Origin: Streptantibioticus rubrisoli
GTDB taxonomy: Bacteria > Actinomycetota > Actinomycetes > Streptomycetales > Streptomycetaceae
DNA: 64,000 bases
Assembly (NCBI RefSeq): GCF_024436055.1
Contig: NZ_JANFNH010000011.1
Span: 1-64,000, forward strand
Direction: 5' to 3'
Part shown: piece by piece, positions 1-64,000 of the stretch
Position numbering within the stretch: the stretch's first letter is position 1
Layout of the letters: every line of letters begins with the position of its first letter
Made by a program: the position numbers and the translations under genes
The notes under the pieces: generated by a model
The model's database searches: none
Told to the model about the DNA's origin: nothing
What the model saw: the letters and a program-made list of their open reading frames with translations, nothing else

Positions 1-1101
1 CCGGAGGCGCCCGCCGCCCCCGAGCCGCCCAAGCGGCAGGCGGTACTGGTGGGTTACGGGGTCGCCGAGTCCTCGACCAAGCGCCGTCCCCGCAAGGCGT
101 CCGCCACCCCGGCGGCCCCCGCCGCCGTGACCCAGCAGCCGGTGCTCAACGGGCACGGGGGCACCGCCCAGGCCGCGCCGGAGCCGCCGCTGGCCCCCGA
201 GCCGCCCCGGCCGCTGGCCAAGCCGCCGGTGCGCAAGCTCGCCAAGGACCTCGGGGTCGACCTGGCCACAGTGGTCCCCACCGGGCCGAACGGCACCATC
301 ACCCGCGAGGACGTCCAGGCGGCGGCCGCGCCCGCACCGGCACCGGTCGAGCAGGCCGCGCCCGTGGCTCCCGCCGAGCCGGTCGCCGTTTCACGTGAAA
401 CACGGGAAACTCGCGTGCCGATCAAGGGAGTTCGCAAGGCGACCGCACAGGCGATGGTGGCCAGCGCCTTCACGGCCCCGCATGTCACCGAGTTCGTCAC
501 CTTCGACATCACCCGCACCATGCGGCTGGTGCAGGAGCTGAAGACGGACCTGGCGTTCGCCGGGCTCAAGGTCAGCCCGCTGCTGCTGGTGGCGAAGGCG
601 CTGCTGGTCGCCATCAAGCGCAACCCGCAGATCAACGCCTCCTGGGACGAGGAGAACCAGGAGATCGTGCACAAGGAGTATGTGAACCTCGGCATCGCCG
701 CGGCCACCCCGCGTGGCCTGATCGTCCCCAACATCAAGGACGCGCAGGCCAAGACGCTCCCCGAACTGGCCCGGTCCCTCGGCGAGTTGGTGGCCACCGC
801 CCGCGAGGGCAAGACCGCGCCCGCCGACATGCAGGGCGGTACGGTGACCATCACCAACGTCGGCGTCTTCGGCGTCGACACCGGCACGCCCATCCTGAAC
901 CCCGGTGAGTCCGCGATCCTCGCCTTCGGCGCGGTCAAGGAGCAGCCCTGGGTCCACAAGGGCAAGGTCAAGCCGCGTCAGGTCACCACGTTGGCGCTGT
1001 CCTTCGATCACCGCCTGGTCGATGGCGAACTCGGCTCGAAGGTGCTCGCCGACACGGCGGCCATCCTGGAGTTCCCGAAGCGCCTGATCACCTGGGCGTA
1101 G
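1..1101 (+). CDS. bkdC: Dihydrolipoamide acyltransferase (E2) of a 2-oxoacid dehydrogenase complex, 3' part
   Basis: The reading frame is open from base 1, so the gene starts outside the window; the GTG at 49 is internal. What remains is the end of the lipoyl domain, an Ala/Pro-rich linker, a peripheral E1/E3-subunit binding domain (VRKLAKDLGVDL, about bases 229-320) and the catalytic acyltransferase domain with the HxxxDG motif (DHRLVDG, near base 1009). The enzyme would pass acyl groups from E1 to CoA in the cytoplasm. The bkd (branched-chain) assignment rests on my recollection of Streptomyces gene order and cannot be separated from a pyruvate-type E2 by sequence alone. A perfect parS site is embedded in the coding sequence at 388-401. 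Confidence 0.85.
   Translation, partial: PEAPAAPEPPKRQAVLVGYGVAESSTKRRPRKASATPAAPAAVTQQPVLNGHGGTAQAAPEPPLAPEPPRPLAKPPVRKLAKDLGVDLATVVPTGPNGTITREDVQAAAAPAPAPVEQAAPVAPAEPVAVSRETRETRVPIKGVRKATAQAMVASAFTAPHVTEFVTFDITRTMRLVQELKTDLAFAGLKVSPLLLVAKALLVAIKRNPQINASWDEENQEIVHKEYVNLGIAAATPRGLIVPNIKDAQAKTLPELARSLGELVATAREGKTAPADMQGGTVTITNVGVFGVDTGTPILNPGESAILAFGAVKEQPWVHKGKVKPRQVTTLALSFDHRLVDGELGSKVLADTAAILEFPKRLITWA
388..401. promoter_or_regulatory. parS: parS site (ParB-binding palindrome)
   Basis: GTTTCACGTGAAAC is a perfect 14-bp palindrome identical to the ParB-binding parS consensus known from Streptomyces and other bacteria. It lies inside the E2 gene, in the Ala/Pro-rich linker, where it encodes the out-of-character residues V-S-R-E-T. 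Streptomyces parS sites cluster around oriC, and many are inside genes. I saw no second copy in the window. Confidence 0.85.
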
Positions 1102-1116
1102 CCTCCGGTCATCAGA

Positions 1117-1153
1117 CAGGGGCCCGAACGCGCACGACGCGTTCGGGCCCCTG
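1117..1153 (+). terminator. Strong hairpin after the E2 gene
   Basis: A 16-bp perfect stem (1117-1132 with 1138-1153) and a 5-nt loop lie 16 bases after the E2 stop codon. There is no U tract, as is usual for Streptomyces terminators. Confidence 0.75.
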
Positions 1154-1224
1154 CGCTTGCCGACGGTCCGTATGCCGGACACTCGGTTCTCACGCATACC
1201 TGTTGTATCTATGCTGTGCGCATC

Positions 1225-1878
1225 ATGGATGCCGCCATCTCCACCAAGCAGCCGCCCGCCGCCGAGCGGGTCTACACACACGTCAAACGCGCCGTGCTCG
1301 ACCGCTCCTACCAGGGCGGCACACTGCTGACCGAGGGCGATCTCGCCGAGGCGGTCGGGGTCTCGCGCACACCGGTGCGCGAGGGGCTGCTGCGGCTTGA
1401 GGCGGAGGGGCTGATCAAGCTCTACCCGAAGAAGGGCGCTTTGGTGCTGCCTGTCTCCGCGCAGGAGATCGCCGATGTGGTGGAGACCCGACTGTTGGTC
1501 GAACAGCACGCGGTGCGCAAGGTGGTACCCGCCCCCGCCCAACTCCTGAGCAGGCTCGAGGAGTTGCTGGACGAGCACGAGGAGCACCGGGAGACCGGTG
1601 ACCTGGCCGCGGCCGCGGTCACCGACCGCTGCTTCCACGCCACCATCGTCCGGGCGGCAGGCAACGAGATCCTCTCCCAGCTCTACGACCAGCTGCGCGA
1701 CCGCCAGTTGCGGATGGGCGTGGCCGTGATGCACGCCGAACCGGACCGGATCGCCAGGAACATCGAGGAGCACGCGGACATACTCGCCGCGCTGCGCGCG
1801 GGCGACGGCGAACGCGCCGCCGCCGTCGTACGGCAGCACGTCAGCCGGGTCAAGGCCATCGTCAGGGGGGAAGCATGA
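1225..1878 (+). CDS. GntR-family transcriptional regulator (FadR/FCD type)
   Basis: The N-terminal winged helix (about residues 15-75) has the typical GntR recognition segment LAEAVGVSRTPVREGLLRL. The rest is an all-helical FCD effector domain (about 85-210). I chose ATG 1225 because a -10-like TATGCT lies about 10 bases upstream, which suits a leaderless transcript; GTG 1216 in the same frame is the alternative. The spaced inverted pair GCATA...TATGC between 1194 and 1214 could be its own operator. The stop codon overlaps the start of the next gene (ATGA), so it probably controls that transporter. The ligand is unknown. Confidence 0.85.
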   Translation: MDAAISTKQPPAAERVYTHVKRAVLDRSYQGGTLLTEGDLAEAVGVSRTPVREGLLRLEAEGLIKLYPKKGALVLPVSAQEIADVVETRLLVEQHAVRKVVPAPAQLLSRLEELLDEHEEHRETGDLAAAAVTDRCFHATIVRAAGNEILSQLYDQLRDRQLRMGVAVMHAEPDRIARNIEEHADILAALRAGDGERAAAVVRQHVSRVKAIVRGEA

Positions 1879-3200
1879 GTGCGCTCGACACGAGCCGAAG
1901 CAGGCCGCGGCTGCCCGGCGATCCACCCGGTGGCGCGCGCGCCTGCGCGGTGTGGGGGCTCGGCGTCTTCGTCTACTTCATCGCCGTGGTCCACCGCTCC
2001 AGCCTCGGCGTGGCCGGAATCGACGCGGCGACCCGGTTCCACATCAGCGCCTCCGAGCTGTCCACGTTCTCCATACTCCAGGTGCTGGTCTACGCCGGGA
2101 TGCAGATACCCGTCGGCATGCTGGTGGACCGGTTCGGCACCAAGAAGGTGCTGACCGCCGGGGTCATCCTGCTCACCGTCGGCCAACTGGGCTTCGCGCT
2201 CAGCCACTCGTACGCGATGGCGCTGGGCTCGCGCGCGGTGCTCGGCTGCGGGGACGCGATGACGTTCATCAGCGTGCTGCGTCTCGGCTCCCGCTGGTTC
2301 CCGGCCCGGCACGGGCCGTTGATAGCCCAGGGCGCCGCCCTCTTCGGCATGGCGGGCAACCTGGTCAGCACCATCGCGCTGTCCCGGCTGCTGCACTCCG
2401 CGGGCTGGACCCCGACCTTCGTGGGCACGGCGCTCGGCGGCGCCCTCGTCCTGGTACTGATCGTGCTGTTCATGAAGGACCACCCCGAGGGGTTCGAGCC
2501 CCTGCCCGTGGGGCCGCGGCCGCGTGGTGCGGTACGGCGTCAACTCACCGACGCCTGGCGGGAACCCGGCACCCGGCTCGGCCTGTGGGTGCACTTCACG
2601 ACGCAGTTCTCGGCGATGGTCTTCCTGCTGCTGTGGGGCATGCCGTTCCTGGTCGAGGGCCAGGGGCTGCCCCGGGGCACCGCCGGGTCACTGCTGACCC
2701 TGGTGGTGCTGTCGAACATGGTGCTCGGCATGGTCTTCGGCCAGATCATCGCCCGCCACCACGGCGCGCGGATGCCGCTGGCGCTGGGCACCGTGACGGT
2801 GACCGCGGCCAGTTGGGCCGTGGTGCTCGCCTGGCCCTCGGCACACGCGCCGCTGTGGCTGCTGGCCACGTTGTGCGTGGTGCTCGGTGCCAGTGGTCCG
2901 GCCTCGATGATCGGCTTCGACTTCGCCCGCCCGGCCAATCCGCCGGAGCGGTTCGGCACCGCCTCCGGCATCGTCAACATGGGCGGCTTCACCGCCTCGA
3001 TGATCGTGCTGCTGGCGGTCGGTGTGCTGCTGGACGCGACCGGTGACGACTTCACCGTCGCGCTCAGCAGCGTCTTCGTCGTACAGGCGGTCGGCGTCAG
3101 CCAGATCCTGCGGCTGCGCGGGCGGGCGGCTCGGCGCGAGCGCGAGACGATCACCGTGAGCCGGGTGGAGGCGGTGCACACCGCCGAGGCCAGGGCCTGA
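1875..3200 (+). CDS. MFS transporter
   Basis: This 441-residue polytopic membrane protein has about 12 hydrophobic helices and the MFS loop-2/3 signature GMLVDRFGTKKVL near residue 75. Its ATG overlaps the GntR stop codon (ATGA) and is preceded by GGGGGGA, so the two genes are translationally coupled. The substrate cannot be read from sequence; the GntR partner suggests an inducible uptake or efflux role. The long central loop (about residues 195-230) is normal for 6+6 MFS proteins. Confidence 0.85.
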   Translation: MSALDTSRSRPRLPGDPPGGARACAVWGLGVFVYFIAVVHRSSLGVAGIDAATRFHISASELSTFSILQVLVYAGMQIPVGMLVDRFGTKKVLTAGVILLTVGQLGFALSHSYAMALGSRAVLGCGDAMTFISVLRLGSRWFPARHGPLIAQGAALFGMAGNLVSTIALSRLLHSAGWTPTFVGTALGGALVLVLIVLFMKDHPEGFEPLPVGPRPRGAVRRQLTDAWREPGTRLGLWVHFTTQFSAMVFLLLWGMPFLVEGQGLPRGTAGSLLTLVVLSNMVLGMVFGQIIARHHGARMPLALGTVTVTAASWAVVLAWPSAHAPLWLLATLCVVLGASGPASMIGFDFARPANPPERFGTASGIVNMGGFTASMIVLLAVGVLLDATGDDFTVALSSVFVVQAVGVSQILRLRGRAARRERETITVSRVEAVHTAEARA

Positions 3201-3238
3201 CGCCTGACCTCGGCGTGATGCCCGGTGCGTGACGGGGC

Positions 3239-4063
3239 TCAGGGCGTCACGGCGAGCGAGGCCAGCACCGCGTCCGCCAGCTCCTGGTCGCCCTCCACCT
3301 TGACCCGGTCCGCGACCCCTTCCGGCCGCACCCGTCCGCAGGCCAGCCGGAGGAAGGTCTCCCAGTCGGTCGCCAACGTCACCGTGGGGCCCAGCGAGAC
3401 GCTGCTGTCGATCGTGCCGGTGCCCTCGGTGTCCACCCGCACCGTGCGCATGAACTCCACCGGGCCGTGCACGTCGAACGCCACCGTCGAACCGGCGGGC
3501 GCGCCCGCCGTCTTGGCGACCACCTTCGGCAGTTGCGGCAGCAGGAAGTCCCGGGTGACCACGGCGCCCGGCGAGTCCAGGTTGCCGGGCTTGTCCAGGG
3601 CCCGCCGGATGTCCTGTTCGTGCACCCACACGTCGAACGCCCGCATTCGCAGGGACAGTTCGAGGGTGCGCTCCGCGCCCATCAGGCCGCGCACCATGGT
3701 CTCCGGGTCGCGGTTCTCGTTCCTTAGCTGCCGGGACCGGCGGATGATCGTGTACTCCAGCTCCGCGGTCATCTCCGGCCCGGTGTGGCAGCGCCGTACG
3801 TCCACCGGCACCTCCATGTACCGGCTGAACTCGTCGGTGACGTGGAACAGGTCGCGCGGCAGCGAGTGGATGGGGCGCGGATCGCCCATCGCCTCGCACT
3901 CGACCCCGATCACATGCGAGACGACGTCCCGCACTGACCAACCCGGGCACTCTGTGGGCCGGTTCCACTCTCCCTCGGTGAGCTGCGAGACCAACTCCGA
4001 TATCGCCTCTATGGAGTGGGTCCAGGCGTCGATGTAGGGCTGGAGCTTGCTGTGGACGGTCAC
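3239..4063 (-). CDS. Maleylpyruvate isomerase-type (DinB-fold) protein
   Basis: The 274-residue protein begins with a DinB/MDMPI four-helix bundle (about residues 5-150) of the actinobacterial TIGR03083 type. It includes ECPGWSVRDVVSHVIGVE, which provides the usual metal-binding His, and a later HEQDIRRAL segment typical of mycothiol-dependent members. A C-terminal SCP2-like domain follows (about 175-270). The GTG start at 4063 has GAGGGG four bases upstream. A thiol-dependent transferase or isomerase role is likely, but the substrate is unknown. It is transcribed towards the MFS gene. Confidence 0.75.
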   Translation of the reverse strand: MTVHSKLQPYIDAWTHSIEAISELVSQLTEGEWNRPTECPGWSVRDVVSHVIGVECEAMGDPRPIHSLPRDLFHVTDEFSRYMEVPVDVRRCHTGPEMTAELEYTIIRRSRQLRNENRDPETMVRGLMGAERTLELSLRMRAFDVWVHEQDIRRALDKPGNLDSPGAVVTRDFLLPQLPKVVAKTAGAPAGSTVAFDVHGPVEFMRTVRVDTEGTGTIDSSVSLGPTVTLATDWETFLRLACGRVRPEGVADRVKVEGDQELADAVLASLAVTP

Positions 4064-4239
4064 GGTGCCCCTCGAACGGATCAGTGCGGTCGTGGCTTGT
4101 TCTGTACTGGATGGTTTCGCGCTGGCGCGCTTAATGGTGACGTGCGCCCAAATTACGCTGTGCGCTGGCACCATGGCAGTGCTTTCGTGTGACGATGGTA
4201 GGCCCGCGTTGACGCGGCGAACTTCTGGGCGGTGGTACG

Positions 4240-5037
4240 GTGCGCGCTTCGCTCCTGCAGATCGACGTCCGACCCGACGAGCGGGTCGCGGACCGGCGCT
4301 CCCGGGTGGCCGCTCTCGTACGTGAGCAAGCGGGCGCTGACCTGGTCGTTCTGCCCGAGCTGTGGCCGGTGGGCGCGTTCGCCTACCAGGACTTCGAGAC
4401 GTACGCCGAGCCGCTGGACGGCCCGACCGCCAGGGAGTTGGGCGCGGCGGCGCGGGCGGCGCGCGTCTGGCTGCACGCGGGGTCGATCGTCGAGCGCGGC
4501 GGCGCGGGCGAGCCGCTCTACAACACCTCACTGCTGTTCGCGCCGGACGGCCAACTGCACCGTTTCTACCGGAAGATCCACCGTTTCGGTTTCGACACCG
4601 GCGAGGCGACGATGATGGCCGCGGGCGACGAGATCGTTACCGCGCGGCTGTCCGGTCCCGGCACCACGATCGGTCTGGCGACCTGCTACGACCTCCGGTT
4701 CCCCGAGCAGTTCCGGCTGCTGGTGGACGCGGGGGCGGAGTTGCTGGTGATCTGCGCGGGGTGGCCTGAGCGCCGCCGCGCGCACTGGTCGCTTCTGGCG
4801 CGCGCCCGTGCGGTGGAGTCCCAGGCGTACGTGCTCGCCTGCGGGACCGCGGGGACGCACGCGGGGGTCCAGCAGGCCGGGCACAGCGTGGTGGTGGACC
4901 CGTGGGGTGAGGTCCTCGCCGAAGCGGGCTCCGGTGAGGAGGTCCTCACCGTCGACCTCGACCCGTCCCGGGTCGCCAAGACGCGCTCGGAGTTCCCCGC
5001 GCTGCGCGACCGCGTCCTGGGCCTGCCCCGGCCCTAG
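4240..5037 (+). CDS. Carbon-nitrogen (nitrilase-family) hydrolase
   Basis: The 265-residue protein shows the full Glu-Lys-Cys catalytic triad of the nitrilase superfamily: VVLPELW (Glu), YRKIHRFGF (Lys) and ATCYDLRFPEQFR (Cys). Its length matches single-domain omega-amidase/NIT-like members. It would hydrolyse an amide such as alpha-keto-glutaramate or deaminated glutathione in the cytoplasm, but the exact substrate is inference. The GTG start at 4240 has only a weak ribosome site (GGTGG), so leaderless or weak initiation is possible. It is divergent from the DinB-fold gene. Confidence 0.85.
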   Translation: MRASLLQIDVRPDERVADRRSRVAALVREQAGADLVVLPELWPVGAFAYQDFETYAEPLDGPTARELGAAARAARVWLHAGSIVERGGAGEPLYNTSLLFAPDGQLHRFYRKIHRFGFDTGEATMMAAGDEIVTARLSGPGTTIGLATCYDLRFPEQFRLLVDAGAELLVICAGWPERRRAHWSLLARARAVESQAYVLACGTAGTHAGVQQAGHSVVVDPWGEVLAEAGSGEEVLTVDLDPSRVAKTRSEFPALRDRVLGLPRP

Positions 5038-5214
5038 CGGCCAGCACCTCGGGGGGCGCGGTGGGTTCGACGGTGCCGCAGCGACCGCAAGCCGCCGCCG
5101 CTACGGCAATCGGCTCACGGTGCGCTGCCCTGCGGGCGTGTCTGACGCATTCCGTGGACGTCGGGTGATCGGATTATCGCGGACAGTAGTGCACGCCCAG
5201 TCAGGGGAGCCGCC

Positions 5215-6033
5215 ATGTACCGCGCCAGAGTCCTCATCGCCACCGTGGCGACGGTCCTCGCACTGTGCGGCGCGCGGACCGCGCCGCATCCCGTGCGCTA
5301 TGTCGCCCTCGGCGACTCCGCGGCCGCCGCGCCCGGCGTTCCCGACCTGGTCGACGCCCGCTGTGTGCGCTCCAACCACAACTACCCCTCCCTGGTGGCC
5401 GCCCGCCTGCACGCGGCCAGCTTCACCGACGTCACCTGCAGCGGCGCCACCACCTCCGACCTCGGCGGCCAGTTCCGGGCGCTGTCCAAGCGCACGACCC
5501 TGGTCACCGTCTCCATCGGCGCCAACGATGTCGGTGTCACCGGAATCGTCACCAAGTGCACCGTCCTGGGGCTGTTCCACCCCGACGGCGCCTACTGCCG
5601 CGCCGCGTACACCCGCACCGGTACCGACGAACTCGACGAACGCCTTCACACCACGCAGCCGAAGGTCGCGGACGCGCTGCGCACCATCCACCGACTGGCC
5701 CCGCACGCCCGGGTGCTGCTCGTCGGCTACCTGCGGCTGACCCCCCTCGACCACCACGGCTGCCGCCCGCGCGAGTTGTTCTCCGACGGCGACCTGGCGT
5801 ACCTCGACGACTTCGAGAAGAAGATGAACACGATGCTCAGCCGCACCGCCCAGGCGAACGGCGCCGTCTTCGTGGACAACCACCCGGCCAGCGCCCAACA
5901 CGACATCTGCCGCCCCACCGGCACCCGCTGGACCGAGGCCCTGATCCCCAGCAGCCCGACCGTCCCCTTCCACCCCAACGCACTGGGCGAACACGCCATG
6001 GCCGAACAGGCGTTGGCAGCGGCCAACCGCTGA
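5215..6033 (+). CDS. Secreted SGNH/GDSL hydrolase
   Basis: A hydrophobic N-terminal signal (MYRARVLIATVATVLAL) is followed by the SGNH blocks: block I ALGDSAAAAPG (nucleophile Ser), block III IGAND, and block V HPNALGEHAM with the catalytic His. Several cysteines (for example in DARCVRSNHNY, DVTCSGATT and TKCTV) suggest disulfides, as in the Streptomyces exported lipase/esterase SCO1725 type. The ribosome site GGGGAG precedes ATG 5215. The function is extracellular ester hydrolysis; the substrate is unknown. Confidence 0.85.
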   Translation: MYRARVLIATVATVLALCGARTAPHPVRYVALGDSAAAAPGVPDLVDARCVRSNHNYPSLVAARLHAASFTDVTCSGATTSDLGGQFRALSKRTTLVTVSIGANDVGVTGIVTKCTVLGLFHPDGAYCRAAYTRTGTDELDERLHTTQPKVADALRTIHRLAPHARVLLVGYLRLTPLDHHGCRPRELFSDGDLAYLDDFEKKMNTMLSRTAQANGAVFVDNHPASAQHDICRPTGTRWTEALIPSSPTVPFHPNALGEHAMAEQALAAANR

Positions 6034-6290
6034 GCGCACGGCCGGTGCCGGACGCAAATCGCTCACTCTCCGCGGTTCCAGCGTCGAGACGACCGGGAGC
6101 CTGCCCGGCTGAGCGCTGGCTGTGCCGTCGCGACGGATCGGGCGGTGAGCGTGCCGTGCCGGGGCGCGCCCTGTTGCGCGGGATGCTTCCGGTTCCCCGT
6201 CAAGCCCGCCGGTACGCGCCCTTGACGGCCTTGGTGGGACGGGTGACGCTCGTGAAACGGTGTGGAACCCGCAGCAGACCGGAGGCAGTC

Positions 6291-6533
6291 ATGGCACTAC
6301 GGTTCATCGCCAAGGACCCCAACACCAACGGGACGCAGTGCCCTACGGCTTGGGTGGACGACGAAGCGGAAGAGATCGTGATTCAGGGCTGGAAAGCGGG
6401 TGAGGTGCTGCTGGCGCGGTGCCTTGAGACGGGCCCGATCCCGGAGACCGAAGCGGTGGTGAGGGTGCCGATCCGCATGGTGCCCGCGCTGAGGGAGGCG
6501 TGCGATGTCGCAGACCGACTTGGCGTTCGTTGA
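6291..6533 (+). CDS. Small conserved hypothetical protein (partner of DUF6879 gene)
   Basis: An 80-residue acidic protein starts at ATG 6291 behind GGAGG. No domain is recognised with confidence. I recall short proteins of this appearance beside DUF6879 and XRE-DUF5753 genes in Streptomyces. Its end overlaps the next gene by 29 bases, so the pair is coupled. The 257 bases upstream hold no other gene and probably carry the promoter. Confidence 0.65.
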   Translation: MALRFIAKDPNTNGTQCPTAWVDDEAEEIVIQGWKAGEVLLARCLETGPIPETEAVVRVPIRMVPALREACDVADRLGVR

Positions 6534-7026
6534 CCTGCTGGCCAACGCCTGCCATTCGGCCGTGCACCTGGAGCTACGCGACTCGTACGGGATCGGGGAG
6601 GAGGCCGCCGAGTTCGAGAAGTGGCGCGCTGGTTGGCGTCCCGATCCCGACCCGGCGACCTGGTGGAACGACTTCCACACGTGGGTGCGTGATGCGACAG
6701 CGCGAGGGGTGGTGTTTCGTCGTGCGCGGATCGTGTCTGAGCCGGTAAGCGCGTACATCGCGTACGAGTACGGATGTACGTATCAGAACCTTGCCGCTGG
6801 TGAGTTGGTTCGCTGGCTACCGCGCCGCAAGGCATCTGACCTCGCGCTGCCTGGCAATGACTTCTGGCTGTTCGACGAGCGCGTGATCATGTGGAACCAC
6901 TTCACCGGCGAGGGTGGTTCCGCTGGACCCGAGCTGGACGAACGGCCCGGCGTGGCCAAGTTCTGCGCGACGGCGTTCGAGGCTGTGTGGGAGCGTGCCA
7001 CGCCGCACGAGGACTACCGGATCTGA
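6505..7026 (+). CDS. DUF6879-family protein
   Basis: The 173-residue protein has a Trp/Phe-rich, acidic composition (TWWNDFHTWVRDA, NDFWLFDERVIMWNHF) that matches the DUF6879 family, which is known from regulatory gene clusters of Streptomyces with XRE-DUF5753 proteins. GGGAGG lies seven bases before ATG 6505. It overlaps the preceding 80-residue gene and is followed after 10 bases by the XRE regulator. The molecular role is unknown. Members of such trios act as paired regulators in whiJ-like systems, so a partner or anti-regulator role is a guess. Confidence 0.7.
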   Translation: MSQTDLAFVDLLANACHSAVHLELRDSYGIGEEAAEFEKWRAGWRPDPDPATWWNDFHTWVRDATARGVVFRRARIVSEPVSAYIAYEYGCTYQNLAAGELVRWLPRRKASDLALPGNDFWLFDERVIMWNHFTGEGGSAGPELDERPGVAKFCATAFEAVWERATPHEDYRI

Positions 7027-7036
7027 CGAACAACAC

Positions 7037-7888
7037 ATGCCCGCGTCCCCCTCTTCGAGTGTGCAGGCTGCCCGCAAGGCCGTCGCCGACCGGCTACGGG
7101 AGATCAGGAGGGACGCGGGCCTGTCCGGCAGTGCCGTGGCCCTCAGCGCTGGTTGGTACAAGTCCAAGGTCTCTCGGCTTGAGAACGGCGTCACTCCCCC
7201 TTCCTCCGCCGATATTCAGGCGTGGTGCCGGGCTTGTGGGGCTGAGGACCAGGCCGCCGACCTGATCGCGGCTGCTCGCTCGGCGGACAACATGTATGTC
7301 GAGTGGCGGCGCGTTCAGCGCTCGGGGCTGCGGCAACTCCAGGAGTCGTACCTGCCGCTGTATGAGCGCACACGGGTCTTCCGAACGTACTGCTCCAATG
7401 TGGTCCCCGGTGTTCTCCAGACCCACGCCTACGCGATGGCACTGCTGCGGTCCATCAGCACGTTCCACGAGACACCCGACGACGTGGCCGATGCCGTAGA
7501 TGCCCGCTTGGACCGGTCGGCGCAGGTCGTGCGGAACAGCGACCACTGCTTCGCGCTCGTGCTGGAAGAGTCGGTGTTGCGGCACCGTGTAGGGGACGCT
7601 GAGACGATGGCTGGGCAGCTTGGCTATCTGTTGGCCGCGATGGCGTTCCCGTCCGTCTCGCTCGGGGTGATTCCGTTCGCTGCCGAGCGCCGCATGTGGA
7701 TGATCGAGACGTTCACGGTCTACGACGAGGAGCAGGCCGAAGCGGAGTTGCTGACAGCGCGGGTGAACGTGACCACGCCGACCGAGGTGCAGCAGTACCT
7801 CAAGGCGTTCCGCGAGTTCGCCAAGCTGGCCGTCTACGGGGCCGATGCGCGTGCGCTGATCACGGCTGCTATCGACTCTTTGGGGTGA
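7037..7888 (+). CDS. XRE-family regulator with DUF5753 domain
   Basis: The 283-residue protein has an N-terminal helix-turn-helix (about residues 12-70, including LSGSAVALSAGWYKSKVSRL) and a C-terminal DUF5753 ligand-binding-like domain (about 95-280, including YERTRVFRTYCSNVVPGVLQT). This is the WhiJ/Scr1-type architecture that is abundant in Streptomyces. It probably binds the repeat-containing intergenic region just downstream (7889-7977) and so controls the peptide/methyltransferase genes, which is inference from position. Confidence 0.85.
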   Translation: MPASPSSSVQAARKAVADRLREIRRDAGLSGSAVALSAGWYKSKVSRLENGVTPPSSADIQAWCRACGAEDQAADLIAAARSADNMYVEWRRVQRSGLRQLQESYLPLYERTRVFRTYCSNVVPGVLQTHAYAMALLRSISTFHETPDDVADAVDARLDRSAQVVRNSDHCFALVLEESVLRHRVGDAETMAGQLGYLLAAMAFPSVSLGVIPFAAERRMWMIETFTVYDEEQAEAELLTARVNVTTPTEVQQYLKAFREFAKLAVYGADARALITAAIDSLG

Positions 7889-7893
7889 TCCAC

Positions 7894-7912
7894 GTGGAAC
7901 TTGGTGGAACTT
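7894..7912. promoter_or_regulatory. Tandem GTGGAACTT repeats in a promoter region
   Basis: GTGGAACTT occurs twice with a 10-bp period (7894-7902 and 7904-7912), just after the XRE gene and 66 bases before the next start. A -10-like TAGCGT lies at 7939-7944. The one-helical-turn spacing suits cooperative binding on one face of the DNA, most simply by the adjacent XRE protein. Confidence 0.45.
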
Positions 7913-7977
7913 GCTGTGAGTTGGACCCCTCACGTTCCTAGCGTTGTCATCACACAGACGACGTTGAGGGGATCGGC

Positions 7978-8178
7978 ATGACCGAGCCGACGAGATACCA
8001 GACAGCCCCGGTCGAGTTGCCCTTGCGCTTGGACCTGCGGGAGCCGACGCCCGTTGACGGTTGCCCAGGGTGTGTCGAGCTAGTGAAGGTGCGGGAGCGC
8101 GCCCGCGCGGGCGGGGACATGACCACCGTGACCGATTGCAACGTCTACATGCGACGGCACCCGGAGGGGCACGGATGA
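7978..8178 (+). CDS. Small hypothetical protein
   Basis: A 66-residue soluble protein with a CPGC pair near its middle and a lone Cys later. It is the first gene after the repeat-containing promoter and overlaps the next start by ATGA, so it belongs to the peptide/methyltransferase operon. No function is recognised. GAGGGGAT lies just before ATG 7978. Confidence 0.6.
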   Translation: MTEPTRYQTAPVELPLRLDLREPTPVDGCPGCVELVKVRERARAGGDMTTVTDCNVYMRRHPEGHG

Positions 8179-8420
8179 GCACGCGCACCATATTTCGGTA
8201 CGTGCGGCACACGCTCCGGCACGTCCCAGAGGGCGGGATCACGTACGAAGCTTTCTGTGTCACGCACCGCTGTGATGAGGGCTCCGGCCCGCAGGAAGAG
8301 CAGGAAGCGGCACAGGACTGGTGCCTACGGCACACCGGGCGTACCGGTCATGACCTGTTTCGGCGCGTCTTCACGGACCATGCGCGGGTCGCCCGTCAGG
8401 CCGACGTTCGGCACTCCTGA
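8175..8420 (+). CDS. DUF7848-like small protein
   Basis: The 81-residue protein contains a FCVTHRC...DWCLRHTGRTGHDLF pattern with Cys and His residues that look like a small zinc-binding fold. It resembles the DUF7848 family of short Streptomyces proteins. It is coupled to the preceding gene by ATGA, and 96 bases separate it from the putative precursor peptide. The role is unknown; a chaperone or regulatory role in the operon is possible. Confidence 0.6.
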   Translation: MSTRTIFRYVRHTLRHVPEGGITYEAFCVTHRCDEGSGPQEEQEAAQDWCLRHTGRTGHDLFRRVFTDHARVARQADVRHS

Positions 8421-8516
8421 CACCCAAGCCCCCGTTCCGGCGCGCACTCCACTCTTGGACAGGTCGAGCGCCCGCAGCGGGTTCTTTGAGCAGTACCCAC
8501 ACAGGGAGGGAACCAC

Positions 8517-8657
8517 ATGAATCAGTGGTGGACGACCAGGGCGACCGGCGGAGGGAACCCGCAGGATGACAGCGACTCCAGTAACAAGCATGGCGGGGGC
8601 GGTTCCGACGAGGGTGGCAACACCAACGACGGCCAGGGCCCGGCGGACGGTAGGTAA
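8517..8657 (+). CDS. Putative RiPP precursor peptide (46 aa, Gly/Asp/Asn-rich)
   Basis: A strong ribosome site (AGGGAGG) precedes ATG 8517, and the TAA abuts the GTG of the methyltransferase gene with no gap. The peptide starts MNQWWTTRATGGGNPQ and continues with a Gly/Ser/Asp/Asn-rich tail that contains two Asp-Gly pairs (residues 38-39 and 44-45) and ends PADGR. Asp-Gly is the dipeptide most prone to aspartimide formation. The small size, low complexity and tight linkage to a protein-isoaspartate-methyltransferase homologue fit a precursor for an aspartimide-type RiPP. The peptide is not an obvious family match; the substrate role is inference. Confidence 0.6.
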   Translation: MNQWWTTRATGGGNPQDDSDSSNKHGGGGSDEGGNTNDGQGPADGR

Positions 8658-9836
8658 GTGAGCACACAGCACGAGGCGGAGGCTGGCCCCGAGCGGCTGG
8701 CCTCCGCGCTGATCGAAAACGGCGCGCTGACGAGCGACTGGCTTCCCGCCTTCCAGGCCGTGCCCCGGTATCTGTTCGTGCCGGACACCATTTGGCCGGG
8801 GCGCGGAGGTATGAACAGGCAGAGTGATCGCGTCATCCGGGCGGACGACCCGGAGCTGTGGTGGAGGGCCGTCTACACGGACGCGCCGATCACCACCCAA
8901 TGGGACGACGGCGCGTATACCGGTCCAGGGAAGGGTCAGACCCCCTCGTCGTCCAACTCCATGCCCACCATGGTCTTTTCGATGCTGGACGCGCTCAGTG
9001 TGGAGCCGGGGAACCGGGTGTTGGAGATCGGCACGGGTACCGGCTGGAATGCCGCGCTGCTCTCGCACCGGTTGGGCGCTGAGAACGTCGTCACGGTGGA
9101 GGTGGATGAGGCCAGCGCGAGAGACGCGCGGGCACGTCTGAACGCAGCGGGGTTCGATCCGCTGGCGGTTGTCGGCGATGGCGCGAAGGGGTACCCGGAG
9201 GGCGCACCGTATGACCGGGTGATCGCTACCTGCTCGATCGGCAGCGTCCCGCGAGAGTGGATCGAGCAGACCACGCCGGGCGGGGTGATCGTCGCTCCGT
9301 GGGGGCCGACCTACGGCGGGGAAGCGGTCGTACGTCTCACCGTCGCTGGGGACGGCACGGCGTCCGGTCCGTTCGTGGGCTCCTCGGCGTTCATGCGGCT
9401 GCGCGCCCAGCGCAAGGACCTGCCTTCGACCCAGGCGTACCTGGGCGGCATGGAATGGCCCGCCGACGGCGCCAAGAGCATGACGACGCTCTCACCGGAC
9501 GACGTGGGCGACTGGATCCACATGTTCGCGATAGGCGTTCAGGTCCCGGGGCTGTTCTGCCGGGTGCGTTGGGGGGCGGACGGCGCGTACCGCCTGTGGC
9601 TGCATGACACCGACGTGACCTCGTGGGCGACAGCGGACTACGAGAAGGGGCGGACGCGGTACGAGGTCATGCAGTCCGGCCGCCGGAACCTGTGGGATGA
9701 GCTGGAGGCGGCTTGGCGCTGGTGGGACCGGCAAGGACAGCCCGGGTTCGAACGGTTCGGGCTCACGGTGTCAGGGCAAGGGCACACGATCTGGCTGGAC
9801 AGCCCCAGGAACCGCGTACCCACCTTCCCCCGATGA
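8658..9836 (+). CDS. Protein-L-isoaspartate O-methyltransferase-like RiPP methyltransferase
   Basis: The 392-residue protein has a PIMT-like core. Residues 100-120 carry PTMVFSMLDAL, then SAM motif I LEIGTGTGWNAALL (about 116-129), an acidic post-I loop (VTVEVDEASA) and the motif AATCSIGSVP-type segment RVIATCSIGSVPREW. A C-terminal extension of about 150 residues is absent from housekeeping PIMTs. This layout matches the TgmC/TIGR04188 class of maturase-associated methyltransferases. No ATP-grasp ligase is encoded nearby, so methylation of a precursor Asp followed by imide closure (imiditide type) is the more likely chemistry. The gene is read from the same transcript as the 46-residue peptide. 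Confidence 0.8.
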   Translation: MSTQHEAEAGPERLASALIENGALTSDWLPAFQAVPRYLFVPDTIWPGRGGMNRQSDRVIRADDPELWWRAVYTDAPITTQWDDGAYTGPGKGQTPSSSNSMPTMVFSMLDALSVEPGNRVLEIGTGTGWNAALLSHRLGAENVVTVEVDEASARDARARLNAAGFDPLAVVGDGAKGYPEGAPYDRVIATCSIGSVPREWIEQTTPGGVIVAPWGPTYGGEAVVRLTVAGDGTASGPFVGSSAFMRLRAQRKDLPSTQAYLGGMEWPADGAKSMTTLSPDDVGDWIHMFAIGVQVPGLFCRVRWGADGAYRLWLHDTDVTSWATADYEKGRTRYEVMQSGRRNLWDELEAAWRWWDRQGQPGFERFGLTVSGQGHTIWLDSPRNRVPTFPR

Positions 9837-9925
9837 ACGGCACCCGTCCGAGCGCTGCCCCCGGTGGCGCTGCTCACAGCCGGGCCGAGCCGAAAGCCCG
9901 CAAGCCGGATGGCACCCTTGACCCC

Positions 9926-11773
9926 ATGACCGACGCCTCACCCGCCCCGCGCGCCCGCGCCCGTGTCCGTGCCCCCGAGCTGATCGGCAAGGGCGGCTGG
10001 CTGAACACTGGCGGGAAGCAGCTGTCCCTCGCCGACCTGCGCGGTTCCATCGTCGTCCTGGACTTCTGGACGTTCTGCTGCATCAACTGCCTGCACGTCC
10101 TGGACGAGCTGCGCGAGCTGGAGGAGCGGCACCGCGACACGGTGGTGATCATCGGGGTGCACTCCCCGAAGTTCGTGCACGAGGCCGAGCACGCGGCGGT
10201 GGTCGACGCGGTGGAGCGGTACGGGGTGCACCACCCCGTGCTGGACGACCCCGAGTTGGCCACCTGGAAGCAGTTCGCGGTGCGTGCCTGGCCGACGCTG
10301 GTGGTGATCGACCCCGAGGGGTACGTGGTCGCCCAGCACGCCGGTGAAGGGCATGCACACGCCATCGAGAAGCTGGTCGAGGAACTGGAGGCCGAGCACT
10401 CGGCCAAGGGCACGCTGCGCCGCGGCGACGGCCCGTACGTGCCCCCGGAGCCGGAGCCGACCGTGCTGCGGTTCCCCGGTAAGGCGCTGCGGCTGCCGAA
10501 CGGCAACCTGCTGGTCTCCGACTCGACCCGGCACGCACTGGTCGAGCTGGCGGCCGACGGCGAGACCGTGATCCGGCGGATCGGATCGGGTGAACGAGGT
10601 TTCGACGACGGCCCGGCGCAAAGCGCGCGGTTCAGCGAGCCACAAGGGCTCGCACTGCGGCCGGACGGTACGGCGGTCGTGGTCGCCGACACCGTCAACC
10701 ACGCGCTGCGCGAGGTCGATCTGGCCACCGGCGCGGTGCGCACCCTGGCCGGTACCGGCCGGCAGTGGTGGCAGGGGGCGGCCACCAGCGGCCCGGCGCG
10801 CGAGGTCGACCTGTCCTCACCGTGGGACGTGGCGTGGTTCGACGGCCGGGTGTGGATCGCGATGGCGGGCGTGCACCAGCTGTGGACGTACGACCCGGCC
10901 ACCGGCACCGTGTCGGTCGCCGCCGGTACCACCAACGAGGGGCTGGTCGACGGCCCGGCCGCCGAGGCGTGGTTCGCCCAGCCGTCCGGGCTGGCCGCGA
11001 CGCGGGACCGGCTCTGGGTCGCCGACTCCGAGACCTCCGCGCTGCGGTACGTCACCAGGGAAGGCGACGGCTACACGGTCGGCACCGCGGTCGGCACCGG
11101 CCTGTTCGACTTCGGCCACCGCGACGGCGCCGCCCAACAGGCCCTGCTGCAGCACCCGTTGGGCGTCACCGCGCTGCCGGACGGCTCGGTGGCGGTCAGC
11201 GACACGTACAACCACGCGCTGCGCCGCTACGACCCGGCGAGCGACGAGGTCAGCACGCTCGCCACAGACCTGCGCGAGCCGTCGGACGCGGTCGTGGTGG
11301 ACGGCGACGTGGTCGTGGTCGAGTCCGCCCGGCACCGGCTGACCCGGCTGCGGCTGCCGGAGGAGGCGGTACGGGTCGCCGCGGCGGCGCACCGTACCCA
11401 GCGGCCCGCGACCGAAGTAGCGCCCGGCAGGCTCCAGTTGGACGTGGTCTTCCAGGCTCCAGCGGGCCAGAAGCTTGATGAGCGGTACGGTCCTTCGACC
11501 CGGCTCCTGGTCAGCTCGACCCCTGCCGAACTGCTCGCCTCCGGCGAGGGGAAGGGCACGGACCTCACCCGCGAACTGGTCCTGAACCCCGAGGCCGGCG
11601 AAGGCGTCCTCCACGTCTCCGCGATGGCCGCCTCCTGCGACGACGACCCCACCAACGAGTACCCGGCCTGCCATGTCCACCAGCAGGACTGGGGAGTTCC
11701 GGTCAAGCTCACCGAGGGCGGCGCGACCAGGCTGCCGCTGGTGCTGGCCGGGATGGATGCGGACGGTGAGTGA
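9926..11773 (+). CDS. Thioredoxin-like/NHL-repeat protein (NHLRC2-like)
   Basis: The 615-residue protein begins with a TlpA/thioredoxin-like domain (about residues 15-155) with the redox motif FWTFCCINCLHVLDEL. A six-bladed NHL beta-propeller follows (about 165-500); several blades share the pattern D..NHAL, for example VADTVNHALREV and SDTYNHALRRY. A C-terminal beta-rich tail completes it. The order is that of NHLRC2 homologues. No signal peptide is seen, so it is probably cytoplasmic. ATG 9926 is chosen because homologous sequence starts there. The role is presumably thiol-disulfide related, but the partner is unknown. Confidence 0.8.
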   Translation: MTDASPAPRARARVRAPELIGKGGWLNTGGKQLSLADLRGSIVVLDFWTFCCINCLHVLDELRELEERHRDTVVIIGVHSPKFVHEAEHAAVVDAVERYGVHHPVLDDPELATWKQFAVRAWPTLVVIDPEGYVVAQHAGEGHAHAIEKLVEELEAEHSAKGTLRRGDGPYVPPEPEPTVLRFPGKALRLPNGNLLVSDSTRHALVELAADGETVIRRIGSGERGFDDGPAQSARFSEPQGLALRPDGTAVVVADTVNHALREVDLATGAVRTLAGTGRQWWQGAATSGPAREVDLSSPWDVAWFDGRVWIAMAGVHQLWTYDPATGTVSVAAGTTNEGLVDGPAAEAWFAQPSGLAATRDRLWVADSETSALRYVTREGDGYTVGTAVGTGLFDFGHRDGAAQQALLQHPLGVTALPDGSVAVSDTYNHALRRYDPASDEVSTLATDLREPSDAVVVDGDVVVVESARHRLTRLRLPEEAVRVAAAAHRTQRPATEVAPGRLQLDVVFQAPAGQKLDERYGPSTRLLVSSTPAELLASGEGKGTDLTRELVLNPEAGEGVLHVSAMAASCDDDPTNEYPACHVHQQDWGVPVKLTEGGATRLPLVLAGMDADGE

Positions 11774-11819
11774 CCATCGTATTCCTCTGCGTGTACGGTA
11801 ATTGGCCCTCGACGGAAGG

Positions 11820-11924
11820 GTGGCGGCCCTCGACGCGGAGATGCGCCAGGGCTTCGCCACCGTACTCACCGCTGTGCAGGCGATCGCCGACCGTCTCGAC
11901 GACCGCCCGGGTGGCAACGGCTAA
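11820..11924 (+). CDS. Possible short helical peptide gene
   Basis: A short frame (GTG 11820 to TAA 11924, 34 residues) encodes an amphipathic helix (VAALDAEMRQGFATVLTA, then AIADRLDDR). GGAAGG sits immediately before the GTG, too close for a normal ribosome site. It overlaps the 3' end of the convergent aminopeptidase gene by four bases. It may be a real small gene, a remnant, or chance. Confidence 0.2.
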   Translation: MAALDAEMRQGFATVLTAVQAIADRLDDRPGGNG

Positions 11925-13201
11925 CCCTCCAGGAACGCCTTCAGGGTGGAGGCGAGCAGGTACGGGTCCTGGGCGCCGCACAGTTCGCGGGCCGAGTGCA
12001 TGGACAGGATCGCCACGCCGATGTCGACCGTGGTGATGCCGTGCCGGGCCGCGGTGATCGGGCCGATGGTGGTGCCGCACGGCATCGCGTTGTTGGAGAC
12101 GAAGGACTGCCACGGCACACCCGCGCGCTCGCAGGCGGCGGCGAAGATGCCGCGACCGGTGCCGTCGGTGGCGTACCGCTGGTTGACGTTGACCTTCAGG
12201 ATCGGGCCGCCGTTGGGCACCGGCAGGTGGCCGGGGTCGTGCCGCTCCGGGTAGTTGGGGTGCACGGCGTGGCCGGTGTCGGAGGACAGGCAGACGGTTC
12301 CGGCGAAGGCGCGCGCCCGGTCCTCGTAGGAGCCGCCGCGGGCGAAGACCGAACGCTCCAACACCGTGCCGAGCAGCGGGCCTTGCGCACCGGTGTCCGC
12401 CTGGCTGCCGTTCTCCTCGTGGTCGAAGGCGGCCAACACCGGGATGTGCGGCAGCGGTTGGCCCGCCACCGCGGCCAGCGCGGCGGTCGCCGCGTGCACC
12501 GACAGCAGGTTGTCCATCCGCGGCGCGGCCAGCAGCTCGCGGTCCCGGCCGAGGTAGGCGGGCGGCTGCACGTCGTGCGTCATCAGATCCCAGCCGACCA
12601 CGTCGGAGGCGTCAACTCCGGCCTCCGCTGCCAGGAATCCGATGAGCGCGCCCTCGTCGGTGCCGCCCAGACCCCAGATCGGCTGCATGTGCTTCTGCCG
12701 GTCGAGCGTCATGCCCTCATTGACCTGCCGGTCGAGGTGGATGGCCAGTTGCGGCACCCGCAGCAGCGGCCGGTCCACGTTCACCAGCCGGGTACCGCCG
12801 TCCCGCAGCGTGAGGCGGCCCGCGAGGCCCAGGTCGCGGTCGAGCCAGGAGTTGAGCAGCGGGCCGCCGTAGATCTCCACGGCGATCTGCCGCCAGCCGT
12901 ACGACCCGCTGTCCGGGCGCGGCTTGACCCGCAGGTTGGGCGAGTCGGTGTGCGCGCCGACGATCCGGAACGGGGTCTGCGGTCCCGCGCCCTCCGGCAC
13001 GTACCAGGCGACGATCGCGCCGCCGCGCAGCAGGTACTTGCCGCCGGACGACCCGTCCCACGCCTCCGTCTCCTCGACCCGCCGGAATCCGGCCTTCTCC
13101 AGCCGCTCGGCCGCGCTGGCCACCGCGTGGTACGGGGACGGGCTCGCGGTGGTGAACGCGATCAGGTCATCGGTGTGGGCGCGGTCGAAATAAGGGGTCA
13201 T
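11921..13201 (-). CDS. M18-family aspartyl/other aminopeptidase
   Basis: The 426-residue protein shows the M18 dizinc signatures: IVGAHTDSPNLRVK (metal His/Asp), FDHEENGSQ (catalytic Glu pair), SSDTGHAVHPNYPERH, and HSARELCG near the C-terminus. Members form large dodecameric cytoplasmic aminopeptidases. I prefer the start MTPYFDRAH at 13201 over an in-frame ATG 12 bases upstream, because family members begin there; neither has a clear ribosome site. It is convergent with the thioredoxin/NHL gene. Confidence 0.9.
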   Translation of the reverse strand: MTPYFDRAHTDDLIAFTTASPSPYHAVASAAERLEKAGFRRVEETEAWDGSSGGKYLLRGGAIVAWYVPEGAGPQTPFRIVGAHTDSPNLRVKPRPDSGSYGWRQIAVEIYGGPLLNSWLDRDLGLAGRLTLRDGGTRLVNVDRPLLRVPQLAIHLDRQVNEGMTLDRQKHMQPIWGLGGTDEGALIGFLAAEAGVDASDVVGWDLMTHDVQPPAYLGRDRELLAAPRMDNLLSVHAATAALAAVAGQPLPHIPVLAAFDHEENGSQADTGAQGPLLGTVLERSVFARGGSYEDRARAFAGTVCLSSDTGHAVHPNYPERHDPGHLPVPNGGPILKVNVNQRYATDGTGRGIFAAACERAGVPWQSFVSNNAMPCGTTIGPITAARHGITTVDIGVAILSMHSARELCGAQDPYLLASTLKAFLEG

Positions 13202-13275
13202 GGGCACCAGCATAGAAGCGGACGGCGGCCCGCCCCCTGGCTGGTGGCGGGCCGCCGGAGCACTTGGCGAACGGC

Positions 13276-15102
13276 TCAGAAGGCCTCTTCCGGCAGCTCC
13301 ATCAGCTCGTTGGTGACGGACTCGGCGAGCTGGCGCTGCACGCCGACGCCGGGCAGCACGTTCTCCGCGAAGAACTTCGCCGCGGCGACCTTGCCCAGGT
13401 AGAAGGCCTTGTCCTTCTCGTTGGCGGTGGCCAGCTTCTCGGCGGCGACGGCCGCGCCCTTGAGCAGCAGGTAACCGACGATCACATCACCGGAGGCCAT
13501 CAGCAGGCGGGTGGTGTTCAGGCCGACCTTGTAGATCGACTTCACATCCTGCTCGGTGCCCGCGAGATCGGTCAGCATCTGGCCGACGATCGCCTCCAGG
13601 TCCACCGCCGCCTTGGCCAGCTTGGCGCGGGCGTCGGCCAGTTCGGCGCCGCCGGTCTCGGCGCCGAGGAAGCCCTTGATCTCCTCGGACAGGGCGGTGA
13701 GCGCCTGGCCCTGGTCGCGGACGATCTTCCGGAAGAAGAAGTCCTGGCCCTGGATGGCGGTGGTGCCCTCGTAGAGGGTGTCGATCTTGGCGTCCCGGAT
13801 GTACTGCTCGATCGGGTACTCCTGCAGGTAGCCGGAGCCGCCCAGGGTCTGCAGCGACTGCGCGAGCTGCTCGTAGGACTTCTCCGAGCCGTAGCCCTTG
13901 ACGATCGGCAGCAGCAGGTCGTTCAGCCGGTGGGCGGCGGAGGCGTCCTCGCCCGCGGCCTCCTTGATCAGGATCTCGTCCTGCACGGCGGCGGTGTAGA
14001 GGACGAGGGCGCGCATGCCCTCGGCGTACGCCTTCTGCGTCATCAGCGAACGGCGCACGTCGGGGTGGTGGGTGATGGTGACGCGCGGCGCGGCCTTGTC
14101 CATGAACTGCGCCAGGTCGGCGCCCTGGACGCGCTCCTTGGCGTACTCAAGGGCGTTGAGGTAGCCGGTGGACAAGGTGGCGATGGCCTTCGTGCCGACC
14201 ATCATCCGCGCGAACTCGATGATCTTGAACATCTGGCGGATGCCGTCGTGCTTCTCGCCGAGCAGCCAGCCCTTGGCGGGGTGGTTGGCGCCGAAGGTCA
14301 TCTCGCAGGTGTTGGAGGCCTTCAGGCCCATCTTGTGCTCGACGTTGGTGGCGTAGACGCCGTTGCGCTCGCCGAGTTCGCCGGTCTCCCAGTCGAAGTC
14401 GTACTTCGGCACGATGAACAGCGACAGGCCCTTGGTGCCCGGGCCGTGGCCCTCGGGGCGGGCCAGCACGAAGTGGATGATGTTCTCGGCCATGTCGTGC
14501 TCACCGGAGGTGATGAAGCGCTTCACGCCCTCGATGTGCCAGGAGCCGTCCTCCTGCTGGACGGCCTTGGTGCGGCCAGCGCCGACGTCCGAGCCCGCGT
14601 CGGGCTCGGTGAGCACCATGGTGGAGCCCCACAGCTTGTCGGTCATCCGCTGGGCGATCTTGTGCTGCTCCTCGGTGCCCTCCTCGTAGAGCACCCCGGC
14701 GAAGGCCGGGCCGGAGGCGTACATCCACACGGCCGGGTTCGAGCCCAGGATGGTCTCGGCGAAGCCCCAGAGCAGGGAGCGCGGCGCGGTGGTGCCGCCG
14801 ATGGCCTCCGGGATGCCGAGCCGCCACCACTCGGCGTCCATGTAGGCGGAGAAGCTCTTCTTGAAGCTGTCGGGGACGGGCGCGGTGTTGGTCTCCGGGT
14901 CGAAGACCGGCGGGTTGCGGTCGGCGTCCGCGTAGGACTCGGCGAGTTCGTTCTCCGACAGGCGGGCGATCTCGGCAAGGATGTCCTTGGCGGTGTCCAC
15001 GTCCATGTCGGCAAACGGACCGGTGCCGTAGACCGTGTCCCGGCCGAGCACCTCGAACAGGTTGAACTCGATGTCGCGCAGGTTCGACTTGTAGTGGCCC
15101 AT
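13276..15102 (-). CDS. Acyl-CoA dehydrogenase (FadE type)
   Basis: The 608-residue flavoprotein has the N-terminal, middle ([13 protein letters not shown], about residue 160) and C-terminal acyl-CoA dehydrogenase domains plus the longer C-terminal extension (ACAD_C type) found in about 600-residue actinobacterial members. The active-site Glu is expected in the [12 protein letters not shown] region. It oxidises acyl-CoA to enoyl-CoA in beta-oxidation. ATG 15102 is chosen ([10 protein letters not shown]) because GGAG lies at a normal distance; an in-frame start 54 bases further upstream would add an unconserved Cys-rich tail. A TetR-type operator-like palindrome lies upstream at 15157-15170. 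Confidence 0.88.
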
Positions 15103-15156
15103 GACGAAAGGCTCCGTCTGCTCGTGAGGACACGCCTGAGGACATGCCTCGCACAT

Positions 15157-15170
15157 CTACTGATTAGTAG
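15157..15170. promoter_or_regulatory. TetR-type operator-like palindrome upstream of the acyl-CoA dehydrogenase gene
   Basis: CTACTGATTAGTAG is a palindrome with a 4-base centre and lies 55 bases upstream of ATG 15102. Its core TACTGATTAGTA fits the TACYRRYNRGTA pattern recognised by several TetR-family regulators of lipid metabolism. No regulator gene is adjacent. Confidence 0.45.
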
Positions 15171-15245
15171 TTCACGATGATGCTACCCGTCGGTAATAAG
15201 AAGCAAGCCCCTATCGCTCAAGTGTGACTCGCTACTCTTAGGCGC

Positions 15246-15695
15246 GTGTACGGCTACGACCAGACTGCCGCCCCGGGTGCCGCCGCACCGCCCTCCGGAG
15301 GGTACGGCCCCCAGCCGCCGCTCTACCCCGAGCCGTCGCCGCCCTCGCTGGCCGACGCGGTGCGCGCCTTCACCACCGGTTCGATGTCGGCGGAGGACTT
15401 CCAGAGCGTCTTCGCCACTTCCCGGGTCTACTGCCCGCGCGGCGACAACCCCGGTTTCCTGGCGCTGCACAACACCCAGCAGCCGGTCATCCCGATGTTC
15501 ACCTCCCTCAAGGAGCTGCGCCGGTACGCGGGCAAGGAGTCCAAGTACTTCGTGATCACCGGCGCGGAGGTGCTGGACCTGCTGCCGACCGGTTACGGGT
15601 TCGTCCTCGACATGGAGGGTGACCACCGGATGGTCTTCGACGCCAAGGCCGTGGAGCAGATGGTCGACTTCGCCATGCGGCGGATGTACGGCTGA
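15246..15695 (+). CDS. SseB-like domain protein
   Basis: The 149-residue protein has a Pro/Gly/Tyr-rich disordered start (about 1-40) followed by an SseB/EspB-type alpha-beta domain (about 40-145, including VIPMFTSLKELRRYAG). GTG 15246 follows a -10-like TACTCT (15232-15237) by eight bases and has no ribosome site, which suggests a leaderless mRNA. Such proteins are common in Streptomyces, and their function is not established. Confidence 0.75.
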   Translation: MYGYDQTAAPGAAAPPSGGYGPQPPLYPEPSPPSLADAVRAFTTGSMSAEDFQSVFATSRVYCPRGDNPGFLALHNTQQPVIPMFTSLKELRRYAGKESKYFVITGAEVLDLLPTGYGFVLDMEGDHRMVFDAKAVEQMVDFAMRRMYG

Positions 15696-15858
15696 CGCGG
15701 TTCGCGCCGCTTCCACTCCTTTTGTCCGTGGCTTAAGCCCTGGCAGTGATCCCTGCTAGCGGCGGGTGTCCCTGGTGGCGCCTGGCCGGAATAGCTGACG
15801 CCTTGCAGGTTGTTCACCGTTCAACTAAATTGGACGGCGAAGGACCGAGGAGGTCGTC

Positions 15859-16815
15859 ATGCCTGCCGTGACTGTTGAGAACCCGTTGACCCTGCCGCGC
15901 GTCGCGGCGCCGGACGGGGCCGTGAACCGTCCGGTGCTCGCGGTGTCCACCGCCCCCAGCGGCTTCGAGGGCGAGGGCTTCCCCGTCCGCCGCGCGTTCG
16001 CGGGCATCGACTACCGGCGCCTCGACCCGTTCATCATGATGGACCAGATGGGCGAGGTGGAGTACGCGCCCGGCGAGGCCAAGGGCACTCCTTGGCACCC
16101 GCACCGCGGCTTCGAGACCGTGACGTACCTGATCGACGGCACCTTCGTGCACCAGGACTCCAACGGTGGCGGCGGGGTGATCAACGGCGGTGACACCCAG
16201 TGGATGACCGCGGGCAGCGGTCTGCTGCACATCGAGGCGCCGCCGGAGGAACTGGTCGTCAGCGGTGGGCTGTTCCACGGCCTGCAGTTGTGGGTCAACC
16301 TGCCGCGTGAGCACAAGATGATGCCGCCCAGGTACCAGGACATCGACGGCGGCCGGGTCGCGCTGCTGACCTCCGCGGACGGCGGCGCGCTGCTGCGGCT
16401 GATCGCGGGCGAGATCGCGGGGCACCGCGGTCCTGGCATCACCCACACGCCGATCACCATGCTGCACGTCTCGCTGAGCCCGGGCGCCCAACTCACGTTG
16501 CCCTGGCGGGCGGACTTCAACGCACTGGCCTACGGCCTGGCCGGACGGGGCCTGGCGGGCGCGGAGGAACGGCCGTTCCGTACCGGGCAGACGGTGGTGT
16601 TCGGCGGCGGAGAAACGCTCACCCTGCGGGCGGACGCCAGCCAGGAGTCGCGCAGTCCGAACCTTGAGGTGGTGCTGTTGGGTGGGCTGCCGATCAGGGA
16701 GCCGATGTTCCACTACGGGCCGTTCGTGATGAACAGCCACGCGGAGCTGGCCCAGGCCTTCGAGGACTTCCAGGCGGGCCGCTTGGGCACGGTACCGGCC
16801 ACGCGCCAACGCTGA
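15859..16815 (+). CDS. Pirin-family protein
   Basis: The 318-residue protein has the bicupin pirin fold. The N-terminal cupin carries the metal ligands in WHPHRGFETVTYLIDG and LLHIEAPPEE, with the FIMMDQMGE strand upstream. A pirin C-terminal domain follows. Pirins bind Fe(II); some are quercetinases and others regulators, and the specific role here is unknown. GAGGAGG precedes ATG 15859. It is monocistronic, and its 3' side enters a GC-rich repeat tract. Confidence 0.88.
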   Translation: MPAVTVENPLTLPRVAAPDGAVNRPVLAVSTAPSGFEGEGFPVRRAFAGIDYRRLDPFIMMDQMGEVEYAPGEAKGTPWHPHRGFETVTYLIDGTFVHQDSNGGGGVINGGDTQWMTAGSGLLHIEAPPEELVVSGGLFHGLQLWVNLPREHKMMPPRYQDIDGGRVALLTSADGGALLRLIAGEIAGHRGPGITHTPITMLHVSLSPGAQLTLPWRADFNALAYGLAGRGLAGAEERPFRTGQTVVFGGGETLTLRADASQESRSPNLEVVLLGGLPIREPMFHYGPFVMNSHAELAQAFEDFQAGRLGTVPATRQR

Positions 16816-16837
16816 CCCTTCCCACCCGCCCGCCCCT

Positions 16838-17192
16838 TGGGGGCTCCGCCCCCAGGCCCCCGTCGGGCGGGAACAGGCTTCGGGGCTCCGCCCCGAGCCT
16901 CGGCATCGGGGGCTGCGCCCCCGGGCCCCCGCTGGGTGCGCGCCGTCTGTCCCGGTGGGCGGGGTGGAGGGCGGGCTCCGCCCCCAGCGCCACTACCGCA
17001 AGCCACCCCCAACGCGGGCAGGGTCCGGGCACACCGCCCCGAGCGGTCTGGGCGCAGCCCGGCTCCCCGGCCCCGGGGGCGCACCCCCCACCCCCATGCG
17101 GGCCGCGGGGGCACCGCCGCCACCCCCATGCGGGCCGCGGGGGCACCGCCCCGCCCCCGTGCCCCGGGGAGTCCGGGGGCGCTGCCCCCGGA
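16838..17192. repeat. GC-rich REP-like palindrome tract
   Basis: The roughly 470-base gap between the pirin and aspS genes is filled with short palindromes: TGGGGGCTCCGCCCCCA (16838-16854), CGGGGCTCCGCCCCG (16881-16895), CGGGGGCTGCGCCCCCG (16907-16923) and TCCGGGGGC/GCCCCCGGA (17172-17192). The first is repeated exactly at 22756-22772. These look like the dispersed intergenic repeats of Streptomyces that can act as terminators. No gene is supported in this gap. Confidence 0.7.
17089..17150. repeat. Tandem 30-bp direct repeat
   Basis: Two exact 30-bp copies (17089-17118 and 17121-17150) are separated by two bases. Each contains the 13-bp core CCATGCGGGCCGC. They lie inside the GC-rich tract upstream of aspS. 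Confidence 0.8.
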
Positions 17193-17286
17193 TTTGGGCT
17201 GAACCCCAGCGGGAGGCGTCACGGTACCCTTGGGGAGCCTGCTGTGTTATGGCGGGTCTGATCCGGATCCCAGACTTGGATGGACG

Positions 17287-19065
17287 ATGCATCGGTACCG
17301 GTCCCACACCTGCGGCGAGCTTCGCGCCGCTGACGTCGACAAAGAGGTGCGCCTGTCCGGTTGGCTGCACAACCGGCGCGATCTGGGCGGCATCCTCTTC
17401 GTCGACCTGCGGGACCACTACGGCCTGGTGCAGCTGGTAGCCCGCCCCGGCACCGCCGCCTACGAGGCGCTGGACCGGCAGACCAAGGAGTCCGTCCTGC
17501 GGGTCGACGGCCGGGTGCTGGCCCGCGGTGCCGAGAACGTCAACCCCGAGTTGCCGACCGGTGAGATCGAGGTAGAGGTCACCGAGGTCGAGGTGCTGGG
17601 CGCCGCCGACCCGCTGCCTTTCCCGGTCTTCCCGGAGGACAACGCCAACGAGGAGGCCCGGCTCACCAACCGCTTCCTCGACCTGCGCCGTCAGCGCATG
17701 CACCGCAACATCATGCTGCGCTCCCAGGTCATCGCGTTCCTCCGCCAGGAGATGGCCGCCCTCGGCTTCAACGAGCTGGCGACCCCGATCCTGTCCGCGA
17801 CCTCCCCCGAGGGTGCCCGCGACTTCCTGGTCCCCTCCCGGGTCCACCCCGGCAAGTTCTACGCGCTGCCGCAGGCCCCCCAGCAGTTCAAGCAGCTGCT
17901 GATGATCGCGGGCTTCGACCGCTACTTCCAGATCGCGCCGTGCTTCCGCGACGAGGACAGCCGCGCCGACCGCTCGCCGGGCGAGTTCTACCAGCTCGAT
18001 GTCGAGATGAGCTTCGTGGAGCAGGAGGACGTCTTCTCCGTCATCGAGACGGTGATGACCGACCTGTTCGAGAAGTTCGGCGGTGGCCGCCACGTCACCT
18101 CGCCGTTCCCCCGCATCCCGTTCCGCGAGGCGATGCTCAAGTACGGCTCCGACAAGCCGGACCTGCGCGCCGAGCTCGAACTGGTCGATGTCTCTGGCGT
18201 GTTCGCCGACTCCGGTTTCAAGGCCTTCGCGGGCAAGCACGTCCGTGCCCTCGCGGTGCCGGACACCGCGGGCCAGCCGCGCAAGTTCTTCGACCAGATG
18301 GGCGAGTTCGCGGTCGAGCTGGGCGCCAAGGGCCTGGCCTGGATCCGCATCGGCGAGAACAACGAACTCACCGGCCCGATCGCCAAGTTCCTCACCGACG
18401 AGGACGTCAAGGCGCTGGTCGCGGCCGTGGACGGCAAGCCCGGCACCGCCGTCTTCTTCGGCGCGGGCGAGTTCGACGAGGTCTCCAAGATCATGGGTGC
18501 GGTCCGGGTGGAGGCCGCCAAGCGGTCCAGCCACTTCACCGAGAACGTCTTCCGGTTCTGCTGGATCGTGGACTTCCCGATGTTCGAGCGGAACGAGGAC
18601 ACCGGCCAGATCGAGTTCAGCCACAACCCGTTCTCCATGCCGCAGGGTGGCCTGGAAGCGCTGGAGACCAAGGACCCGCTGGACATCCTGGCCTGGCAGT
18701 ACGACATCGTCTGCAACGGTGTCGAGCTGTCCTCGGGCGCGATCCGGAACCACGAACCCGACATCATGTACAAGGCGTTCGAGATCGCGGGCTACTCGCG
18801 GGAGGCCGTGGAGCACGAGTTCGGCGGCATGCTGCGCGCCTTCCACTACGGCGCCCCGCCGCACGGTGGCATCGCCCCGGGCGTGGACCGCATGGTGATG
18901 CTGCTCGCCGACGAGCCCAACATCCGCGAGACCATCGCCTTCCCGCTCAACCAGACCGCCCAGGACCTGCTGATGGGTGCTCCGAGCGAGGTGGACGAGG
19001 CACGGTTGCGTGAGTTGCATCTCAGCCTCCGCAAGCCCGCGGCCAAGCCGGGCACGGAAAAGTAG
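17287..19065 (+). CDS. aspS: Aspartyl-tRNA synthetase
   Basis: The 592-residue class II synthetase starts [12 protein letters not shown] and has an OB-fold anticodon-binding domain (about 15-105). The catalytic core has motif 2 [19 protein letters not shown] (about 220), a bacterial GAD insertion (about 300-400) and motif 3 [13 protein letters not shown] near residue 540. It charges tRNA-Asp in the cytoplasm. Whether it also misacylates tRNA-Asn (non-discriminating type) cannot be decided here. ATG 17287 is used because homology starts there. A strong hairpin follows the stop codon. Confidence 0.97.
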
Positions 19066-19079
19066 GACATAGCGCGACA

Positions 19080-19114
19080 AAGACCCCGGAATCTCCTTTT
19101 GATTCCGGGGTCTT
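19080..19114 (+). terminator. aspS terminator
   Basis: A 14-bp perfect stem (19080-19093 with 19101-19114) and a 7-nt loop follow 14 bases after the aspS stop codon. Confidence 0.9.
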
Positions 19115-19163
19115 CGCGTATGCGGACGCGCATCCGCGGGCCACAGCATCTGGCAAGGTCTAC

Positions 19164-19182
19164 TAAGGTTCGCCTAAGCTAA
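19164..19182. promoter_or_regulatory. Iron box (DmdR/DtxR-type operator)
   Basis: TAAGGTTCGCCTAAGCTAA, read on the other strand, matches the DtxR/DmdR consensus TTAGGTTAGGCTAACCTAA at 16 of 19 positions. It lies 29 bases before the efe operon start, so iron-loaded DmdR should repress iron uptake. Confidence 0.8.
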
Positions 19183-19211
19183 GTTGCCCGTCCGCGAGAG
19201 GAAGCGACGAC

Positions 19212-21407
19212 ATGTGGGACGACGCGTTTCCCAGCTTTCTGATCGGCCTCAGAGAAGGACTCGAGGCCGGTCTGATCGTCTCCATCCTGGTGGCAACGCT
19301 GGTCCGCGCGGAGCAGAAGTCCCGTCTGCCGCAGGTGTGGACGGGTGTGCTGGGCGCGGTCGCGCTCTCCATGAGCTTCGGCGCGGTGCTCACCTTCACC
19401 GCCGCCAACCTCTCCGCCACCGCACAGGAGGCCTTCGGGGGCGCGCTGAGCGTCGTCGCGGTCGCCTTCGTCACCGCGATGGTCTTCTGGATGCGCCGCT
19501 CCGCGCGCAACCTGTCCGGTGAGATCCGCGAGAAGGTCACCAACGCGCTCTCCATGGGCGCGGGCATGCTGATCGTCACCTCGTTCCTCGCGGTGGGCCG
19601 TGAGGGACTTGAGACCGCGCTGTTCCTGTGGACCACCGCACGGGCCGCGGGCGAGTCCACCGGCCCGATGATCGGCGCCGCCATCGGCCTGGTGCTGGCC
19701 GCCGGGCTTTGCTGGGGCCTGTACCGCCGGGTGTTGAAGATCAACCTCACCAGGTTCTTCACCTACACCGGCATCGTGCTGATCGTCATCGCCGCGGGCG
19801 TGTTCGGCTACGGTCTGCGCGACCTCCAGGAGGGCGGCGTACTGCCCGGCGCCACCTCGTTCGCCGTCCACCTGAGCCAGAGCGTGGACGCCAGTTCGTG
19901 GTGGGGCACCCTTCTGCAGGGCGTCTTCAACCTCACCCCGCAGATGACCTGGCTGCAGACGGTCGCGTATGTCGGCTACCTCGCCGTCGTGATGACGCTG
20001 TTCGTACGCGGTGTTACGGCGGCCCGTCCGACAACCCCCAAGCCGCAGAAGGCGGTTGAGCCGCAGGCCGAGCAGCCCACACCGGAAGGGCAGGCGGAGC
20101 CGGAGAAGCAGCCCGCACCGCAGGAGCAGCCGGAGCCGCAGGAGCGGCAGGAACCGCAGGAGCGCCCGGAACCGCAGGGCGAGCAGCCGGAACCGCAGGA
20201 GCCGCAGAAGCAGCCGGAGCCGGAGCCTGAGCCGGAGAAGCAGCCTCACAGGCGCCCCGCGTGGGTCGTACCCGCGGCCGTGGTCGCCGTCCCCGTGGTG
20301 GTCGCCGGAGGCGTCATCGCGGTGTCCGGCGCCAAGCCCGACCAGACGCAGACCATCGCCGTCTCGGAGACCGACTGCGGCAAGGGCTTCAAGGCGCCCA
20401 AGCCGGGCCGCCAGAGCTTCCAGATGCACAACACCGGCAACAAGACCTCCGAGGTCTATCTGATCGACCCGTCGACCAACGCGGTCTACGGGGAGATCGA
20501 GGGCCTCGCGCCGGGCACCACCCGCGATCTGGTCGCCACCGTCGGCGGCGGCTCGTACGCCTGGCGCTGTGTGCCCACCGGCGGCAAGGTCACCACCTCC
20601 GCGGCGGTCCAGGTCAGCGGCGGCGGCAACGTCAGCGCGGTCGCTCCGGTCTCGGAAGACGACCTGAAGCCCGCCCTCGCGGCCTACAAGTCCTATGTGA
20701 ACAAGGGCCTGGCCACCCTGGTCACCCAGACCCAGACCCTCCAGGACGACGTGCGCGGCAACGACCTGGACGCCGCCAAGCACGACTGGCTCACCGCCCA
20801 TCTGACGTACTCCTCGCTGGGCGCCGCCTACGGCACCTTCCAGGACTTCGACAAGAAGATCAACGGGCGGTCCGACGGTCTGCCGCAGGGTGTCAACGAC
20901 CCTGGTTTCACCGGCTTCCACAAGGTCGAGTACCAGTTGTGGCACAGCGCCTCCGCCTCCGACGTCCAAGGCGGTGTCGACCAACTCGCCAAGGACGTCC
21001 AGGGATTGCAGAAGGCCTTCCCCACCCAGGACTTCGACGTCTCCGACCTGCCGCTGCGCACCCACGAGATCCTGGAGAACACCCTCCAGTTCGAGCTGAC
21101 CACCGACACCGACGACGGCAGCGGTACGAACCTGGCGACCGCCAACGCCAACCTCGCCGGTACCGAGGAACTCCTCGACGTGCTGCGGCCGTTGATCACC
21201 AAGCGCTCGCCGCAGCTGATCGGCACCGTGGACGCCGACATCGCCCGGGTACAAAAGCTCCTCGACGCGCAGCACAACGGCGACAGCTGGACGCCGGTCG
21301 AGAAGCTCGACCAGAACACGCGGATGGCGCTCAACGGCGCCACCGGCCAGCTCCTTGAGGACCTTTCCCCGATCCCCGACCTCCTCGAGATCCGGAAGTC
21401 TGCCTGA
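19212..21407 (+). CDS. efeUO: EfeU-EfeO fusion: iron permease with cupredoxin/M75 domain
   Basis: Residues 1-270 form an FTR1/EfeU permease with two REGLE motifs (LREGLEAGL near 14 and [11 protein letters not shown] near 128) in about seven helices. A Glu/Pro/Gln-rich linker (about 275-350) leads to another membrane helix (about 355-375). The EfeO part follows outside the membrane: a cupredoxin-like domain (about 385-480) and an M75 imelysin-like domain with an HxxE motif (HKVEY). In most bacteria these are two proteins. The protein would bind and import ferric/ferrous iron with EfeB. GAGAGGAAG precedes ATG 19212, and the stop codon overlaps efeB. Confidence 0.88.
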
Positions 21408-22723
21408 TGTCCTGTCCTGTGAATCACGAAGCCATGTCCGCCGCCGCCCAGGGCGGCTGCCCGGCGGGCCATGGGCGCCGTTCGTTCATGAAGACGGCAC
21501 TGGGCGCGGGCGCGGCCGGTGCGGTGCTCGCCGGTGGTGGCGTGGCGCTGAGCGCTGGCCGGGCCTCGGCCGAGGCCGACGGCACCACCGAGCATGGGGC
21601 GCCGATCACTAGCCGGGCGGGCGCTGTCGACTTCCACGGCCAGTACCAGGCGGGCATCCTCACCCCGCAGCCGACGGCCGCGACGTTCGTCTCGTTGAAC
21701 GTGCTGGCGCGGAACCGCAAGGAACTCACCGACCTGTTCAGGACGATCACCGAGCGGGCGCGCTTCCTGACCGCCGGTGGCACCCCGGTCGACCTCGGCG
21801 TCGGCGCACCGCCGTCCGACAACGGCATCCTGGGGCCGGTGGTTCCCGCGGACGCGCTCACCGTCACGCTCGGCGTCGGCTCCTCGCTGTTCGACGACCG
21901 CTTCGGGCTCGCCAAGGCCAAGCCGCGCAAGCTGACCCCGATGCGCACCTTCCCCAACGACAACCTCAACCCGGCCGAGTGCCACGGCGATCTGTCGCTG
22001 CAGATCTGCGCGGGCAGCCAGGACACCGTGCTGCACGCGCTGCGCGACATCGCCAAGCACACCCGTGGCGCGATGCAGATCAAGTGGAAGATCGACGGCT
22101 TCCAGAGCGCACCGCGCCCGGCCGGTGCCCAGCGCAACCTGCTCGGGTTCAAGGACGGCATCGCCAACCCGGACGTGAGGTCCCCGCGCGAGATGGACCA
22201 CCTGGTCTGGGTGACCGGCTCAAGTGGCGAGCCCTCGTGGGCCGTTGGCGGCAGCTACCAGGTGATCCGCATCATCCGCATGCTGGTGGAGTTCTGGGAC
22301 CGGGTCTCGCTCACCGAGCAGGAGAAGATGTTCGGCCGCCGCAAGGACACCGGCGCGCCGCTCGACGGTGCCAACGAGACGGACATCCCGGACTACGCCA
22401 AGGACCCGCAGGGCAACGCGATTCCGCTGGACGCGCACATCCGGCGGGCCAACCCGCGCACCGCCAAGACCGACGAATCGCGCATCCTGCGCCGGGGCTT
22501 CAACTACGACCGGGGCGTGGACAACGTCGGCAACCTCGATATGGGACTGGTCTTCTGCTGCTACCAGCAGGACGTGGTGCGGCAGTTCGAGGCCACCCAG
22601 ACGCGGCTCATTGATGAGCCGCTGGTCGACTACATCTCGCCGAGGGGCGGCGGGTACTTCTTCTGCGTGCCCGGCGTGCGGGACGAGAAGGACTGGCTGG
22701 GGCGCGGGTTGCTCGCCGGGTAG
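21407..22723 (+). CDS. efeB: Dyp-type haem peroxidase of the iron-uptake system
   Basis: The 438-residue protein has a Tat signal ([12 protein letters not shown]) and Dyp motifs: [10 protein letters not shown] (the GxxDG motif that supplies the distal Asp) and the proximal haem His in [10 protein letters not shown]. EfeB oxidises substrates or removes iron from haem outside the cell for EfeUO. Its ATG overlaps the efeUO stop codon (TGATG), so the two are translationally coupled and share the iron box. The unusual Cys-containing leader before the Tat motif ([12 protein letters not shown]) may simply be a long n-region. Confidence 0.9.
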
Positions 22724-22755
22724 CCGCTTTTCCCCACCCCGCCCCTTCCCGGAAC

Positions 22756-22772
22756 TGGGGGCTCCGCCCCCA
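22756..22772. repeat. Dispersed palindrome after efeB (probable terminator)
   Basis: TGGGGGCTCCGCCCCCA is an exact copy of the palindrome at 16838-16854 and lies between the convergent efeB and metG genes, where it may terminate both. Confidence 0.6.
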
Positions 22773-22798
22773 GACCCCCGGGCTGTGCTGAGCGCGCG

Positions 22799-24523
22799 CT
22801 ATGCAGCTTGCTCCGTGCCGCCGAAGCGCTCGCGGTAGGACTCCAGGTCCTCCTCGGTGATCTTCGCGAAGAGCACCGGCGGCACCGTGAACGGCGTCCC
22901 CGCCGGGACCGCGTCCAGGGCGCGGGCGTGGTCCGCCGTCACCCACTGGGCGTTGTCGCCCTCCAGCGAGAACGCCTCCCGCATGGCCCGGGCCGAGGCC
23001 GGGATGAACGGCTCGGAGATCACCGAGTACAGGTGGATCAGGTTCATCGCCGTACGCAGCGTGAGCGCCGCGCCGTCCTGGTCGGTCTTGATCTCCAGCC
23101 AGGGCGCCTTCTCCTCCAGGTAGGAGTTGCCCGCGCTCCACAGCGCGCGCAGCGCCTGCGCGGCCTTGCGGAACTGGAGGGCGTCCATGTGCTCCTCGTA
23201 CTCGGCCAGCAGCTCGGCGATCTGCTCGCCCAGCTTGGCCTCCGCCTCGCCCGCCTCCCGGCCGGTCGGGACCGTGTCGCCGAACCGCTTGCGGGAGAAG
23301 GACAGCACGCGGTTCACGAAGTTGCCGAGGGTGTCGGCCAGGTCCTTGTTGACCGAGGAGGCGAACAACTCCCAGGTGAAGCTGGTGTCGTCGGACTCCG
23401 GCGCGTTCGCCATCAGGAAGTAGCGCCAGTAGTCGGCGGGCAGCAGGTCCAGCGCCGCGTCGGTGAACACACCGCGCCGCTGGCTGGTGGAGAACTTGCC
23501 GCCGTAGTAGTTCAGCCAGTTGAAGGCCTTGACGTAGTCGACCTTCTTCCACGGCTCACGGGTGCCGAGTTGGGTGGCCGGGAACATCACCGTGTGGAAC
23601 GGGACGTTGTCCTTCGCCATGAACTCGGTGTAGCGGACGGTGTCGTCGGCCTCGTACCACCAGGACTTCCAGTCCCGGTTCTCCGGGTCGACGTCCGCCC
23701 ACTCCTTGGTGGCGCCGATGTACTCGATCGGCGCGTCGAACCACACGTAGAAGACCTTGCCCTCGGCCGCCAACTCCGGCCAGACGTCGGCCGGTACGGG
23801 CACGCCCCACTCCAGGTCGCGGGTGATCGCCCGGTCCTGCAGGCCCTCGGTCAGCCACTTGTGGGCGATCGAGGAGGCCAGCGTCGGCCACTCCTTGCTG
23901 CCGTTGGTGTCCAGCCAGCCCTCGACCTCGGGCTGCAGCTTGGACTGGAGCAGGAACAGGTGCTTGGTTTCCCGGACCTCAAGGCGGCTGCTGCCGCTGA
24001 TCGCCGAGCGGGCGTCGATCAGGTCGGTGGGGTCCAGCACCCGGGTGCAGTTCTCGCACTGGTCGCCGCGCGCCTTGTCGTAGCCGCAGTGCGGGCAGGT
24101 GCCGACGATGTAGCGGTCGGGCAGGAAGCGCTCGTCGTCCAGCGAGTACACCTGGCGGATCGCTCGCTCCTCGATGAAGCCGTTCTCCTTCAGCCGACGC
24201 GCGAAGTGCTGGGTGATGTCGCGGTTCTCCGCGGAGGAGCTGCGGCCGAAGTAGTCGAAGGACAGCTCGAAGCCGTCGTAGATGGCCTTCTGCGCGTCGT
24301 GCTGCTGGGCGCAGAAGGCGTCCACCGGCAGTCCGGCCTCCTTGGCGGCGAGTTCGGCAGGGGTGCCGTGCTCGTCAGTGGCACAGATGTAGAGCACGTC
24401 GTGGCCGCGCTGGCGCAGGTACCGCGCGTACACGTCGGCGGGGAGCATGGACCCGACCATGTTGCCCAGGTGCTTGATGCCATTGATGTACGGCAGGGCG
24501 CTGGTGATCAGGTGTCGGGCCAT
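22799..24523 (-). CDS. metG: Methionyl-tRNA synthetase
   Basis: The 574-residue class I synthetase shows the HIGH-type segment [13 protein letters not shown] at residues 7-20, a zinc knuckle with [17 protein letters not shown] (about residues 145-165) and a KMSKS-type loop written KFSTSQ. The anticodon-binding helical domain forms the C-terminus, and no C-terminal dimerisation domain is present, as in other actinobacteria. ATG 24523 is preceded by GGGAG; an in-frame start 39 bases upstream is less likely. Confidence 0.95.
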
Positions 24524-24615
24524 TGCTCGGGCTCCCAGGATTCGTCTACGGACTGTAGACATCGTATATGCGGGCTCCGGGGCGCTGTCTCCGGAAATCC
24601 CCTGTCACTCCTGCC

Positions 24616-25419
24616 TCAGCGGTCGCCGAGAATCCGCTCGACGACCAGGGCGATTCCGTCCTCTTCGTTGCTCGCGGTCACCTCGTCGGCAACCGCCTTC
24701 AGCTCGTCGTGCGCGTTCGCCATCGCGACGCCGTGCGCCGCCCAGCCGAACATCGGAACGTCGTTGGGCATGTCACCGAACGCGATGGTGTCCGCCGCGG
24801 TCAGTGCGAGGCGGCGGGCGGCCAGCGACAACCCCGTCGCCTTGCTCAGGCCGAGCGGCAGCAGCTCCACGATGCCCTCGCCCGCCATCACCACGCCCAC
24901 CAGATGTCCGGCGGCACCCCGGGCAACCGCGGCGAGCTCGTCGTCGCCGAGCCGTGGGTGCTGGATGAACACCTTGCCGATGGGCGCGGCCCACATCTCG
25001 GCGCGTTCCCGAAGCCGGGTGACCGGCAGCTCGGTCGCCAGCTGGTAGCCGTCGCCCATCAGGAACTCGCCGTCCAGACCGTCCCGGACGGTGGCCACGG
25101 CCAGTTCGCCGGTCTCCGCCTCGATCTTCGCCAGCGCGGTGGCCGCCGCCTGCCGGTCGAGCGTCACCGAGGTCAGCAGCCGGTGCTCCCCGGCGTGGTA
25201 GACCTGCGCGCCCTGCCCGCAGACCGCCAGGCCCCGGTAGCCGAGGGCGTCCAGTATGTGCCTGGTACGGGACACCGGGCGCCCGGTCACCACGATGTGC
25301 GCGGCGCCCGCCGCGGTGGCCGCGGCGAGCGCCTCACGGGTGCGCGGTGAGACGGTGCCGTCGCCGCGCAGCAGCGTGCCGTCGAGGTCGGTGGCGATGA
25401 GGCGGTAGGACGGCGTCAC
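24616..25419 (-). CDS. HAD-superfamily (Cof-type) phosphatase
   Basis: The 267-residue protein has HAD motif I DLDGTLL at residues 9-15, motif II in VVTGRP and motif [12 protein letters not shown] near residue 215, with a C2 cap between them. This is the Cof/YbiV sugar-phosphate phosphatase layout; the substrate is unknown. The GTG start at 25419 overlaps the serS stop codon (GTGA), so it is translated with serS as one operon. Confidence 0.88.
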
Positions 25420-26705
25420 TTGGCGACGGGCTCCAGCACCTCGCGGCCACCGAGGTACGGGCGCAGCACCTCGGGCACCACGACCGAGCCGTCGGCCTGC
25501 TGGTGGTTCTCCAGCAGCGCGACGATGGTGCGGGGCACCGCGCACAGCGTGCCGTTGAGCGTGGCGAGCGGCCGGGTGACCTGCTTGCCGTCGCGCTCCT
25601 CGCGCATCCGCACCGACAGCCGACGGGCCTGGAACTCGGTGCAGTTCGAGGCCGAGGTCAGCTCGCGGTACTTGCCCTGGGTCGGGATCCACGCCTCGCA
25701 GTCGTACTTGCGGGACGCCGAGGCGCCGAGGTCGCCGGTGGCCACGTCGATCACCTGGAACGGCAGGCCGAGCGCGCTGAGCCACTGCTTCTCCCAGGCC
25801 AGCAGCCGGGCGTGCTCCGCCTCGGCCTCCTCCGGGGCGACGAAGCAGAACATCTCCACCTTGTCGAACTGGTGGACCCGGAAGATGCCCCGGGTGTCCT
25901 TGCCGTATGTGCCCGCCTCGCGGCGGAAGCAGGGCGAGAAGCCCGCGTAGCGCAGCGGCAGCTTCGCGGCGTCGACGATCTCGTCCATGTGGTAGGCGGC
26001 GAGCGGTACTTCGGAGGTGCCGACCAGGTAGTAGTCGTCCTTCTCCAGGTGGTACACGTTCTCCGCGGCCTGGCCGAGGAAGCCGGTGCCCTCCATGGCC
26101 TGCGGGCGGACCAGGGCCGGGGTGAGCATCGGGGTGAAACCGGCCTCGGTGGCCTGCGCGATGGCCGCGTTGACCAGGGCCAGCTCCAGCAGGGCGCCGA
26201 CGCCGGTGAGGTAGTAGAAGCGCGAGCCGGAGACCTTCGCGGCGCGCTCCACGTCGATGGCGCCGAGCGCCTGGCCCAGCTCCAGGTGGTCCTTGGGCTC
26301 GAAGCCCTCCGCGGCGAAGTCGCGGGGGGTGCCGATGGTCTCCAGGACGGCGAAGTCCTCCTCGCCGCCCACGGGGACGTCGGGGTGGACGATGTTGCCG
26401 AGCTGGAGCAGCAGGCGCTGCGCCTCCTCGGCGGCCTCGTCCTGCTCGGCGTCGGCGGCCTTGACGGCGGCGGACAGCTCCGCGGCCTGCTTCAGCAGTT
26501 CGGCCTTCTCGTCGCCGGTGGCCTTGGGGATGCGCTTACCGAGGGTCTTCTGCTCGGCGCGCAGCTGGTCGAAGCGGGAGCCGGACGACCTGCGCCGCTC
26601 GTCGGCGGAGAGCAGTGCGTCGACGAGGCCGACGTCCTCTCCACGGGCGCGCTGGGAGGCGCGCACACGGTCGGGGTCCTCACGGAGCAGGCGAAGGTCA
26701 ATCAC
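25416..26705 (-). CDS. serS: Seryl-tRNA synthetase
   Basis: The 429-residue class II synthetase begins with the coiled-coil tRNA-binding arm ([18 protein letters not shown] to about residue 105). The catalytic domain shows motif 2 around [20 protein letters not shown] and a motif 3 region near the C-terminus. GTG 26705 is the start by homology; there is no clear ribosome site, and a TAGCCT element just upstream suggests a leaderless transcript. The long upstream gap contains DnaA boxes. Its substrate tRNA-Ser(UGA) is encoded at 45149-45235. Confidence 0.95.
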
Positions 26706-26888
26706 GGCTACAGGCTACCGGGATGCTGACCGTGACCGCGACAAGTTAAGTGCGATATGTGGCGATTTGCCCGTTTTAAGGAAAAGGCGGGGAAAGTCGA
26801 TAAGGGTGGGAAAGGTATTCGTCAACCGAATTCACCGTCTCCCTCCCTTGAGGCATCTGCGCTATGGAGCATCGAAGTTGGGGGCCGG

Positions 26889-27217
26889 TTATCCACAGGT
26901 GGGCGGGGGTGCAATTCGTTATCCACAGGGTGTGCGCGCGGTCTGTGGAGAACGTGCTTGATCGTTTTGTGGTACGAGCTGGCGGCAATGATTCCGGGTT
27001 TAAACCGGCCGCACACTCACTTTCGAGTGAGAAACGCTCCGCTTGGTTCGCCCTGTAGAGTTGCTGTACGGAATTACGCTGACGAATGGTGCACGGTTGA
27101 CCTCCGGGGCTCGACGCCCCGTTGAACCGATTTGTCGACTAAGCCGCAATCTCCTCCACGCCGATCTGTCGACTTATCCCCAGCTCCCAACCGGCCTGTG
27201 GATAACTCCGTGGATAA
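26889..27217. promoter_or_regulatory. DnaA-box cluster outside oriC
   Basis: Perfect boxes TTATCCACA occur at 26889-26897 and 26919-26927, and the inverted TGTGGATAA at 27197-27205. One-mismatch boxes lie at 26944-26952 (TGTGGAGAA), 27174-27182 (TTATCCCCA) and 27209-27217 (CGTGGATAA). Pair spacings are 30 and 12 bp. A non-oriC DnaA-box cluster that modulates replication initiation has been described in S. coelicolor; whether this is the same locus I cannot verify. Confidence 0.7.
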
Positions 27218-27384
27218 CCCACAAGGGGCAGTCGCCCCACGGCCGACCGCGAGATCCACGCCGTTCCGGCCGCCCAGACGCGACCCGCTGTCCGCTGCGC
27301 TGGCGAGATCCGCGCCCTCTTAGCCCTCGCCGCGGGCGATCAGACCACTCGCGGGGTGCGCTGGGCGGGGCGGGTTCCCCCGCG

Positions 27385-27409
27385 GCGGGCGGGCGCTACG
27401 CCCGCCCGC
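27385..27409 (-). terminator. pheA terminator hairpin
   Basis: An 11-bp G+C stem (27385-27395 with 27399-27409) with a 3-nt loop lies just beyond the pheA stop codon on the minus strand. Confidence 0.7.
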
Positions 27410-27415
27410 GGAGCG

Positions 27416-28351
27416 CTACGCCCGTCCGTCGAGCGCTCGGGACAGCCAGTCGGCCGCGGCCGCGAACTCCTCGTCCGTGGTGCCCGGCCGTACCTGCGGC
27501 GCCGTCTCGTCGGCCCGCGGATACGAGCCGAGGAACCGCACCTGCGGGCAGATCCGCTTCAACCCCATCAGCGCCTCACCGACCCGGCGGTCGGTGATGT
27601 GGCCCTCCGCGTCGACCGAGAAGCAGTACCGCCCGATCCCGCCCCCGGTCGGCCGGGACTCGATGCGCACCAGGTTGACCCCGCGCACCGCGAACTCCTG
27701 GAGCAGTTCCAGCAGCGCGCCCGGGTGGTCGTCGCCCAGCCAGAACACCGCCGACGTCTTGTCCGCCCCGGTCCGCGCCGCCGCCCGGCCTGGCCGTCCG
27801 GCCAGGACGAACCGGGTCTGCGCGTTGGGCACGTCATGGATCTCGGTGACCAGCGGTTCCAACCCGTACGTCGGCGCCGCGAACTCGCCCGCGAACGCGG
27901 CGTCGAACCGGCCCTCCTGGACCTGCCGGGCGCCGTCCGCGTTGGAGGCCGCCGACTCCCACACCGCCTCGGGAAGGTTCGCCTTCAGCCAGTTGCGGAC
28001 CTGCGGCTGGGCCACCGGATGCCCGGTGACCGTCTTGACGTCGGCCAGCCTGGTGCCCGGCCGTACCAGCAGCGCGAAGGCGATCGGCAGCAGCACCTCG
28101 CGGTAGATCATCAGCGGTTCGCCGGTGGCCAGTTCGTCCAGCGTGGCGTTGACCCCGCCCTCGACCGAGTTCTCGATCGGCACCAGCGCGCCGTCCGCCT
28201 CCCCGGCCCGCACCGCGTCCAGCGCGGCGGGCACCGACACCATCGGCACCAGCTCGCGGGTCGCCGCCTCCGGCAGCGTGCGGATCGCGGCTTCGGTGAA
28301 GGTGCCTTCGGGCCCTAGATACGTGTACCTGGCGGCGGACGAGGACATCAT
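27416..28351 (-). CDS. pheA: Prephenate dehydratase
   Basis: The 311-residue protein has the prephenate dehydratase domain (YLGPEGTFTEAA near residue 10; VPIENSVEGGV near 57; the conserved TR motif in NAQTRFVLAG near 180) and a C-terminal ACT domain (about 200-280) that gives feedback inhibition by phenylalanine, with ESRPTGGGIGRYCF matching the ESRP motif. It makes phenylpyruvate for phenylalanine synthesis. It is a monofunctional enzyme, without chorismate mutase. The start may be 28351 or the next Met codon. Confidence 0.95.
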   Translation of the reverse strand: MMSSSAARYTYLGPEGTFTEAAIRTLPEAATRELVPMVSVPAALDAVRAGEADGALVPIENSVEGGVNATLDELATGEPLMIYREVLLPIAFALLVRPGTRLADVKTVTGHPVAQPQVRNWLKANLPEAVWESAASNADGARQVQEGRFDAAFAGEFAAPTYGLEPLVTEIHDVPNAQTRFVLAGRPGRAAARTGADKTSAVFWLGDDHPGALLELLQEFAVRGVNLVRIESRPTGGGIGRYCFSVDAEGHITDRRVGEALMGLKRICPQVRFLGSYPRADETAPQVRPGTTDEEFAAAADWLSRALDGRA

Positions 28352-28401
28352 GGGGCCACCCTAGTGCGACGGCGGCCCGTCGCGGCGTGGCCGTCCACTA
28401 C

Positions 28402-29661
28402 CTAGGACTCCAGCAACCGCTGCCCCACGTACTCGCCCGGCGCGCAGCCGCCCGGCACCGCGAACAGCGCGCTGGACTCGTGCCGGATGAACCGCGACAG
28501 CCCGTCCGCCCGGTCCAGCTTCTGCTGGACCTTGATGAAGCCGTTGAACGGGTCCGCCTGCCAGGCGACGAACAGCAGTCCGGCGTTGGGCGTGCCGTCC
28601 TGGTCGTATCCGTCGTGGTAGGAGAACGCCCGCCGCAGCATGGCGGCGCCGCCGTTGGAGGCGGGCGCGGCGACCCGGATGTGGGCGTCCCCGGGGATCG
28701 CCAGCGAGCCATCCGGATTGATCTTGTTCAGGTCCACCGGCGTGCTCTCGGTACCGCCGGACAGCGGTGCGCCGTCCGACTTGCGGCGGCCGATCACCCG
28801 CTCCTGGCGGTCGAGCGAGAGGTGGTCCCAGGAGTCCAGCAGCATCCGGATCCGCCGTACCACCGCGTAGGAACCGCCGTTCATCCAGCTGGAGTTGCCG
28901 GTCTGGCCGGAGACGAAGACCTTCGTCCCGAAGTCCTTGTCGGTCGGCTTGGGGTTGTTGGTGCCGTCGATCTGGCCCATCAGGTTGCGCGGCGTCCTGG
29001 GCCGCTCGGTGGCTCCGGGGGCGCGGTTGAACCCGTTCATCTGCCAGCGCGTTGTCGCCGTCCCGGCCGCCTCCTTCTGCAGTATCCGCAGGGCGTGGAA
29101 GGCGACCAGCGAGTCGTCACTGCCGATCTGCACCCACAGGTCACCGTCGCTCAGCTTGGGGTCGAGCGCGTCGGAGGAGAACGGCGGGATCGGGGCGAGG
29201 TTCTCCGGGACCCGGTCCTTCAGACCGGTCTTGTCGAAGAAGCCCAGCCCGAACCCGAAGGTCACGGTCAGTGAGGAGGGCCCCGCGTCCAGCGCGATCT
29301 GGTTGTCGTCGTTCGGCGCCCGCCCGGCCGTCATCGCCTCGGCCGCCGCCGACCAGCGGCGCAGCAGCGCGGCGGCCCCCTTGCGCCCGGCGCCCGGCGC
29401 CAGGTCGAAGGCGATCAGGTGCCCGGTGGCCTGTGCCGGTTCGACGATGCCCGCCTGGTGGTCGCCGTGGAACGGAACCGCCGTACTGCCCACCGACGTC
29501 AGCGGTGCCGCACCGGACGTCGCCGCGTAGCCGTACGCGCCGCCCGCGCCGCCGACCACCAGGCCCGCCGCGCCAGCGGCCGACGCGGTGCCCAACAGCC
29601 GCCGTCTGGTTATCTCCTGACGTCCAGTCAGCTCACTGGATTTGGCCGTAGCTTTCTTCAT
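28402..29661 (-). CDS. Tat-exported Dyp-type peroxidase of the copper cluster
   Basis: The 419-residue protein has a Tat signal (TRRRLLGTASAAGAAG) and the Dyp motifs LMGQIDGTNNP and DAHIRVAAP. It is a paralogue of the EfeB at 21407-22723 but sits at the end of a copper operon, and its ATG overlaps the stop codon of the CopC-CopD gene (TGATG). In S. lividans a related DtpA peroxidase works with Sco and copper-chaperone proteins in development (established for that species), which fits this gene order well. Confidence 0.9.
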   Translation of the reverse strand: MKKATAKSSELTGRQEITRRRLLGTASAAGAAGLVVGGAGGAYGYAATSGAAPLTSVGSTAVPFHGDHQAGIVEPAQATGHLIAFDLAPGAGRKGAAALLRRWSAAAEAMTAGRAPNDDNQIALDAGPSSLTVTFGFGLGFFDKTGLKDRVPENLAPIPPFSSDALDPKLSDGDLWVQIGSDDSLVAFHALRILQKEAAGTATTRWQMNGFNRAPGATERPRTPRNLMGQIDGTNNPKPTDKDFGTKVFVSGQTGNSSWMNGGSYAVVRRIRMLLDSWDHLSLDRQERVIGRRKSDGAPLSGGTESTPVDLNKINPDGSLAIPGDAHIRVAAPASNGGAAMLRRAFSYHDGYDQDGTPNAGLLFVAWQADPFNGFIKVQQKLDRADGLSRFIRHESSALFAVPGGCAPGEYVGQRLLES

Positions 29662-31547
29662 CAGCCGATCGCCACATTCTTGGTCTCGGTGACCTCGTCG
29701 ATGTCGGAGGTGCGCACGGTCAGGGACAGTTGCCACTGCCCGGCCATCGGCAGCTGGACGGACGGCGCCGTCCACACGCCGGTGCCGTCGTGGCCGAGCT
29801 TCACCGGCAGCGGTCCGACGCCCCGGGACCTCAGGGTGAACGACAGGTCCACCTCGGGTACGTCGACCGGGTTGCCCGCCTGGTCGGCGATGGTCAGGTG
29901 CAACTCGTTGCTTCCGGTACGGGCCGGGTCGATGTGGACGCTCGCGGTGCCCTTGCCGTTCGCCCCGCCGGTGTCGAACGGGATGGTGGCGAACACCGGT
30001 CCGCCACTGGCCGGTACCGCGCTCGGCGTGGCTCCCGCGGTGGCGGTCTCCTCCACCGCGCGGCCCGGCTCGGTGCCGCTGAGCGCCGTGGCGACCGCCA
30101 GCACGAGCACCGCGACCGCCGCCTCGGCCAGCACCGAGCGGCGCAGCCCGGCCCGCGCCGGATCGGCGTCCCGTCGCCTGCGTGCCCGTGCGGTGGCCAA
30201 CGCGGCGCGCTGCCGGGCGAGTTGGGCGGCCCGCGCCGGATCGCTCGACGTCACCTCGACGGACGCCGCCACCGGTTCTGGCTCCTCCTCGGGCACGTCC
30301 TGGTCGGCCAGGCGACCGGTCCAGCGCCGGGAGACGTACGCCGCGCCGAGCACCACCGCGACCAGTGCGACCTTGGCGATCAGCAGCCGCCCGTACGAGG
30401 TCGTGGCCAGCGCGTGCCATGAGCCGACCTGCCGCCATGACTGGTAGATCCCGGTCGCCGCCAGTACGCACACGCACCCGAAGGCGGTCCGGGAGAACCG
30501 GCGCACCGCCTCCCGTTCGATCCCGGCGGTCCGGTACAGCGCGGTCAGCAGTGCCGCGAGCCCGCCCAGCCAGACCGCCATCGCCAGCAGGTGCAGCACG
30601 TCCAGCGGCACCGCGACGCCCGGCTGGATGCCGACCGAGGCGTGCTCGGCCAGCGACCAGGTCGCCGCGAGACCGACCGCGATCACCGCGCCGCCGAGGG
30701 CGAGCCCGATCGCCAGGTTCCGCCGCCCGGCCCACGCCCCCCGGGTGAACTCGGCACCGAACAGCACCGACAGGTACACCGCCGCCGCGGCGAGCAGCAG
30801 CAGCCGGCACAGCAGCGCCGCCCCCGGCTTGGTGTCGATCACCGACCGCACCGCACCGAGGTCGAACACCCCGCCAAGACCGGTGCCGTTGACGTAGGGA
30901 CCGCGCAGCAACAGCAGCGCGAGCGTGGCGGCCGCCATCGCCGCCCAGCCGCCGACCGCCAGCCGCCGCATCACCCGCAACCGGGCACCGCGCGGCCAGC
31001 ACACCGAAAGGAACGCGCAGCTACCGACCAGCAGCGCGAACCCGCCGTACGCCAGGTAGCGCCCGATCCCGTACAGCACCCCGGCGGTGCCGCCGCCGGC
31101 GTCCTGCTCGGGCACCGCCGCGGAGGTCTTCGACGGCGCGCCGACGGAGAACGTCCAGGCGCCCGCGACCGGATGGGTGTCCGCCGAGACCGCCTTCCAC
31201 GCCACGGTGTACGTGCCGTTGCCGAGGTCAGGGCGCAGCCGCACGGTCGCGGTGTCGGTGGCGCCGCCCGCGTGCTGGGCGGCGCCCTGCTGGACCTGCT
31301 TGCCGGACGGGTCGAGCACCCGCACCGAGTCGGCGGACAGCAGTACCCCCTCGGAGAAGGTGAGCAGCACCTTCGACGGCGCCGTGAACACCACCGCCCC
31401 CTGGCCGGGGTCGGTGCGCAGCAGCGCGGCGTGCGCGGACGCGGGGGCCGCCCCGGCGAGCAGCGCGGTCAGCAGCGCGGCGAGCACCAGCAGCAGCCGC
31501 CGCGCGGTCGTCCTTCCCCTCGCGGTGGTCAGCGGTTCGGCGGCCAT
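29661..31547 (-). CDS. CopC-CopD fusion copper-transport protein
   Basis: The 628-residue protein has a signal peptide (about 1-38). A CopC beta-barrel starts at AHAALLRTDPGQG, with N-terminal His as a copper ligand and a second site in DTHPVAGAWTFSV. Eight or so helices of CopD follow (about 155-430), then another helix near 480 and a C-terminal YtkA/FixH-like beta domain (about 520-628). It is expected to bind copper outside and import it to cuproenzymes. It lies between the PCuAC and Dyp genes in one operon. Confidence 0.88.
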   Translation of the reverse strand: MAAEPLTTARGRTTARRLLLVLAALLTALLAGAAPASAHAALLRTDPGQGAVVFTAPSKVLLTFSEGVLLSADSVRVLDPSGKQVQQGAAQHAGGATDTATVRLRPDLGNGTYTVAWKAVSADTHPVAGAWTFSVGAPSKTSAAVPEQDAGGGTAGVLYGIGRYLAYGGFALLVGSCAFLSVCWPRGARLRVMRRLAVGGWAAMAAATLALLLLRGPYVNGTGLGGVFDLGAVRSVIDTKPGAALLCRLLLLAAAAVYLSVLFGAEFTRGAWAGRRNLAIGLALGGAVIAVGLAATWSLAEHASVGIQPGVAVPLDVLHLLAMAVWLGGLAALLTALYRTAGIEREAVRRFSRTAFGCVCVLAATGIYQSWRQVGSWHALATTSYGRLLIAKVALVAVVLGAAYVSRRWTGRLADQDVPEEEPEPVAASVEVTSSDPARAAQLARQRAALATARARRRRDADPARAGLRRSVLAEAAVAVLVLAVATALSGTEPGRAVEETATAGATPSAVPASGGPVFATIPFDTGGANGKGTASVHIDPARTGSNELHLTIADQAGNPVDVPEVDLSFTLRSRGVGPLPVKLGHDGTGVWTAPSVQLPMAGQWQLSLTVRTSDIDEVTETKNVAIG

Positions 31548-31554
31548 GGGCGGA

Positions 31555-32022
31555 TCAGCCCTTCGGCCGGTAGGTGGCCGGTTCCACCGGGACGGTCACC
31601 GTGATCGGCGCCGACTTGGCGAAGCGCAGGGTGAACGACACCTTCCCGCCCACCGTCGGCTTCTTCCGCATGCCCATCAGCATCAGGTGGTTGCCCCCGG
31701 TGCTGAGCACGAGCCTGCCGTGCGCGGGCACGGTGAAGGACTTGACCTCCTGCATCATGTTCGACTCGGTGCGGTGCATGGTGACGTCGGAGGCCACATC
31801 GCTTGTCACGCCGGTGAGTTGGTCATCGGCGCCGCCGGTGTTGGTCACCGTGAAGTAGCCCGCCGCCATGTCGTCCATCGCGGGCTGGGGTACGTAACCG
31901 CCGCTGACCTTCAACTCGGGCCTGGCGTCTGCGTCGTTGTGGCCGGAACCGGGGGATCCACATCCGGTGAGCGCCATGGCGCCGATCGCGAGCGCGGCCG
32001 TGGCCGCCGCGAGCCGCCTCAC
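31555..32022 (-). CDS. PCuAC-type copper chaperone lipoprotein
   Basis: The 155-residue protein has a lipobox (MALTGC, Cys near residue 21). Its cupredoxin-like PCuAC domain carries the copper site H(M)x10Mx21HxM, visible as VTMHRTESNMMQEV and GGNHLMLMGM. It delivers Cu(I) to the CuA site of cytochrome oxidase together with Sco1. The start overlaps the Sco1 gene end by ATGA. Confidence 0.92.
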   Translation of the reverse strand: MRRLAAATAALAIGAMALTGCGSPGSGHNDADARPELKVSGGYVPQPAMDDMAAGYFTVTNTGGADDQLTGVTSDVASDVTMHRTESNMMQEVKSFTVPAHGRLVLSTGGNHLMLMGMRKKPTVGGKVSFTLRFAKSAPITVTVPVEPATYRPKG

Positions 32023-32684
32023 AGGTCCTCACCCTTGATCAGCTTGGGGATGTCCCGCTGGTAGGTGGCCGAGTCCGCGCTGTCGGTGTACGCGTAGTGC
32101 GCCTTGTCGTCCTTGGGGGAGAACGCCAGGACCTCGGCGCTGTGGGTGACGGTGTAGCTGCCGTCCTGCTGCCTGACCGGCTTCTCGACCGTTATGCCGA
32201 GCGACTTGGCGCCCGCCTGGATGGCGTCGAAGCTGCCGGTCAGCCCGATGAAGCCCTGACCCTGGCCGGGCAGCCAGCTGGCGAGGCGCTGCGGGGTGTC
32301 CCGGTCGGGGTCGGTGGTGACGAAGATGACCTGGATCTTGTCCTGTTCGTCCTTGGGTAGCTTGCGCTTGGCGTTGCCGATGTCGGACATGATCAGCGGG
32401 CAGACGTCCGGGCAGTGCGTGTAGCCGAAGTACAGCAGCACCGGCTTGCCCGCGGTCTCCTTGGCGAAGTCGAACTTCTGGCCGTGGGTGTCGGTGAGCA
32501 CCAGGTTCGGCTTGGTCATCGGCGGGGTGAGCGGCAGTGCGCCGCCGCTGGTGGCGGAGGCGGAGACGGAGGCGACCGGCTTGTCGTCGGTGGAGCCGCC
32601 GCACGCGGTCAGGGTCAGCGCGGCGGCCGCCGCGAGCGCCGCGGCGAGGGCGACCGTGCGGTCGCGGTGGTTGGGTGTGCGCAT
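32019..32684 (-). CDS. Sco1/SenC-family copper chaperone lipoprotein
   Basis: The 221-residue protein has a lipobox (LTLTAC) and the Sco thioredoxin fold with the copper-binding CxxxC motif in YTHCPDVCPL and the distal His in TVTHSAEVLAF. It inserts copper into cytochrome oxidase and supports copper-dependent development in Streptomyces. It is coupled to the PCuAC gene downstream. Confidence 0.93.
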   Translation of the reverse strand: MRTPNHRDRTVALAAALAAAAALTLTACGGSTDDKPVASVSASATSGGALPLTPPMTKPNLVLTDTHGQKFDFAKETAGKPVLLYFGYTHCPDVCPLIMSDIGNAKRKLPKDEQDKIQVIFVTTDPDRDTPQRLASWLPGQGQGFIGLTGSFDAIQAGAKSLGITVEKPVRQQDGSYTVTHSAEVLAFSPKDDKAHYAYTDSADSATYQRDIPKLIKGEDL

Positions 32685-32752
32685 TCAGGGGTTCCCGGGG
32701 AGTGGGCCCCGGTCCGCGCTCGACGGACCGGGGCGGCCGTACGGAGGCAGGG

Positions 32753-33466
32753 TCAGGCGGCGGAGCCGTCACCGCGGCGGCGACCGGCGAACACGCCGTA
32801 GCCGACACCGGCGGCGCCGAGCAGGATGCCGACGACACCCAGCACGCGGGCGGTGTCGTCGCTGTCGCCGGACGACTTGGCCGCGGTGGTCCGCGCGGCG
32901 TTCTGGGCGTCGGTACCGCTCTTGGCGTCGGTCAAGGTGATGGTCGGCGCCGGGTGCGCGGGCTCGGCACCGCCCGGCGTCGAGGTGTCGATCCAGCGCA
33001 CGACCTGGTTGTTGTCGTAGGTCTGGAGCGCCTTGAAGCTCAGCGTGCCAACGTCGGTCGGCAGCGGGCCCAACGCCACCGGGAAGCGCTGGAACTCACC
33101 GGGCTTGATCTGGCCGCCAGACCAGGTGATCTTGGTGACGGCCTCGGTGACCTGGCCGTCGTCGGTGCTGATCGGCTTGGCGAGCTTGGTCTTGGTGACC
33201 GTGGCGGTCCAGCCCGGCACCGGCTCGGTCTGCACCGAGGCGAGCGGGTGGTCGGTGGGCAGGTTGACCTCGACCTTGACGGTGTTGGCGTTGTCCTCCT
33301 CGTTGGGGACCTTGAACTCCACCGTGCTGTAGCTGCCCTTGACGGCGCTCTTGGGGGTGACGGTGACGTGCGCGAAGGCCGGTGCGGCGAGCAGCAGTAC
33401 GGAGGCGCCCGCGGCGGCGCCGACGGTGGCGAGACGGTTGACGGCGCGCTTGTGTGAGCTGGTCAT
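32753..33466 (-). CDS. YcnI-family (DUF1775) copper-associated membrane protein
   Basis: The 237-residue protein has a signal peptide cleaved after AFA, leaving an N-terminal HVTVTP (the histidine brace that binds Cu(II) in YcnI proteins). The DUF1775 beta domain (about 32-175) and a C-terminal membrane helix (VLGVVGILLGAAGVGYGVF) with an Arg-rich tail follow. ATG 33466 is chosen as the family start. Confidence 0.9.
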   Translation of the reverse strand: MTSSHKRAVNRLATVGAAAGASVLLLAAPAFAHVTVTPKSAVKGSYSTVEFKVPNEEDNANTVKVEVNLPTDHPLASVQTEPVPGWTATVTKTKLAKPISTDDGQVTEAVTKITWSGGQIKPGEFQRFPVALGPLPTDVGTLSFKALQTYDNNQVVRWIDTSTPGGAEPAHPAPTITLTDAKSGTDAQNAARTTAAKSSGDSDDTARVLGVVGILLGAAGVGYGVFAGRRRGDGSAA

Positions 33467-33582
33467 GGTGATGGAACTCCACGGAGGCGGAAGGCGATCT
33501 TCAGGGTGACGCGCATGCGGCCGCGACCCCGGTACGTACGCCGACGGGCGTGTTCCGCCGATCCGGGTAGGGGAGGGTCGCC

Positions 33583-34377
33583 TCAGGCCGCGAGGGCCAC
33601 CGCGGGCGGACCCCGGCGAATCACCGAATGCTGAAGGAGCACCGACTCCGGATGGCCGCAGTCGTACGCCGTACGGCGCCGCCGTACGCCGGTCAGCCGC
33701 TCGGCGAGCAGCCCGGCGACCAGCGCCAGGGTGCGGACCGCGAACAGCGCGGCGCGCAGCGGCAGCAGTGCGGCGGCCTGCCGCACGCCATGGCCGGAGA
33801 GTTGGACCAGCCGCCACAGCGCGGCCTCACCGCGGCGCAGCAGCCATCCGGTGACCAGCGCGGCGGCCAGGTGGCCGCAGAGCATCGGCAACGAGTACGA
33901 CAGACAGCCGTACCCGACCGGCATTCCCGGCATCCCGGTCATACCGGGCATTTTTTGAGGGAGGGTGGGAGCGGTCGACGGGTCGATATGGGCCTGCCGC
34001 AGCAGGTGTTCGGCACTGGCCGGCGTGAGCCGCAGCAACTGGTCGTTGCAGAGCAGATGCCCGGCGAGCGCCATGATCCGGTCCGACCGGGTGCCGGTCA
34101 CCGGTTCGGCGCACCACTGCCCGGTGCTGAACAGGGCGTGCAGCGCGAGCTGTCCGCCCAGCATGGCCGCCGCGATGGCGGGCAGCGATCGCTCCCGTCC
34201 CGCCAGCGGTGCCGCCACCGCGAGCACCCCGACCCACCCGGCAAGCAGCGCCCACAGCGGAATGCCGCCCCCGGACGCCATCGCGTGCCCGGCCGCGGAC
34301 AGCGTGACGCAGACCGCGGCGAACACCGCGGCCCTCAGCAGTCTCAGATCAGCGCCGGCGCGCACGGGGGCAGTCAT
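33583..34377 (-). CDS. Membrane protein of the copper cluster
   Basis: The 264-residue protein has four or five hydrophobic segments and a Met-rich loop (KMPGMTGMPGMPVG near residue 150), the kind of sequence that binds Cu(I). A soluble C-terminal tail follows (about 215-264). It is upstream of YcnI in the same direction, so it is probably the first gene of the copper operon. No family is named with confidence. Confidence 0.7.
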   Translation of the reverse strand: MTAPVRAGADLRLLRAAVFAAVCVTLSAAGHAMASGGGIPLWALLAGWVGVLAVAAPLAGRERSLPAIAAAMLGGQLALHALFSTGQWCAEPVTGTRSDRIMALAGHLLCNDQLLRLTPASAEHLLRQAHIDPSTAPTLPQKMPGMTGMPGMPVGYGCLSYSLPMLCGHLAAALVTGWLLRRGEAALWRLVQLSGHGVRQAAALLPLRAALFAVRTLALVAGLLAERLTGVRRRRTAYDCGHPESVLLQHSVIRRGPPAVALAA

Positions 34378-34583
34378 GGCGGCGCCATCATCCCACCCGC
34401 CCCGGTCAGCTCGAACAGCAGGGTGCCCGGCTCGGGGTGGTGCGCGAAACGTATCGGTATTACTCCGCTATGCCTGTTCTGTCCGTCCGCCGAATGAGCG
34501 GCATCACGTCAACACCACGCTTACCGGTCGACTTTCCCGGCAATACGTATCCGTACATCGAGCCGCGGCCAGGAGGCTGGAGC

Positions 34584-35036
34584 ATGAGCATCTGGTGGTC
34601 ACTCCATTTGCGGCGCGAAGCTGCGAGCGTTCCGCTCGCCCGTCGGCTCCTGTTGGGCACGATGGAGACCGCGGGTGTCGATCCGGACATCTCCTACGAC
34701 CTGTCGGTGGCGCTCTCCGAGGCGTGCGCCAACGCCGTGGAGCACGCGGGTGGCGCGGGATCGAACAGCGGATACCAGGTCACCGCCCATATCGAGGGCG
34801 ACCGCTGCCGGATCGAGGTCACCGACTCGGGGCCCGGCTTCCCCCTCGGCCGCATCCGGCGCACCGTGCGCCCGCTGGGCCGCAGATCCCATCAGGCGGA
34901 GCACGGCCGCGGGCTGTTCCTGATCGAATCGCTGGTGGACCACGTCCACTTCCACAACCGCCCCGGGCACGGCGCCGTCGTCAGCTTCGACAAGGTCCTC
35001 AAGTGGCGAGAGGACTCGCTGCTGAAGGCGTCATGA
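34584..35036 (+). CDS. HATPase_c anti-sigma-type ATP-binding protein
   Basis: The 150-residue protein is a single GHKL ATPase domain with N-box SEACANAVEHA (near residue 50), G1 DSGPGFPLGRI and G2 EHGRGLFLIESL. That is the size and layout of RsbW/SpoIIAB-like serine kinases, which are very numerous in Streptomyces. ATG 34584 has AGGAGG at the right distance; a longer frame upstream lacks homology. The target is unknown; the PP2C/SpoIIE phosphatase at 36755-38299 could be a partner. Confidence 0.8.
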   Translation: MSIWWSLHLRREAASVPLARRLLLGTMETAGVDPDISYDLSVALSEACANAVEHAGGAGSNSGYQVTAHIEGDRCRIEVTDSGPGFPLGRIRRTVRPLGRRSHQAEHGRGLFLIESLVDHVHFHNRPGHGAVVSFDKVLKWREDSLLKAS

Positions 35037-35132
35037 ACCGCCGCCATCGAGCCGGACGGATCCGCTGACCAGAGCGTGTGGACCGCGGTGTGGGGCGCGC
35101 GCCCCACACCGCGATCGCCGGGCCGTCGGGCC

Positions 35133-36617
35133 TCAGCCGCGCAACTCCCGCATCCACGCCTCGACTTCGTCCGCTCGCCGGGGCAGCGCCGCCGACAGAT
35201 TGCGGTTGCCGTCCTCGGTGACCAGGATGTCGTCCTCGATCCGCACGCCTATGCCGCGGTACTCCCGCGGTACCAACTGGTCGTCGGCCTGGAAGTACAG
35301 CCCGGGCTCCACGGTGAGCACCATGCCCGGCTCCAGCGTGCCGTCGACATAGGTCTCGGTGCGGGCCTGGGCGCAGTCGTGCACGTCGAGGCCGAGCATG
35401 TGGCCGGTGCCGTGCAGCGTCCAGCGGCGCTGCAGGCCCAGCTCCAGGACCCGCTCGACCGGCCCCTCGACGATGCCCCACTCGACCAGCTTCTCGGCCA
35501 GCACGCGCTGCGCCGCGTCATGGAAGTCCCGGTACTTGGCGCCCGGGCGGACGGCGGCGATGCCCGCCTCCTGGGCCTCGTACACCGCGTCGTAGATCTT
35601 GCGCTGGAGCTCGGTGTACGTACCGGAGACCGGCAGCGTGCGGGTGACGTCGGCGGTGTAGAGGGTGGTGGTCTCCACGCCCGCGTCCAGCAGCAGCAGG
35701 TCGCCGGAGCGCACCGGGCCGTCGTTGCGCACCCAGTGCAGGGTGGTGGCGTGCGGACCGGCCGCGCAGATGCTGCCGTAGCCCACGTCGTTGCCCTCGA
35801 CCCGGGCGCGCAGGAAGAACGTGCCCTCGATGTACCGCTCCGAGGTGGCCTCGGCCTTGTCGAGGACCTTCACCACGTCCTCGAAGCCGCGCACGGTGGA
35901 GTCCACCGCCCGCTGCAGCTGGCCGATCTCCCACTCGTCCTTGACCAGCCGCAGCTCACTGAGGAACTCCTTGAGCTCCCCGTCCCGCTCGGCGTCCAGC
36001 ACGTCGGTGAGCGCCTGCTCAAGGGCCGCGTCATAGCCGCGGACGACGCGCGTCGGGGCCGGGGCTGCGGCGGTCAGCTCCTCGGCGGTCTTGCGCACAT
36101 CGCGGGTGGGCAGCCCCAGCAGCCGCTCGGCCTCGGCCAGGCTGTGCCGGCGGCCGACCCACAACTCGCCCTGGCCGTCCAGCCAGAACTCGCCGTTCTC
36201 CCGGTTGGACCGGGGCAGCAGATAGACGGTCGCGGTGTGCCCGTCCTCAGTGGGGTCCAGCACCAGCACGGCGTCCTCGCTCTGGTCGCCGGTCAGGTGC
36301 ACGTACTCCGACGAGGCGCGGAAGGAGTACTCGGTGTCGTTGGAGCGGGTCTTCAGGTTGCCCGCGGGGATCACCAGCCGCTCGCCGGGGAAGCGCGCGG
36401 ACAGTGCGGCGCGGCGCTCGGCCGCGTACCGGGCCTGGTCGATCGGCCGCAGGTCGCGCAGCTCGGTGTCGGCCCAGCCGGACTTCATCAACTCGGCCAG
36501 CTCATCGGAGACGGCCGGGTACAGGCCGTTCTTCCGCTGCTTGATCCCCGCCGCGTCAGCGGAACGATCGGTTGGGGTCTCGCCTTCGGGGTTCTCCGGG
36601 GCGCGCTCCTCGGCCAC
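35133..36617 (-). CDS. pepP: Xaa-Pro aminopeptidase (aminopeptidase P)
   Basis: The 494-residue M24B peptidase has an N-terminal AMP_N domain (about 60-190). The pita-bread domain carries the five metal ligands, visible in LLLDAGVE, YTADVTRTLP, LHGTGHMLGLDVHD, TVEPGLYF and IRIEDD-type VRIEDDILV. It removes N-terminal residues before proline. GTG 36617 is preceded by GGAGG; longer in-frame starts run into the DnaA-box region. Two strong DnaA boxes sit 65-97 bases upstream. Confidence 0.93.
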   Translation of the reverse strand: MAEERAPENPEGETPTDRSADAAGIKQRKNGLYPAVSDELAELMKSGWADTELRDLRPIDQARYAAERRAALSARFPGERLVIPAGNLKTRSNDTEYSFRASSEYVHLTGDQSEDAVLVLDPTEDGHTATVYLLPRSNRENGEFWLDGQGELWVGRRHSLAEAERLLGLPTRDVRKTAEELTAAAPAPTRVVRGYDAALEQALTDVLDAERDGELKEFLSELRLVKDEWEIGQLQRAVDSTVRGFEDVVKVLDKAEATSERYIEGTFFLRARVEGNDVGYGSICAAGPHATTLHWVRNDGPVRSGDLLLLDAGVETTTLYTADVTRTLPVSGTYTELQRKIYDAVYEAQEAGIAAVRPGAKYRDFHDAAQRVLAEKLVEWGIVEGPVERVLELGLQRRWTLHGTGHMLGLDVHDCAQARTETYVDGTLEPGMVLTVEPGLYFQADDQLVPREYRGIGVRIEDDILVTEDGNRNLSAALPRRADEVEAWMRELRG

Positions 36618-36681
36618 GTCATGCCTCCTCGCACTAGGACGAATGCCATCGTAAGCGCGTGCGGACGCGCGCAGAGCGGCC

Positions 36682-36713
36682 TGTGGACAACACTTGCGCC
36701 GCCCTGTGGACAA
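36682..36713. promoter_or_regulatory. Pair of perfect DnaA boxes
   Basis: TGTGGACAA occurs at 36682-36690 and 36705-36713, each the complement of the preferred Streptomyces box TTGTCCACA. They are in the same orientation, 23 bp apart (about two helical turns), between the pepP start and the end of the SpoIIE-phosphatase gene. They may regulate pepP or help to titrate DnaA. Confidence 0.75.
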
Positions 36714-36754
36714 CATCTGTCGCGCCCGCGTCAGCGAGCCCTCGGCGGTGCCGC

Positions 36755-38299
36755 TCAGTCGTCGAACCGGGCCGCCAGCAGCACGATGTCATCCTCGCCC
36801 GGCGCTCCGGGCTCGTCCGGCAGGCAGACCCGCAGCACGTGGTCGGCGAGCAGTTCCGGGTCCTCCCGGGCGGCCCTGGGCGCGTCCGCCGCCGCCGCGT
36901 GCAGCAGCGCGAACGCCCGGTCCACCGGCTGGCCCATCCGGTGCAGCAGCCCGTCGGTGTACAGCAGCAGGGTCTCGCCGCGCTCCACCTCGAACTCCAC
37001 GCTGGGCGCCTCCCAGCAGCTGAGCATGCCCAGCGGTGCGGACAGCGAGGTCTCCACGTACTCGGCGCGCCGCTCGCCGGCGATCAGCGGCGGACAGTGC
37101 CCGGCCCCGGCCAGCAGCAGCTTGCGCGTCCCGGGCTCCACGTAGGTGAACAGCGCGGTCGCCGACCGGGCCGGTTCCGTCACCCGCAACAGCAGCTCCA
37201 GGTCGGACAGCACCGCGACCGGATCCTCGCCCTCCATCACCGCGTACGCCCGCAGTGACGCCCGCAGCCGTCCCATCGCGGCCACCGCGCTCGGCCCCGA
37301 CCCGGTGACCGAGCCGACCGCGAGCCCGAGCGCCGCCTCCGGCAGCGGCAACGCGTCGTACCAGTCACCGCCGCCACCCGGCCCGGTCCGGTGCCGCACC
37401 GCCATCCGCACCCCGGGCACCCGGGGCAGCCTGCTGGGCAGCAGTTCCTCGCGCACCACCGCGAGGGCGTCGTGCGCCCTGGCGCGGTCGATCTGCCGGG
37501 CGACCAGTTCGGCCGCGTACCGCACGTACAGCGCGGCCAAGTGCCGCTGGCGGTCGGTGGGTTCGGCCGGTTCGTCGTAGAGCCAGACGACGGCGCCGAT
37601 GCGGCCGCTGGCGGCGGTCGCCAGCCGCAGTCCGTAGCTGGCGCCGAAGCCGAGCTGCCGGGCGACCTCGCGATGGCGCCGGTCGAGGTCGGGCTCTCGG
37701 GCCAGGTCGGTGTGCAGCACCTCCACCAGGCCGTCGGCGCAGCCGACCACCGGGCCGTCCAGCAGGCGGCCGAAGGCGGCCTCGCCGCGCGGCACCGTCT
37801 CCATGGTGCCGAGGTCGGCGCGCGGCAGCCGGTAGCCGATGGACCGGTGCGGGCCGAGACCGTCCGCCGGTTCGAGCACCGCCAGGCCGCGGCGGGCGCC
37901 GACCAATCCGGCGCCGGTGCGCAGCAGTTCCTGGAGGGTGGCGTCGAGGGTGGCGGTTCTGGCCAGCTCCTCGGTCAGCTCGTGCAGCGTGGTGAGGTCG
38001 GAGATCCAGGAGGCCATGCGGTCCTGGAGGGCGGCGAGTTGGTCGATCGACCGGAAGGCGTCGGCGAGTTCGTCGGCCGCGGGGGGTGCGCTGCGGCCGG
38101 TGCGGGGTGCGGGGTGCGCTGCGGCGGAAGACGTTCCGCTGGTCGCGGACGGGTTCTGCGGGGCTTCGGCGGACGGCGCTGACGGGGTGCTGGCGGCGGC
38201 TTCGGCGGGAGGTGGGTCGGCCATGCTGGCCGGATTTTCGGTGAGGTCAGTAGTGGGAGGATCGATTCCGGCCACTTTCGGGACGCGGGCTGCACTCAT
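36755..38299 (-). CDS. GAF-SpoIIE (PP2C) phosphatase
   Basis: The 514-residue protein has a disordered Ala/Pro-rich N-terminus (about 1-75), a helical linker, a GAF sensor domain (about 115-275) and a C-terminal SpoIIE/PP2C phosphatase (about 290-512). Its metal-binding segments include GGGGDWYDALPL, GSVTGSGPSAVA (usually GD.SGKG; here the Asp is replaced) and EDDIVLLAARFD. It probably dephosphorylates an anti-sigma antagonist. The altered GDVSGKG motif could lower activity. Confidence 0.85.
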   Translation of the reverse strand: MSAARVPKVAGIDPPTTDLTENPASMADPPPAEAAASTPSAPSAEAPQNPSATSGTSSAAAHPAPRTGRSAPPAADELADAFRSIDQLAALQDRMASWISDLTTLHELTEELARTATLDATLQELLRTGAGLVGARRGLAVLEPADGLGPHRSIGYRLPRADLGTMETVPRGEAAFGRLLDGPVVGCADGLVEVLHTDLAREPDLDRRHREVARQLGFGASYGLRLATAASGRIGAVVWLYDEPAEPTDRQRHLAALYVRYAAELVARQIDRARAHDALAVVREELLPSRLPRVPGVRMAVRHRTGPGGGGDWYDALPLPEAALGLAVGSVTGSGPSAVAAMGRLRASLRAYAVMEGEDPVAVLSDLELLLRVTEPARSATALFTYVEPGTRKLLLAGAGHCPPLIAGERRAEYVETSLSAPLGMLSCWEAPSVEFEVERGETLLLYTDGLLHRMGQPVDRAFALLHAAAADAPRAAREDPELLADHVLRVCLPDEPGAPGEDDIVLLAARFDD

Positions 38300-39008
38300 G
38301 GTCGGGGGCTTCCGGAGTGAATCCGGTCGCAGCGGAGGTTGCCCGGATTTCTACCGCTTTGCGGGCATTTGGAAGTGGTGATTGCCTCGGCAGTCCAACT
38401 GCCCTTTTCTGTCAATAGCATCGCAAACCCCCATGTCATGCTGCGCCGCTATCAATACCTCCCTTGTACACGCATGGATGAGGGCATGTCCAGGATTGCG
38501 CAGGTGGCCGCGTAGGTGTCTCCGAGGGGGCACGGAAGCGGCTCATGGTGAGAGGTTGACTTAAAATAGCCGTTGGCTAAGTCAATTCGCGATCGACTGA
38601 CGCCAATCAGTGCCAATCACCAGCATGTCCAACAGTGCGTCATATCCGCGTCGGCGGGTACGTACGTGATGGGACACGGGCAGGGCCGCCGATCGATCCG
38701 ATCAGGCAGGAACCCGCGACCCGGCCCGCGCGTCCTACACGACGACGGCTGACGAACCCCTGTACAAGGGGTTGCGACAACAGAGGCGTTGCGAGCAGAG
38801 GGGCTGTCGGCAGGCGACACCGGCGTCGGGACTTTTGCCAGTGCGGCAAGCGAAGCGCCATGTGAGCGCCACCCCTCGCCATGTTTCACGCTCGGCCGAC
38901 GGCGTGATGCGCTGCCTCGTACGCGGTGTGCTGCCCTCACGGGGGAGACGCGGTTCGGGTTGGTAACGGGCAGATCCTGGAGCGTTTACGGGAAAGGAAC
39001 GAGCGCAG
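38300..39008. other. About 700-bp gene-free region
   Basis: No coding frame with convincing composition is seen. It holds the inverted repeat at 38556-38585, a direct repeat GCCAATCA at 38602-38609 and 38612-38619 (10-bp period), and the hairpin AACCCC/GGGGTT (38755-38760 with 38768-38773) with TGTACA in its loop. Its left part is unusually A+T-rich for this genome. It is probably the promoter region of the primase-polymerase-like gene and of the SpoIIE gene. Confidence 0.7.
38556..38585. promoter_or_regulatory. Inverted repeat overlapping a possible promoter
   Basis: TTGACTTA (38556-38563) and TAAGTCAA (38578-38585) form a perfect 8-bp inverted repeat with a 14-bp spacer. The first half resembles a -35 element (TTGACT) and the second overlaps a -10-like TAAGTC, so a regulator could bind across a promoter. 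Confidence 0.4.
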
Positions 39009-39719
39009 ATGCGCGAGATCCTCGGAAGGCGACGCGGGTTCATGTGGTCCAAGTGGTCCAAGCGGGAGCGGGCGACACCGCGCGCCGCGGCGCTCACCTA
39101 CGCCGAGCGATGGCACTGGCCGGTGCTGCCCGGCGTCGGATGCGCACTACCGGCCGACGAACGGCGCGGTGCGTCCCGTGGCGGTGCGGTGCGGGCCTGC
39201 GGCTGCGCGCGGGTGGACTGCGCGGTGCCCGGTGCCCATCCGCACGACCCCGAGTTGCTCGCCGCGACCACGGATCCGCGGATGGTCGGCTGGTGGTGGA
39301 CCAAACGCCCGGACGCCCCCGTGCTGCTGGCCACCGGCCGCCCGGTGTCGGCGGTCAGCCTGCCCGCCAGCGCCGGGGTCAAGGCGCTGGCGACGCTCGA
39401 CGCGATGGGGGTGCGGCTCGGTCCCGTCGTCGCGACGCCGACCCGCACCGCGCTGCTGGTCGCCCCGTACTCCATGGAGGAACTCGGCGAACTGCTGTAC
39501 CGGCACGACTGGGTGCCCTCCTCGCTGCGCTACCACGGGCCCGGCGGCTACGTGGTGCTGCCGCCCTCGCGTACCGGCGCCGGTCGGGTGGGCTGGGAGC
39601 GGGCGCCGCAGCCGGGACCGGGGGGCGGCGCGCCGTGGCTGCCGGATATCTCGGTCATCGTCGACACACTGGTCGAGGCGGGATCGTCCGCGCCCGACGG
39701 TAGCCGTCTCGCGTACTGA
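39009..39719 (+). CDS. Degenerate bifunctional primase-polymerase-like protein
   Basis: The 236-residue protein has the N-terminal Prim-Pol fold signatures (AALTYAERWHWPVLPG; CGCARVDCAVPGAHPHDP; VGWWWTKRPDAPVLLATG). The segment where active members carry catalytic Asp (usually a D-V-x-D/P type strand) reads VSAVSLPASAG, without Asp. It therefore probably lacks polymerase activity. Such orphan copies are common and conserved in Streptomyces chromosomes, and their role is unknown. It is not linked to a helicase, unlike the intact copy in the AICE. Confidence 0.75.
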   Translation: MREILGRRRGFMWSKWSKRERATPRAAALTYAERWHWPVLPGVGCALPADERRGASRGGAVRACGCARVDCAVPGAHPHDPELLAATTDPRMVGWWWTKRPDAPVLLATGRPVSAVSLPASAGVKALATLDAMGVRLGPVVATPTRTALLVAPYSMEELGELLYRHDWVPSSLRYHGPGGYVVLPPSRTGAGRVGWERAPQPGPGGGAPWLPDISVIVDTLVEAGSSAPDGSRLAY

Positions 39720-39853
39720 GCCGGGGTTCACTCTTTCGGGTGTGAGAGGCCGCCCATAGCGGGTTGTACCGCGCGCGGCCACCGGAACAGCCCCGTTCCG
39801 CCCGATATGTTCGGCGCACCGAAGCCGTCCCCCCCGCACCGCAGGTGGTCCCC

Positions 39854-40528
39854 ATGGAGCGCGCGTCGAATCTGCGCATGATCGCCCTGGCAAGCGTCGC
39901 CGCCCTCGCCGTGGCACTGCCGCTGGCCGCCGCCACGGCGGGACCGGCCGGGCACGGAAAGGCACCGGTGAAATCGACCGGACTGATCGGCGACGCGACC
40001 CGGAACGCCGCCAAGGACGCCGCCGATCCGACCGGTTCGGGGAAATCCACTGACGACAAGCCGAAGGATTCACCTTCGCAAGCGGCCGGTCTGCTCGGCG
40101 AGTCCGGGCTGGACCTTCCGTCAATTCCCGGAGTGGGCACATCCAGTGCGCGGCCGAATATCGGAGGGCAATCTTCCGCATCTGCCAACTGCGGTCCCCA
40201 ACTCACTTCCCGGAACGCGGTGGAAGCCCAGACCTGTGTGCTCACCGACGGCCACGACACCTGGGGCCGCACCTACTACCGGAATATGACCGGCGGTCCG
40301 CTCGCCGCCGTACTCACCCTCCTGCGACCCGACCAGCGAACCGTCGTGGTGCACTGCCCGGTGGCCGCCGCGGCCGATCCCCGGGTGTGCGAGACGCCGC
40401 ACGACCCCACCGTGACCGCGGGCCAGGACGCGCTGCCGTACCAGGCGGTGGCGGAGTTCGCGGCGCCGGAAGGCGACCGGGTGCTGCTGCACGCGGGCAG
40501 CGATGACGGCCGTGACCCCGGCCAATAG
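39854..40528 (+). CDS. Secreted hypothetical protein
   Basis: The 224-residue protein has a signal peptide (about residues 8-29), a disordered Lys/Asp/Ser/Pro-rich region (about 30-110) and a small C-terminal beta-rich domain with four Cys (ANCGPQLTS, AQTCVLTDG, VVHCPVAA, RVCETPHD) that probably form two disulfides. No family is recognised. ATG 39854 is chosen because it gives a clean signal peptide. A hairpin follows at 40589. Confidence 0.65.
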   Translation: MERASNLRMIALASVAALAVALPLAAATAGPAGHGKAPVKSTGLIGDATRNAAKDAADPTGSGKSTDDKPKDSPSQAAGLLGESGLDLPSIPGVGTSSARPNIGGQSSASANCGPQLTSRNAVEAQTCVLTDGHDTWGRTYYRNMTGGPLAAVLTLLRPDQRTVVVHCPVAAAADPRVCETPHDPTVTAGQDALPYQAVAEFAAPEGDRVLLHAGSDDGRDPGQ

Positions 40529-40588
40529 CCGCTGGTCCGAACCAGGAGTCCGCCGGGCTGAGCCGTCGGTGCGTTCGGACATGGAAAG

Positions 40589-40628
40589 GCCCGGTCGCTG
40601 GCGACGGGGGATGCACCAGCGACCGGGC
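40589..40628. terminator. Bidirectional terminator hairpin
   Basis: A 13-bp perfect stem (40589-40601 with 40616-40628) with a 14-nt loop lies between the convergent secreted-protein and SEC-C genes. An A+T-rich stretch (TAATTAACGGTAAC) follows on the plus side. Confidence 0.85.
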
Positions 40629-40790
40629 TGTAATTAACGGTAACAAGAGATCGCCCGTTCGCAAATTCGTGTGCCGAGATCGGAACCCCTGTCTACCGGC
40701 CCCTACGGGGAGTTGTGACAGGGATCACGCCGTAATCACGTGCCGATCACGCACTGGTCAATGCTTGAACCGTTGGCGATCCACCGCCGT

Positions 40791-41771
40791 TCAACTCAAT
40801 GTGATCTGCCGGTTCGCCAGACCGTTGCGCGCCCTGCGCTCCTGCGCGGTCAGCGGCGCGTCCGAGGCGAGCGCCTCGCCGAGCCGCTCGCCGAACGCCG
40901 CCGCGGGCTGCTCGACGTCCTGCGCCCGTACCGACACCGGCAGGTCCCACACCGGCACCACCAGGCCGTGCGCCCGGAACGAGCCCACCAGCCGGGTCCC
41001 CTCGCCCAACGAGGAGGCGCCCGCCGCGTGCAGCCGCGCCAGCGCGTCCAACAGTTTCTCCTCCGGATGCGGCATCACCCAGCGCAGGTGGTTCTTCTCC
41101 GGCGTCTCGCACCAGTACGCGGCCTCAACTCCGGTCAGCCGCACGGTCGGTAGCGCCGCCTCGTTCGCCCGCTCCAGGGACGCGGCGACCTCACCCGTGG
41201 CCTTCGCCGCCTCCTCCGGGCCGCCCAGCCAGAACTCGAAGCCGGTCTGCACGGCAGGGGTGAACGGCGCCGTCAGATCGAGCAGGTCCTGCAACCGCGG
41301 GGCGGACGGGTCCGGGCGGCGCGCCTCGACCTGGTTGCCGGGCTCGGTCTCCAGCGCGCGGCTCAGCGTGTCGGCCAGATCGCGGCTGATGTCACCGGAC
41401 GCGGTGTCGTTCTGCAGGCCCAGCATGACGGTGCCGTCCTCGCGGCGCAGCGCGGGCCAGGCCATCGGCAGCACGGTGGCCAACGTCACCGACGGCACGC
41501 CCTGCGGCAGCCCGCCCTTGAGCGTCAACTCCGCGGTGGCGGCCGGGACCAGCTCGCGCAGCGCCACCCAGTCGCACTCACCGGGCAGGCCCTCGAACGG
41601 CCGCTGCACCAGCTCGGTCACCGCATGCGCCGCCGCCCGCCCGTGGCAGGCCTTGTACCGGCGGCCGGAACCGCACGGGCAGGCCTCCCGGGCACCGACG
41701 ACCGGGACCTCCCCCTCCGGTAGCGGTGCGGAGGGCTTGCGGTCCTTGGTGAGCGGGCGCTTCTTGGCCAT
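40791..41771 (-). CDS. DUF5926-family protein with SEC-C zinc motif
   Basis: The 326-residue protein has a basic N-terminus and a SEC-C type motif (CPCGSGRRYKACHG, about residues 31-45) that binds zinc and often contacts ribosomes or SecB. The remainder (about 60-326) matches the actinobacterial DUF5926 architecture. The role is unknown. A hairpin terminator lies on its 3' side. Confidence 0.8.
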   Translation of the reverse strand: MAKKRPLTKDRKPSAPLPEGEVPVVGAREACPCGSGRRYKACHGRAAAHAVTELVQRPFEGLPGECDWVALRELVPAATAELTLKGGLPQGVPSVTLATVLPMAWPALRREDGTVMLGLQNDTASGDISRDLADTLSRALETEPGNQVEARRPDPSAPRLQDLLDLTAPFTPAVQTGFEFWLGGPEEAAKATGEVAASLERANEAALPTVRLTGVEAAYWCETPEKNHLRWVMPHPEEKLLDALARLHAAGASSLGEGTRLVGSFRAHGLVVPVWDLPVSVRAQDVEQPAAAFGERLGEALASDAPLTAQERRARNGLANRQITLS

Positions 41772-41882
41772 GGCTGGGTGTCTCCCACGTGCGGTGTACG
41801 TTTCCCGCGCGAGCCTAATGCCCTACGCGCCGCGTACGTTGCCGCACCGGACGTGTCCACCAGGGAAGAAACCCGGCTGCCG

Positions 41883-42488
41883 TCACCCGAGTTCGTCGAA
41901 GAGGCCGCCGAGGTCGCCCAGCCCCGCGGGCACCGTCATCCGGGTACCCACGGCATCGCGCCTGATGTGCCGACCGTGCACCGGTAGCACCGCCCACACC
42001 GTCATCTCGCCCGGCCCGTCCCTGACGCCCCAGTCGAGGGACAGCGCGCCGACGATGCCGAGCCCCCGGCCGCCGCGCGCGGTCAAGGAGGGGCTGGACG
42101 GCTTGGGCCGGGTGGGCCCGCCGCCGTCGGTCACCTCCAGGGTCAACAGTCCGTCCGCGTCCAGCCGCCAGGCCGCGCGGATGCCGGACTCGCGTACGCC
42201 CTCGCCGTCACCGTTGATCGGGCGGCCGTGCCGACAGGCGTTGCTCAGCAGCTCCGACAGGACCAGTACCGCGTCGTCCACCACCGCGTCCGGGGTCTGG
42301 CACACCGACAGTTCCTCACGCAGTCGCCGACGTGCCGCACCGACCCCCGCCGGACCATGAGGCAGGGCCATTGTCGAGGATGCCGTTACCTCTCGGGCTG
42401 CCACCAACGCCACCCCCGCTACCTCCTTCACCCCACGCCACGGATTGGATGCCCCAAAGGACTGGACCGGAAACAGTCCATTCACCAT
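41883..42488 (-). CDS. HATPase_c ATP-binding regulatory protein
   Basis: The 201-residue protein has a GHKL ATPase domain with N-box LSELLSNACRHGRP, G1 VTDGGGPTRP and G2 GGRGLGIVGAL. This is the short anti-sigma/SpoIIAB-like type. The start is uncertain: ATG 42488 (MVNGLFPVQSFGA) follows AAGGA very closely, and ATG 42371 would give a 162-residue protein that begins at the conserved part. The partner sigma or antagonist is not adjacent. Confidence 0.75.
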   Translation of the reverse strand: MVNGLFPVQSFGASNPWRGVKEVAGVALVAAREVTASSTMALPHGPAGVGAARRRLREELSVCQTPDAVVDDAVLVLSELLSNACRHGRPINGDGEGVRESGIRAAWRLDADGLLTLEVTDGGGPTRPKPSSPSLTARGGRGLGIVGALSLDWGVRDGPGEMTVWAVLPVHGRHIRRDAVGTRMTVPAGLGDLGGLFDELG

Positions 42489-42601
42489 TCCTTGGCGCAC
42501 TCTTGGTGGTCGAACACGGTCCGAACGCGCCGGTGTACTCCGCGTGTGGGGCAGGTGCCGAAGTGATCCAGCTATCACCGAATCTTGTCTGGTTCCTAGG
42601 T

Positions 42602-43435
42602 TTATCGCCCGAGTTGTTCCAGTACTCGTCTGGGTCGATTGGTGATGATGGCGTCAACTCCCAGGCGAACGCACAGCTCCACGTCCGCGGGATCGTCCAC
42701 CGTCCAGACGTGAACCCGATGTCCGGCCCGATGCAATCGCGCCACATATCCGGGGTTGGCGCGCAGGATGCGGATGCCGGGGCCGGCGATCCGGGTCCCG
42801 GCGGGCAGCCGTCCGTCGCGGTATCTCGGCAGTACGTAACTCATCAGGAATACCGTGGGCAGTTCCGGCGCGACGGTCTGGACCCGGCGCAGCGAGCGTG
42901 CCGAGAAACTCATCACGCGTACCTGCGAGCGGCCGTCCACCGGACGCAACAGGTCGAAGCGGCTCAGCAGTTCCAGCAACCGCTGCTCGACCTGGCCCGC
43001 CCAGCGCGTCGGATGCTTGGTCTCGATCGCCAACTCGACGCGCCGCTCCGCGCTGACCACGAGTTCCAGCAGCCGCTCCAGGGTGAGCACCGAACTGCGC
43101 TCCAGCGGATCGGGCGTCCAACTCTCCCAGTCGGGCGACTCGTACGGGTCCTTCCACGACCCGAAGTCCAGTGCCGTCAGGTCGGCCAGCTCCAGCGCGG
43201 AGACCGCACCGCGCCCGTTGGACGTACGGTTGACGCGGCGATCGTGCACACAGACCAGGTGGCCGTCGGCGGTGAGCCGTACGTCGCACTCCAGCGCGTC
43301 GGCGCCGTCCTCGATCGCCTTGCGGTAGGCGGCGAGGGTGTGTTCGGGGGCGTCTTCCGACGCGCCGCGGTGAGCGACGACTTGAATGGCCTTCGGGCCG
43401 GGCTGGGCATCTCCGGCCTGGTACGCGTGGGTCAC
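42602..43435 (-). CDS. Glycerophosphodiester phosphodiesterase
   Basis: The 277-residue protein shows the GDPD signatures VVAHRGASEDAPEHTLAAY (catalytic His and the Glu in PEHT), ECDVRLTADGHLVCVHD (metal and catalytic His) and LAIETKHP. It hydrolyses glycerophosphodiesters to glycerol-3-phosphate. No signal peptide is visible, so it is probably cytoplasmic. Confidence 0.92.
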   Translation of the reverse strand: MTHAYQAGDAQPGPKAIQVVAHRGASEDAPEHTLAAYRKAIEDGADALECDVRLTADGHLVCVHDRRVNRTSNGRGAVSALELADLTALDFGSWKDPYESPDWESWTPDPLERSSVLTLERLLELVVSAERRVELAIETKHPTRWAGQVEQRLLELLSRFDLLRPVDGRSQVRVMSFSARSLRRVQTVAPELPTVFLMSYVLPRYRDGRLPAGTRIAGPGIRILRANPGYVARLHRAGHRVHVWTVDDPADVELCVRLGVDAIITNRPRRVLEQLGR

Positions 43436-43650
43436 GAGGTTATCGTGCCATCGTCTGGTGACAGAGTCCGATTGACCGGAGTTGTCCGCTTCATAAGAGA
43501 TGGCCGTTTCGCCGCTTATAAAGGACGGTGGCCGCCTGGGCGGTGGCTGCTTACCGTGGTCCGACGGCCCATGCGAAACACTGTGCTACGGCACAGTCAT
43601 CCCATCAGTCCGCATCGCGTCCCATCGCGCACCTTCGAGGAGATACAGCT

Positions 43651-45090
43651 GTGAGCACCGAGAACGAGGGCGGCCTCCCCGCCTCCGGGCAGGACGGTGG
43701 CGGCTGGCCCATGGAGGGCGAGCCGGGCGTCTCGGAGCAGCCCCGCGACACCGCGCAGATGCCCACCGTCCCCCCGACGTACCCCACCACGCCGCCTCCG
43801 GTAACGCCGTCGGCCTTCTCCACCCCCGGCCAGCCCGCTCCGCCGCCGGGCCAGCCCCCGCTCGGGCAGCAGCCGCTTGGGCAGCAGCCGCTTGGGCAGG
43901 AGTCGCCGAACGGCCCTCAGGACCCGTACGGTTCGTACGCGCTGAGCCCCGCGCCCGAGCCGAAGCGCCGTGGCGCGGGCGGTCTGATCGCCGCCGTCAT
44001 CGTGGCCGCGCTGGTCGCGGGTGGTGTCGGCGGTGGCATCGGCTACTGGGCGGCCGACCGCGCCGGGGGCGGCTCGACCACGGTGTCGTCCGCCGTCGAC
44101 CCCAAGGCGCTCAACCGGCCGCCCAACTCGGTGGCCGGAATAGCCAACAGGGCGCTCCCCAGCGTGGTGACGATCAACGCCAGCGGCAGCCAGGAGAGCG
44201 GCACCGGCACCGGCTTCGTCTACGACACGCAGGGCCACATCCTCACCAACAACCACGTGGTCGCCCCCGCCGCGGGCGGCGGCAAGCTGACCGTCACCTT
44301 CTCCAACGGCAAGACGTACGACGCCGAGGTGGTCGGCCGAGCCCAGGGCTACGACATCGCCGTGATCAAGCTCAAGAACGCGGGCGACGCCAAGCTGACC
44401 CCGCTGCCGCTGGGCGACTCCAACCAGGCCCAGGTCGGTGACTCGACCATCGCCATCGGTGCGCCCTTCGGCCTGTCGGGCACGGTCACCACGGGCATCG
44501 TCAGCGCCAAGAACCGCCCGGTCGCCTCCAGCGACGGTCAGGGCTCGACCGCCTCCTACATGAGCGCCCTGCAGACCGACGCCTCCATCAACCCCGGCAA
44601 CTCCGGCGGCCCGCTGCTCAACGCCAACGGCGCGGTCATCGGCGTCAACTCCGCCATCCAGTCGGCCAACAACGGCGGCGGGAACATGTTCGGCGGCTCG
44701 TCGCAGGCGGGCAGCATCGGTCTGGGCTTCGCCATCCCGATCAACGAGGCGAAGTACGTCGCCGACACCCTGATCAAGACCGGTCAGCCGGTGTACGCGG
44801 TGATGGGCCTGTCCGTGAACATGAACTACAACGGCCAGGGCGCCCAGATCTCCGACAACGGCGCGGGCGGCGGCTCCGCGGTCACCCCGGGCGGCCCGGG
44901 CGACAAGGCGGGCCTCAAGGCGGGCGACGTGATCACCAAGCTGGACGACACCATGATCGACAGCGGCCCGACCCTGATCGGCACGATCTGGCAGCACCGC
45001 CCCGGTGACAAGGTCCAGGTCACCTACCAGCGCGACGGCTCCACCCACACCACCACGGTCACCCTGGGCGAACGCAAGGGCGACAGCTGA
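43651..45090 (+). CDS. HtrA-like membrane serine protease (trypsin-PDZ)
   Basis: The 479-residue protein has a Pro/Gln-rich cytoplasmic N-terminus (about 1-105), one membrane helix (LIAAVIVAALVAGGVGGGIG, about 112-132) and a trypsin-like domain outside. Its triad is visible in LTNNHVVAP (His), YDIAVIKL (Asp) and NPGNSGGPLL (Ser). A PDZ domain follows (about 370-470). It is a quality-control protease of the envelope. GTG 43651 has AGGAG eight bases upstream. It ends 58 bases before tRNA-Ser. Confidence 0.92.
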   Translation: MSTENEGGLPASGQDGGGWPMEGEPGVSEQPRDTAQMPTVPPTYPTTPPPVTPSAFSTPGQPAPPPGQPPLGQQPLGQQPLGQESPNGPQDPYGSYALSPAPEPKRRGAGGLIAAVIVAALVAGGVGGGIGYWAADRAGGGSTTVSSAVDPKALNRPPNSVAGIANRALPSVVTINASGSQESGTGTGFVYDTQGHILTNNHVVAPAAGGGKLTVTFSNGKTYDAEVVGRAQGYDIAVIKLKNAGDAKLTPLPLGDSNQAQVGDSTIAIGAPFGLSGTVTTGIVSAKNRPVASSDGQGSTASYMSALQTDASINPGNSGGPLLNANGAVIGVNSAIQSANNGGGNMFGGSSQAGSIGLGFAIPINEAKYVADTLIKTGQPVYAVMGLSVNMNYNGQGAQISDNGAGGGSAVTPGGPGDKAGLKAGDVITKLDDTMIDSGPTLIGTIWQHRPGDKVQVTYQRDGSTHTTTVTLGERKGDS

Positions 45091-45148
45091 CCGACAAGAT
45101 CCCCCCGAACCGGCTAGGCTGTCCCTCGCGTCGCCCAGACGACGCGGG

Positions 45149-45235
45149 GGAGAGTTGCCCGAGCGGCCTAAGGGAACGGTCTTGAAAACCGTCGTGGCAG
45201 CGATGTCACCGTGGGTTCAAATCCCACACTCTCCG
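45149..45235 (+). tRNA. tRNA-Ser(UGA)
   Basis: 87 nt fold as a class II tRNA. The acceptor stem is GGAGAGT/ACTCTCC, the anticodon stem ACGGT/ACCGT encloses loop CTTGAAA (anticodon TGA at 45183-45185), and there is a long variable arm, a T arm with GTTCAAATC and discriminator G. CCA is not encoded. Its 3' half is the attachment site of the AICE; integration leaves the gene intact. Confidence 0.97.
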
Positions 45236-45236
45236 C
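45180..45236. repeat. attL: attL (tRNA-Ser 3' half)
   Basis: 57 bp identical to attR. It starts in the anticodon stem (base before CTTGAAA) and extends one base past the discriminator. Confidence 0.95.
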
Positions 45237-45261
45237 GCAGGTCAGCTTAGTTGCTGGTCGG

Positions 45262-45291
45262 AAGGGGTGCCCGGTCATCGGAGCACCCCTT
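45262..45291 (+). terminator. Terminator supplied to tRNA-Ser by the element
   Basis: AAGGGGTGC (45262-45270) pairs with GCACCCCTT (45283-45291) 26 bases after the tRNA end, within element DNA. The chromosome's own hairpin is now beyond attR at 63508-63542. Confidence 0.75.
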
Positions 45292-45348
45292 TCGCGTGCA
45301 GGCCTGTCTCACCTTTTCTCGCGCGTATCCCAGGTCTGACCAGTGCGT

Positions 45349-45369
45349 ATGGGCCATCTGTGGGCCAGC
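45349..45369. repeat. Arm-type repeat near attL
   Basis: A 21-bp sequence containing TGGGCCA twice (10 bp apart) is repeated exactly at 63343-63363 near attR, in the same orientation. It lies 112 bp inside attL, immediately after the integrase stop codon, and is a candidate integrase arm-binding site. Confidence 0.5.
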
Positions 45370-45370
45370 G

Positions 45371-46786
45371 TCAGGGCTGGTCCCCCTCACCAAGCGCGCG
45401 GGCGATCAGGTTGTTGGAGTGCTGCTGCCCACCCTTGAGGATCTTGGCGTAGAAGCGGTAGAGCACGGCGATGCTGTGCCCGGCCCGGGCCGCGACCTCC
45501 GCAGGGTCTACCCCCGACTTGATCCAGAGGGAGACCCCCGCATGCCGCAGGGAGTACGGCACCGCCGCGAGCGCGGACGAGACCTCGCGGCGAGAGAGCA
45601 CGGCTTTGCGAGCTTTCTCCCAGACGGCGCAATACTCCGTGGACGCCACCCGCCCACCCCGCGCCGCCCGGAACAGTCGGCCGTCGTCGGCTGTGCCGTA
45701 TTGGGCAATGTGCTCACGGAGTAGATGAACCAAAACAGGCGGGATGGGCAGGGTCCGCGTCGCGCCGCGCTTACGGCGCTTGAGACCGCGCGTCTCGTAC
45801 GACATGCCGTCGTCTGTCCAGCCCCCGCCAACCTCTGGGCGACTCTCGCCGAGCAGTAGTTCGCCCCATTTCTGCACAGAATCAGGCGAGTTGGGCGGCA
45901 GAGTGCAGTCTGATTCCTTGAGTGCGACAACTTCGCTCGGCCGCATAGCCGCGTAGTACAGGCATGCGAAGAATGCGTGCAAGTGCTTGCCGCGTGGCCC
46001 GGAGTCGCGAACGGCCCCAAGCAAGGCACGCGCAACGTCCGGGCCTGGCACGTACCGGAAATCAATCTCGTCGTCGCTCTCCGCTGGCGTCCAGTCCACA
46101 CGCGGCAAAGGGTTCGCCGCCAGCAGGCCCCTTTCCTCGACTGTGTAGCGCAGCACGTTGCTCAGCACCATGCGCTTGCGTCGGGTCGTGTTCTCTGCCG
46201 CCTTGCTCCCGTCCAGCCGGAGCGAGATGGCTTCCAGGGCGGGACGCAGAAGCGAAGGGTCATCCAAGTCCTTGACCTTGAGCGAACGAGCGGCAATCCA
46301 CTCCAGTGCGGAGCGGATCTCGGCGGGCGGCTCCTCGACGACGTGCCGCGACACCCAGACCCCCTCCGGACTGCGAACCGCCCGGAACGCCCACTGATAC
46401 AGCGCGGCACGCATCACTGCCGGGCGGGGCTCTCCGCGCCTGCTGGTGACGAGCGTAGGAGTGACGACGGCGAGCGATTCCGCGATGCTTGCCCGGTGCT
46501 TGGCGGCGGCACGCGGCCACTTCATGAGCACGTACCCCGTGGCGTGCTCGTACCAGGAAGGGGAAGTGCGCGCCATCAACTCACCTGCGGGAAGGCCGGT
46601 CTCCTCGTCGAATTGCTGGTGGTCGCGAAGAGCTGCCATCAACTCTGCCCGGCGCCCGTCCGCCTGCGGCTTGAGCTTGAAACTGCGGGAGTGGGGCCGC
46701 TCGCCAACCCTCCAGCGGAGCTCCCACGGCTTCGGGCGTCCGGAGCGCTTGCGGATGGACCAGATGTCGACGTCGTACGTGAGCAT
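45371..46786 (-). CDS. int: AICE tyrosine-recombinase integrase
   Basis: The 471-residue protein has a SAM-like core-binding region (about 170-235) and a catalytic domain with Arg in YYAAMRPSEVVAL, the HxxR box written YSLRHAG (Tyr in place of the first His, as in many actinobacterial integrases), AGHS (His) and the nucleophile Tyr in LYRFYAK. It recombines attP with the tRNA-Ser 3' end. It is next to attL, as expected. GGAGAG precedes ATG 46786, and a hairpin separates it from xis. Confidence 0.95.
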   Translation of the reverse strand: MLTYDVDIWSIRKRSGRPKPWELRWRVGERPHSRSFKLKPQADGRRAELMAALRDHQQFDEETGLPAGELMARTSPSWYEHATGYVLMKWPRAAAKHRASIAESLAVVTPTLVTSRRGEPRPAVMRAALYQWAFRAVRSPEGVWVSRHVVEEPPAEIRSALEWIAARSLKVKDLDDPSLLRPALEAISLRLDGSKAAENTTRRKRMVLSNVLRYTVEERGLLAANPLPRVDWTPAESDDEIDFRYVPGPDVARALLGAVRDSGPRGKHLHAFFACLYYAAMRPSEVVALKESDCTLPPNSPDSVQKWGELLLGESRPEVGGGWTDDGMSYETRGLKRRKRGATRTLPIPPVLVHLLREHIAQYGTADDGRLFRAARGGRVASTEYCAVWEKARKAVLSRREVSSALAAVPYSLRHAGVSLWIKSGVDPAEVAARAGHSIAVLYRFYAKILKGGQQHSNNLIARALGEGDQP

Positions 46787-46805
46787 GTCTCTCCAAGCAG
46801 AACGA

Positions 46806-46830
46806 GGGGCCCGCGCTCAGCGCGGGCCCC
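46806..46830 (-). terminator. Hairpin between xis and int
   Basis: GGGGCCCGCGC and GCGCGGGCCCC form an 11-bp perfect stem with loop TCA. It lies after the xis stop codon and before the int start, so it may attenuate int relative to xis. Confidence 0.75.
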
Positions 46831-46846
46831 AGTGAAGCGATCGGAT

Positions 46847-47035
46847 TTACGCGGCGCGCTGCTTGCAGCGCTCCCACCAGGCGTCGAGGTCGGCGCGGCT
46901 GACGCGGAGTTGGCCGTTCGGGAGCTTCTGGAGACGTGGGGCTTGGCCGCGGGCGCGCATGCGGTAGAAGGCGGCGCGGCTCATGTCGATCTCTTCGAGG
47001 ACTTCGGAGAGCTTGAGCATCTTCGGGCGAGCCAT
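46847..47035 (-). CDS. xis: Excisionase/MerR-like HTH protein
   Basis: A 62-residue protein with a winged-helix of the excisionase type (KLSEVLEEIDMSRAAFYRMRARG, then RVSRADLDAWWER). It bends DNA and directs integrase to excise. ATG 47035 has GAGGAG nine bases upstream. It is followed by int on the same strand. Confidence 0.9.
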   Translation of the reverse strand: MARPKMLKLSEVLEEIDMSRAAFYRMRARGQAPRLQKLPNGQLRVSRADLDAWWERCKQRAA

Positions 47036-47619
47036 CGTTACGACTCCTCGTCTCGGGCCTTCTGGGGAATCCGCAACATCCGCCACGCCGCAACATTGCT
47101 GGTCAAACGGCTTGTGTTTGGGGCGAATAGCGGTTTGTGGCGGATAGATGCCGCCGCGCGCGGGCGCGGCGGGCCGTGCTAGTCGGGTTGTTCTCGGGGC
47201 GGGTGCCCGCGTCTGTCCGAGGTGTGGATTTCTGCGTCATTGCGTCAGCAGCGTCATTTCTGCTTCTGACCTGCGGTTTTGTGTGACGCGATGGTTTAGG
47301 GGTGCGTCAGCGGCGCGTCATGGGTTGCGTCATGGGGTGACGCAGATGACGCAGGATGACGCAGAGGCCGGAGTCTGCGTCATGCCTTTCGCCGCAGGTC
47401 AGGGGCCGTTTTTCGTCCTGCGTGACGCAGATGACGCAGCGTCTTTCCTCTTAGGACAAAAGAGGGGGTGGTGTCTGTTGTAGTGCGTGCCTTACAGCGT
47501 GAAGAAGGAGCCGCTGCGCGGCGCGTCCTTGGGGCGGCGCGTTGCGCCGAACTGCAAGAGGAGCACGCCCGGGCGGTGGTGCTCTTCTTGCTTGTCCGGG
47601 CGAGCGTGCGGATCGCGGG
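47036..47619. other. 584-bp gene-free region between rep and xis
   Basis: No coding sequence is supported. It contains the TGCGTCA repeat block, one copy of the motif AACGGCTTGT (47106-47115), a hairpin near 47149-47172 (CCGCCGCGC with GCGCGGCGG) and a small hairpin CCTCTT/AAGAGG (47447-47452 with 47460-47465). It must hold the xis-int promoter and may hold the replication origin. Confidence 0.75.
47233..47438. repeat. Iteron-like TGCGTCA cluster (candidate origin or operator)
   Basis: Ten perfect heptamers occur in about 200 bp: TGCGTCA at 47233, 47241, 47303, 47326 and 47376, and its complement TGACGCA at 47338, 47347, 47357, 47423 and 47432 (first bases). Six-of-seven copies lie at 47250, 47284 and 47314. 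The run at 47338-47363 has 9-10-bp spacing. The site is adjacent to the rep genes. Confidence 0.8.
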
Positions 47620-49095
47620 TCAGAGCAGCCGCTTCTGCTCGTGTGGGGGCGGGGTGGCCAGGCGAGTCATTTCGAGGTAGCGGCCTGCGCTGGTGCGCCC
47701 CCAGTCGATGAGGACGCCACGGGCGGCCAGGGTGGGCTGTAGGCGCTTGAGCCGGTCGGAGAGGACCTTGCCCGTGGTCGGCCACCCCTTGGGCAAAGGC
47801 CGCAGCTCGTCGCTGCTGTAGAGGCTGCTGAGGAGGTGCAGCCACTCGGTGGACGTCATCCGCTGGTCCGCGCCTGGGGCGAGGGTGTCGGCGTGCCTGA
47901 GGACGGTCTGCGCGAGCAGGTCGCCCTCGATCACGTCGTCGTTCAGGTCGTCCAGACTGGCCCGGTAGGCGGTGAGCGCTCCGAGTCCGGTAGCGGCGTC
48001 GAGCTGCGCGCACAGGTGGGCGAAGTCCGCCATCCGCAGATCAGTAGGCGTTTCTGCCTCCGCCCCACGGACCTTGACCGTGAGGTCCAGGAGAGACCCG
48101 AGAACGACAGGCAGAACCTCCGCGTACTCGGCCCACAACTCCGCCTCGGTGCGCCGGACTTTCGGTCGCTCCAGACGCAGCGGCAGGAGCCGTTCCGCGA
48201 GGTCGGGGCGGATGACGCCGACATCGATGCCGGTTAGCAGCAAAGGGCGGCGGTAGCCGACGCGGAACACGTCCCCATCGGTCCACAGAGCACGCTTGAC
48301 GTTCTCGGCGCCGGTGACGATGCAGCACATCGCGTCGGACAGGTCCGGGGTCATGTGGGAGAGGTTGTCCAGGGCGGTGACCCACCCGGCCGCTACCGCC
48401 GCGATCAGGTTCTCCTCGTCTCTCGGGGCGCGGCGCAGGTCGCCGCTCATGCCCTCCACGATCCGCACGAGCATGCGCCCGCCGGTGGACTTGCCCGCGC
48501 CCTGCGGCCCGGTGAGGAACGGCGCGGGAACGGGCACCGACGGTTCGAGGCAGCCGATCAGCCAGGCGATGGCCAGGCATTCGGTCTCCGCGTTGGCGAA
48601 GTTGCACAGCCTGAGCAGGAGGTCGATGCCCTTGCCGTTGGTGTCCTTGGTCGGCAGGGGCAGTTCTCCGGTGAGCTGGGTGCGCCGCCAGCACACCTCG
48701 CGCGGGTCGGGGATGGCAATGTCCCAGCCGGTGGGATGGATGCGGACGGACTGCCCGTCGTCGCGGCCCAGGTCCAGCCAGGTCGCGCCGTCGAATCCGG
48801 GCGCGACGCGGATGTGGACAGACTGCACGTCCTCGGTCAGCGCGAGTGCTTCGATCAAGTCCAACGCCTCCTTGAGCGCGGTCCCGTTGAACACGCCGCA
48901 CCCGTCCTTGAACAGGCCGACCATGAGTTCCTGGCGGTGGCTGCCCGTCGTGCCCTGGGAGCGCATCGGGCGGGCCACGGGGTGGCCGTTCCTCTGCGCG
49001 TACACGGTCCCGTCGGCGGTGCGGAAGTACCGGAAGTGGGCCCGGGCGTAGTCGGTGATGACCTCGCGGGCCGGGGTCTTCTCGTCGTCGGACAT
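47620..49095 (-). CDS. AICE replication ATPase (D5/helicase-like)
   Basis: The 491-residue protein has an N-terminal region without clear homology and a P-loop AAA+ ATPase core with Walker A FLTGPQGAGKSTGG (near residue 200) and sensor-like segments (AALDNLSHMTP), as in phage-type D5/P4 replication helicases. A winged-helix-like C-terminus ends the protein. It starts two bases after the Prim-Pol gene and probably opens and unwinds the origin for it. No Rep nicking motif is seen, so replication may be theta-like rather than the RepSA rolling circle of pSAM2. Confidence 0.8.
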   Translation of the reverse strand: MSDDEKTPAREVITDYARAHFRYFRTADGTVYAQRNGHPVARPMRSQGTTGSHRQELMVGLFKDGCGVFNGTALKEALDLIEALALTEDVQSVHIRVAPGFDGATWLDLGRDDGQSVRIHPTGWDIAIPDPREVCWRRTQLTGELPLPTKDTNGKGIDLLLRLCNFANAETECLAIAWLIGCLEPSVPVPAPFLTGPQGAGKSTGGRMLVRIVEGMSGDLRRAPRDEENLIAAVAAGWVTALDNLSHMTPDLSDAMCCIVTGAENVKRALWTDGDVFRVGYRRPLLLTGIDVGVIRPDLAERLLPLRLERPKVRRTEAELWAEYAEVLPVVLGSLLDLTVKVRGAEAETPTDLRMADFAHLCAQLDAATGLGALTAYRASLDDLNDDVIEGDLLAQTVLRHADTLAPGADQRMTSTEWLHLLSSLYSSDELRPLPKGWPTTGKVLSDRLKRLQPTLAARGVLIDWGRTSAGRYLEMTRLATPPPHEQKRLL

Positions 49096-49097
49096 GG

Positions 49098-49958
49098 CTA
49101 CAGTCCCAAGCGGTTACGGGCGTTGGCCCAGGCGTCCGTGCAGTGCCGGGGCGACTCCCCCTTGGCCTGGGCGGCGGTGAACAGTCGCGCGACGTGGGCC
49201 TCGGTGAGGCAGCCGCACCGGCCATGGACGGACAGCACAGCGAGGAAGGTGCTGTAGACGGTGTTGTGGATCGCGCTGTCGGCTTCGGCGATGCGCTGCT
49301 CTGCCATGGCGATGCCACGCTCCAGGTACGCGGGCGTGCGGTGACGGCACGCCCCTGCCTCGGCCCCTGCGGGCACGGCGATGGCCTGCGGTGCGGGCTG
49401 GACGGTGGGGGGCTCCTTCACGACGAGGGCGCGGACGGTATCCGGCAAGGCGGTCATGGTGCCGGTGCCGGGTCCGAGCCAACGGGCATACGACATCAGC
49501 GATTTGATATCCACGCCCGGCCGAACCTTGTTGGCCGACCGCATGGCCCCGCGGTAGATCCAGTGCTCCCCGCGGGTGGTGGGCACGGTCTGCGTGGCTG
49601 GCAGGTTCTCGCGCGCCCACGTAATCGCCTCGGCGTTGTCCAGGTCCACGACCGTCAGCCACGCCCCGCCGGGGTGGTAGGCGACCGCGGTCGCCCGTAC
49701 CCATGCGCGGCGCCAGACGCCGGAGCGGATGACGCCCGGGTCGGTGGTTGCGGCGGCCCATGCGTGGCAGGGGGCGGGGCAGGCGCAGCGCCCGGCGTCC
49801 TTCATGTTGGGTCGGCCGCCGCAGGCGTTGTTAGCGCAGGCCCGGCAGTTGCCGAACGGCACCTTCCCGGCCCGTAGCGGCAGCACCGGCACGCCGGAGG
49901 CTGCCAGGGAAAGAGCGGTCCGCAGGTGCTCTCCCCGAATGTCGGTCGGTTGCGTCAT
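49098..49958 (-). CDS. Bifunctional DNA primase/polymerase
   Basis: The 286-residue Prim-Pol protein has AALSLAASGVPVLPL-type start, a Cys cluster (FGNCRACANNACGG and CACPAPCHAW) that may bind zinc, catalytic Asp pair in VVDLDNAEA and the basic TTRGEHWIYRG strand. Unlike the chromosomal copy at 39009-39719 it keeps the catalytic residues. It primes element replication with the ATPase next to it. GGAGG precedes ATG 49958. Confidence 0.88.
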   Translation of the reverse strand: MTQPTDIRGEHLRTALSLAASGVPVLPLRAGKVPFGNCRACANNACGGRPNMKDAGRCACPAPCHAWAAATTDPGVIRSGVWRRAWVRATAVAYHPGGAWLTVVDLDNAEAITWARENLPATQTVPTTRGEHWIYRGAMRSANKVRPGVDIKSLMSYARWLGPGTGTMTALPDTVRALVVKEPPTVQPAPQAIAVPAGAEAGACRHRTPAYLERGIAMAEQRIAEADSAIHNTVYSTFLAVLSVHGRCGCLTEAHVARLFTAAQAKGESPRHCTDAWANARNRLGL

Positions 49959-49998
49959 GCTGGGAGACCTCCACAGGTCAGTTGATGGCAGGTGGACA

Positions 49999-50034
49999 AG
50001 GGCGGCCCGGTCTTTCGCGAGAGGGGGCCGCCCT
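49999..50034 (-). terminator. Hairpin terminator between the small membrane gene and the primase gene
   Basis: AGGGCGGCCC (49999-50008) pairs with GGGCCGCCCT (50025-50034), 9 bases past the stop codon of the 50043-50561 gene on the minus strand. Confidence 0.7.
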
Positions 50035-50042
50035 GGTCGTTG

Positions 50043-50561
50043 TCAGCGGTGGAGTTCGTTGCGGTTGCGAGCGATCAGCCCGTACGCGGGGGCGGTGATC
50101 GTGTTGGTTTCCTGCCGGACCGGTCCGGCGTAGTGGTGGTGGGTTTCGGTGTGGGCGGTCTTGAGGGCCCGCAGGGCGGATCCGATCGCTGCGGCGACCG
50201 CGGCCACGGCCGCGATCGGGAGGGTGACGAACAGGACGCTGGTCAACGTCACGGCGGCGAATCCCTGGCAGGCGAGCCAGATCCCGCAGCCGACGCCGAC
50301 AAACGCGGCGCCGGTACCGATGCTCGCGACGGCGGTGCCCGCGGCCCAGGCGGGCACCATCCGGCGGTCGGGCTGGGGAACCGGCGGGGTGGTGCCGTAG
50401 GCGGGCAAGGGGGCGGTGTCCCGGTAGGACGTCGGCGTGTGTGTCACGGGCCGGTAGGCGTCGGCGATGATCCGGCGGGCTTCGGCGTTGACTTCGGCGT
50501 CGCTCATCCGCGCGTAGGGGTGACTCGAGTCGGGGGTGCTCTCGCCCGGGGTGGGGTGCAC
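50043..50561 (-). CDS. Small AICE membrane protein (Spd-like, uncertain)
   Basis: The 172-residue protein has a Pro-rich cytoplasmic start and two membrane helices (about 70-95 and 100-125). A basic/His-rich tail with AHTETHHHYAGP follows. GTG 50561 has AAGGA at normal spacing. Short two-helix proteins near traB usually belong to the spread (spd) group that helps plasmid spread within the mycelium; this assignment is by position only. Confidence 0.6.
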   Translation of the reverse strand: MHPTPGESTPDSSHPYARMSDAEVNAEARRIIADAYRPVTHTPTSYRDTAPLPAYGTTPPVPQPDRRMVPAWAAGTAVASIGTGAAFVGVGCGIWLACQGFAAVTLTSVLFVTLPIAAVAAVAAAIGSALRALKTAHTETHHHYAGPVRQETNTITAPAYGLIARNRNELHR

Positions 50562-50620
50562 AACGGGGTCCTTTCAACGCGGCGGGCCGCACCCCGCGTT
50601 GGGGAGCGGCCCGCGCCGTG

Positions 50621-50681
50621 CTTGTCGCCTGGCTTGTCGTCTGGCTTGTCGTGAGAGCTTGTCGCTTGTCTTGTCTTGTCG
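50621..50681. repeat. CTTGTCG repeat block, candidate clt (TraB recognition)
   Basis: CTTGTCG occurs at 50621, 50633, 50645, 50658 and 50675 (first bases) with 12-, 12-, 13- and 17-bp steps, plus a CTTGTCT at 50665 and one inverted copy CGACAAG at 50754-50760. The block starts 90 bases beyond the traB stop codon. Streptomyces TraB proteins recognise short tandem repeats at a clt locus, often just downstream of traB. Confidence 0.65.
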
Positions 50682-50699
50682 CCTGTCGCCTCCCAGGTC

Positions 50700-50740
50700 A
50701 CAAGCCGTTTTCGAGCCCCAGGGCCGCCGCAACGGCTTGT
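50700..50740. repeat. Inverted repeat ACAAGCCGTT/AACGGCTTGT
   Basis: Perfect 10-bp inverted repeat (50700-50709 and 50731-50740) with 21-bp spacer, between traB and the CTTGTCG block. A third copy of AACGGCTTGT is at 47106-47115 upstream of xis. Confidence 0.6.
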
Positions 50741-50770
50741 GTTCGGAACGGGGCGACAAGCGAGAAGTGA

Positions 50771-52894
50771 TCAGCCCTCGGGGGGTTGATCGGGGGCGTG
50801 CTGGCGGTGGACGTAGCGGGCTTTGGTGCCCTCCCCTACACGGACGGCGGTGCCGTCCTTGACCCATGCCTTGAGCCAGCCGACGACCGTCTGACGGGTT
50901 GTGCCGTACTGGTCTGCCAAGGCGCGGGCGATGGCGGATGCTCCGGTGCCCTCACGTCCGGCGGCGAGCAGCAGCGCGAGCGCGGCCTGTTGGGCGGGGC
51001 TGTCCTGCTCACCCCGCAGCGCGGAGAGGTTCAGCCCCGGCATGTTGTCGCTGGGGTCGTTGTCGCGGTCTGGTTCGGGGGTGGTGCCGAACCGTTCGTC
51101 GATCTCGCGCATGAACCGCCGGGCGAGTTGGTCGGCCTGGTCGTCGGTCTCTTGGTCGCGTAGGGCCCGCAGGTTCAGTCCGCCACCGATGGACGGGTGC
51201 GGGTCAGCGTCCTTGCTGGGGCTCTGCGGTGGTTGCTCGACGGGGTGAGCGTCGCGCATCCACGCGATGCGGTCGGCATCCCAGCGCTGGGCGTAGGCGT
51301 CCCCAGCAGCCTGCGCGGAGACGGCGTCCAGCGTCGGGTGACGGGTGGAGGTGGCGGCCACGATGTCCCGGATCTGGTTGGGCAGGATCCGCCACGCTTT
51401 GAACAGGGCGGCGGGGGACTCTGGCGTGCCCATGAACCCGGCTCCCTTGTACGGGGCTTGGTCCACTCGTAGCCCGCGGCGGCCGGGGAACATCTTGCCC
51501 AGGTCCATGCCCTCGGTCTCGCCGCCGGTGAGGGCGACGCGGACTTTGGCTTCGCGGCGGATCATCAGGTTGCCCAGCACGCTGCCGGTCGCACCGAGGG
51601 CGGTCAGGATGGTGCGGATGCCCATGGCGCGCAGCATGCGGATGACTTCCAGGATCTTCGCGGCGAGCTGCTTCATCTGCCGGTCGGTGCTGGTCAGGAT
51701 CTCCGCGCCCTCATCGATGACCAACAGGATCTGAGGAATCTTGGCGCTGATCGGGAGCAGGTCGGTGTTCTTCTCGGCCAGCAAACCCTGGTAGGCCTTC
51801 TTGCGGTGCAGCCCGATGGCCAGCGCCGTATCGAGCATCAGCATGGCCTCCTCATGGGAAGCGGCCAGCCAGTCGATGCCGGGCCGAACGGGCTTGCCGT
51901 CCTCCCGCTCGATCTCGCCGTTCAGGGCCGGGAGGACCCAGGGCAGCCCGGCGGATCCGGCGTTCAAGTCGATGACCCAGGTCAGCATGTCCTCGGCGCG
52001 GGCGAATCCCGCCAGGATCTCGTGCACCAGATTCGTCTTGCCCGAGCCGGTCGGACCGACGACCAGGGCGCACTGTTCGCGCAGGTAAGCGCGCACGATG
52101 TCCCCGTTGGTGCGCACGCCCCACGGGATGCCGGTCAGCACCGACAAGGGCCCGTAGTCGTCAGGGTAGAAACAGTCTTCCTTCAGGACGTTGACGGTGG
52201 TCACGTCCAGAATGGCCCGGCCCTGGTGGATGCCGGGGGAGGCGGTGGCGGTGCAGCCGTGGGGGAGTTTGGCATCCGCGGACAGGGCCACGGAGTACTG
52301 GGCGATGCGGTCGTAGGTGATACCGCCCTGCGGTTCCAGGTCCAAGGAGTACCCCGTTCCGGTCTGCCACTTCTCCACAGCCAGCACCCGTACGGTGATG
52401 TTGCAGATCCGCTGGATCCGCTCCACCCATTCCGCGGCGATCGCCCGGCGCTCCGCGGACAACTCCCGCGCGATCTGCCGCTGCTGGGCGGCGATCGCCT
52501 CCTCCTCACGGGCCTCCTCATACAGAGCCGTGGAGCGGGCGGCGGCGCCGATGCCGACGCCGATGGTGGCCAGCGATCCGAGCGCGGCCCAGGTCAGCGG
52601 TCCGTGGGTGATGGCCCAGGTAGTCCACCCGGCCCCGACGAGCCAGGAGGCGGCGCGGGTGGCCAGGGTGCGTCCGGCGTTGCGTACCCGCAGCCCGGCG
52701 ACGGTGTGGCCGATGGCGCCCGCGGCGCCGACGGCCAGGGCCCAGCCTGGGGGCATGCCGGTTGCTGCGCCGGTGGTGGCGACGGCGAAGGCTCCGGTGG
52801 TGGCGGACAGGGCGCCGGTCACGGGTCCGTGACCGGCGGCCCAGTCCAGCACCGGGCCACTGCTGTTGTTGTTGGCGGTGGCAGTGCTGGTCAT
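50771..52894 (-). CDS. traB: TraB FtsK/SpoIIIE-type DNA translocase
   Basis: The 707-residue protein has membrane segments near residues 45-65 and 85-120, a helical linker and a RecA-like ATPase with Walker A VGPTGSGKTNL (about 279-289) and Walker B ILLVIDEGAEI (about 395). A long linker and a C-terminal winged helix follow (GTGASAIARALADQYG; about 640-685), the domain that reads clt repeats. It moves double-stranded DNA to the recipient as a hexameric pump. It is the only transfer protein needed in such elements. Confidence 0.95.
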   Translation of the reverse strand: MTSTATANNNSSGPVLDWAAGHGPVTGALSATTGAFAVATTGAATGMPPGWALAVGAAGAIGHTVAGLRVRNAGRTLATRAASWLVGAGWTTWAITHGPLTWAALGSLATIGVGIGAAARSTALYEEAREEEAIAAQQRQIARELSAERRAIAAEWVERIQRICNITVRVLAVEKWQTGTGYSLDLEPQGGITYDRIAQYSVALSADAKLPHGCTATASPGIHQGRAILDVTTVNVLKEDCFYPDDYGPLSVLTGIPWGVRTNGDIVRAYLREQCALVVGPTGSGKTNLVHEILAGFARAEDMLTWVIDLNAGSAGLPWVLPALNGEIEREDGKPVRPGIDWLAASHEEAMLMLDTALAIGLHRKKAYQGLLAEKNTDLLPISAKIPQILLVIDEGAEILTSTDRQMKQLAAKILEVIRMLRAMGIRTILTALGATGSVLGNLMIRREAKVRVALTGGETEGMDLGKMFPGRRGLRVDQAPYKGAGFMGTPESPAALFKAWRILPNQIRDIVAATSTRHPTLDAVSAQAAGDAYAQRWDADRIAWMRDAHPVEQPPQSPSKDADPHPSIGGGLNLRALRDQETDDQADQLARRFMREIDERFGTTPEPDRDNDPSDNMPGLNLSALRGEQDSPAQQAALALLLAAGREGTGASAIARALADQYGTTRQTVVGWLKAWVKDGTAVRVGEGTKARYVHRQHAPDQPPEG

Positions 52895-52895
52895 T

Positions 52896-54449
52896 TCAGA
52901 CGTTCCATCCCTTCTCGGCGTCGGGGCCGTTGCGGGGGTCCTCGTGGCGGGCGATGTCCTGGGCGTGTACCTGCCGAAACAGCGGGCCCATGTCCTCCGC
53001 GACGGCGACGGCGCTCATCAGGGCGCCGAAGATGTCGTTGAACCCGTCGGCGATCTCCTTCTCCAGCGGGAACTCGCTGTCGGAGCGCTCGGCGAGGGTC
53101 TTCATTACGTTCGCCACGCTGGTCAGCGCGGCGGGCAGCCCTTCGACCATGGCCAGGATCTCCATGGCGTTCTCGGGCTCGTAGGAGTTGGCGGCCTGCT
53201 CCATCTCGGATGCGGCCTCTTCAAACTGGAATCCGGACACGTGCTCTCCTTCACTCACCTCGGGTGGAGTGCTGGTGGGGACCTCGACGGCCGCGCGCTC
53301 GACGCCTTGACCCGGCCCCTGCGATCCGTCCTTGGCGGCCTCCGCGTCTGCTGCGGACTCCTGCTCGCGCAGGTCCTTGCGGGTGGCCTCGTCCCGCTCC
53401 GCGCGCTGCTCGGCAGCCGTGCGCACCAGACGCCGATACAGGCGGCGGCCGGGGTACATCAGCCACGGGATGCCGAACTTGCGCCCGATCGGCGTGGTCA
53501 GGCAGCCGAGCAGGCCGATCGGCAGCGCGAGCAGGGCGGCGAGCAGGCGACGGCCGTGGAAACGGGCCGCAGACCGGCGCAGCGCCTTCCGGGCCGCCTT
53601 GCGCGCGGGGGCCTTGCGGACTGCTGCCCGCTGCGCGGCCACCGTGGCACCGGTCTTGGCGTCGCGTTTGGCGCGGTTCTTGGCGATCGCCGCATCCCGT
53701 GCGGCACGGGCCTTGCGGGCGGCACCGCCCAGCAGGCGGCCCCGGCCGTTCTCGCGCTTGCCCAACCGGCTGCCGCCAGTCGCCGCTTTGCGGCGGGCGT
53801 CGGCGACCGCGCGGCGGGCCGCAGTGGTCTGCGCCCGCTTACCAGCGCGGGACCCGGCCGCGGCCTGCTGCGCGGCTCGCAGCGCCTTTATCTGCCCGAC
53901 CCGGCCGGTACGGCCCAGTACGCCCCGGCCAGTCTGACCAGCCTTATTGCGGGTCTTCCCGCTGGTGGAGGTGCTGCCGTGGCGGGCCGCCGGGCCGGTG
54001 CCGCGGCGGCGTTGGCCCGGCACGCTGCTCGACCGGCCGCTGAAGCGACCAGCACGAGAGACAGGCGAACGGCCTCCCGTTGCCCCTGTGCCGCTGCGGC
54101 GCAGGCCCGCACTGCGGGCAGCCGCACGGCCAGCGGCACGCGCCGTGGCCCGGCGGGCTTCGCGGCGCGCGTTGGGCTTGCGCTTGCGGGTGGCGGCAAA
54201 CGTTCCGAGAACCACCGCCCCGGTCGTAGCCACGATCGCAGCGATCGGGCCCCCGGCCAGCGACGCGGTAGCGACCGTGCCCACGGTCGCATTCGCCCCG
54301 GTCAAAGCGAGCGGGACAACCGGCCAGCCGCCGGGCGTGTGCTCCACCTCCTTCGCCGCCTGCGCCGTGGTGGTGTGCGGCCCAGGTGTCGGGGGCGGCG
54401 CGGTCGGGGCAGCCTCAACGGCTATCGGCTCAATGCTGAGTTCCGTCAT
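52896..54449 (-). CDS. Very basic membrane-anchored protein of the transfer region
   Basis: The 517-residue protein has two hydrophobic segments near the start (about 43-85) and one near 300-320. Between them is about 220 residues of Arg/Ala/Lys/Gly-rich, histone-like sequence (for example RRATARAAGRAAARSAGLRR). An acidic C-terminal part (about 345-517) follows. It starts one base after the pseudogene side and ends one base before traB, so it is cotranscribed. It may tether DNA to the membrane for TraB. No family is recognised. Confidence 0.6.
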   Translation of the reverse strand: MTELSIEPIAVEAAPTAPPPTPGPHTTTAQAAKEVEHTPGGWPVVPLALTGANATVGTVATASLAGGPIAAIVATTGAVVLGTFAATRKRKPNARREARRATARAAGRAAARSAGLRRSGTGATGGRSPVSRAGRFSGRSSSVPGQRRRGTGPAARHGSTSTSGKTRNKAGQTGRGVLGRTGRVGQIKALRAAQQAAAGSRAGKRAQTTAARRAVADARRKAATGGSRLGKRENGRGRLLGGAARKARAARDAAIAKNRAKRDAKTGATVAAQRAAVRKAPARKAARKALRRSAARFHGRRLLAALLALPIGLLGCLTTPIGRKFGIPWLMYPGRRLYRRLVRTAAEQRAERDEATRKDLREQESAADAEAAKDGSQGPGQGVERAAVEVPTSTPPEVSEGEHVSGFQFEEAASEMEQAANSYEPENAMEILAMVEGLPAALTSVANVMKTLAERSDSEFPLEKEIADGFNDIFGALMSAVAVAEDMGPLFRQVHAQDIARHEDPRNGPDAEKGWNV

Positions 54450-54534
54450 GCTGAGTGCACTCCTCTCTGGGGAGTAGGGCCCGGCCGGGGCCGTGGAACG
54501 TGCCGGCCGGGCCCGCCAACGGGTTCATGCAACG

Positions 54535-54652
54535 CGCTGTCCTTCAGGCCCGAGCGCATGCTGGCGCCCGGGTTACCAGGCCCTTCCGAGGCGAGCCGGA
54601 AGGTGTAGATGGGGATGCCGTACGTGGCGCCGGTCGGGTTGTAGAACCGCAT
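54535..54652 (-). pseudogene. Decayed RRQ-type small AICE gene
   Basis: The frame begins MRFYNPTGATYGIPIYTFRL, typical of a short conserved AICE protein whose homologues continue with a TRRQLRAxGLRPGGQ-like motif. Here that continuation exists only if two extra G bases are skipped: LVTR is in a second frame, and RQHALGPEGQRVA in a third, ending in a stop. Homology then ends. The rest of the usual protein (with its Cys-rich tail) is missing, so the gene is truncated and frameshifted. Confidence 0.55.
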
Positions 54653-54659
54653 GGCGCGG

Positions 54660-55499
54660 TCAACTCGCGATGGTCGCTGGGAAGCTGGCGAGGTACGGCT
54701 CGCGGTTCTTGACCCGGCCGCGGGCGGTGCGGGCCGTCGACTCCGACGCGCCCAACCCTGCGGCGACCATGGCAGCCGTCATCTGGCTCGTGGTCGGCTG
54801 AGCCCCCAACGTGCCGTACAGGGCCCGCACCAGTCCGTCGACGCGGTTGGCGTAGACGACCGGCGGGCACACACCGACGGCCGTCGACGCCGCCTCGACG
54901 GCAGGTTCGGACGACGCCAACTCTGGCACCGCCGCAGCCTTGACGGCATCCGGCGAGGCGTCGGCCACCTTGGGCCGGTCGACGGCCACGCCGGTGGGCG
55001 TCGACGGGTGCTCGACGGGCGTCACCACCCGCCGGGCCAGGTAGGCGTGGACCTGCCGCATCAGGGCGCCGAAGGCGAGCAAGGCGGCGACCGGTGGCAC
55101 GGCGGCCACCACGTAGTCCATGGGCTGGGCCTGTGCTCCCACGCCCGCCACGTTCAACGCGATGGAACCGCCGGAACCAATGCTGGCCAGGGCGACCGCC
55201 CACCCGTCCACACGGCGCGCCAACGACGCGCGCAGGATGAGCAGTTCACCGATGACGATGAACAGGTCGACGGTGGCGGGCCACGCCCACGACCGCACGG
55301 CGGCGTCACCCATGCCATGACGGGCGGCGACCTCTTGCAGGTGCTCGTAGCTCAGCCAGAACGCCGCGGCCGTCAACACCACGGTGAGTGCCCCCGCCAA
55401 CGCGGTGATCACGCCCTCGACGGTGACGGACGACGACGTCCCGTCGACGCCGGTCGACCGCACCCGGCCGCGGCTTGTCTTCGCACGGTCGGCGATCAT
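54660..55499 (-). CDS. DUF2637 membrane protein (Spd-like)
   Basis: The 279-residue protein has four membrane helices (about 25-150) of the DUF2637 family found in AICEs and Streptomyces plasmids (ALTVVLTAAAFWLSYEHLQE; PATVDLFIVIGELLI). A linker and a C-terminal winged-helix-like segment with TTSQMTAAMVAAGLG follow. It probably takes part in DNA spread or in transfer regulation. ATG 55499 has GGAGG at a normal distance and overlaps the stop codon of a micro-ORF. Confidence 0.85.
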   Translation of the reverse strand: MIADRAKTSRGRVRSTGVDGTSSSVTVEGVITALAGALTVVLTAAAFWLSYEHLQEVAARHGMGDAAVRSWAWPATVDLFIVIGELLILRASLARRVDGWAVALASIGSGGSIALNVAGVGAQAQPMDYVVAAVPPVAALLAFGALMRQVHAYLARRVVTPVEHPSTPTGVAVDRPKVADASPDAVKAAAVPELASSEPAVEAASTAVGVCPPVVYANRVDGLVRALYGTLGAQPTTSQMTAAMVAAGLGASESTARTARGRVKNREPYLASFPATIAS

Positions 55500-55573
55500 C
55501 ACGCACCTCCTTCGAGGTGACGGGCGTCGTGGCCGTCGGGCCGTCCGGCGTGACGGCCGTTGACAGCGCTCAT
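55499..55573 (-). CDS. Micro-ORF 2 (24 aa)
   Basis: ATG 55573 overlaps the previous micro-ORF stop codon (ATGA), and its own TGA overlaps the DUF2637 start (TGATG). The GGAGG ribosome site of the DUF2637 gene lies inside it. Peptide starts MSAVNGRHAGRPDG. It may be a coupling leader rather than a functional peptide. Confidence 0.4.
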   Translation of the reverse strand: MSAVNGRHAGRPDGHDARHLEGGA

Positions 55574-55635
55574 GACGCACCGCCTTGCTGGGAGGGGGCG
55601 ACGTAGCGCAGGCCGGTGGTGGTGATACGGATCAT
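55570..55635 (-). CDS. Micro-ORF 1 (21 aa)
   Basis: ATG 55635 overlaps the stop codon of the 55632-55994 gene (ATGA). Peptide is MIRITTTGLRYVAPSQQ plus four residues. Start and stop overlaps on both sides suggest real translation by coupling; no function is known. Confidence 0.45.
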   Translation of the reverse strand: MIRITTTGLRYVAPSQQGGAS

Positions 55636-55994
55636 GCATGCACCGCCGCACCAACGTTGGCGCGGTCGCGCGTACGGGCCAGGGATTCGCCGAAGCCGAC
55701 CAGCATCAGCTCAGCCCCAGCGAACTCGCGGCGCGCTCGCAGCATCCAGATGCGGCCCGCATTCAGCTCGATGAACTCCACGTCCGCGGCAGCGATGCTC
55801 AATGCGGCCCGCCACGTCTCGAACAGCCCCAGATCGTCGTAGAGCGACAGCTCCAGCTGGTTCGGGTAGACGCTGGAGATCTTCACCGACGGCGCGGGCA
55901 GACCAGCGAAGTCCACCGCCAGTACCCGCAGCGCGGTCAGCGGGGCGGACAGGTCGGCGACCTGGCCGCGGGTGAAAATGCTGCGCTCGTTCAT
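55632..55994 (-). CDS. Hypothetical AICE protein
   Basis: A 120-residue soluble protein with alternating beta strands and helices. No family recognised. Its start overlaps the stop codon of the sigma-like gene (ATGA), and its stop overlaps micro-ORF 1, so it is part of a tightly coupled operon that runs from 57294 to 54660. Confidence 0.6.
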   Translation of the reverse strand: MNERSIFTRGQVADLSAPLTALRVLAVDFAGLPAPSVKISSVYPNQLELSLYDDLGLFETWRAALSIAAADVEFIELNAGRIWMLRARREFAGAELMLVGFGESLARTRDRANVGAAVHA

Positions 55995-56383
55995 GCCGCA
56001 ACCTCCAGCACAGCAGCGGTGCGGCCCACGGCGGCGTGTGCGGCCTGACGGGCAGCGGCCATGTCCTCGGCCGTGCGGGCCGGGGGCAACATGGCGCCGG
56101 TGTCGGCGGACTGCACGTGTCGGCGTGTGGCTTGGTAGTGGTCGACCACGACGCGTGCGCCGATGGCCAGCAGCCAGGCGTAGGCGTCGTCGGCGCCCGA
56201 CGGGCAGTGGTGGATGTTCTGGGCGGCGTGGGCCCAGGTTCGGCTGGCGAGTTCGGGAGCGTGGTGCCAGTCGTAGCGGCCCAACTTGGCCGTCAGGTAC
56301 GCCTCGACCTTGGGGGCGTAGACGTCGAACAGGCGGGTCAGACGTGCCTGATCGGCGTTGTGAGCGGCGATAACCTCAAGCAT
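55991..56383 (-). CDS. Sigma-70 region-2-like protein
   Basis: The 130-residue protein resembles region 2 of ECF sigma factors: RLFDVYAPKVEAYLTAKLG, then ELASRTWAHAAQN, and AYAWLLAIGARVVVDHYQAT, which align with the LxxRYxPxVxxYL, EDLxxExFxRAW and WLxxIARNxxIDHYR pattern. Region 4 is missing; the C-terminus (about 95-130) is only a helical tail. It may bind core RNA polymerase or DNA as a modulator, or be a decayed sigma factor. Confidence 0.55.
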   Translation of the reverse strand: MLEVIAAHNADQARLTRLFDVYAPKVEAYLTAKLGRYDWHHAPELASRTWAHAAQNIHHCPSGADDAYAWLLAIGARVVVDHYQATRRHVQSADTGAMLPPARTAEDMAAARQAAHAAVGRTAAVLEVAA

Positions 56384-56475
56384 GGGTCGTGCTCCTTCCG
56401 AGAGCGGAACGGCCCAGACAGCGGCCCCCGGTGTGTGCTCACCGGGGGCCGCGCTGGCGTTGCGTGTGGGGTGGT

Positions 56476-57120
56476 TCAGCGGGCGGGGGGTGTGGTGCCG
56501 CGTCGTCCGGCGCGGCGGCCGTTGACGGTGGGCGATGCGGGCTGCGGTCCGTCGGCGATGTACCAGCCACCACCGGACCTCTTCGCCGCGTACATCGCCT
56601 CATCAGCACGGCGCCACGCCCGCTCCAGCGACGGAACAGGCAGGTCATCGCAGACGAACGCGCCGATGGAAGCGCCCAGCAGCAGCTCGCGGCCGTCGAA
56701 CGGCACGGGCCCAGCCAGCAGTTGAGCAAGCTCATGCAGGCTGAACGGCAGGTCGGCGGGATGTTGTGGGGTGATGATCGCGGTGAACTCGTCACCGCCC
56801 AACCGGCCCGCAACTCCACCCAGCGCGGCGCACCACGCGGACAGCCGTGCGGCGACGGCCACCAGGGCAGCATCCCCAGTCGCGTGCCCGTAGGTGTCGT
56901 TGAGGGGCTTGAACCGGTCGAGGTCGACCAGGACCACGGTTGCGCCCGGGGTGCGCAGCAGGCGCTGGGCGCGGGCGGTGAAAGCGTCCCGGGTCCACAA
57001 CCGGGTCAGCGGGTCGCGACGCGCGGTGTTCAACTGGCGCCGCATCCACAGGCTATGGACGGACCATCCGGCGGCGGCTAACGGGCCGGTGGCAGCGAGG
57101 GCGGAGACGACGGTGCTCAC
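56476..57120 (-). CDS. GGDEF diguanylate cyclase-like protein
   Basis: The 214-residue protein has a short hydrophobic N-terminus (residues 5-25) and a GGDEF domain (about 35-195) with intact substrate motifs VVLVDLDRFKPLNDTYGH and RLGGDEF (108-112). There is no RxxD inhibitory site five residues upstream of the GGDEF motif. It should be able to make c-di-GMP, the second messenger that holds BldD active and blocks sporulation in Streptomyces. It is the second gene of the operon that begins at 57294. Confidence 0.85.
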   Translation of the reverse strand: MSTVVSALAATGPLAAAGWSVHSLWMRRQLNTARRDPLTRLWTRDAFTARAQRLLRTPGATVVLVDLDRFKPLNDTYGHATGDAALVAVAARLSAWCAALGGVAGRLGGDEFTAIITPQHPADLPFSLHELAQLLAGPVPFDGRELLLGASIGAFVCDDLPVPSLERAWRRADEAMYAAKRSGGGWYIADGPQPASPTVNGRRAGRRGTTPPAR

Positions 57121-57126
57121 CGGCGG

Positions 57127-57294
57127 TCACCGCTGTCCTGAGCCGTGGCAGTCGGGGCAGGAGTGCCACGTCTGCCGCAGCACCCCGTCGTCGGTCGTTT
57201 CCTCGGTGGTCGTCCCGGCGTTTCCGTTGCACGTCGTGCACGGTGGGGCTTCGTAACGCGTGATCACGCGCCGGGTGATGCCGATACGATCCAT
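57127..57294 (-). CDS. Small zinc-ribbon-like protein
   Basis: A 55-residue protein with two CxxC pairs (PPCTTCNGN and SCPDCHGSG), the spacing of a DnaJ-type or rubredoxin-like zinc knuckle. AGGAGG lies nine bases before ATG 57294. It is probably the first gene of the AICE transfer operon. Similar short Cys-pair proteins occur in other AICEs. Confidence 0.65.
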   Translation of the reverse strand: MDRIGITRRVITRYEAPPCTTCNGNAGTTTEETTDDGVLRQTWHSCPDCHGSGQR

Positions 57295-57332
57295 GGTGGA
57301 TCGCCTCCTGAGTTTGGTCAGGTGGTGGTCAA

Positions 57333-57366
57333 GGCCCCGGCCGGTGCTCCAACACCGTTCGGGGCC
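57333..57366 (-). terminator. Attenuator-like hairpin upstream of the transfer operon
   Basis: GGCCCCG (57333-57339) pairs with CGGGGCC (57360-57366), and a second stem segment GGTG/CACC closes a 6-nt loop. On the minus strand it lies 39 bases before the ATG of the zinc-ribbon gene, in the leader of the operon. Confidence 0.5.
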
Positions 57367-57892
57367 GCTTCGTTGGAACCGGATCCGGCTCCCCACGCCC
57401 CGCCCGTACGAACCTCCGCGCAGTGCGCGGGGCTGGACGGGCGGAGGAGGCAACCGGCCGCAGCACGCGAGGCGCTGCGGAGGCTTGGGATTGGATTGCG
57501 CTGTACCTGGCGCGTTTGCCGACGCGCGGGACCGCCTACTTGGCCGAGGAGAGGCGGTGTAATCCCCATACGTTGGCCGGTTGCCGCGGGTCTTTGCGCC
57601 CGTCTGCCCTTGCGGGTACGGGTGGCGTCGCTCGCCCGGCCGGACTGCCCCGGTGTCACCCTGAGACAGCCACCAGCCACGTTCTCGGAGGTGTTCCGGC
57701 CCCTCCGACCGCCTTTCTGACCTGCTCTGCTCACCCCGACCCCGACCTAGCGGGATTGCGGGCTCAGCCGCTGTCACCTCCCGGATCACCTCCGGGGTCG
57801 TCACCAGCGAGACGCACAGATCTCCAGTTGTTGAGCGCACGGCGGCAGGCCGCAGGCCCCTTTGTGCACCGCGAGTCGGAGGCGACTCCGCC

Positions 57893-57933
57893 TTCTGGTG
57901 CGCACCAGAAGGATGGCAGCTGGTGCGCACCAG
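57893..57933. promoter_or_regulatory. Two operator palindromes (CTGGTGCGCACCAG)
   Basis: TTCTGGTGCGCACCAGAA (57893-57910) and CTGGTGCGCACCAG (57920-57933) are perfect palindromes whose centres are 25 bp apart. They lie 158 bases before the XRE/TPR start and 600 bases before the divergent transfer operon. A one-mismatch copy precedes the GntR-Nudix gene (60049-60060), which is the likely binder. Confidence 0.75.
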
Positions 57934-58090
57934 ATTCAAGGGCTCGCGCCGATTCGAGTGGCGGTTGCCCGCCTCGGGTGCACTTCCAGGAGACAGTCCG
58001 AGACAGGGGAGCCGGTAGCCAACAGGACTTAACTCCCTTACTGTTAACCCCTGTTGACCTGCGGCGATGTAGGGCATGCTGGGAAGGTCA

Positions 58091-59251
58091 GTGAGTGGAC
58101 CTATCGCCGGGCGGTGGTCTGTGAGCACAGGACTTCGGGGCGCGCGAACGGCTCGCGGCTGGTCTCAGGAACGACTGGTTCGCGAGATCGAGCAATACGC
58201 CCGACGGCACGTCATGGACGTTGCCTCAACCGCGAGCCTGCGGGTGTACGTGTCCGAGTGGGAGAACGGCAAGCGCGCCATCTCCGACCGCTACGCGGCC
58301 ATCCTTCGGCAACTCCTCGGGGCTACGGATGCGGAGTTGCGAGAGACAGCGCCCGCCTCAGCGCCTTTGGTGGCCGATGGGTACGACGATTTGCTGAGCA
58401 GGATCGACGCTGCCAGCAGCGTCAGCGAATCGATGGTGAAGGCGTTCAACGACCAGACCGAGCTACTGCGCACCATGGACCGTGAGAGGGGTTCCTCGGG
58501 GCTGGTCGACCAGATGTCAGGGCATCTTGCAGCCTTGGAGGATGCGTTGAACTTTGCGGTGCTCCCAGGTACACGCCGCCCTGTGGCGCTCGCGCTTGCA
58601 GGGGCATCGACGCTTGCCGCATGGCAGGCGCTTGACTCCGGCGCGGTCGAAAGGGCATGGCGACACTACGAAGTTGCCAAGCACGCAGCGCGCGATGCTG
58701 AAGCGCCGATGTACCTCGCACACGCGATGGCCGAGCAGGCGCATGTTCTGCGTGAGGCTGGTCGGCCAGCAATGGGCGTCGACCTGGTGCGTGATGCGCA
58801 ACGCACCCTTGGCCAGGCCGGATCCCCCCGACTCACGGCATGGCTCCACGCTCACGAGGCTGAGATGTGCGCGCACGCCGGTATGCCTGATGAGGCTCGA
58901 CGCGCGCTCGATGCGGCGATAGCGAGCGTTCCCCCGGGCACGGAGGACCGCGATCCGGATATGTTGAGCATCTTCCTGAATGGTGCTCACCTTGCCCGGT
59001 GGCGCGGCAATATCCATGCGTTGCTGGGCGATGAAGACGCGGTGACGAGCCTTTACGACGCTCTAGGAGTGATGGATCCAACCTTCGTCCGGGCGCGTGC
59101 CGGACTTCACGCCGACCTCGTCCAGGCTCATCTGGCGCGAGCCGAGTACGACGATGCGAATACGCATCTGAGGCAGGCGCGGCTGTTGGCGAGCCGCACC
59201 GGTTCGGTGCGGCAGCGCCGCCGTATTGATCTCCTCAGTGCGCGGCTGTAA
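58091..59251 (+). CDS. XRE-family regulator with TPR-like domain
   Basis: The 386-residue protein has an HTH (about 10-75, including ARGWSQERLVREIEQYAR) and an all-helical C-terminal part (about 130-386) that resembles TPR repeats of peptide-sensing or antibiotic-regulator proteins (BTAD/RRNPP-like). GTG 58091 follows GGAAGG; GTG 58121 is an alternative. It is divergent from the transfer operon and ends convergently, overlapping the GntR-Nudix gene by 17 bases. It may activate transfer genes, like Pra in pSAM2. Confidence 0.75.
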   Translation: MSGPIAGRWSVSTGLRGARTARGWSQERLVREIEQYARRHVMDVASTASLRVYVSEWENGKRAISDRYAAILRQLLGATDAELRETAPASAPLVADGYDDLLSRIDAASSVSESMVKAFNDQTELLRTMDRERGSSGLVDQMSGHLAALEDALNFAVLPGTRRPVALALAGASTLAAWQALDSGAVERAWRHYEVAKHAARDAEAPMYLAHAMAEQAHVLREAGRPAMGVDLVRDAQRTLGQAGSPRLTAWLHAHEAEMCAHAGMPDEARRALDAAIASVPPGTEDRDPDMLSIFLNGAHLARWRGNIHALLGDEDAVTSLYDALGVMDPTFVRARAGLHADLVQAHLARAEYDDANTHLRQARLLASRTGSVRQRRRIDLLSARL

Positions 59252-60023
59252 TGCCTTGCTTGCCCCGGCCCGCCAGGATGTGGAGTAGGGCAACGAGTGT
59301 GCCGGAGCCCATCAGTTCGCCGCGAGCCATGAGCCCCGGGACGTCAGCCAACGGAACCCACTCAATGTGCCCCGCCTCTTCCAGGTCTGTCGGCGAACCT
59401 ACGTTTTCAGCCCCGTGGCCTATGAAGATCTCGTGGGGTGAGTCGACCATGCCGACCATCGGCTGATAGGTGACGACGTGCTCTAGCGACTTCGGCCGCC
59501 ACCCCGTCTCTTCCACGACTTCCCGAAGCGCCGTATCCGCAGGGGACTCCCCGTCATCCACGATCCCGCCGGGCAGTTCCCAACCGAACTGCTGGGGAAC
59601 GAAGCGGTATCGCCACATCATGAGCACACGGTCCTGGTCGTCCAGCACTGCCGTGATGGCTACATGGTGCAGCTTCACCACGTGGTGTTCGAAGCGCTTC
59701 ATGCCGGGCGGCTCCACATCCCAGAGCTGAAGCTTGACCCAACGGTTGTCGTAGAGATCGCGTTCACCGTGGATGCGCCACGGCTCCACCTCATCAGGCG
59801 TCTTCACGCTCACTGCCCCCGGCACTCTGTACGAGCTTCGGCCTCGGACTTCCAATGCGCCCTCGGCCACAAGACGGGCCAGCACTTGCCGAAGCGCCGT
59901 CCGGCCGATGCTGAGGTCCTCGACCAGGGTGCGCTCTGAGGGGAACTTGTCGCCAGGGGCGTACTTACCGGCGGCGAGCCGCGCGCGAAGCGTTTCGTAG
60001 ACCTTGGTCGTCTTCGGTCCCAT
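59235..60023 (-). CDS. GntR-Nudix fusion regulator (KorSA/Pif-like)
   Basis: The 262-residue protein joins an N-terminal GntR winged helix (about 1-70: VYETLRARLAAGKYAPGDKF, then RTLVEDLSIGRTALRQVLARL) to a Nudix domain (about 110-245) with the complete Nudix box GGIVDDGE...REVVEETGW (152-175). In pSAM2, KorSA is a GntR repressor of replication/transfer genes and Pif is a Nudix protein that blocks redundant transfer; here both functions seem to be in one chain. ATG 60023 is preferred over a start at 60080, because the operator at 60049-60060 then lies in the promoter. Confidence 0.8.
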   Translation of the reverse strand: MGPKTTKVYETLRARLAAGKYAPGDKFPSERTLVEDLSIGRTALRQVLARLVAEGALEVRGRSSYRVPGAVSVKTPDEVEPWRIHGERDLYDNRWVKLQLWDVEPPGMKRFEHHVVKLHHVAITAVLDDQDRVLMMWRYRFVPQQFGWELPGGIVDDGESPADTALREVVEETGWRPKSLEHVVTYQPMVGMVDSPHEIFIGHGAENVGSPTDLEEAGHIEWVPLADVPGLMARGELMGSGTLVALLHILAGRGKQGITAAH

Positions 60024-60048
60024 CCGCGGAGCACTCTCCGTTCTGCCG

Positions 60049-60060
60049 TGGTGCGTACCA
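60049..60060. promoter_or_regulatory. Third copy of the GntR-Nudix operator
   Basis: TGGTGCGTACCA differs from TGGTGCGCACCA (57893-57933) at one base. It lies 26 bases upstream of the GntR-Nudix start, which fits autoregulation. Confidence 0.6.
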
Positions 60061-60084
60061 GCGTAGCGGGCAAGCGTCACGCTT

Positions 60085-60198
60085 CCTCCGGTCGAGTCTC
60101 GGGCGGAATTTACAAGATCAGGACGAGGTGGGACGGGTTTCGACTACCCGGCCACAGCCTCGGGTAAAGCGGCAGGTCAGACGGGGGCAACCGGGTGA
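60085..60198. repeat. Diverged 115-bp direct repeat, left copy
   Basis: Aligns with 62915-63030 over about 115 bases at roughly three-quarters identity, starting CCTCCGGTCGA and including GGCAGGTCAGAC and GGTAAA. The two copies frame the XRE-ImmA module, the transposase scrap and the 62389-62781 gene. Confidence 0.6.
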
Positions 60199-60511
60199 TC
60201 TTGGGGGGAGCCTCTATACCTATGTGAGGCAAGTGCGGCTCGCTTCGTTGCGGCAGCGCTGTCGTGTCGACGCGTACCTCGCAGACTGGCCTGCGGCACG
60301 TGGCTTCCCCTTCCTCGGTCTCGCTGACACTTCCCGACTGCGCCTCTCCGTCTTGACCTTCCCATGTCAGGTGCCTGGGCCACGGCTCACATCTCCAGCG
60401 ACCAGCTGTCGTTTGTGTTCCGCGTGTCCGGCAGAGCTTGTCGAGTCCACCTTGGCGACACGTACACAGGGACTAGACGCGTGGATCTCTGGGGGCGGTA
60501 TATTTTCCGGC

Positions 60512-61138
60512 ATGATTTCCTACCCTGATTCCTCCGAGGTCCTGTCCGACTTAGGCCCGAAAGTGACACAAGGCCTGGTTGCAGCCGTTGACCAGGCCGC
60601 AAAAGATCTGCAGGAGTACCGCGCTGTGCACCCCTCCTGGGTGTCACAGAGCAGTGAACGCGGGCTGGCTAACTGGATCCACGACCGCCTGTGGGCGCAT
60701 CTCACGGCGGAACTGGATGGGCACCCCGGTGTCACGCTTACCGACGGCGAGCCCACACGTGAACTGATCGTTGGAGTCAGCTATCGTCTTCGAGTCAAGC
60801 GTCATCGCGAAGACGGCCAGGTCAGGAGCTATGCGACCCAAACCGCCCTGGAGTTCTTCGCCCAGGGCACTCAGGAGACCTTCCCGGGGCTTGAAGAGGT
60901 CCGCCTGACTGCTGGTTACGAGTGGGACCCTGACGCCAGGAAGATCGGCGAGGCAGTGCTCTCCCTGCGTGATGGGCAGGAAAACGTCGTTTGGCTGGTG
61001 CCTCTCCGGGGTGTCGGCGAAGGTGCCGTCGACGGCAACGTGCAGCCTGTGCGTCCTGCTGCGCCGCAACCTCCCATGCCGTCTATTGAGGTACCGGCCA
61101 CGGGTAAGCGTCAAGTAACGGAGGGCAAGGCAAAGTGA
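60512..61138 (+). CDS. Unknown protein paired with XRE-ImmA (possible RmrT-like toxin)
   Basis: The 208-residue protein has alternating beta strands (ELIVGVSYRLRVKRH; VWLVPLRGV) and a disordered Pro-rich tail (about 175-208). No family is recognised with confidence. ATG 60512 (MISYPDSSEVLSDLG) has no ribosome site but sits eight bases from a -10-like TATATT, so it may be leaderless. Codon 14 is a TTA. Its stop overlaps the next start (GTGA). The order 'unknown then XRE-ImmA' matches RosmerTA-like modules from other actinobacteria, in which the first protein is the toxin. Confidence 0.5.
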   Translation: MISYPDSSEVLSDLGPKVTQGLVAAVDQAAKDLQEYRAVHPSWVSQSSERGLANWIHDRLWAHLTAELDGHPGVTLTDGEPTRELIVGVSYRLRVKRHREDGQVRSYATQTALEFFAQGTQETFPGLEEVRLTAGYEWDPDARKIGEAVLSLRDGQENVVWLVPLRGVGEGAVDGNVQPVRPAAPQPPMPSIEVPATGKRQVTEGKAK

Positions 61139-62178
61139 GCAGACTCGGCGATGCGATCACCACAGCTCGCCGGGCCCTTGGCATCACCCAGGAAGAGTTG
61201 GCAGCGGCTGCTGGGGTCACCCAAGGAGCCCTGTCGCGCTACGAGCAGGGCACGCGCGAGCCGGATGGCGATGTCGTGGCCCGTCTCGCCCATGCCCTTG
61301 GAGTGACGGAGCCTTTCCTCAAGGGGGCGGGCTCCGTCCGAGGCGCGATGGCGGTAGATGCCCATATGCGCAAGAGGGCGACCGCCAAGGCAACTACATG
61401 GCGGCAGCTTGAGGCACGTCTGAACATGTACCGCATGCACGTGCGTCATCTTATGGAAGAGGTCTCTCTTCGAGCCCAACAACGGGTGCCAACCTTTGAT
61501 CCGATTGAGACTGACCCGGCTGATGCAGCTCGCATGGTACGGATGCAGTGGCGCATGCCAATCGGCCCAGTCCAGGCCATCACAACATGGATGGAATCGG
61601 CGGGATGTATCGTGCTCGCTGAGGATTTTGGCACCTCGCGAGTGGATGGCTTGTCGCAGTGGGTTGACGACTACCCAGTCGTTCTGATCAATCAGGCGGT
61701 TCCCGTTGATCGCCTCAGATTGACCTTGGGGCACGAACTCGGTCACCTATGTCTGCACTCCTCAGAAGTTACTCTCACTATGGAGGAGGACGCGACTCGA
61801 TTCGCTGCTGAATTCCTGATGCCAGAGGAGGTTATTCGCCCTCAGCTCAGGAACCTCACATTGGGACGCCTGCATGACCTCAAACGTGAGTGGGGCACTT
61901 CGATGCAGGCACTCATTGAGCGAGCCTATGACCTGAACGTGATTAGCGCGGCCAAACGGACGAATCTTTACAAGTCGCTCAGCAACAAGGGTTGGCGCAC
62001 TCGCGAGCCATTGAGCGACGAACTTGCCCCCGAAGTGCCTGTACTGGCCCAGTCAATTGGGGAAGCCATGGCAGACAAGGGTCTTACGCCTGAGGAGATC
62101 GCCTCAATCGCCGGGTTCTCGAACCCATCCAAGAACACGATCTTTGCTGCGCCAAAGCGCCGCCTCAGGGTGATCTAA
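61135..62178 (+). CDS. XRE-ImmA/IrrE metallopeptidase (antitoxin-like)
   Basis: The 347-residue protein has an XRE helix-turn-helix (about 8-62: GITQEELAAAAGVTQGALSRYEQG), a linker and an ImmA/IrrE zinc-peptidase domain (about 130-260) with HELGH (200-204) and a downstream Glu (FAAEFLMP region). A short C-terminal helical domain follows. COG2856-type proteins cleave or antagonise a partner or repressor. The G+C content of this gene is visibly lower than its neighbours. GGAGGG lies nine bases before GTG 61135. Confidence 0.85.
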   Translation: MSRLGDAITTARRALGITQEELAAAAGVTQGALSRYEQGTREPDGDVVARLAHALGVTEPFLKGAGSVRGAMAVDAHMRKRATAKATTWRQLEARLNMYRMHVRHLMEEVSLRAQQRVPTFDPIETDPADAARMVRMQWRMPIGPVQAITTWMESAGCIVLAEDFGTSRVDGLSQWVDDYPVVLINQAVPVDRLRLTLGHELGHLCLHSSEVTLTMEEDATRFAAEFLMPEEVIRPQLRNLTLGRLHDLKREWGTSMQALIERAYDLNVISAAKRTNLYKSLSNKGWRTREPLSDELAPEVPVLAQSIGEAMADKGLTPEEIASIAGFSNPSKNTIFAAPKRRLRVI

Positions 62179-62203
62179 AGCTGTTTCTGGGGTTTTCCTA
62201 AAA

Positions 62204-62239
62204 ATGGGGCTGTAACACTCTGGGTTGTTACAGCCCCAT
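62204..62239 (+). terminator. Terminator after the XRE-ImmA gene
   Basis: A 14-bp perfect stem (62204-62217 with 62226-62239) and 8-nt loop CTCTGGGT lie 25 bases after the stop codon. Confidence 0.9.
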
Positions 62240-62260
62240 CGAGGAAGCAGGGACTGGGGG

Positions 62261-62338
62261 GCCTACAAGCAGCGCAACGCCGTGGAGCGGTGTACCAACC
62301 GCCTGAAGCAGTGGCGCGGCATCGCGGGGTCGCTGTGA
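62261..62338 (+). pseudogene. IS5-family transposase C-terminal scrap
   Basis: The frame AYKQRNAVERCTNRLKQWRG plus IAGSL and a stop matches the conserved DDE-end segment 'YKQRNxVERCFNRLKQWRGIATRYDK' of IS5-like transposases. Only 25 codons remain; no insertion-sequence ends are seen. Confidence 0.75.
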
Positions 62339-62388
62339 AGATGGGCGTTCGCCTGATCAACGGTGTGAGCGCCTGCGACGATGTGAGC

Positions 62389-62781
62389 ATGCCGACGCCT
62401 GGAACGCCTCTCCCAGCTGCACTCATCCCCGACTGCACCAAACCGGAAGCTCACCACGCGGCCTATAGGAGCGCCAAGGCCAACGACGCGATCTTTGTGT
62501 GCATCGCCCGCCAGGGCCAGCGCTGGAAGGTGGAGCTTGACGCTATGGCCAGTAGCGGGCCCACCATCCCGGACCAGGCAGTGACAGTCCTGCAGTCCGC
62601 GGTTGAAGCATTGGTGTCTGCTGGCACAGCGACGCAAGCCAACATTGGGCCTGACTACATCTCCATGTGGGCGATCGAGAACGAGGAGAGGGCACGCGAG
62701 ATCGCGGCTGCGTTCCATGCCGCTCTGCTCGGTCTCCAGCAGCTGTACACCGCGGTTCCGAGCCAGCGCGGGAGGGCCTAG
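62389..62781 (+). CDS. Hypothetical AICE cargo protein
   Basis: The 130-residue alpha-beta protein begins MPTPGTPLPAALIPDC. No family is recognised. Starts at 62341 and 62383 are possible; none has a clear ribosome site. It lies between the transposase scrap and the right repeat copy. Confidence 0.5.
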   Translation: MPTPGTPLPAALIPDCTKPEAHHAAYRSAKANDAIFVCIARQGQRWKVELDAMASSGPTIPDQAVTVLQSAVEALVSAGTATQANIGPDYISMWAIENEERAREIAAAFHAALLGLQQLYTAVPSQRGRA

Positions 62782-62914
62782 CCTCCGAGTCCCCAGGCGC
62801 TTCGTGGCGAGGCGGGCGGCGCGGCCAGCGGATCGCGGATTACGGACCGCACCCCGGCTCCTGCACCGCTGCCATTCGCGGCTTGAGGGTGGGGGCCTCT
62901 CTGGGCCATCCACC

Positions 62915-63030
62915 CCTCCGGTCGATTCGCGGACGGATTTTCCATGACCAGGACGACACGTGGACGGGATCTGACTACCTCACTTCGCCCTCCGGTAAAT
63001 TGGCAGGTCAGACAGGGTGCAGAGGGGTGA
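62915..63030. repeat. Diverged 115-bp direct repeat, right copy
   Basis: Partner of 60085-60198 in the same orientation; blocks such as CAGGACGA, GGTAAA and GGCAGGTCAGAC are kept. Confidence 0.6.
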
Positions 63031-63342
63031 AGATTCAAGCGCCGCCCCTGCGCACGCGCCAGTAAACCTTCGGCCCAGGTCTACTCTCCGCTGGAGTCGC
63101 TCAACGTCTCCCAGGTCTCGTTGTCCTCCCGAACCTGTGCAGCTGGCGCCACGCATGTGTGGTGGCCGACTAGCCTCTACGCGAGGACGAGCGCCAGCAC
63201 GTGACAGGGGCGACGCGGCGGAGTCGTTCTTGCTGGTTGCACGAAGGGTCTTCCAGTGCACCGGAGCGGATCGTAATTCTGCCCATGCATGGTGGCTGGT
63301 GCTCCCTCAGATGACTGCTGTCATGCCGGTTCAGCGGACCTC

Positions 63343-63363
63343 ATGGGCCATCTGTGGGCCAGC
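63343..63363. repeat. Arm-type repeat near attR
   Basis: Exact copy of 45349-45369, 71 bp inside attR. In the excised circle the two copies would flank the core as direct repeats. Confidence 0.5.
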
Positions 63364-63434
63364 AGGCGAGCTGAGAGCGACTAGGACGGCGTTCGAGCAG
63401 GTCACATGGGTTGTGGGCGCGGCTAGAGCGACGC

Positions 63435-63491
63435 TCTTGAAAACCGTCGTGGCAGCGATGTCACCGTGGGTTCAAATCCCACACTCTCCGC
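63435..63491. repeat. attR: attR
   Basis: 57 bp identical to 45180-45236. It contains only the tRNA 3' half; the 5' half is absent, so it is not a second tRNA gene. Confidence 0.95.
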
Positions 63492-63507
63492 AGGTAAGGC
63501 GGTAGAT

Positions 63508-63542
63508 CCGGCCCCTGAGCAGCCAGTTTGCTCGGGGGCCGG
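63508..63542 (+). terminator. Original tRNA-Ser terminator, displaced by the AICE
   Basis: CCGGCCCCTGAGCA (63508-63521) pairs with TGCTCGGGGGCCGG (63529-63542) with one wobble. It lies 17 bases beyond attR and probably ended the tRNA transcript before the element inserted. Confidence 0.75.
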
Positions 63543-63650
63543 TCCCGTGTGCGCTGTCCCTGACTGACCGTGATTCCCCGTCAGTTCCCGTCCGTTCGGG
63601 CACGGTGGGGGCACGCGCTCTGGCCTCCGGCAGGAACCACAGCGGTCCCC

Positions 63651-63801
63651 GCTGCCATCCCGTCTGCCGTCGACCCACACGCTAGTGGAGCGGGCTTGGC
63701 CCCTGGTGTCCAGGTGGAGCGCGCCACTGTACGAACGACCTGGACACCAGGGGCCAAGGCTGCTCGGCTCTGCCTGGGTCGATGGCAGGCGGGATGGCAG
63801 C
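63651..63801. repeat. Two-part large inverted repeat
   Basis: Inner arms 63695-63715 and 63738-63758 are a perfect 21-bp inverted repeat with a 22-bp centre. Outer arms 63651-63677 and 63775-63801 match at 25 of 27 positions. The segments between inner and outer arms (17 and 16 bases) match only weakly. The total is about 150 bp of potential cruciform. Confidence 0.85.
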
Positions 63802-64000
63802 CCCCTACGCACGCCACAGCGGACGTGCAGACGCACGTGGAGCCCCCGCCATCCCGGAGCCGGAGCGCCCCCGCCGGAGGCTTTCTTCTCATCTGCTGTC
63901 CACGTCGCTGGCCCGGCCTGGTCTTCGCCCCTTGTGGGCGCGGTCGGCGACGGCGCGCGGCCCCCGGCGGCGAAGACGAGGAGGGGAGCCGTGCGGCGGC

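Follow-up and report, generated by a model that had tools for sequence, protein, structure and literature searches.

Does a short peptide gene that runs directly into a methyltransferase gene in the DNA of Streptantibioticus rubrisoli specify a RiPP, and if so, of which kind and modified at which residue? The locus lies in a contiguous stretch of 64 kb, here called the window, and its features are collected in Table 1. The preliminary description had a 46-residue peptide with two Asp-Gly pairs ending exactly where a PIMT-like methyltransferase begins, and the sequence bears this out: the GTG of the methyltransferase gene starts at the base directly after the stop codon of the peptide gene. Ahead of 53 of 71 homologous peptide genes, GGAG or GAGG is found at the spot equivalent to that of the Shine-Dalgarno-like sequence in the window. 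The window peptide is acidic (three Lys or Arg versus seven Asp or Glu residues) and is without a match in Pfam, NCBIfam, PHROG and PADLOC.

Table 1 Features of the locus, with positions in the window
Feature	Position	Strand	Remark
DUF6879 protein gene	6505-7026	+	Pfam
XRE/DUF5753 regulator gene, upstream	6914-7888	+	HTH_31 and DUF5753; true start probably downstream of 6914
Shine-Dalgarno-like AGGGAGGG before the peptide gene	8503-8510	+	sequence; good to strong match
Precursor peptide gene	8517-8657	+	ATG start, 46 aa, stop TAA 8655-8657
24-aa near-invariant core, QDDSDSSNKHGGGGSDEGGNTNDG in the window	8562-8633	+	67 gap-free copies
Asp38-Gly39, predicted aspartimide/isoaspartate site (DGxxP motif)	8628-8633	+	conservation
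Asp44-Gly45, less conserved, probably not the site	8646-8651	+	conservation
PIMT-homologous peptide aspartyl O-methyltransferase (PAMT-like) gene	8658-9836	+	GTG start at 8658, 392 aa
EIGTGTGWN, presumed SAM-binding motif, enzyme residues 123-131	9024-9050	+	
WxxxGxP motif, WDRQGQP, enzyme residues 356-362	9723-9743	+	

A genome collection (62 loci) and 200 Streptomycetaceae genomes (30 loci cut out) supplied relatives of the enzyme. After exclusion of two partial matches (L069 and L070) and of a locus that is the window again (L071), addition of the window itself and removal of 15 duplicates, 75 distinct loci were left, some of which come from close strains, so that they are not fully independent. 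The peptide lies directly upstream of the enzyme in 71 of the 75, window included, and its stop codon falls in an interval from 13 bases ahead of the extrapolated enzyme start to 6 bases beyond it; among these 71, the copy in L097 is degenerate. The other four loci are L044 and L060, where the enzyme is 66 and 64% identical and no such peptide occurs, L098, where the match begins at residue 30, and L067 (enzyme identity 48%), where a Pro-rich peptide stands in place of the acidic one. When matches were paired by coordinates in the 200 Streptomycetaceae genomes, 30 of which, including the organism's own, have matches, all 34 peptide matches adjoined an enzyme match. Among the enzyme matches listed with at least 56% identity, 34 of 40 have a matched peptide; the six without one are G146, G184, G154 (degenerate), G147 and G042 (variant peptide) and G014, the last being a partial, broken enzyme copy. 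A class-wide sample yielded the peptide in 3 of 394 genomes, the window's own among them, all three belonging to Streptomycetaceae.

That the open reading frame arose by chance is ruled out, because the same peptide recurs with the enzyme at these loci and evolves as a coding sequence. Across 67 gap-free copies of its 24-codon core, pN is 0.10 and pS is 0.41, and the core is under purifying selection. Both genes are thus real, linked and conserved. The 67 copies were chosen by the pattern of the core itself, L011, L022, L061 and L097 being unmatched and dropped, which favors high conservation in the core comparison; their mean identity is 0.898 over 2211 pairs. For pairs with enzyme identity below 75%, the cores average 89% and the enzymes 61%, and core identity is the higher of the two in all 2028 pairs. 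When whole peptides from all 71 rows are compared at the same enzyme identity, the peptide is more alike in 2094 of 2282 pairs, with means of 72% for the peptides and 61% for the enzymes. The variable part of the peptide is its N-terminus. RiPPs commonly combine a conserved leader with a variable core, the opposite of the pattern found here.

The two Asp-Gly pairs had been given equal standing in the preliminary description. Both are present in the window, but they are not equally conserved: the first lies in an [NS]DGxxP motif present in 69 of 71 peptides, whereas the second is kept in 48 of those 69. Among 23 loci with enzymes 43-53% identical to that of the window, 21 have a precursor upstream, e.g., ..LPGTPWTPPEPSPDGGSPEGDGKHRK or ..GPKPNPDGQGPTPDPKHK (L116 and L124 have no clear one), and in 19 of these 21 precursors a DGxxP aligns with that of the peptide. 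The first DG is also retained in natural variants that have lost the middle of the core (L011) or its start (L022) or that end after GPA (L034), and in the peptides of phages, which end in ..GGNSSDGSGPSKK or ..SSDGSGPAK and have no second DG. Because the shared DGxxP, the natural deletions and the phage peptides all keep the first DG, we predict Asp38-Gly39 rather than Asp44-Gly45 as the conserved site; the second pair is disfavored by its weaker conservation. The exceptions are L061, L132 and L133, with DSGHSD near the position where others have GN[TS][NS]DG, and L137, with DGQGL. The first three make up a variant subfamily with DSGHSD[TN], in which the modified Asp may precede Thr or Asn. 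Taken together, the in-frame deletions of L011 and L022 and the truncation of L034 amount to a natural deletion map of the peptide.

In the enzyme, the Pfam domain PCMT spans residues 81-225 (102 bits). Some 165 residues follow it, and the C-terminal extension, earlier put at about 150 residues, is therefore real; in an AlphaFold2 model with a mean pLDDT of 89.6, a C-terminal region of more than 100 aa is mostly confidently folded. The best match in the PDB is the PIMT of Thermotoga maritima (1dl5; E 7.9e-20), aligned near full length at an rmsd of 8 Å. The enzyme thus shares its catalytic domain with canonical PIMT repair enzymes such as 1DL5 and is unlike them in having a dedicated upstream peptide and a C-terminal domain that is matched only within this full-length 8 Å alignment. 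Within EIGTGTGWN, which we take to be the SAM-binding motif, G125, G127 and G129 are invariant in the aligned homologs. The WxxxGxP motif, found in 67 of the 75 loci, window included, is described for RiPP-associated PIMT homologs in the accessible text of a 2026 review (PMC13001092). It is missing in eight loci, one of them frameshifted (L063) and the others having Asp, Glu or Lys for Gly, and also in five phage enzymes, two of which were read out and have Ser in place of Gly. A defence library gave weak matches only, to mad2 (methyltransferase domain) and HTH_VI (regulator).

The best NCBIfam match of the enzyme is TIGR04188, the graspetide methyltransferase family, at 331.9 bits and below the cut-off of 380, and TIGR04364, the methyltransferase of FxLD lanthipeptides, reaches 117.4 bits against a cut-off of 320. 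A phylogenetic tree of 65 picked rows, including four of the five phages, was computed by a quick method with SH-aLRT support only and rooted on graspetide enzymes. The enzymes with acidic peptides form a branch of 38 rows (SH-aLRT 99), with the phage enzymes inside it, that is sister to a branch of enzymes with Pro-rich precursors (19 rows, SH-aLRT 100), which are on average 47% identical to the window's enzyme. Four enzymes with KPGG-type precursors lie outside both branches and are not recovered as one clade. The acidic, Pro-rich and KPGG rows, 61 in all, are split with an SH-aLRT of 99 from four other enzymes of the same genome, namely two graspetide ones, 38 and 34% identical to the window's, and those on contigs C41 and C82; because of long branches, the placement of these four is unsure. 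The C41 and C82 genes (C41:33360-34391 and C82:52738-53817) encode TIGR04188-like methyltransferases with no obvious upstream precursor and no TIGR04187 match on the same contigs.

The preliminary description reported no ligase or cyclase gene in the window. For the graspetide ATP-grasp family (TIGR04187) the statement holds window-wide, as no match was found in the 64 kb; for cyclases it covers 18 neighboring ORFs within 49-22723, which are part of the genes there and some of which are probably not genes, and none of these has a Pfam match to lanthipeptide, lasso or YcaO enzymes. Elsewhere in the genome TIGR04187 has three matches, on contigs C17, C61 and C16. The ATP-grasp genes on C17 and C61 each adjoin a methyltransferase gene of their own; the C16 gene (429427-430350) encodes a TIGR04187-like protein of 329 bits, below the cut-off, with no homologous methyltransferase in the flanks examined. 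A tblastn search with the genome's own three ATP-grasp proteins found none at the peptide loci, where the flanks available measured 1.5-6 kb, or less near contig ends. Homologs of the enzyme are hence not always accompanied by an ATP-grasp gene and do mostly carry the short upstream gene, so that the neighborhood outcome named at the outset as refuting did not occur. Of 30 other unit-bearing genomes tested, 27 have a TIGR04187 match somewhere and three have none.

These data bear on whether the unit is a graspetide remnant, in which the ATP-grasp enzyme encoded on C17, C61 or C16 would first make ester or amide rings and the methyltransferase would act second. The TIGR04188 match, the three ATP-grasp matches of the genome and those in 27 of the 30 other genomes would all agree with such an origin. 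We nevertheless regard it as very improbable, since the TIGR04188 score is under the cut-off, the genome's own graspetide enzymes fall outside the branch, the C17 and C61 genes are already provided with methyltransferases, no peptide locus has an ATP-grasp gene in the flanks searched, three genomes have the unit and no TIGR04187 match, and the phage stretches examined hold only the pair. The Group 13 graspetide methyltransferases (TIGR04188, tgmC, SsfM/AmdM) do share the architecture of PIMT plus C-terminal domain; the window enzyme differs in having no ATP-grasp partner and in standing outside their branch, and on these grounds together with the sub-threshold score the graspetide assignment was rejected. 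The FxLD lanthipeptide assignment was rejected as well: the catalytic core is homologous, but TIGR04364 is far below its cut-off and no lanthipeptide enzyme occurs among the 18 neighboring ORFs scanned.

Flanks of up to 4 kb were surveyed at 61 loci. An XRE/DUF5753 regulator cluster occurs in 27 and a DUF6879 cluster in 24, both frequent and not constant, and a second HTH family occurs in 14; apart from the pair itself, regulators and DUF6879 alone exceed 6 of the 61 loci, and within these flanks the idea of a larger conserved cluster was rejected. No RiPP enzyme was recognized among the recurrent neighbor clusters, one member of each being examined, and the highest recurrence seen for any transporter or protease was 4 of the 61 loci. 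A POT-family peptide transporter (L046, L048, L050 and L060) and an S9 peptidase (L048, L050, L060 and L065) each occur in four, on the opposite strand and 1.2-4.5 kb downstream; the two sets of loci overlap, and a gene order common to these chromosomes appears to account for the recurrence. Between the XRE regulator and the peptide in the window (7978-8420) are a 66-aa ORF without a Pfam match, which has weak relatives in L027, L029 and L102, and a DUF7848 protein. A thioredoxin/NHL gene follows the unit in the window and also in Kitasatospora aureofaciens (L068, with a copy in L077; 81-82% identical) and was not found at the other related loci compared; the unit has therefore changed places.

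The peptide might alternatively be a partner or regulator of the enzyme (an activator, an inhibitor or a reporter of Asp damage) that is not itself matured, the enzyme repairing isoAsp in other proteins. Its relation to PIMT, a peptide core that hardly varies, unlike many RiPP cores, and the lack of any widely recurring exporter or protease in the flanks surveyed would suit that role, and Asp-Gly is a site of spontaneous isomerization. However, the C-terminal extension and WxxxGxP are typical of RiPP-associated enzymes, its sister enzymes belong to a kind that, as published, modifies its own precursor, and the genome has a shorter PIMT-like match elsewhere, a 220-aa frame on C15. We consider this explanation unlikely.

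A substrate role for the peptide agrees with what is published on two-gene units. In the accessible text of PMC10787088, 1539 PAMTs are reported in two-gene clusters, so the imide, which the preliminary description offered as the class-defining modification, belongs to a class that is already published; the name MihA/MihM that it used does not appear in the accessible text of the 2026 review, which has NmaA/NmaM, a pair of Nonomuraea maritima (PMC13001092). Type I precursors are described as about 45 aa long with 17.3% Gly, 16.8% Pro and 10.2% Asp and several conservation patterns, most having a conserved acidic N-terminus and a basic C-terminus, and SpaM modifies linear SpaA (PMC10787088). 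An acidic loop of the enzyme helps bind the precursor (PMC13001092). The Pro-rich sister group, with 20% Gly, 19.8% Pro and 13% Asp in the 13 precursors counted, most of which end in GKHRK, fits the type I pamtides/imiditides as far as their published description goes. The expectation of an imiditide-type two-gene system without ATP-grasp was therefore well placed, as the closest relatives are units with Pro/Gly/Asp-rich, type I-like precursors.

Like the type I systems SpaA-SpaM and NmaA-NmaM, the pair is a two-gene unit with a precursor some 45 aa long in which one Asp adjoining Gly/Pro is conserved, a PIMT homolog with a C-terminal domain and no other primary modifying enzyme. Unlike them, the acidic subgroup has a near-invariant core, occurs also on phages, and averages 30.7% Gly, 13.1% Asp and 4.6% Pro, the last against the published 16.8%. 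Its net charge ranges from -9 to 0, its N-terminus is not acidic, and there is no basic C-terminal cluster, with 57 of 69 peptides ending in a single Lys or Arg. The type II pamtides/cysimiditides (FcaA-FcaM) share the two-gene logic and the same published chemistry, whereas the window peptide has no Cys and hence no CxxCxGxG zinc motif. In the flanks and families scanned, the two-gene unit comprises a precursor and a PIMT homolog and no known primary RiPP enzyme, the arrangement that characterizes the class. Since the Pro content differs, the charged ends agree only in part and the modification is predicted, we call membership of the pamtide/imiditide class likely. The class itself being known, what is new is a subgroup that is acidic and poor in Pro and whose core hardly varies, together with the presence of the complete pair on phages and in a prophage-like region.

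On the basis of these comparisons we think it probable that the two genes form a RiPP unit that belongs with the type I pamtides/imiditides, as part of the acidic, Pro-poor subgroup, and convert Asp38 by way of a methyl ester to aspartimide or isoaspartate. The methyltransferase would bind the linear peptide and methylate the Asp38 side chain with SAM as the donor; attack of the Gly39 backbone amide on the ester would then release methanol and give an aspartimide, which might persist or open to isoaspartate or aspartate. We infer that the enzyme acts on this peptide, that Asp38 is where the chemistry takes place and that the active product corresponds to the near-invariant C-terminal part. The Gly after Asp38 would leave an imide open to water. 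For the class, a gain of 14 Da followed by a loss of 18 Da and trapping by hydrazine are described at the conserved Asp of SpaA in the accessible text of PMC10787088 and PMC13001092. There, SpaA co-expressed with SpaM is mainly of unchanged mass, so that isoAsp may be the final state, and type II FcaA is shown to carry isoAsp (PMC10787088). An evenly balanced variant of the main reading is accordingly that the chemistry is that of type I pamtides and the product is isoaspartyl, or an Asp mixture, with the aspartimide as an intermediate only, and 'imiditide' would then be the wrong word. NmaA, which keeps partial aspartimide after 40 h, is a counterexample, although its Asp is followed by His (PMC13001092).

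The window enzyme matches the PHROG family phrog_13505 (490.7 bits), which leads to eight phage records for five phages, PapayaSalad, Alderaan, Austintatious, Bioscum and Ididsumtinwong, all Austintatiousvirus with S. venezuelae ATCC 10712 as host. The phage enzymes (L148-L152) are 58-59% identical to that of the window, and the pair, whose members carry the annotations hypothetical protein and (O-)methyltransferase, occupies about 3280-4685 in each locus. Eight bases before each enzyme ends a 'hypothetical protein' of 47-70 aa, the last 47-48 residues of which are the peptide; tblastn with the peptide gave no match in phages, probably through the low-complexity filter, and the phage peptides were read from the DNA. 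An enzyme of the Pro-rich group as query retrieved the same eight records and no other phage. The pair sits between a repressor-like regulator gene and holin/endolysin genes, and the interval between regulator and lysis genes is the usual place of lysogenic-conversion genes. Three of the five phage records have a tRNA-Arg or tRNA-Leu annotation just upstream, where ARAGORN finds none. Alderaan, which retains the pair, is predicted to be temperate; its authors find no integrase and consider a possible turn to a lytic life, as stated in the accessible text of PMC7650747.

A piece of a 35.8-kb viral contig (L145) carries genes for a serine recombinase (48% to the Bioscum integrase), an HTH protein, the peptide, the enzyme, a holin-like protein (74% identical to that of the phages) and a GH25 lysin. 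From base 1131 on, its sequence coincides with DNA of Streptomyces albus NRRL B-1811 (L042); before this base, where L145 has its recombinase, the two differ. Judged by lysis and tail genes, the S. albus copy appears prophage-like, an integrase not being seen in L042. Base 1131, beside the recombinase of L145, is a possible integration boundary or point of integrase exchange. The pair is also carried by a linear Streptomyces plasmid (L153; NZ_CP108097.1, 5849-7155; enzyme identity 76.6%), where a gene with the annotation enediyne antibiotic chromoprotein lies about 4 kb away. The window region shows no sign of being a prophage: the scanned neighbors are mostly metabolic, transport and regulator genes, and the only tRNA in the window is at 45149.

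Two further viral contigs hold related arrangements. In a 63-kb contig (IMGVR_UViG_3300046459_000539; L157, 4985-7107), an ATP-grasp gene whose product is 69% identical to one graspetide enzyme of the S. rubrisoli genome is directly followed by a homologous methyltransferase gene, possibly a phage-borne graspetide pair. In another (L146), a single methyltransferase comes after two Pro-rich, type I-like precursors in succession, at about 3600-4000.

The unit occurs in varied chromosomal contexts, and also on a linear plasmid, on phages and within a prophage-like region. It thus has the behavior of a cassette, as would suit a trait useful to the host and shared by temperate phages. Given so constant a core, the product is more easily seen as a conserved signal or immunity peptide than as a variable antimicrobial. 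More tentatively, the pair may be a phage-carried lysogenic-conversion cassette: temperate Streptomyces phages would introduce a RiPP whose near-invariant peptide, as aspartimide or isoaspartate, serves as a conserved signal or immunity factor, with the chromosomal copies as domesticated descendants; we see this as possible and the less probable outcome. Such a peptide might control superinfection, let lysogens communicate or adjust the development of the host. The open-licence PMC literature, searched by titles and abstract openings, yielded no description of the pair on a phage, supplements possibly listing the subgroup, and the words phage, prophage, bacteriophage and virus are absent from the accessible text of the class papers (PMC10787088, PMC13001092).

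If the lysogenic-conversion proposal were true, this would be, within the literature searched, the first pamtide-type RiPP reported on phages, and the constancy of the peptide would be a handle on what RiPP aspartimides are for; effort on linking the aspartimide to bioactivities is called for in the 2026 review (PMC13001092, accessible text). Since phages with an intact pair have been isolated on S. venezuelae, a standard laboratory host, the effect of a pamtide could be probed in a compact genetic system by deleting two genes. Across the Streptomycetaceae, a 24-residue core that barely varies beside enzymes of about 61% identity suggests a specific, lasting function.
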